This document shows positions 1 through 23,254 of a DNA stretch of 23,254 nucleotides, one piece after another (the first letter of the stretch is position 1; each line of letters starts with the position of its first letter). A program made the position numbers and the translations under genes. The notes under the pieces were generated by a model. The model ran no database searches. It was not told where the DNA came from and saw nothing but the letters and a program-made list of their open reading frames with translations. The stretch is from a virus, in the IMG/VR virus record IMGVR_UViG_3300008448_000680, positions 1 through 23,254 of that record, one strand, 5' to 3'.

Positions 1-3000
1 TAAATGCAGTATCATCTAGTTTCTCGCAAACTGCGTCATTTATAACGACAGCGCAGACAGCAAGTTATGTTTTGCAATCAGTCTCAGCATCATTTGCAAC
101 ATCTGCATTAACAGCATCATATGTTTTACCATTACGACAAGACGTACAGTTAACTGGGTCGCTAACCATATCAGGTTCGACTACACAAATTGGTACTAAC
201 ACGTTACTAGGTAATACTCTCTTATCAGGAAGCCTAACAATTTCAGGATCATCACCTATAGGTTCACCTTTGCCAACTATACAAATATACGGTGATATTA
301 GACAAAGTGGTTATCATAGATTTGATCCTGTAATTACTAACATAGATACATCTGTAACAGCTTCTTATATTTATGTTTCTGGTTCAACCCAAGATTTATA
401 TTTTTCACAAAACAGCCCCGGATATAATAACGTAACTCGCTTACGTTGGTTAGAAGGTAACTTATATACCGGACTTTTACATGGTGGTTTAATTACGACG
501 GCGTCATCTACCATTTATCGAATTTCAAGCGGTAGTGGTATTATAGTAAATTTGAATGCGTCTTTAGCAAATGATCCGTATCCGGTAATACAATTTTTAC
601 AATGGGGGAATTTGTCTGCAAGTATTGCTCCATTGACAGCTTCATATCAACAAGCCTTTGTTGGTATTGACACAACTGGTAACATTTTTGCTCAAGGTAC
701 TCCGTTTAGCAACGGTCAATTTGATAGCATAATTAATATAGGTGGAGTATTTTTTCAAAACCAATCCACAATTAATGGTGTTAAAACACAACCTTCTGTA
801 GCATATGGTTTTGAACAACAGCAAAATGTATTTAATAGAGCATTTGGACCTTTAAAGTTATCCGGATATACTTTAGCACCTAGTGGTTCTTCAACTGGTA
901 GTCTTATAGTAGCTAGCGGTACAGCATATGCCCCTGGGTCTAATTATGCTGTAGATCCAAACGAACCTTACTATACTGTTGATAATGGAACTAACGTATC
1001 CAAAATTTTCAGATATCATCAATCTGGTTCTACTTGGGTATACAATACAAATGGGGGTGCAGGATTCGCCACAATCAACCCGAGTCAATATTCAAATAAC
1101 GGTACTCTTACAACAGTACAACCTAATGACTGGTCAATTCAACGAGTATTTTGGTTTCCAAACTCAGTTATTAAAGCAATAGTTGTCTATTACGGTAATC
1201 AATCATATTCAACAGAAGCAGACGCTATTGCTAATATTAACATTGAATCGTTTGTCGAAGCACCAAACACATCGGCTAATGCTATTTATTTAGGTGCAAT
1301 AATAATTAGAGGTAATGGTGTATTAACTACTCCTGCTGATTTTACAATTGTTCCTGGGGGACTATTTAGACAAGTAGGAGGATCAGGCGGCGGTGGTTCC
1401 ATAATAACCCAAACATTATCAGGTTTATCAGATGTATCTATTTCAGGACCATTAAATGGACAGCCATTAGTATACAATAATACTTCTGGCAAATGGCAAA
1501 ATTTATCAACATTAACCGCTGATTTAACAGGAAATGCTTCTACTGCTACAAGTGCTTCTTTTGCATCTACGGCTAGTTACATAGTAACCGCTCAAACTGC
1601 TAGCTATGTATTGAATGCAGTATCAGCATCATTTGCAACAGTTGCAAATTCAGTAAATGATCTCAATCAAAATGTATATATATCCGGATCTTTGACGGTA
1701 GTTGGCCCTGCAACATTTTACGGATCAGCTTCATTTGTTAACGTTACTGCATCAAATCTATACGTTAGCGAATCATTTATTTCTGTAAATGTATTTGAAC
1801 CTGTAGAAAGATTTGGTGGATTAAAAGTATATGATTCTGGATCTAGCACAGCAACAGCATCATTAGCTTGGGATTCATTACATAATCATTGGGTATATCA
1901 AAATGTATCGGGCTCAACATACTCCGGAGGAATGCTTTTATCAGGTCCTCGTAATACAGGATCACTAGGAGATGAACCAAATTTAACTAAATGGCGTATA
2001 CCTAGAAGCGATGGTGGTGATCATTTAGATGATTCACAAATATATAGTTCAGGATCTGTAACAATTGTAACTGGTTCACTTACGGTAACTGAAGGTATAA
2101 CCGGTAGTTTGTTTGGAACTGCCACTACTGCTACTACCGCATCGCATGCATTACAATCAAATACTATATTACCATTAGGCGGAGATACACAAACTGGATT
2201 TATATCATATGTAAATTCTACCGGTTCATTTCAATATGTTAAAGGATATCATAGATTTAATATTGATATTGCTTTAGGTGGTGCAACCACAGTAAATTTA
2301 ACCGGAAGTTTAATTGCATCGAGCATAACCGGGTCATTGCAAGGTACTGCATCTAATGCTGTATCAGCATCATGGGCACCGGCAGGCGGTTCTAATAGCT
2401 ATATACAATTTAATGATAGTGGTTCATTTGGAGGTAGTGATAGTTTATATTTTAATAGAACTATAGCATCATTAGCAAATGGTAAAGGCGTAAAAGTAAA
2501 GGGACAATGGTCACACGCTCAAGGAGATGCTACTACTGCAATTGGTAGACTTTCACACGCAGAAGGCTCACAAACAACAACAGGTATGTCTGCATATTCA
2601 TGTAGTATTAACGCCGGCGTTGTAGAAATTGATGCTACACTAGGTGATTTAACTTCAACATATGCCGATGGTACAACAATATGGTGGGGCGATATTGCTG
2701 CTGTTGGTAATGGAATTACAAAAGGTATTGTTACTGGTAGCATGTTTAATGGTACCAATACAGTATTCCAACTTTTAAATGATAATTCAACAACGATAGC
2801 AGCTGCTGGTATTGTAGATAAAAGTGGAAACGTAGCTGATCAATTGGGCGGAACATATGCTCACGCAGAAGGATCTTCGGCAAGTGCAATTGGTGACGCT
2901 TCACACGCAGAAGGAGAAGGAAATTCAGCATATGGCTATGCTTCACACGCAGAAGGAGCTAGTGTTGTATCAATTGGTCAATATTCGCACGCCGAAGGAG

Positions 3001-3944
3001 AAGGAAATTCAGCATATGGCTATGCTTCACACGCAGAAGGAGCTAGTGTTGTATCAATTGGTCAATATTCGCACGCCGAAGGAGGCAGTACTACGAGTGG
3101 TTATAATGCATATAGCACAGTTAATATTGCTGCAGGAGTAATAACATTTGCAAGTTATTATGGAGATTTATCTGCAACGTTCACACCAGGTACCGTAATT
3201 TACGTTGAAGATGCTACTCAATACGCAGTACTAATACATGAAGTTGCTAGTGTTAGCATTAACGGAAACGGCGAAACGGAAGTAACACTAGTTGATACTA
3301 CATATGACCCACAAGCTGCAAATTATGTAGGAGTACAAGGACAATCACAACCAACTTATGCAGATCAAACAATTGGTAACTCATCACATGCTGAAGGAGA
3401 ATCAACAATTACATTGGGGTATGGTTCACACGCAGCCGGCATCGGCACAATTACCCATGGTTATTATCAATCCGTAGTAGGACGATACAACGCTCCAGTA
3501 CCTCAATCAAGTTCATTTGTGATTGGAGATGGTGCTGATTCGGCTAATTTGCATAATTTGCTTGTAGCAGGTAATGGTGTAGTAACTATATCGGGTTCAT
3601 TAACAGTGTCCGGTTCATCAACATTCCGAAATATTGGTTTAGCTGAATTCACCGGAAGTGTTGTAGCAGATGCCGTTACTGGTTCATTCACTGGGTCATT
3701 CGTCGGAGATGGATCTGGCTTAACAGGAGTAGGTGCAACAGAATACATTCGCAGAAGTGATTATACCAGCTCACTCGATCCAAACGTAAATTATCTTTAC
3801 ACAGGATATGCTCCAGTAGGATCTGCAGAGTCTGCCACAGTATGGACATTGTCTCGATTAGCAATATCCGCATCTGGAGATACCATAACACAAGTAACTG
3901 CAAGTGCTGCCTGGACCGATAGATACATTGTTACATATTTATAA
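1..3944 (+). CDS. Large modular tail fibre / receptor-binding protein, 5' end outside window
   Basis: The frame is open from the first bases, so the TTG at 72 is not a real start and about 1313 residues of a longer protein are visible. Order of parts: a TASY/SASF repeat shaft (3-131); a domain at about 500-1340 with the SGSGIIV and QRVFWFPNS...YYGNQSY signatures seen in many phage tail-fibre domains; a glycine-rich linker near 1380; a second TASY/SASF shaft (1531-1650); a block with ERFGGLKVYDSG and KWRIPRSDGG (about 1807-2060); the phage-fibre motif YIQFNDSGSFGG (about 2391-2430); ten SHAEG-type YadA-head-like repeats (2508-3440) closed by QSVVGRYN; and a tip domain with YLYTGYAPVGSAESATVW. 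Composition is rich in Ser, Thr, Gly and Ala, with no membrane segment or enzyme motif. By family knowledge such proteins are trimeric fibres that contact the host surface. Trimer formation and receptor binding are inferred. Confidence 0.9.
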   Translation, partial: NAVSSSFSQTASFITTAQTASYVLQSVSASFATSALTASYVLPLRQDVQLTGSLTISGSTTQIGTNTLLGNTLLSGSLTISGSSPIGSPLPTIQIYGDIRQSGYHRFDPVITNIDTSVTASYIYVSGSTQDLYFSQNSPGYNNVTRLRWLEGNLYTGLLHGGLITTASSTIYRISSGSGIIVNLNASLANDPYPVIQFLQWGNLSASIAPLTASYQQAFVGIDTTGNIFAQGTPFSNGQFDSIINIGGVFFQNQSTINGVKTQPSVAYGFEQQQNVFNRAFGPLKLSGYTLAPSGSSTGSLIVASGTAYAPGSNYAVDPNEPYYTVDNGTNVSKIFRYHQSGSTWVYNTNGGAGFATINPSQYSNNGTLTTVQPNDWSIQRVFWFPNSVIKAIVVYYGNQSYSTEADAIANINIESFVEAPNTSANAIYLGAIIIRGNGVLTTPADFTIVPGGLFRQVGGSGGGGSIITQTLSGLSDVSISGPLNGQPLVYNNTSGKWQNLSTLTADLTGNASTATSASFASTASYIVTAQTASYVLNAVSASFATVANSVNDLNQNVYISGSLTVVGPATFYGSASFVNVTASNLYVSESFISVNVFEPVERFGGLKVYDSGSSTATASLAWDSLHNHWVYQNVSGSTYSGGMLLSGPRNTGSLGDEPNLTKWRIPRSDGGDHLDDSQIYSSGSVTIVTGSLTVTEGITGSLFGTATTATTASHALQSNTILPLGGDTQTGFISYVNSTGSFQYVKGYHRFNIDIALGGATTVNLTGSLIASSITGSLQGTASNAVSASWAPAGGSNSYIQFNDSGSFGGSDSLYFNRTIASLANGKGVKVKGQWSHAQGDATTAIGRLSHAEGSQTTTGMSAYSCSINAGVVEIDATLGDLTSTYADGTTIWWGDIAAVGNGITKGIVTGSMFNGTNTVFQLLNDNSTTIAAAGIVDKSGNVADQLGGTYAHAEGSSASAIGDASHAEGEGNSAYGYASHAEGASVVSIGQYSHAEGEGNSAYGYASHAEGASVVSIGQYSHAEGGSTTSGYNAYSTVNIAAGVITFASYYGDLSATFTPGTVIYVEDATQYAVLIHEVASVSINGNGETEVTLVDTTYDPQAANYVGVQGQSQPTYADQTIGNSSHAEGESTITLGYGSHAAGIGTITHGYYQSVVGRYNAPVPQSSSFVIGDGADSANLHNLLVAGNGVVTISGSLTVSGSSTFRNIGLAEFTGSVVADAVTGSFTGSFVGDGSGLTGVGATEYIRRSDYTSSLDPNVNYLYTGYAPVGSAESATVWTLSRLAISASGDTITQVTASAAWTDRYIVTYL
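2508..3440 (+). repeat. SHAEG repeat region (YadA-head-like) inside the tail fibre
   Basis: Ten copies of the pentad SHAEG, or close variants (SHAQG, AHAEG, SHAAG), occur here. Most adjacent copies are 14 residues apart, the spacing of the YadA/Hep_Hag head repeat, which forms a left-handed trimeric beta-roll in bacterial trimeric adhesins. The array is interrupted twice, at 2583-2855 and 3099-3380, by related non-repeat segments. It is followed by a closing segment QSVVGRYN and FVIGDG. Confidence 0.88.
2910..3084 (+). repeat. Perfect 84-bp tandem duplication (28 codons) within the fibre
   Basis: Bases 2910-2993 and 2994-3077 read identically, and the identity continues 7 bases into the next unit. 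Each unit is 28 codons and carries two SHAEG motifs, beginning EGEGNSAYGYASHAEG. There are no synonymous differences between copies, while the neighbouring SHAEG units differ at many third positions. The duplication therefore looks recent. It preserves the reading frame. Confidence 0.95.
3934..3944 (+). promoter_or_regulatory. Candidate late promoter motif CATATTTATAA
   Basis: ATATTTAT (3935-3942) overlaps the fibre gene's stop codon and lies 22 bases before the ATG at 3957. It is followed by the ribosome-binding sequence AAAGGAAAG. The same 8-mer lies upstream of several other genes in this window. Promoter function is inferred. Confidence 0.45.
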
Positions 3945-3956
3945 TAAAGGAAAGTT

Positions 3957-4247
3957 ATGCCAATTCAATCCACAAACCCGATCATAGTAGATGGCGTTGA
4001 ATATCCATACTATACTGTAAATCTATCAATTTCGCCTTTAGTTCGAGAAACCGAAGTTGGTGCAAGTGTAGCAATGCGTTTAACACCTTACCGAGAAACA
4101 CAAGAAGGTACATTAGATGTTTTACAAGGACATGATCGACCTGTGGTGTATTTGGATGTATTTGCCTCTGAGGATATGCCTGCTGAAAACGCAGCATATC
4201 AAATACTTGCAACAATTCAACAATACGTAACGGAGAAAGGATTGTAA
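3957..4247 (+). CDS. Small hypothetical protein between fibre and adhesin genes
   Basis: This is a 96-residue protein I do not recognise. It starts at an ATG with a good ribosome-binding site, AAAGGAAAG, ending about 4 bases upstream, and its TAA is directly followed by the ATG of the next gene, so it is probably co-transcribed and translationally linked with the first beta-helix protein. It has no signal peptide, membrane segment or Cys. Alternating hydrophobic residues (VDGVEYPYYTVNLSIS and RPVVYLDVF) suggest beta strands, and a helical C-terminus follows (ENAAYQILATIQQYV). Its position suggests a virion or fibre-assembly accessory role. That is only a context argument. Confidence 0.75.
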   Translation: MPIQSTNPIIVDGVEYPYYTVNLSISPLVRETEVGASVAMRLTPYRETQEGTLDVLQGHDRPVVYLDVFASEDMPAENAAYQILATIQQYVTEKGL

Positions 4248-5696
4248 ATGCCAAATAGATGGCCCATCGCATCAGGTAATTGGAGTAACGCTGCAATTTG
4301 GAGCGGATCACTTATTCCTACTGCATCTGATGATGTATTTGCTAATAATCGAATAATTACAGTAGATCAAAATATATCTGTTAGATCATTACAAAATTCT
4401 CCAACAGGTTCCGTATTAGGCGATGGTACATTTATTTCAACTAACGGAATTAGTATTACTAGTTCAAGAGGTATTTTTTCCGCATCGGGTACATTATTTA
4501 TAGTAACTGGATCTGATTCTGTATCATTTAGTTCATCTTTTTTTACTACTGGTTCGATAAGTAGAACTGGATCTCTAGTAATAAATTCAACAGGTACTAT
4601 TACAATTATAGGAGATATAACTGCATCTGGCGCACCTAATAGTAGTACTATAGTCATGAACGTTCCTGGTACTTTAATCATTACTGGTAGTTTATTAAAT
4701 AATGGACCAGCAACGGGTGCAACAAATGCTCATGGTGTGTTTTTAATAACCGGGTCGTTATGTTCAATATCTGGTTCCTTAAATGGAACGGCAGGAACCA
4801 GTACTTTTACTAACCATAACCTAAGAATTTCAGGTAGTTGCCCTGTTATAATTACTGGTTCTATATCAGGTGGACGAAGCCAATCTGTTTATAACCAATT
4901 AAACCCCCAAACAGTAAATATATTAGGGAACTGCACTGTAGTTTGGACCGGTGGTTCATCTACAATTACTATACAACATTCAGCAGTAGGTTCTATGAAT
5001 ATAATAGGTAATTTATATGCAAACGGTGCTGGGGCTGTTATTACAAATTCCGGAGTAGGTATATTAAATGTATTTGGAAATTTAACCAGTGACCAAGGTG
5101 GAGGAAATCAACCTGCTGTAATAACCAATACTTCTACAGGTACAGTAATAGTTACAGGATCAGTATCCACAGGAACATCAACAGCTGCTATAACATCAAC
5201 AACTGCAGGTACTATTATAGTACGAGGTCCCATATCTTCTAGCACAACAGCTGTTGGAGTATCATCAACCTCAACTACCGCAACAAACCTATTCACAGGT
5301 CCATTCTACAATACAGGTTCATATAATGCAGTTTATGCATATCGTATGCAAATGTTAAGCACTTCATCATCTTGGAGATTTGACACAGAAACAGCAGGTG
5401 TAACAAAAACACTATATACTTCAAATCAACTTCCCGGAGTACCTCGACAAACAGATGTACGAAAAGGAACACAATATAATTTTGGATTAACTGGCTCACT
5501 TGAAATGCCTGATCCAACCGTAGTAAAAACGGGAGTTGCTGTAGATAACACAACAGGTTCTGCTATTTTAACAGCACAAGATATGTTTGATATTGCAACA
5601 CAAACATTAACTACCTCGGGTAGTATAGGAAATTTATTAACCGGAGCTTCCACTGTACAAACAACGGGAGCTACCATATCATCATTTAAAGTGTAA
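4248..5696 (+). CDS. Beta-helix tail adhesin-like protein, paralogue 1 of 4 (G8-like N-terminus)
   Basis: 482 residues. The N-terminus (about 1-50) has the pattern SGNWSNAAIWSGSLIPTASDDV followed by ITVDQNI, resembling the W-T-W, P...DDV, VTLD pattern of G8-like domains in surface and extracellular proteins. The middle (about 75-340) is repetitive Ser/Thr/Gly-rich sequence with short strands such as TLIITGSLLNNG and IVTGSV, as expected for a parallel beta-helix. The last about 100 residues are shared with the three following genes: PGVPRQTDVRKG, then GVAVDNTTGSA and SIGNLL. The RBS GGAGAAAGGA overlaps the end of the previous gene. Probable fibre or baseplate appendage binding a host glycan; the ligand is unknown. 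Confidence 0.85.
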   Translation: MPNRWPIASGNWSNAAIWSGSLIPTASDDVFANNRIITVDQNISVRSLQNSPTGSVLGDGTFISTNGISITSSRGIFSASGTLFIVTGSDSVSFSSSFFTTGSISRTGSLVINSTGTITIIGDITASGAPNSSTIVMNVPGTLIITGSLLNNGPATGATNAHGVFLITGSLCSISGSLNGTAGTSTFTNHNLRISGSCPVIITGSISGGRSQSVYNQLNPQTVNILGNCTVVWTGGSSTITIQHSAVGSMNIIGNLYANGAGAVITNSGVGILNVFGNLTSDQGGGNQPAVITNTSTGTVIVTGSVSTGTSTAAITSTTAGTIIVRGPISSSTTAVGVSSTSTTATNLFTGPFYNTGSYNAVYAYRMQMLSTSSSWRFDTETAGVTKTLYTSNQLPGVPRQTDVRKGTQYNFGLTGSLEMPDPTVVKTGVAVDNTTGSAILTAQDMFDIATQTLTTSGSIGNLLTGASTVQTTGATISSFKV

Positions 5697-5697
5697 T

Positions 5698-6942
5698 ATG
5701 GCTACAATAACATCGACAGCAACCGGAAATTGGTCAGCAACTGGAACATGGGTTGGTGGAGTAGTTCCTACATCAGTAGATGATGTTGTTATTGGAGCTA
5801 ATCACACAGTAACATTAGATATTGATGCTACTATAATATCATTAACCGGAGCTGCAAATACTACTAGTAATTTAGCTATTACTACAAATAGAACATTAAC
5901 ATGTACAGCAACAAATGGTATAATAGCAAAATCTATTAATTCTGGAGGTGGTTTAGTTAGAATAACAGGAGTTGGTATAATAGTAACTATAAATTCAAAT
6001 TTAACTGGGGCATCTGGTGGTGGTGGAGGAACATTTGCAGTATCTGTTAATAGTGTAAGTACTGTAAATATTAATGGAGAATTATCAAATCCCCTTTTTA
6101 ATAGTGGTGGAGTAAATGCTCCCTTAAATATAGGTGCGGCTGCAACTGTAAATATTATAGGAAATGTTACCGGAGGTACTAATGCAGCTGCTCCCTCAGC
6201 TAATGCTATTTATGCTAACTCATCATGTATTTTAAACATATTAGGAAATATATCAGGGGGCACATTTGGTACTGGTGGAACGGCAATAACTAATACAACC
6301 TCAGCATGTACTATAAATATAACAGGAAGTTGCATCTCCCGAATTGCCCCGGCTATTAGTAGTACACAAGCTAGCACAATAAATATATCAGGTTCTATAA
6401 TAACAGGAACAGGTGCATCTGCAATTACATTATCTGGTGCTAGTATCTTAAAAATTAATGGACCTATTTCATCCAGCACATCATTTCCAGGTGTACAATC
6501 AACTAGTGCAACTGCTATTAATGCATTTACAGGGCCATTTTATAATGTAAATAATCGAAATGCAGTATACGCAGTTAATCTTCAACTACTTTCAGGTTCA
6601 ACCCCAACATGGACCTTTGACACAGAAACAGCCCAAGAACAAAGAACCTTATATACACAAAATTATCCGGGGAATTTCCCATCTGCCTCAAACGTAAGAC
6701 AAGGAACCATATTTGGAGATACAAATCAATTCACAGGAACAGTAGCAATACCTTCTACCGGTTCTGTACTTAAAGGAGTACCTGTAGACAATACAACAGG
6801 TTCTGCTTCATTTGACGTACAAAGTGTATGGGGTATAGATACAAATAATTTAACAACAACAGGAAGCTTAGGAGCACGTTTACGTAATGTTGCAACAGTT
6901 GCAACAGATGCTTCTGCAATAGCTTCAAAAGGAAATTTATAG
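5698..6942 (+). CDS. Beta-helix tail adhesin-like protein, paralogue 2 of 4
   Basis: 414 residues, starting one base after the preceding stop codon and without a convincing ribosome-binding site, so translation is probably coupled to the upstream gene. The N-terminus (ATGNWSATGTWVGGVVPTSVDDVV, then TVTLDIDAT) matches the G8-like pattern of its neighbours but is the most divergent of the four. The body carries repeated turns of the INIxG type (VNIIGNVTGG, LNILGNISGG, INITGSC, INISGSI). The C-terminal module with NVRQGTIFGD, GVPVDNTTGSA and SLGARL is shared with the other three. Likely a surface-exposed virion protein. There is no catalytic motif suggesting a depolymerase. Confidence 0.84.
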   Translation: MATITSTATGNWSATGTWVGGVVPTSVDDVVIGANHTVTLDIDATIISLTGAANTTSNLAITTNRTLTCTATNGIIAKSINSGGGLVRITGVGIIVTINSNLTGASGGGGGTFAVSVNSVSTVNINGELSNPLFNSGGVNAPLNIGAAATVNIIGNVTGGTNAAAPSANAIYANSSCILNILGNISGGTFGTGGTAITNTTSACTINITGSCISRIAPAISSTQASTINISGSIITGTGASAITLSGASILKINGPISSSTSFPGVQSTSATAINAFTGPFYNVNNRNAVYAVNLQLLSGSTPTWTFDTETAQEQRTLYTQNYPGNFPSASNVRQGTIFGDTNQFTGTVAIPSTGSVLKGVPVDNTTGSASFDVQSVWGIDTNNLTTTGSLGARLRNVATVATDASAIASKGNL

Positions 6943-6945
6943 AAT

Positions 6946-8265
6946 ATGCCAGTAAGATACGCAGTAGCATCAGGTAATTGGAGTAGTTTAGCTACTTGGA
7001 ATGGTGGTTTAACTTTACCTACTGCATCTGATGATGTGTTTACAAATACATATACTGTAACTATAGATCAGAATATTAATGTTTCTAGTATTAGTAACAG
7101 AGCATCTGGTAGTGCAGTAGTGGGAGGGAATTATATTTCAACAAACGGTATATCTATTACTGCCTCTAGAACAACTGCAGGAATTGTATCAGCTAATTCA
7201 TCTGCTGTATTAATTGTCACCGGTTCGCACGTAGTATACATTTCTTCTAGTATACAAGGCGGCGATGTTCTTAATGGATATGGCGTTCGTGTTACTAATG
7301 GTGGAACTATATATGTTACGGGTAGTGTTTCTTCTGGAGTAGCTGGCGGAGGTTCTACTGATAATTATGGAATACTAATAACTACAGGTAGTGCTTTTAT
7401 ACAAGGAAATTTAAGAACAAATGGCGATGTAGGAAATTCAGCTGGTGCTTGTGTGTTTATCAATAACGGTACTGCTAGTATTGCTGGGAATTTATACTCA
7501 GCTACAAACCATGCACCGATTGCTATAGGTGCAGGAAATGCTCAAGTTAATTTTTCCGGAAGTGCATTTATTTTAGGTACAAGTACAGGTAATATGCAAG
7601 TACAAACAAGAGGAGCAAACACGGGTGTTTTAAACTATATAGGTCCTGTTATTGGGAACAACAATGCAGGTATTGGTTTAGGTGCAGGTACAATGACTGT
7701 AAATATTACTGGAAGTGTTTATTCAGTTGGCGCATCATCAGGTATTTCATCAACAGTAGCCAGTACAATTAACATTAATGGTCTAATTACAGCAAATAAC
7801 AATGCTCCCGGCGTATCATCAACTTCAACCTCAGCAACAGTACGCGTTACAGGACCATTAATTACATCTCAAAACAATATCAACCCAGTATATTCGCCTA
7901 AAATACAACTTATATCAACTTCAACTCCAACATATACACTAGAAACAGATACATTTCCTAGAGAAGTTACATTTTACGATACGTCATTTACTTCTAGTTT
8001 ACCTACCCAAACCAATGTACGAAGTGGAAGTTTATATGGTGGATCAAATGAATTTTCTGGTTCAATGGCAGTACCTTCAACAAGTTCCGTACGTTACGGA
8101 GTACCCGTGGATAATGCAACAGGTTCTGCTACATTGACCCCACAAGACATTTTGAATTATGCAACACAAAATTTAACAGGTTCCAATTCAATTGGAGCTC
8201 GTTTAAAAAATATAGCAACAGTACAAACCACAGCAGCAACTATTGCTGCCTTTAAAGGAAAATAA
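6946..8265 (+). CDS. Beta-helix tail adhesin-like protein, paralogue 3 of 4
   Basis: 439 residues. The start ATG at 6946 is supported by AAAAGGAAA about 13 bases upstream and by alignment of its first residues (VASGNWSSLATWNGG, PTASDDVF, VTIDQNI) with paralogues 1 and 4. A parallel-beta-helix-like middle (about 60-320) is rich in short VTGS/ITGS strands. The final third repeats the shared module: TNVRSGSLYGGSNEFSG, GVPVDNATGSA and SIGARLKN. It overlaps nothing and is spaced 3 bases after the previous stop. Function is inferred from architecture and position between fibre and sheath genes. Confidence 0.85.
   Translation: MPVRYAVASGNWSSLATWNGGLTLPTASDDVFTNTYTVTIDQNINVSSISNRASGSAVVGGNYISTNGISITASRTTAGIVSANSSAVLIVTGSHVVYISSSIQGGDVLNGYGVRVTNGGTIYVTGSVSSGVAGGGSTDNYGILITTGSAFIQGNLRTNGDVGNSAGACVFINNGTASIAGNLYSATNHAPIAIGAGNAQVNFSGSAFILGTSTGNMQVQTRGANTGVLNYIGPVIGNNNAGIGLGAGTMTVNITGSVYSVGASSGISSTVASTININGLITANNNAPGVSSTSTSATVRVTGPLITSQNNINPVYSPKIQLISTSTPTYTLETDTFPREVTFYDTSFTSSLPTQTNVRSGSLYGGSNEFSGSMAVPSTSSVRYGVPVDNATGSATLTPQDILNYATQNLTGSNSIGARLKNIATVQTTAATIAAFKGK
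8254..8260 (+). promoter_or_regulatory. Ribosome-binding site AAAGGAA that fixes the start of adhesin paralogue 4
   Basis: AAAGGAA lies at the very end of paralogue 3, 6 bases before the ATG at 8267. It decides against the in-frame upstream candidate start at 8243, which would lie inside the preceding gene and add eight residues absent from the otherwise identical N-terminus of paralogue 1. Confidence 0.8.
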
Positions 8266-8266
8266 T

Positions 8267-9505
8267 ATGCCAAATAGATGGCCCATAGCTTCTGGTAATT
8301 GGAGTAATGCCGCAATATGGTCTGGGTCACTTATTCCTACTGCATCTGATGATGTGTTTTTAAATAACCAAACGGTAACGTTAGATCAAAACATTACAGT
8401 TACTAGTATACGAACAGCAGCAACAGGAAGTGCAGTTGCAGGAGGTAGAATTGAAATATATGGAAATTATAATATATCAGCTAGTTTAATTAGAAATACA
8501 GTTGCATCAAATATTCTTATATTAAATTATAACACTGAAAGTATTACAATAACATCTGCTTTAAATCAAAATAGTGGTAATGAAGAACGATGTATAAATA
8601 ATATATTGAATGGGACTATTAATATAATAGGAGATGTATCTGGATTAAACGGCACCGGGGGTACAACATTATCTACTATATCAAATTTATCCTCCGGTAC
8701 CATTAATGTAGTAGGAAATATACTTCCTGCAGGTGCAGGATCTGGTAATACTGCAATAACAAATATCCAAAATGGTACTATTAATATTACGGGTAATATA
8801 ACAGGGGGTAGTGCTGGTGGCGCCGGCACTTCACAAACAATTTTAAATTCTGGAACTGGGGTTATTAATGTAACAGGAAATGTTCTTGCAAGTAATTCCT
8901 TTGGTGGACTTGTATCAAGCGCAATTGCAAATTCATCTATAGGTACGATAAATGTAACAGGAAATGTAACATCGAGATTGTGGGGAGCAATTGCTTCAAG
9001 TACAGCAGGTATTATAAACGTAATAGGACAAATAGCAGCATCGACTGCATCTAATGCAGTTTCCTCAACTTCAACCACAGCAACCAACGTATTCTCTGGC
9101 CCATTTATAAATTCCGGTTCACGTAATGCAATATATTGTTATAACGTGCAATTATATGATGATGTAACAACTCGCTACACGATTGGAGTATCTGGTTCAA
9201 CCAATACAATCTCACTTTTATCACCCGATCAAGTAACCGGAGTACCTTCAGGTTCAAACGTTAGAGCTGGCGTAATTTACGGTCCTGGAAATGAATTAAC
9301 AGGTTCAATGCAAGTACCAGACCCTAGATCGGTATCATGGGGAGTACCGGTAGACAACTCGTCCGGATCAGCTTTAACAAAACCAGAAGACTTATGGAAC
9401 ATGGCAATTACTTCCCTAACGGCATCAAACTCAATAGGACAGCGCTTAGCTAATACATCAACTTCTGCTTCAATTGCAGCAATAGTAACGGCATTTACGG
9501 TTTGA
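8267..9505 (+). CDS. Beta-helix tail adhesin-like protein, paralogue 4 of 4
   Basis: 412 residues from the ATG at 8267. The first 31 residues are identical to those of paralogue 1 although the DNA has many silent differences. The middle is the clearest beta-helix of the set: GTINIIGD, GTINVVGN, GTINITGN, GVINVTGN, GTINVTGN and GIINVIGQ recur about every 24-32 residues. The C-terminal module has SNVRAGVIYGPGNELTGS, GVPVDNSSGSA and SIGQRL. It is the last gene of the array, and a 47-base gap separates it from the coiled-coil gene. A role in host contact or virion decoration is inferred. Confidence 0.86.
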   Translation: MPNRWPIASGNWSNAAIWSGSLIPTASDDVFLNNQTVTLDQNITVTSIRTAATGSAVAGGRIEIYGNYNISASLIRNTVASNILILNYNTESITITSALNQNSGNEERCINNILNGTINIIGDVSGLNGTGGTTLSTISNLSSGTINVVGNILPAGAGSGNTAITNIQNGTINITGNITGGSAGGAGTSQTILNSGTGVINVTGNVLASNSFGGLVSSAIANSSIGTINVTGNVTSRLWGAIASSTAGIINVIGQIAASTASNAVSSTSTTATNVFSGPFINSGSRNAIYCYNVQLYDDVTTRYTIGVSGSTNTISLLSPDQVTGVPSGSNVRAGVIYGPGNELTGSMQVPDPRSVSWGVPVDNSSGSALTKPEDLWNMAITSLTASNSIGQRLANTSTSASIAAIVTAFTV

Positions 9506-9521
9506 AATGCAATATAATTTT

Positions 9522-9530
9522 CATATAATA
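9522..9530 (+). promoter_or_regulatory. Possible degenerate promoter motif CATATAATA
   Basis: In the short gap before the coiled-coil gene, CATATAATA resembles CATATTTATAA at 3934 and lies about 22 bases before the ribosome-binding site AGAAGGA. It could also pass as a sigma-70 -10 box. No matching -35 is obvious. Weak. Confidence 0.25.
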
Positions 9531-9552
9531 AAACAAAAGAAGGAACAAAGTT

Positions 9553-9834
9553 ATGACTCGTAAACTGGACAAAGAACATTTAGAAGAAATACAATCAATA
9601 CGTGAACAATTTGCTCAAAATGCAAATATTCTCGGAAACATTGCAATTGAAACACATTTTTTAGAAACACAACTAGAACAACTTAAACAAGAACGAATTA
9701 AATATCTACAAGAGTTTGAACAGCTACAACAAGCTGAATCTGAATTAGTTGATAAGATGCGAGCTCGTTATGGTGAAGGTCAAATCAACATTGCTGATGG
9801 AACATTTACTGAATCAGAAGGTTTGACTCAATAA
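9553..9834 (+). CDS. Small coiled-coil protein upstream of tail sheath
   Basis: 93 residues, with a good AGAAGGA site before the ATG. Residues about 5-75 are almost entirely helical with heptad-like Leu/Ile/Val spacing and many Glu/Gln/Lys, indicating a coiled coil. It ends with RYGEGQINIADGTFT, a C-terminal pattern (YG.G.IN...G.FT) that I associate with small unnamed proteins of T4-like phages. It lies between the adhesin array and the sheath and has its own candidate promoter region. A structural or assembly role is plausible but not shown. Confidence 0.82.
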   Translation: MTRKLDKEHLEEIQSIREQFAQNANILGNIAIETHFLETQLEQLKQERIKYLQEFEQLQQAESELVDKMRARYGEGQINIADGTFTESEGLTQ

Positions 9835-9837
9835 CAT

Positions 9838-9847
9838 CATATTTATT
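9838..9847 (+). promoter_or_regulatory. Candidate late promoter motif CATATTTATT before the sheath gene
   Basis: The core ATATTTAT (9839-9846) starts 32 bases upstream of the sheath ATG. It is followed by an A-rich stretch and the strongest ribosome-binding site of the window, AAAGGAG (9858-9864). Sheath is needed in more than a hundred copies per virion, so a dedicated promoter makes sense. Inferred from recurrence. Confidence 0.5.
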
Positions 9848-9870
9848 TTAAAAAATCAAAGGAGTAACTA

Positions 9871-12324
9871 ATGGCAGAAAGAATAGTTTCGCCTGGAGTT
9901 TATACGAGAGAAATTGACGTATCATTCTTACCAGGTACAATTGCACAAATTGGTGCAGCAATAGTAGGACCAACACTTAAAGGTCCTGCATATACACCTA
10001 TACAAATTTCAAGTATTGCTGATTTTAATGATACATTTGGCGGTCAATATAATGATTCATATGTACCAGCAGCAGTAAAATCTTATTTAGAAAATGACGG
10101 AAATGTAATAACTGTTACACGTATTTTATATGAAGATGGATATTCATTAACAAATGGAGCATTAGCTATTGTAGCGCAGTCTGGTTCTCAAAAATATGTA
10201 ACTCATGTATTACATCCAACGGCGCCTGTAAGTGCAACTAATTACGGATTTGCTGATTCAGTATTAAATACCGATGTAAATGGCAAATTTGAATTAAAAT
10301 TGTCTGGTTCATATACAGCAACAGCAATTCCAGGATTTACAGCATTTACTTATACAGAAGGTGCATCAATTTCAGCATCAATTAATCCGTCTGATTCAAA
10401 TTATATTACGGATGTATTTGGACAATCACCAAAAGGACAAGATTATCCAGTATATGTGCAATATTCAAATCCATATACAGCTTCATTATTTCCAAATTTA
10501 TCAGCAGTTTCAATGTCTTTAGAAAAGATATCAACTTATGCATTTGTACAAGATTATCAAGCTGCAGAAACTCCATGGATTACTTCACAAAAAATTGGAT
10601 CATCTGTAACTAATTTATTTAAAATTCATTCATTATCTCATGGCGATGCAACAAATTATGAATTGAAAGTTGGTATTTCTAACATAAAAACTTCTGCAGA
10701 AGTAATAGATTCAGACAAATATGCTCGTTTTGATGTTGTAATTAGAAGAGTTGATACTCAAAACATAAAAAATTCAGTATTTGGTACTAACATACAAGAT
10801 TCTGATGTTCTTAATACGCCACCTGAAGTTGTATTTACTAATTGTTGTTTGAATCCAGATTCTGCAGATTATATTGCTAAAAAAATTGGAGATAGATATC
10901 AAACTATTGATGATGATAATCAAATTTTCTTGTATGGTGACTATGAAAATACAAATCCATATGTAAGAGTTGAAGTAGATGCGGCAGTAAAAAATAAATC
11001 AATTTCTAAAACACTATTTCCATTTGGATTCCGCGCAGTTCAATCTCCAATACCAATGGTATCAAGTAGTGTTAATATTCCTGCAGCAATTTATAAAACA
11101 ACACAAACATTTGGCGGATCATTTAATAGTTCAGTATATCATGGATTTGATTTTCTAGAAATAGCAAATTTGAATTATTTAGCTCCGATTCCAACAACGG
11201 GTGCAACGGTTGGTAATAATGTAGATTTTTATCTTGGAGATGTTTCTCAATCAGCTAACTATAATTTTCCAACCGTATTAACAGCATACTCAGGCTCATT
11301 AACCGCTGCATTAACAGCAGGAACATTTGAAGCAAATGTATCAATTAATACAAGAAAATTCATGGTACCAATGCAAGGTGGATTTGATGGAGCTCGTCCA
11401 AATTTACCTAAATATTCCGGAGAAAATATTACAGCAGCAAATACGTTTGGATTTGATTGTAGTTTAGATTCATCACCAGGTTCTAAAGCTTATAACAAAG
11501 CATTTACATTGTTAAGCAATACTGATTATTATGATATGAATGTGTTGTTAACACCTGGATTGATTGATAGTTTACATGGAACTGTAACAAATAATGCTAG
11601 AAATTTATGTAGAGATCGACAAGATGTATTTTATGTTATGGATTCTAATGAAAAAACAGCTACAATACAAAATGTAATTGATCAAGTTAGAACAATTGAC
11701 AATAATTATACAGCAACATATTGGCCTTGGTTAAGTATTAATAATCCAGCTGGCGGAGGAACATTATGGGTACCACCATCAGTTTTAATTGGCGGTGTTC
11801 TTGCTCAAAACGATTTTGTTAGTAAGCCTTGGTATGCTCCTGCAGGTTTAACAAGAGGAGGAGTACCAGCACTTCAAACAGCTATCAATTTATCTCAAGC
11901 ACAACGAGATACATTGTATGAAAATCGTGTTAATCCAATTGCATCTTTTCCTAATCAAAACATTGTAGTTTGGGGTCAAAAAACATTGCAAGTTTCTGCT
12001 AGTGCATTAGATAGAGTAAATGTACGACGTTTATTAATTGCAGTTAAGAAATTTATTGCATCGTCTACAAGATTCTTGGTATTTGATCAAAATACAGATG
12101 CAACTAGAAAAAGATTTATAAGTATTGTTGAGCCGTATTTATTAGATGTACAAAGAAATGCAGGTTTATCAGCATTCCGAGTAGTAATGGATGCATCAAA
12201 TAATACACCAGATCTTATTGATAGAAATATATTGTATGGACAATTGTTTTTACAACCAACTAGAACAGCTGAATTTATTGTTTTAGACTTCAATATTCAA
12301 CCAACTGGTGCGGCATTTGGATAA
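9871..12324 (+). CDS. gp18: Contractile tail sheath protein (gp18-like)
   Basis: 817 residues; T4 gp18 is about 660. The N-terminus SPGVYTREIDVS is the classic sheath start (the strand that links neighbouring subunits), followed by IGAAIVGPTLKGPAYTP and SSIADFNDTFGG. The C-terminal domain (about 690-817) has the conserved LLIAVKKFIASSTRFLVFD, the helix through NTDATRKRFISIVEPYL, then FRVVMDASNNTP, and ends LDFNIQPTGAAF. The central part (about 90-500) is the usual variable, surface-exposed insertion region and accounts for the extra length. The ATG at 9871 follows AAAGGAG at ideal distance. The product polymerises around the tube and contracts on infection. A terminator follows the gene, so the transcript can end here. 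Confidence 0.97.
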   Translation: MAERIVSPGVYTREIDVSFLPGTIAQIGAAIVGPTLKGPAYTPIQISSIADFNDTFGGQYNDSYVPAAVKSYLENDGNVITVTRILYEDGYSLTNGALAIVAQSGSQKYVTHVLHPTAPVSATNYGFADSVLNTDVNGKFELKLSGSYTATAIPGFTAFTYTEGASISASINPSDSNYITDVFGQSPKGQDYPVYVQYSNPYTASLFPNLSAVSMSLEKISTYAFVQDYQAAETPWITSQKIGSSVTNLFKIHSLSHGDATNYELKVGISNIKTSAEVIDSDKYARFDVVIRRVDTQNIKNSVFGTNIQDSDVLNTPPEVVFTNCCLNPDSADYIAKKIGDRYQTIDDDNQIFLYGDYENTNPYVRVEVDAAVKNKSISKTLFPFGFRAVQSPIPMVSSSVNIPAAIYKTTQTFGGSFNSSVYHGFDFLEIANLNYLAPIPTTGATVGNNVDFYLGDVSQSANYNFPTVLTAYSGSLTAALTAGTFEANVSINTRKFMVPMQGGFDGARPNLPKYSGENITAANTFGFDCSLDSSPGSKAYNKAFTLLSNTDYYDMNVLLTPGLIDSLHGTVTNNARNLCRDRQDVFYVMDSNEKTATIQNVIDQVRTIDNNYTATYWPWLSINNPAGGGTLWVPPSVLIGGVLAQNDFVSKPWYAPAGLTRGGVPALQTAINLSQAQRDTLYENRVNPIASFPNQNIVVWGQKTLQVSASALDRVNVRRLLIAVKKFIASSTRFLVFDQNTDATRKRFISIVEPYLLDVQRNAGLSAFRVVMDASNNTPDLIDRNILYGQLFLQPTRTAEFIVLDFNIQPTGAAFG

Positions 12325-12342
12325 TTTTAATTTAAAAACAAG

Positions 12343-12371
12343 AAAGGCAGGATATTTGTTCTGCCTTTTTT
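12343..12371 (+). terminator. Rho-independent terminator after the sheath gene
   Basis: AAAGGCAG (12343-12350) pairs perfectly with CTGCCTTT (12361-12368) across a 10-base loop, and the stem runs into a T tract. It lies 19 bases after the sheath stop. Confidence 0.9.
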
Positions 12372-12380
12372 ACTGTTATT

Positions 12381-12390
12381 ATATTTATTA
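12381..12390 (+). promoter_or_regulatory. Candidate late promoter motif ATATTTATTA before the tube gene
   Basis: The core ATATTTAT (12381-12388) begins 28 bases upstream of the tube ATG and 10 bases after the end of a terminator, which is where a new promoter would be expected. The ribosome-binding site AAAGGAA follows. Confidence 0.5.
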
Positions 12391-12408
12391 ATAAAGTAAA
12401 GGAATATT

Positions 12409-13008
12409 ATGGCACAATCATATGATAGCATATTTGCAAAAGCAAATGGATTATCTCAAGACGTTAACCCAGGTGCAGTTACTGGTAATCCATATTCAGC
12501 ACAAAATTTAACTGACTATGGCTTAGAAAGTAATTTTTTCGATAATGCATATACATGGGAACCTAAATATCAACATAAATTTGTACTTGAAATGCAACAA
12601 GCAGGAATACCAGCATTTTTAATTAAAACAGCTGCTAAACCTTCAATGACAAATGGTGAATTGGTTTTAGATCATATCAACGTTAAAAGAAAATTAAAAG
12701 GTAAATCATCTTGGAATAGTATGGCTATAACAATTTATGATGCAATTGTTCCGTCTGCAGCACAAGCTTGTATGGAATGGGTTCGTAAGCATCATGAATC
12801 TGTAACAGGTAGAGATGGGTATGCTGATATGTATAAAGAAGATCTTTTACTTTATCAATTGTCTCCACTAGGAGAAGTTATTGAACAATGGATAATTAAA
12901 GGTGCATATTTGCAAGAAATCAACTTCGGTAGTTTAGATTGGTCTTCAGAAGATGTAGTAATGATTGATGCTACATTGAACTATGATTACGCAATATTAA
13001 GTTATTAA
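12409..13008 (+). CDS. gp19: Tail tube protein (gp19-like)
   Basis: 199 residues. From about residue 50 the sequence follows the T4 gp19 tube fold: YQHKFVLEMQQAGIPAFLIKTAAKPS, then VKRKLKGKSSWNSMAITIYDAI, a helix AAQACMEWVRKHH, and a C-terminus with WIIKGAYLQEINFGSLDWSS and IDATLNYDYA. The first about 45 residues are an N-terminal extension rich in Asn/Ser/Gly. The ATG follows AAAGGAA. Tube hexamers stack inside the sheath to form the DNA channel. The gene stands between two terminators with its own candidate promoter, so it can be made as a separate transcript at high level. Confidence 0.96.
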   Translation: MAQSYDSIFAKANGLSQDVNPGAVTGNPYSAQNLTDYGLESNFFDNAYTWEPKYQHKFVLEMQQAGIPAFLIKTAAKPSMTNGELVLDHINVKRKLKGKSSWNSMAITIYDAIVPSAAQACMEWVRKHHESVTGRDGYADMYKEDLLLYQLSPLGEVIEQWIIKGAYLQEINFGSLDWSSEDVVMIDATLNYDYAILSY

Positions 13009-13025
13009 AAAATTATTTTTAAAAA

Positions 13026-13056
13026 TATGGGCATATATTGTTTATGCCCATTTTTT
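13026..13056 (+). terminator. Rho-independent terminator after the tube gene
   Basis: ATGGGCAT (13027-13034) pairs perfectly with ATGCCCAT (13044-13051) around a 9-base loop, followed by a run of six T. It lies about 20 bases after the tube stop. Confidence 0.9.
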
Positions 13057-13065
13057 ATGTTTCTA

Positions 13066-13076
13066 CATATTTATAT
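13066..13076 (+). promoter_or_regulatory. Candidate late promoter motif CATATTTATAT before the gp26-like gene
   Basis: The core ATATTTAT (13067-13074) lies 33 bases upstream of the ATG at 13100, just after a terminator and just before the ribosome-binding site AAAAAGGAAAG. This is the second terminator-motif-RBS-ATG arrangement in the window. Confidence 0.5.
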
Positions 13077-13099
13077 AAAAGTTATAAAAAGGAAAGTTT

Positions 13100-13870
13100 A
13101 TGCCAATGACAGAACATTTATCTGACAAAAATTTAGTTGACCTAGCTAAACAAAATTTTGAAAATCGTCAAAAAAATACGATACCATCCATTATAGTCCC
13201 GCTTCCGAGTAATGGATTAGTTTATCCAAAATCTAGTCCACTTCATTCCGGACAAGTTGAAATGCGTTATATGACTGCATACGATGAAGACATTTTAACT
13301 AATGCTACATATATTAAGCAAGGAGTTGTTTTAGACAAGTTAATAAAATCTTTAATATTAAATGATGTTAATCTAGATGAAATGATTGTTGCAGATAGAG
13401 ATGTTTTAATAATTGCTGCCAGAATTCATGGTTATGGAAATGAATATACGGTTACCGTAACAGATCCTGAAACTAAAAGTACTTTGAATCGAGTTTTAGA
13501 TTTATCAAAATTAGAAATGAATCCATTTTTATTACAAGCAGATGAAAACGGAGAATTTGAATATAGAATAAATTCAGAAACTGTAGTTAAGTTTAAATTT
13601 TTAAATAAAACAGAATCAAATTCAATATCTTCAGAACATGCACTTTCTGATTTTTTAAAAAAATCAATTAAACAAGTTAATGAAACTAGAGATGCATTTA
13701 AAATAGAACAATATATTCGATATCAAATGAAACCAATTGAATCAAAACAATTGAGAACTTATATTTCTGACAATATGCCTGGTATTAAATTAGAAGCAGA
13801 ATTTGAGGGTGAAAACGGAGGCACCTTTACTGCCAGGTTTCAGATTGGATCAGACCTTTTTTGGGTTTAA
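13100..13870 (+). CDS. gp26: gp26-like baseplate/tail assembly protein (T4_baseplate family)
   Basis: 256 residues. The signature IPSIIVPLPSNGLVYP, then SPLHSGQVEMRYMTAYDEDILTN, the helix with GVVLDKLIKSLI, and ADRDVLIIAARIHGYGNEY match the T4 gp26 / T4_baseplate family, small hub-associated proteins needed for baseplate assembly. The C-terminus ends in GSDLFWV, similar to the family's F/W-rich end. The ATG is preceded by AAAAAGGAAAG. The last 77 bases overlap an open +1 frame that lacks a normal start (see next entry). Together with its place two genes before the tape measure, this suggests it is the short product of a frameshift pair, like G and GT of other tailed phages. Family assignment is fairly firm; the frameshift is inferred. 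Confidence 0.86.
   Translation: MPMTEHLSDKNLVDLAKQNFENRQKNTIPSIIVPLPSNGLVYPKSSPLHSGQVEMRYMTAYDEDILTNATYIKQGVVLDKLIKSLILNDVNLDEMIVADRDVLIIAARIHGYGNEYTVTVTDPETKSTLNRVLDLSKLEMNPFLLQADENGEFEYRINSETVVKFKFLNKTESNSISSEHALSDFLKKSIKQVNETRDAFKIEQYIRYQMKPIESKQLRTYISDNMPGIKLEAEFEGENGGTFTARFQIGSDLFWV
13857..13862 (+). promoter_or_regulatory. Candidate +1/-2 frameshift slippery site (six T)
   Basis: In the gp26 frame the reading is GAC CTT TTT TGG GTT TAA. A Phe-tRNA on the TTT at 13859-13861 can re-pair perfectly one base forward (13860-13862) or two bases back (13857-13859). Either move enters the downstream frame at GGG TTT AAA CCT, just before the gp26 stop at 13868. Confidence 0.55.
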
Positions 13871-14096
13871 ACCTAAAGACCGGATATTATTACACGAAAA
13901 CTTGTTTAATTTGATATGGCACGGAGAAGGCCGATGGAGTTGGGAAACTGTTTACAATATGCCAATTCCTATTAGGAAATTATGGATTAACAAACTCAAT
14001 GAAATTCTTGCTATTAAACAAGCTGCAGCGGATCCAAAAAACAATAAAACGCCAAAAAAAGTACCAGGCTCTAAAACATTGTCAAAATTCAAATAA
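13863..14096 (+). CDS. Frameshift-extension domain, probable tail assembly chaperone C-terminal part
   Basis: This frame is open from 13794 (in-frame TAG at 13791) to the TAA at 14094. It has no ATG before the internal Met at about 13960, no ribosome-binding site, and only TTG (13803) or GTG (13809) as possible starts, all inside gp26. Sequence downstream of the T run looks conserved: LHENLFNLIWHGEGRWSW, YNMPIPIRKLWINKLNEI, then a basic low-complexity tail. The pattern (helix, F.LI.HG.G.., MPI..R) resembles C-terminal parts of phage tail assembly chaperones. I read it as a +1 (or -2) extension of the gp26-like protein, giving a fusion of about 331 residues and ending 12 bases before the tape-measure gene. 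A separate protein from TTG/GTG is the alternative. Confidence 0.72.
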   Translation, partial: GFKPKDRILLHENLFNLIWHGEGRWSWETVYNMPIPIRKLWINKLNEILAIKQAAADPKNNKTPKKVPGSKTLSKFK

Positions 14097-14100
14097 TTTT

Positions 14101-14108
14101 ATATTTAT
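14101..14108 (+). promoter_or_regulatory. ATATTTAT copy directly before the tape-measure start
   Basis: An exact copy of the 8-mer touches the ATG at 14109, leaving no room for a leader. If it is a promoter, the transcript would begin at or after the first ATG, favouring a start at 14115 or 14202. It may instead be chance in AT-rich DNA. Confidence 0.25.
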
Positions 14109-16019
14109 ATGTATATGATACAAAACCTTTACATATTAATAGCTAGACTTAAACAGCAATCTAAACATGGTACTGAACCAGCGGATAAAAAAGTTGTTAC
14201 AATGGATGAAGCAGCTAAAAACAAATTAGCTGCCGATATACAGAACATAATTAAAGGAATGTCCGCCAGTACTGGAGCTACAGAAAAATATCAAGCTGCC
14301 TTAGACAGTCTTAACACAACAAATCTTCAGCTTCAACGAGGCATTCTAGAAATGACTAAAGATATGGATGCACATGCTCAAGCAATGATTGCTTCAGTAA
14401 AAGCTGCAACATTTTTAGAACAAAGAAATGCATCATTAAATACGAGTTTTGGTATTACAAGTAAAAAAGCTGCAGAATTAGGTGAAAAATATGATGAAAT
14501 AGGAGAAACATTAAAAGTTGGCGGATCCAACGTAAGAAAATATGCAGAAAATATTAATCTAATGTTGCCTGGATTATCTAGTGTGATTGCAAAAAGTGGA
14601 GAATTTGGTAATAAACTAATAGCCGGTAATGCAGCATTAACTGATCATTTAAAGCTATCTGCAGAACAAGCTAATGCATATCAATTATATGCCGCTGGTT
14701 TAGGTAAAACTGCAATTGAAACAATTGCTGCAACTGAAGAAATGGCAAAATCATTTGAAAAAAATACCAAAATGACAGGTGTTTTGAAAATGGCATTAAC
14801 AGAGATAGCAGATTTAGGTGGAGAAATCCAAATGGCATATAGGAAGTTTCCTGGTAGTTTAGAAAAATCTGTAGTTAAAGCTAAACTATTAGGTACATCA
14901 TTCAAAGCAATCGAACAAATGGCTACCAACATGTTGGATATTGAATCTAGTGTTGGTAAAGAATTAGAATATCAATTGCTTAGTGGTAAACGTTTAGTGA
15001 ATCAACAAGGTGAAAGTATTACAGAAAAACTGCGAATTGCTAAATTGAGCGGAAACGACCACGATATGGTTATGGCGATGAATGATTTATTAAAATCTCA
15101 AGGAGAAATTTTAGAAGGTAATAATCATTATGCAAAACAAGAATTGGCTAATTTGACCGGGTTTACTGTTGATCAACTATCTAACATGAAACAGGCTCGT
15201 CAATTGTTATCACAAAGTGGATATACTGAAGAAGATCTCGGTAATATAATGGCATTATCTGATTCAGCATTTGAGGCAAAAATGGCAGAAATTGCTTCAA
15301 AAAATCAAGATGCAGCCACATTATTAGAAGGAATTAGAAAAGAAAGTTCGGTACAAACAACCGATCAAGTTTTAGCAGAATTTTATACTTATGTAAAAGA
15401 TAAAGGCATTCGCGTGATGATGGGCAACCAATCGCAATCACAAATCATTGCATCTGCTTCAGCTGATGTTACTGCAGCACAACCAAAATTAGAAAATTTT
15501 ACTCAAATGTTTCAAAGTAAAGAGTTAGCACAATTAGTTGGAAGTTTACAAAATGAAGGTAGTGTTATATTAGGTTTAAAAAAACCAATTGACGAATTAG
15601 CTAAAAAAATTCCAATTGCTGGAACATTTTTTGATCAATTATCTGAGTTGATGAACAACACAATCAAAAACATATACGGTGTTCGCGATAACCCTGCTGC
15701 TGACGATAATTTAGTAAACCCTATCAACACAGACAAGACAGATGATGCAGTATTAGTCAATGACGGATTAGTTCAATTCAATAAAAATGATAAATTTGCA
15801 ATGATACCAGATGGAGCTGCGGTATTAGCTAGTACCAGTACTGGGGCACTAAAACAATCAGTAGATACAATGATGGGTTCTAGTAAAAATTCAGATGGGA
15901 ATGCAATTGCAAACGCAATCGTTGCTGCATTATCTAAAATGTCAATACATGTTAATTATAATCCATTAGTTGCACAAGAACAATTGGGATTCAAATTAAA
16001 TCAATCAATTAACGGATAA
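14109..16019 (+). CDS. Tail tape-measure protein
   Basis: 636 residues from the first ATG, mostly predicted helix. Features typical of tape measures of T4-like environmental phages: a central stretch ESSVGKELEYQLLSGKRL, then LRIAKLSGNDHDMVMAMNDLLKSQG and LANLTGFTVDQLSNM; a Gly/Ala-containing hydrophobic segment near LAKKIPIAGTFF; and a C-terminal part with VLVNDGLVQFNKNDKFAMIPDGA. It determines tail length and occupies the tube lumen. T4 gp29 is 590 residues, so a tail of about T4 length is expected. The start is uncertain: ATGs at 14109 and 14115 lack a ribosome-binding site, and another ATG lies at 14202. The sequence between them (LYILIARLKQQ) looks protein-like, so I keep the first. The stop is 2 bases before the next ATG. 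Confidence 0.85.
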   Translation: MYMIQNLYILIARLKQQSKHGTEPADKKVVTMDEAAKNKLAADIQNIIKGMSASTGATEKYQAALDSLNTTNLQLQRGILEMTKDMDAHAQAMIASVKAATFLEQRNASLNTSFGITSKKAAELGEKYDEIGETLKVGGSNVRKYAENINLMLPGLSSVIAKSGEFGNKLIAGNAALTDHLKLSAEQANAYQLYAAGLGKTAIETIAATEEMAKSFEKNTKMTGVLKMALTEIADLGGEIQMAYRKFPGSLEKSVVKAKLLGTSFKAIEQMATNMLDIESSVGKELEYQLLSGKRLVNQQGESITEKLRIAKLSGNDHDMVMAMNDLLKSQGEILEGNNHYAKQELANLTGFTVDQLSNMKQARQLLSQSGYTEEDLGNIMALSDSAFEAKMAEIASKNQDAATLLEGIRKESSVQTTDQVLAEFYTYVKDKGIRVMMGNQSQSQIIASASADVTAAQPKLENFTQMFQSKELAQLVGSLQNEGSVILGLKKPIDELAKKIPIAGTFFDQLSELMNNTIKNIYGVRDNPAADDNLVNPINTDKTDDAVLVNDGLVQFNKNDKFAMIPDGAAVLASTSTGALKQSVDTMMGSSKNSDGNAIANAIVAALSKMSIHVNYNPLVAQEQLGFKLNQSING

Positions 16020-16021
16020 CA

Positions 16022-17608
16022 ATGGCAACAAGAGAACAACAAATAAAATCACGTCAAGAAAAATTTGCATTGTTTCAACAAAATGCACTACATTCAAATC
16101 GTCTAAGTAGTTTTAAAGCGGTTTCTATAGACATTGGAAAACGTTTATTAGGACAACTAGCAACATCATATACAGGTATTCCGCAAATAACGCCCATATT
16201 AAATTCAATTGATTTCTTTGCAAAAAATGGAGATAGAACTAAGTATTCAACATCACCATTTAATCAATTATATAATCTTCCAGGACGAGCATATAATGAT
16301 TTTAGATCTAGAAAATCAAATAGTACAACAACAATTTTTGGAAAATTTGATACTCAGGCCGGCCTCTCTGCAGATACTAGACTAGATGGTTTAGGTGCAT
16401 CGGTTGCTGCATCTGCTTTAGGTATTAAAGGCGTAGCTGATACATTAAAAAGTTTTAAAGGTGCTGCATATTTAGCTGCAACAATTTTTCCTGGTGGTAT
16501 ATACAATGTTTTTAATCGAGATTCATTTGGTACTTTCGGGTATGGTTGGGGAGATCACGGAAATCCAGATGCATTTAAACTAGATTTCACATTACGTAGT
16601 CACATACACACGGGATGGAAATATGGAAAAACTACAACAGATGCAGATGGAAATACAATAATAACAAAAGGAGAATGGGGAACTGGTCTTAATCCGTTAT
16701 TTAAAGTAATACCATTCCGCGGCGATCGTGTAAACGTTATTGATTTTCGTAAATCAGTAAGTTTAAAAGATGTATATCGTTGGTCTACATTTTTTTCTAA
16801 AAGCAAAAAACAATGGCTTAATAATGCTGCGGGAGAATTAGGCGAAACAAAAGATTTTATTAAGTTTTATTTTACTGGGCCTAAATTATCTCCAAATGCC
16901 ATCAATGATAGAACTATAACAGATGATGTAATTGTATTCAGAGCAACGATTGATGGCGTAACAGATACATTTAATCCATCATGGAATCCCGTTTCTATGA
17001 TCGGCCGTGCAGATCAAAATTATCATTATCAATCATTTTCTAGAGACATAAGTTTAGATTTCACTATTTATGCAACTAGTAGAGATGAATTAAAACCAAT
17101 TTATAGAAAATTAAATGCATTAGCTGGTTATACCACACCTGATTATTCCGCACAAAAAAGCATTGGATTAGTTGGTTCTTGGATGCGTATAACCGTAGGA
17201 GATTTATTTTTTCAAGTGCCAGCTGTTATTACTTCATTATCATATACATTTGGTGATGCAGATTCGCCTTGGGAAATTAATATTGAAGATGATCCAGAAA
17301 ATATGCAAGTTCCACTTAAAATTGGAGTATCAGTTGGATTTGGTGTTATTACTGATTGGCTTCCACAAAAAGGTGGTCAATTCTATTCATTGACAAAACG
17401 TTATGATGAATTTGGTCCATTACCTGGAAATGATAATTGGTTAAGTGATGTTGTAACAGATCGTCCAGATGATTTACAAAGTGTAATTTATAGAATACGA
17501 CAAGAAGCTAGAGACTTAAAACGAGATAAAGATAAAATAGGATCAACGGGTGATCCAAAAGCAAAAGAAACTGGAATTACTGCAGAAAGTCAACTAGAAA
17601 ACGAATAA
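16022..17608 (+). CDS. Baseplate tube-cap / tube-initiator protein (gp48/gp54-like)
   Basis: 528 residues. The first about 250 residues are helical and Gly/Ala-rich with an Arg/Lys/Gln-rich start. Residues about 300-440 carry the recognisable part: FRATIDGVTDTFNPSWNPVS, MIGRADQNYHYQSFSRDISL, YATSRDELKPIYRKLNALAG, then WMRITVGDLFFQVPAVITSL and DDPENMQVPLKIGVSVGF. This pattern (GR.D..Y.Y, f.iya.sr.EL.piy.KLn.L, GD) is that of tube-like baseplate proteins on which the tail tube starts, as T4 gp48 and gp54 do. Whether it stands for gp48, gp54 or both cannot be decided. There is no strong ribosome-binding site and the start lies 2 bases after the tape-measure stop, which suggests coupled, low-level translation suited to six copies per virion. 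Confidence 0.8.
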   Translation: MATREQQIKSRQEKFALFQQNALHSNRLSSFKAVSIDIGKRLLGQLATSYTGIPQITPILNSIDFFAKNGDRTKYSTSPFNQLYNLPGRAYNDFRSRKSNSTTTIFGKFDTQAGLSADTRLDGLGASVAASALGIKGVADTLKSFKGAAYLAATIFPGGIYNVFNRDSFGTFGYGWGDHGNPDAFKLDFTLRSHIHTGWKYGKTTTDADGNTIITKGEWGTGLNPLFKVIPFRGDRVNVIDFRKSVSLKDVYRWSTFFSKSKKQWLNNAAGELGETKDFIKFYFTGPKLSPNAINDRTITDDVIVFRATIDGVTDTFNPSWNPVSMIGRADQNYHYQSFSRDISLDFTIYATSRDELKPIYRKLNALAGYTTPDYSAQKSIGLVGSWMRITVGDLFFQVPAVITSLSYTFGDADSPWEINIEDDPENMQVPLKIGVSVGFGVITDWLPQKGGQFYSLTKRYDEFGPLPGNDNWLSDVVTDRPDDLQSVIYRIRQEARDLKRDKDKIGSTGDPKAKETGITAESQLENE

Positions 17609-17633
17609 AAAAAACATATTAATTGGTATAATA

Positions 17634-17918
17634 ATGAGATATATTTTCAAAACAATAAAAACTAGTTCAGACAAAACTAGATTACAGACAACCCTTCCTC
17701 CTAATATATTTGGCGGAACGTTCATAGAAACTATTTCGTTAGAACGTTTAGATGTTCTAGCAAAAGATTTTTATAATGATCCATCAATGTGGTGGGTTAT
17801 TGCATCAGCTAATAGTTTAGGAAAAGGGTCATTGGTAATACCACCGGGTACTATATTAAGAATACCAAACGTAAGTGATGCAGCAACAAATGTTATACGA
17901 TTAAATTCAACAAGATGA
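17634..17918 (+). CDS. LysM-like small baseplate protein (gp53 / tail protein X type)
   Basis: 94 residues. Residues about 39-79 form a LysM-like module: LDVLAKDFYNDPSMWWVIA, ASANSLGKGSL, then IPPGTILRIP. This matches the LysM domains in T4 gp53 and in short tail proteins of the gpX kind, which join hub and wedge or bind at the tube-hub junction. There is no clear ribosome-binding site. The upstream 25 bases contain CATATTAAT, a weak relative of the motif seen elsewhere. The stop overlaps the hub gene by ATGA, so the two are translationally coupled. The choice between a gp53 and a gpX role is not settled. Confidence 0.78.
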   Translation: MRYIFKTIKTSSDKTRLQTTLPPNIFGGTFIETISLERLDVLAKDFYNDPSMWWVIASANSLGKGSLVIPPGTILRIPNVSDAATNVIRLNSTR

Positions 17919-20173
17919 GTCAAATATTTTTTTCACAGATTAATGAAAGTTTACAACAAGAATTAAATGCTCGCGGCCGTGCTGGCATAACTGATCGTAG
18001 TGAATCGGCACTGCGATACATGATAGAAAAAATAGCAAATGTTTCTGTAACAGCTTATGAAGGAAATAAACGAGATAAAAATAAAATTGTTCATGTTTTA
18101 GGAGGACGAGAAGTATTAACAGGACAATATAATCCAGGCGGCCCTGACGGATTTTTAACAGATAAATCATATAAAATTAAAGAACAGCGTTGGGTTGTTA
18201 GCAATGAATCAATTATAAAAGCACAACTAGAATCTGCTCAAGCTGGATCTGCTCAAACCGGATCGTTGCAATCAATATTAAAAGAAAATGAAAAAACATA
18301 TATAGATCGTTCAAAAAAAATACCTCCATTTATTACACAAGCAGCACTACAAGTCAATGATAATACAAAAGGAACAACAAATAAAGCAACAATTAGTATT
18401 ACAATTCCTAATCCGGAACGAGATTTGAATTTTATGGAAGGAATTTATGCTCGTCCTGGTCGTTATTGTCTTCTACGGATTGAACACCCAGAATCTGCTT
18501 TATTAACAAGAACCGGTTCTTTCGGAGGAATGTTAACAGAATCTGCATTGCCAAATAGGAAATTAATTAAAGAACGATATCCAGAAGCTGATTCAGAATA
18601 TGATGAATTGCGAAAAATGAATAAACTGCAGTTCGAAGGAGTTATAACTGCATTTGAATATTCATATAATCAAGATGGTACTGTTTCAATGACAGTATAT
18701 ATTCTAGGAACTAGTCAGATTTATACGGATATGACCATGATTATGCAAACCGGTAAAGATGATAATGCTTTAGATAAAGAAAATAATACAATAACTTCTG
18801 GTTCAAATTTCTACAATGAAATTTATAAAGAAGTACAATCTAGATTTGAAATAGCAATTGGAAAAAAACAACCATCTGATCAATATTATGCATTTAATGC
18901 ATTGAAGCTTGATACGGCAGGTTTAGACGAAGCATTGATTAATACTCCCGATTGGTATTATTGGAATTTTCGTACAATAGCAGGAACAAATCCTCAATAT
19001 ATAACATTATCTTATTTAATTAATTTTATTAATGTAAAAATTTTAAGCAAATTGAAAACAGTTGCAGCACAACCTGCTATAAGATGCGGAAACGAATTTA
19101 CATCATGTTTTTCAAACTATTTTGAACATTTATGTTCTGCGGAACCAGAAAATATATTATTATTATCAAATTCAACTTCAAATGAAGATCCAAACTGGAA
19201 ATATAAAACAGATATGTACGGGCAAAAGAATTGGTTTAGAAAAGAAAGTTTTAAAGACGATGAACCATTTTTTTATAACTATTCAAAATTACAAGAAAAA
19301 GAAAAACGAGAAAATTTAGGATATCCTGCAAACATACTAATTAGTATGAATTTAATTAAAACAATACAAGATTCAATTTTATCTGCAGATAAGAAAACAT
19401 TTACTGTTTCTATGTTTTTAGAAAAATTAAGTGCTAGAATTTCAACAGCAACGGGTGGTGCAATAAATATGAAGTTAGTTACTGATCCGGAAGATGATAC
19501 AATATTATATTATCGAGATGCAAATTGGTTTAAATTAGATCCAGTACAACCATTTAGTTTACCAATGTATGCATCTCATCCTAACGGTAGTGTTATTAGA
19601 GATTTTAAATTAAGTAGTAAACTTCCTAGTAATGCTCAAAGTTTAATGTATTCTATTAATAGTACAGATAAAGTTACTGAAGATAAATTAGGTCCATATA
19701 TTAGTTTCATGTACAATAACGGTACTTCCTTAAGATCACCAGGAACATTTAATGAAACGGTAACATATGGCGGTAACGCAGAATTAACAAAACAATTGGC
19801 TGGTGAGTATTTTGCAACTCATATAAAATATCGAGATCAACTTTTAAAAGCTCGAGAAGAATTTGGTTCAGATCCAACAAATAAAACAAAACAATCTCAG
19901 CTACAAGTTGCATTATCAAAATATATACAGTATCCAAAACCTACTATACAACAAACTAATCAAGTATCTGCTCCAACATTTCCAATTGAAGCTGAATTTA
20001 CAATTGATGGGATTAATGGTTTACGTTATGGAGATGTTTTAGATTTTCCTGTATTACCAGATAAATATAAAATAAATACTACATTTACTATTAAAAGTTT
20101 AACACATAATGTTACAACTGAAGGTGAGTGGACTACTCAAGTTTCATGTATGATGATGCCAAAATTTGATTAA
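17915..20173 (+). CDS. Baseplate central hub protein (gp27-like)
   Basis: 752 residues. Tube-fold hub signatures: ISITIPNPERDLNFMEGIYA, RPGRYCLLRIEHPESALL, then LQFEGVITAFEYSYNQDGTV and SMTVYILGTSQIYTDM, the usual two-part hub beta-barrel. The C-terminus has INGLRYGDVLDFPVLPDKYK, then FTIKSLTHNVTTEGEWTTQV, the pattern (GI.yGd..., LP..Y..., F.I..l.H.v....W.T) that ends many hub proteins. An insertion between about 330 and 600 is specific to this lineage. I see no lysozyme or peptidase motif, so any cell-wall-cutting spike must be encoded elsewhere. The start overlaps the LysM-like gene by 4 bases (ATGA). Confidence 0.82.
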   Translation: MSQIFFSQINESLQQELNARGRAGITDRSESALRYMIEKIANVSVTAYEGNKRDKNKIVHVLGGREVLTGQYNPGGPDGFLTDKSYKIKEQRWVVSNESIIKAQLESAQAGSAQTGSLQSILKENEKTYIDRSKKIPPFITQAALQVNDNTKGTTNKATISITIPNPERDLNFMEGIYARPGRYCLLRIEHPESALLTRTGSFGGMLTESALPNRKLIKERYPEADSEYDELRKMNKLQFEGVITAFEYSYNQDGTVSMTVYILGTSQIYTDMTMIMQTGKDDNALDKENNTITSGSNFYNEIYKEVQSRFEIAIGKKQPSDQYYAFNALKLDTAGLDEALINTPDWYYWNFRTIAGTNPQYITLSYLINFINVKILSKLKTVAAQPAIRCGNEFTSCFSNYFEHLCSAEPENILLLSNSTSNEDPNWKYKTDMYGQKNWFRKESFKDDEPFFYNYSKLQEKEKRENLGYPANILISMNLIKTIQDSILSADKKTFTVSMFLEKLSARISTATGGAINMKLVTDPEDDTILYYRDANWFKLDPVQPFSLPMYASHPNGSVIRDFKLSSKLPSNAQSLMYSINSTDKVTEDKLGPYISFMYNNGTSLRSPGTFNETVTYGGNAELTKQLAGEYFATHIKYRDQLLKAREEFGSDPTNKTKQSQLQVALSKYIQYPKPTIQQTNQVSAPTFPIEAEFTIDGINGLRYGDVLDFPVLPDKYKINTTFTIKSLTHNVTTEGEWTTQVSCMMMPKFD

Positions 20174-20174
20174 T

Positions 20175-20789
20175 ATGCCTAGAAAAAAATTAAAATATAA
20201 AGAATCAGAAATTCAAAAGAATTTATATACATTTGGTGACGAATGGATGACTGAAGATAAACAAGAATATAAAGGTTTGTATCATAAATATACTGAAACA
20301 AATGAAACGTATACTAGAGGTACTTGGGATGAATCTTTATCAAAACTATTAGTTCCATTGATAAAAATACCTAATTTAGTACGTACATATCAAAATATAC
20401 GTCCACAACGGCAAGTAACTAGAAATGAAATTCTACCTATACAAATTTCAATTTCTGCAGAAGATATAAAACAAGGATATATTTCTAGATATTTTTTAAA
20501 AAAAGCTAACGAATTAATATTTTTAGAAATTTCAGAAGATCAATATAGAACATATGGTACTAAAATAGATGATAATCTTTATATAGCAGCAACATGTAAA
20601 TGGTATATAACAGGCCCCGTTGAATCAAAAAATTTGCCGATAAAAGTTCCTGGTGTTATTGAATTAAATACAAAAGAAATACAAAGAATGGAACAAACTT
20701 TACCGGGTATTTCAAAAAAATTAACAAATCCATTACAATATTATACAGACACTGATTTTGTAGTCCCGCGCGATATCAATCTTGGATAA
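20175..20789 (+). CDS. Unnamed, probably virion-associated protein next to the hub
   Basis: 204 residues from the ATG two bases after the hub stop; an earlier TTG (20166) inside the hub gene is less likely. It begins with a basic stretch (PRKKLKYK). Striking segments are GDEWMTEDKQEYKGLYHKY, then TYTRGTWDESLSKLLVPL, and a C-terminus with PLQYYTDTDFVVPRDINLG. I have the impression of seeing proteins of this pattern near baseplate genes of environmental T4-like phages, but I know no assigned function. No Cys pair, membrane segment or enzyme motif is visible. Context suggests a baseplate or neck component. Its TAA is in the same frame as the following polymerase gene. Confidence 0.82.
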   Translation: MPRKKLKYKESEIQKNLYTFGDEWMTEDKQEYKGLYHKYTETNETYTRGTWDESLSKLLVPLIKIPNLVRTYQNIRPQRQVTRNEILPIQISISAEDIKQGYISRYFLKKANELIFLEISEDQYRTYGTKIDDNLYIAATCKWYITGPVESKNLPIKVPGVIELNTKEIQRMEQTLPGISKKLTNPLQYYTDTDFVVPRDINLG

Positions 20790-20802
20790 TTGCAATTTTT
20801 TT

Positions 20803-20811
20803 CATATTATA
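20803..20811 (+). promoter_or_regulatory. Possible degenerate promoter motif CATATTATA before the polymerase
   Basis: CATATTATA lies 14 bases upstream of the ATG at 20817, in the only non-coding bases between the tail genes and the polymerase. It differs from CATATTTATA by one missing T. No ribosome-binding site follows. Weak. Confidence 0.25.
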
Positions 20812-20816
20812 CTAGT

Positions 20817-22142
20817 ATGATACTAGATCATGAACAAGATGTACTAAACATATTAGAGCAATGTGTTTCTAATAAAACATTACTTGTTCCTATATTTTCT
20901 AGTCCCATAATACATGTTTCGCAAAATCCATTAGTTGCAATATACATATATACTGCTGCAAATGATGAATGCATTATTCCGTTACGGCATACTGAACAAC
21001 TAAGGGGCTTTTCACAACATGTAACTGCATTTTTGCAATTAGAGAATATCTTTGTTCATGATAAGAAGCAGTGGCTTCAAATCGGAGGTAATGATGCTGT
21101 ATGGGATGTAAAAACATTGTGGTGGTATACATATGGAGAAGCATATGAAGAAGGACATTATCCAACTGCTGCTCATCAATTTTATTGGCGCAGACATAAT
21201 GCAATGCCCCATGTTAATGCAATAGTCCCATTACAAAAACATTTTGAAATGTGTCAAAAGATTCGACACTATGCTTGGCCGATGTGTGCAAATGCAGAAA
21301 TGTCCGATTCATACGTTAAGTTCAATGCAACATATCCGCGTGTATTTGCTATTATTGAATCTGCAGGATTACAAGTTACAGAAGAGTTCCGTATGCCAGA
21401 GATTGTAAAAGAAGGACGAGTTTATTCACAATACAATTATCATACCGTAACAGGTCGACCTAGTAATGCATTTCGAGGATTCAATTTTGCAGCAATGAAT
21501 AAAGAAGATGGCACACGAGCAGCTTTTTGTAGTCGTTTTAAAAATGGAGCACTTGTTGAAATGGACTTTGATTCATATCATGTTAGATTGATTGCAAAAC
21601 TTATTGGATACGAATTTCCAACAGCATCGATACATGATTATTTAGGACAATTTTATTTCGGAGTAACGGAATTAACTGAAGAACAACGTGCAGAAAGCAA
21701 ACAGATTACATTTCGATTACTTTATGGCGGTATAGATTCAGAGTTTTTATCAATACCATTTTTCCGGCAAGTAAACGCATTTATATATGAGTTATGGGCT
21801 AAATGGAAATCAAAGCATTATGTAGAAACGCCTGTTCTTAAACGGCGCCTAACTGCAGATGCATTGAAAAATATGACTGCAAATAAATTATTTAATTACT
21901 ATTTACAAGCAACAGAAACAGAAGTATCTGTACAAAAATTGCAACAAGTACAAAGCATATTAAAATCATATCAAAGCAGTATGATACTTTATACATATGA
22001 TTCAGTACTATTTGATGTTGAATTTTCAGAAGCAAAAAACTTATTGCCTCAAATCAAGAACATGTTAGAACATGGAAATTTTCCGGTTAAATGTAAAGTT
22101 GGTAATACATATGATATGTTACATTATATTTATATTAAATGA
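20817..22142 (+). CDS. Compact divergent family-A (Pol I-like) DNA polymerase
   Basis: 441 residues from the ATG; a TTG at 20790 is the alternative. Palm motifs in order: an arginine-rich lead-in (TGRPSNAFRGFNF), motif A LVEMDFDSYHVRLIA (Asp250), motif B R291-K295-F299-Y303-G304 with exact Pol I O-helix spacing, and motif C LYTYDSVLFDV (Asp395). Both metal-binding aspartates are kept. Pol I's motif A DYSQIELR is DFDSYHVR, and motif C HDE is YDS. The A-to-C distance is about 145 residues against 175 in Taq, so the fingers are short. The N-terminal about 170 residues look like a decayed 3'-5' exonuclease (VHDKKQWL, DVKTLWWYTYG) without the DxE motif. It is probably the phage replicase or a gap-filling enzyme. 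No ribosome-binding site is seen. It overlaps the next gene by ATGA. Confidence 0.85.
   Translation: MILDHEQDVLNILEQCVSNKTLLVPIFSSPIIHVSQNPLVAIYIYTAANDECIIPLRHTEQLRGFSQHVTAFLQLENIFVHDKKQWLQIGGNDAVWDVKTLWWYTYGEAYEEGHYPTAAHQFYWRRHNAMPHVNAIVPLQKHFEMCQKIRHYAWPMCANAEMSDSYVKFNATYPRVFAIIESAGLQVTEEFRMPEIVKEGRVYSQYNYHTVTGRPSNAFRGFNFAAMNKEDGTRAAFCSRFKNGALVEMDFDSYHVRLIAKLIGYEFPTASIHDYLGQFYFGVTELTEEQRAESKQITFRLLYGGIDSEFLSIPFFRQVNAFIYELWAKWKSKHYVETPVLKRRLTADALKNMTANKLFNYYLQATETEVSVQKLQQVQSILKSYQSSMILYTYDSVLFDVEFSEAKNLLPQIKNMLEHGNFPVKCKVGNTYDMLHYIYIK
22126..22133 (+). promoter_or_regulatory. ATATTTAT copy at the end of the polymerase gene
   Basis: An exact 8-mer lies 13 bases before the endonuclease ATG but inside codons for HYIYIK of the polymerase. 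It could be a coding coincidence or could drive the endonuclease gene. Confidence 0.2.
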
Positions 22143-22690
22143 ATTATAAACAAATATATCAACAATTGATAGCTCGCGCAAAAAATGAAACGCGCGTAAA
22201 AAATAATCATATCTATTATGAACAACATCATATTATTCCAGAATGTTTAGGGGGTATTAATGATGTAATAAATTTAGTATATTTAACCGCACGTGAACAT
22301 TATGTAGCACATAAATTACTTTGTGAAATATATCCAGATAATGATAAGTTACATTATGCATTGTGGAGAATGATGAATCCACAAAATAAACGGCATATTC
22401 GTAGTTATAATATTAGTTCGCGCGAATATGAGCGACGTAAAAAAATTCAACAAGAAAAAGTTAGGAACTTGGGATTATCTAATAAAGGTCGTAATATTTC
22501 TGATGAAACAAAAAGCAAAATCCGCGAAAAACGAAAATTGCAAATAATAACGCAAGAAACAAAAAATAAAATAAGTTATACATTAAAAAATAAAGCAAAA
22601 AATAAAATATCATGTCCTCATTGTGATAAAATTGGCAGTCCGTCACAAATGAAACGTTGGCATTTTTTAAATTGTAAAAATATAGTTTAA
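22139..22690 (+). CDS. HNH homing endonuclease (free-standing)
   Basis: 183 residues. The HNH core is plain: EQHHIIPECLGGINDVINLV (His30-His31, Asn45) followed by LTAREHYVAHKLL (His54, His58). Downstream are two NUMOD3-like DNA-binding helices (NISDETKSKIREKRK and TQETKNKISYTLKNK). The C-terminus has a candidate zinc-binding finger Cys159-x2-Cys162...His175-x3-Cys179 with the MKRWHF context common in phage homing enzymes. The ATG overlaps the polymerase stop by ATGA. Such genes are selfish elements that cut alleles lacking them and spread by recombination. The natural target is usually near the insertion site, here the polymerase or the 22736 gene. The target is inferred from position. Confidence 0.92.
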   Translation: MNYKQIYQQLIARAKNETRVKNNHIYYEQHHIIPECLGGINDVINLVYLTAREHYVAHKLLCEIYPDNDKLHYALWRMMNPQNKRHIRSYNISSREYERRKKIQQEKVRNLGLSNKGRNISDETKSKIREKRKLQIITQETKNKISYTLKNKAKNKISCPHCDKIGSPSQMKRWHFLNCKNIV

Positions 22691-22703
22691 ATAAACTACG
22701 TAA

Positions 22704-22711
22704 ATATTTAT
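22704..22711 (+). promoter_or_regulatory. Candidate late promoter motif ATATTTAT before the last gene
   Basis: The exact 8-mer begins 32 bases upstream of the ATG at 22736, the same distance as for the sheath gene, in a 45-base non-coding gap. No ribosome-binding site is visible between it and the start. Confidence 0.45.
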
Positions 22712-22735
22712 ATTAAAAATAAAAACTATCACAAT

Positions 22736-23254
22736 ATGAACATAGATTTAATTTTAACAGAATGGTGTTACAGACTACCAAAAGGTTATCCTTCAACCGC
22801 AAAAGACTATGAAGTGCTTTATCATGTTCTTTTAGAAGTAGCTAACATTTCAACAGATGAAGCTCGACAAATTGTAGAAAGAGCCAAAGGCAGTGCAAAA
22901 CAAATTATTACAGAAGCAATTCAATTTGATTCTATAGAAAATCAATTACTAGTAGATGCTATAACTACTGCTGGTAAATCAGAACAATTTCGCAAGTTTT
23001 TAAGTTTACTTCCAACAGAAGCAGATGCTGTTACATTACAATTTTTAAACAATCTACAACAAGAACAATGCAATCAGTTTGCTAGTATGTTGTATTCACA
23101 AACAGGCGTATCAGAAGAAGCATTAAATCAAGTAAATTTCCGTAGCGGATTAGCTTATGATTTATTTAGAATTGAACCAAAAGGTTTAGGAAAAGGCGAA
23201 ATCTTTTTAGCAACATTGATTGATGGAGCACAAATAAATGGAGGAGGTTCTTCA
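22736..23254 (+). CDS. N-terminal part of an unrecognised phage protein, runs off the window
   Basis: 173 codons from the ATG at 22736 are open to the last base. The start is preceded by a non-coding gap with a candidate promoter motif but no ribosome-binding site. It begins MNIDLILTEWCYRLPKGYPS, continues with a long helical region (about 30-130), and then FRSGLAYDLFRIEPKGLGKGEIFLATLIDGAQINGGGSS at the window edge. I do not know the function. The ending GKGE...L...GA...GGG.S recalls the stretch that in some phage proteins leads into a D...EVK nuclease core, but the decisive part lies beyond the window. It may be a virion or DNA-handling protein. Confidence 0.82.
   Translation, partial: MNIDLILTEWCYRLPKGYPSTAKDYEVLYHVLLEVANISTDEARQIVERAKGSAKQIITEAIQFDSIENQLLVDAITTAGKSEQFRKFLSLLPTEADAVTLQFLNNLQQEQCNQFASMLYSQTGVSEEALNQVNFRSGLAYDLFRIEPKGLGKGEIFLATLIDGAQINGGGSS

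Follow-up and report, generated by a model that had tools for sequence, protein, structure and literature searches.

Comparative evidence for a programmed frameshift into the +1 phase at the end of a gp26-like gene for a probable tail assembly chaperone

Comparison of homologous sequences indicates that a gp26-like gene of the IMG/VR virus record IMGVR_UViG_3300008448_000680 very probably uses a programmed frameshift, in whichever direction the ribosome slips, to give two forms of a tail assembly chaperone, one short and one long. The sequence studied comprises positions 1–23,254 of this record, and the whole of this stretch (23,254 nucleotides) is referred to below as the window. The initial annotation had proposed a programmed frameshift that joins a gp26-like protein to a chaperone-like extension, and 161 nonredundant loci now lend strong comparative support to a shift into the +1 phase by which a small C-terminal domain is added to a member of the gp26 family. 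Most ribosomes would halt at 13868 and release a 256-aa gp26-like short form, and a minority would slip at CTT TTT TGG into the +1 phase, adding a 77-aa C-terminal domain to produce a 331-aa long form. We infer the slippage itself, its efficiency and its direction from the sequences. A division of roles between the two products is suggested by analogy with lambda gpG/gpGT: the N-terminal part common to both would coat the tape measure protein, and the tail tube protein would be recruited by the domain that only the long form has. G/GT frameshifting has been called conserved in long-tailed phages 'except T4' (2016 review, PMC5009743); it very probably occurs within the gp26 family itself, among hundreds of uncultured phages and a small number of cultured ones.

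The probable chaperone locus and its predicted products

All of the genes concerned lie on the plus strand of the window, in the order sheath, tube, chaperone and tape measure. The tail sheath protein (9871–12324; PHROG 23 tail sheath, 2e-67) is followed by the tail tube protein (12409–13008; PHROG 4542 tail tube, 7.5e-25), and the gp26-like ORF (13100–13870, 256 aa, TAA at 13868), the putative short tail assembly chaperone (TAC-N) and lambda gpG analogue, stands directly between the tube gene and the gene for the tape measure protein (14109–16019, 636 aa), which adjoins it on the 3' side. The last was recognized by its similarity to the annotated tape measure of Flavobacterium phage immuto (26% identity over 128 aa, E 1e-8), and it also matches a protein of Mel-JY01 (E 9e-10). 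A terminator-like hairpin with a 9-pair stem and a T run (13027–13051, plus strand) occupies the intergenic space between the tail tube and chaperone genes; four sites of this kind were seen in the region, as against 0.5 expected.

Elsewhere in the window, 'SHAEG' units recur in a large fibre-like ORF (72–3944), in which a stretch near 2850–3140 is also repeated. Four consecutive ORFs of about 414–482 aa (4248–9505), upstream of the tail sheath gene, are apparently paralogous, having similar starts such as 'RWPIASGNWSNAAIWSGSLIPTASDDVF', and are likely to be repeated fibre or adhesin-like genes. A possible DNA polymerase-like ORF with a TTG start (20790–22142; a guess from the sequence) lies directly 3' of baseplate-type genes.

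The junction in the window reads TCA GAC CTT TTT TGG GTT TAA, in which the candidate shift site, CTT TTT TGG (0-frame L-F-W), occupies 13856–13864 on the plus strand and includes a run of six T at 13857–13862. The +1-frame extension (13863–14096, plus strand, 77 aa), the putative T part of a GT-like long chaperone (TAC-NC), ends at the TAA of 14094–14096. The coordinates given in the initial annotation were all correct when rechecked on the sequence. The same is true of its statement that the +1 frame is closed upstream at 13791, where the sequence has a TAG (13791–13793, plus strand) 5' of the overlap, and of its statement that this frame has no ATG or ribosome-binding site near its 5' end: the first ATG is at 13959, and the TTG at 13803 and the GTG at 13809 lack a well-spaced Shine-Dalgarno sequence. 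The fusion would comprise 331 residues after a +1 shift (SDLF-GFKPKDR) and 332 after a -2 shift (SDLFF-GFKPKDR). The tryptic peptide across the junction would be FQIGSDLFGFKPK in the first case and FQIGSDLFFGFKPK in the second, and the short form would end in FQIGSDLFWV.

The gp26-like protein belongs to Pfam PF12322, T4_baseplate (46.3 bits against a cut-off of 24.5, E 5.5e-12), and matches PHROG 150, baseplate hub (2.8e-13). The gp26-like part and the extension were folded separately with AlphaFold2. The model of the former has a pLDDT of 89.5, and the predicted viral structures closest to it are gp26-type baseplate hub proteins, that of SP-15 included. Among solved structures, VIA-align placed the HK97 tail assembly chaperone 2OB9 first, with a modest Z of 5.1 (rmsd 3.2, 74 aligned residues; runner-up Z 2.4), a value that can arise by chance, and by Foldseek alone the same structure was not significant (E 5); still, a top match of this kind is in line with the rest of the evidence. 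Gene order, the match to the HK97 chaperone and homology to T4 gp26/gp51 all support the identification of the gp26-like protein as a tail assembly chaperone. The extension is predicted to be a small helical domain (pLDDT 79 overall, about 90 over residues 11–50 of the piece). Its hmmscan search returned no direct PHROG or Pfam match, Foldseek against the PDB gave nothing credible for it, and PDB sequence searches with profiles of the gp26-like part and of the extension returned no match.

Conservation of the probable slip site and of the reading frame

Scanning IMG/VR yielded 80 relatives in which overlap and phase are kept. The use of immuto and Mel-JY01 as seeds brought in 160 further loci, and a scan seeded with RM378 returned RM378 only, so that the comparison set consists of 244 loci, 161 of them nonredundant. 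Three cultured phages show the same overlap and phase, namely immuto (Flavobacterium), Mel-JY01 (Microcystis) and RM378 (Rhodothermus); at the immuto junction the 0 frame reads ..SFLWPDAGV* and the +1 frame ..FFGLTPEYR... An indel introduced into the T run during sequencing or assembly, splitting a single gene, might be suspected, as a homopolymer is located at the junction. However, the phase is identical in 244 loci from many assemblies and independently sequenced isolates, and the 0-frame stop is kept; the occurrence of overlap, phase and site in all these loci, including those of the three cultured phages, refutes assembly error, to which we assign a negligible probability.

The comparison of homologous loci, run as set beforehand, found the overlap, the phase and an NTT-YTN-T site retained in 161 of 161 nonredundant loci. 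Numbering the three codons of the site x1, x2 and x3, all 161 have the form NTT-YTN-x3, where x3 is TGG in 157, TAC in three and TTC in one, a regularity well beyond chance. The commonest site is TTT TTT TGG (91 loci), followed by CTT TTT TGG (32), TTT CTT TGG (25), CTT CTT TGG (4), TTT CTA TGG (3), ATT TTT TGG (2), TTT TTT TAC (2), TTT CTT TAC (1) and TTT CTA TTC (1), and the 0-frame stop lies 1–5 codons past TGG across the loci. The codons at x1 appear frozen: phenylalanine is encoded there by TTT in 123 of 123 cases (75.5% elsewhere in the gene) and leucine by CTT in 36 of 36 (17% elsewhere in the gene). Although the 161 loci are non-independent, their proteins reach down to about 22–38% identity to the window protein, and the freezing of the site codons is therefore not simply a matter of shared recent ancestry.

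The run of six T, which the initial annotation took as the slip signal, is present at 13857–13862 but is not invariant among the homologues, as CTT CTT TGG and TTT CTA TGG also occur. Its interruption bears on another explanation, in which RNA polymerase would slip on the T run and generate mixed mRNA encoding the fusion. Most loci do have a run of T6–T7, but where the run is broken (the CTT CTT TGG and TTT CTA TGG loci) the phase is unchanged, and we regard polymerase slippage as highly improbable.

In immuto- and Mel-type loci (for example, L083 and L082), TGG is always followed by CCT, and nucleotides +9 to +11 are invariant. The resulting TGG CCT (0-frame Trp-Pro) is invariant there, though other Gly and Leu codons would be possible in the +1 frame.

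A +1-phase extension of 65–114 aa exists in every locus of the 244 that is not cut by a contig end; short extensions were found only in L011, L148, L150, L184 and L245, all of which run off the contig. Across the 63 codons that follow the site, 155 of 155 testable loci keep the +1 frame open, and stops interrupt frame 0 in 155 of 155 and frame +2 in 152 of 155. In all three groups, the synonymous fraction of codon differences upstream of the site is 0.15–0.34 in frame 0 and 0.05–0.11 in the other frames, while downstream it is 0.31–0.37 in frame +1 and 0.07–0.16 in the others. The peak thus moves from frame 0 to frame +1, which shows that constraint switches frame at the site. Five loci that appeared to be exceptions with another frame (L034, L055, L208, L237 and L245) proved to be an artefact of choosing the longest frame, and all of them carry the +1 extension. 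Downstream of the gp26-like gene of an Alishewanella phage (L088), no clear conserved domain was found.

The initial annotation would have been contradicted by homologues with non-overlapping genes or with a downstream gene having its own ATG and ribosome-binding site. Close homologues overlap, and 35 of the 161 loci lack any ATG, GTG or TTG in the stretch from the last +1-frame stop to the site, so that separate initiation cannot be the general mechanism. Such a mechanism, in which the extension would be translated apart, from an internal +1-frame start or by re-initiation coupled to the gp26 stop, and no fusion would be made, may have counterparts: separate initiation probably occurs in relatives, as the gp51 of cyanophages has a conserved ATG 5 nt past the gp26 stop and that of Pseudomonas phage Cygsa01 starts in a TAATG overlap. 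An in-frame +1 ATG is also found upstream of the site in 72 of the 161 loci, and internal initiation could therefore add to expression in some of them. This upstream ATG, however, is not conserved (the window has ACG at that position), 13 loci have just three open +1 codons before the site, and an independent start leaves both the frozen NTT-YTN codons and the constant phase unexplained. As the sole source of the extension, a separate start is very unlikely.

Direction of the proposed slippage

The frameshift proposed in the initial annotation was +1 or -2. The comparison supports the +1 phase, whereas the direction still admits both readings, of which +1 is favoured. Under a +1 slip, a tRNA-Phe or tRNA-Leu would re-pair one base 3' on the tandem UUU_Y / CUU_Y, and in most loci this would happen while the ribosome awaits the Trp codon. 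Every one of the 161 sites, and also that of Streptococcus phage SagM, has at least one good +1 tetranucleotide in the re-pairing table; +1 slippage at x2 is blocked at four sites (CTA), and at x1 it meets a first-position mismatch at two (ATT). UUU_Ynn is especially +1-prone in bacteria, even without a stop codon, and CUU_U is the RF2 +1 shift site (PMC5009743). Because it fits every site and because UUU_Y is documented as +1-prone in bacteria, a +1 slip on the tandem UUU/CUU_Y sites is favoured over -2 and is the probable course of events.

In a -2 slip, the tRNA on x2 in the P site, with TGG in the A site, would move back two bases onto TTY. We consider this slip, which is of the phage Mu kind, unlikely; its product would be one residue longer (SDLFF-GFKPKDR, 332 aa). 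At none of the 161 sites does -2 re-pairing meet a disallowed position; a -2 slip directly accounts for the fact that x1 always ends in TT, and it is documented in phage Mu (PMC5009743). However, x1 = NTT is also explicable by tandem +1 sites, and -2 shifts are rare, whereas UUU_Y and CUU_U are recognized +1 sites (PMC5009743). The site of SagM (TTC TTT CGT) also speaks against -2, since the middle codon position would be mismatched, while +1 at x2 pairs perfectly. If -2 slippage were true, Mu would no longer be the sole -2 system among phage tail chaperones, and the second one would be much more widely distributed; different lineages of one homologous chaperone family would then arrive at the same long product in three ways, through a -2 slip, a -1 slip or gene duplication. 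The natural site variants are available for discriminating between +1 and -2 slippage. The SagM-GXN1 site (L251:3170–3229) also resembles the influenza +1 cassette UCC_UUU_CGU (PMC5009743).

A downstream RNA stem or pseudoknot was not found by RNAalifold in the three groups (mean z of single sequences, -0.28), and no conserved upstream Shine-Dalgarno stimulator was recognized, SD-like 4-mers occurring 9–10 nt before x1 in some loci only. The shift may be low-level.

The gp26/gp51 family and known systems

T4 gp26 and gp51 (gene 26, L085:3803–4429; gene 51, L085:4480–5229) both match PF12322 (8.8e-64 and 3.9e-52, respectively), and residues 147–246 of gp51 match PHROG 634, the family of small cyanophage gp51. 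Judged by these sequence matches, T4 gp26 and gp51 are paralogues, gp51 bearing an extra C-terminal domain; T4 gp26 itself ends in KEFFELL* and has no +1-frame extension. That the extra domain is shared with cyanophage gp51 fits T4 gp51 as a long (GT-like) chaperone. In profile–profile comparison, the window-type extension matches cyanophage gp51 (probability 82%, E 1.1e-5), which in turn matches the T4 gp51 C-terminus (97%, E 2.7e-10); a direct profile comparison of the window-type extension with the T4 gp51 C-terminus fails (0.1%).

In the cyanophage-type set (81 loci, 39 nonredundant; L253 and L269–L348), gp26 carries a -1 heptamer, T_TTT_TTC, which is perfect in 39 of 39 nonredundant loci, is always preceded by a codon ending in T, and leads into the gene annotated as gp51, 'baseplate hub assembly catalyst'. 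Among distant homologues, the +1 type was found in Bacillus phage SP-15 and Listeria phage LIS04 (TTT TTT C/A) and in Streptococcus phage SagM (TTC TTT CGT), and the -1 type in Rhizobium phage IC12, Aeromonas phage phiAS5 and the huge phage LR756511 (T_TTT_TTC) and in Rhizobium phage RL38J1 (T_TTT_TTG). In a tree of 55 gp26 rows, a fully supported split divides a -1/T4 side from a +1 side; the -1 phage LR756511 branches inside the +1 side, on long branches. In phage phiAS5, a T4-like member of the Straboviridae, gp26 ends with a -1 slip site (L257:3190–3400), and the phage record annotates only a short extension fragment of about 40 aa.

In short, one chaperone family appears to keep a short/long pair by a +1-phase shift, by a -1 shift, by a separate gp51 start or, in T4, by duplication. 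Annotation can be corrected accordingly in immuto, RM378, SP-15, LIS04 and phiAS5, where the extension was missed or cut, and T4 gp51, which acts in hub assembly without being structural and has long been named a catalyst, can simply be read as the long chaperone.

The initial annotation expected a link between the gp26 family and tail assembly chaperones. The link is supported here but had already been published in 2022, and the assignment of the family is known. For T4-like phages, the tail assembly chaperones were reportedly identified by Vladimirov, Gautam and Davidson (Virology, 2022, doi 10.1016/j.virol.2021.11.003). The record of Acinetobacter phage Stupor names gp26, gp51 and gp28 'tape measure protein assembly chaperone'. 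Of the papers citing that study, PMC10885494 describes some T4-like phages that, in place of a frameshift, have one short copy alongside a longer, fused one, and PMC12846349 describes poly-T -1 signals in the short-chaperone genes of T4-like phages. The variant of +1 phase appears to be new, as do the rule for its site and its breadth of occurrence, none of the three having been found in the literature searched, in which citing papers stood for the 2022 study.

The present system resembles lambda gpG/gpGT and other chaperone pairs in the order of tube, chaperone and tape measure genes and in having a predicted short form and a predicted frameshift-extended long form with a common N-terminus, but the shift is -1 in lambda and of +1 phase here, and no sequence similarity was seen. 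The phage PSA of Listeria, which the initial annotation cited as a +1 example of G/GT, does not serve as one, as a review places its +1 shifts in the capsid and major tail protein genes. In phage Mu G/GT the shift likewise opens the +1 phase, though by -2 in Mu and probably by +1 here. The tandem UUU/CUU_Y tetranucleotides are like the UUU_Ynn and CUU_U (RF2) sites; unlike RF2-type sites, however, they have TGG in the A site, not a stop codon, and no conserved Shine-Dalgarno spacing. As in the cyanophages, gp26 passes through a probable slip site into a putative gp51-type domain, but the cyanophage shift is of -1 phase, on T_TTT_TTC, and a conserved gp51 ATG exists there. The T4 hub assembly chaperones gp26 and gp51 share PF12322 with the window protein, and profile comparison links the extension, via cyanophage gp51, to the T4 gp51 C-terminus; whereas T4 has two separate paralogous genes, the window and its relatives have one gene with a probable frameshift.
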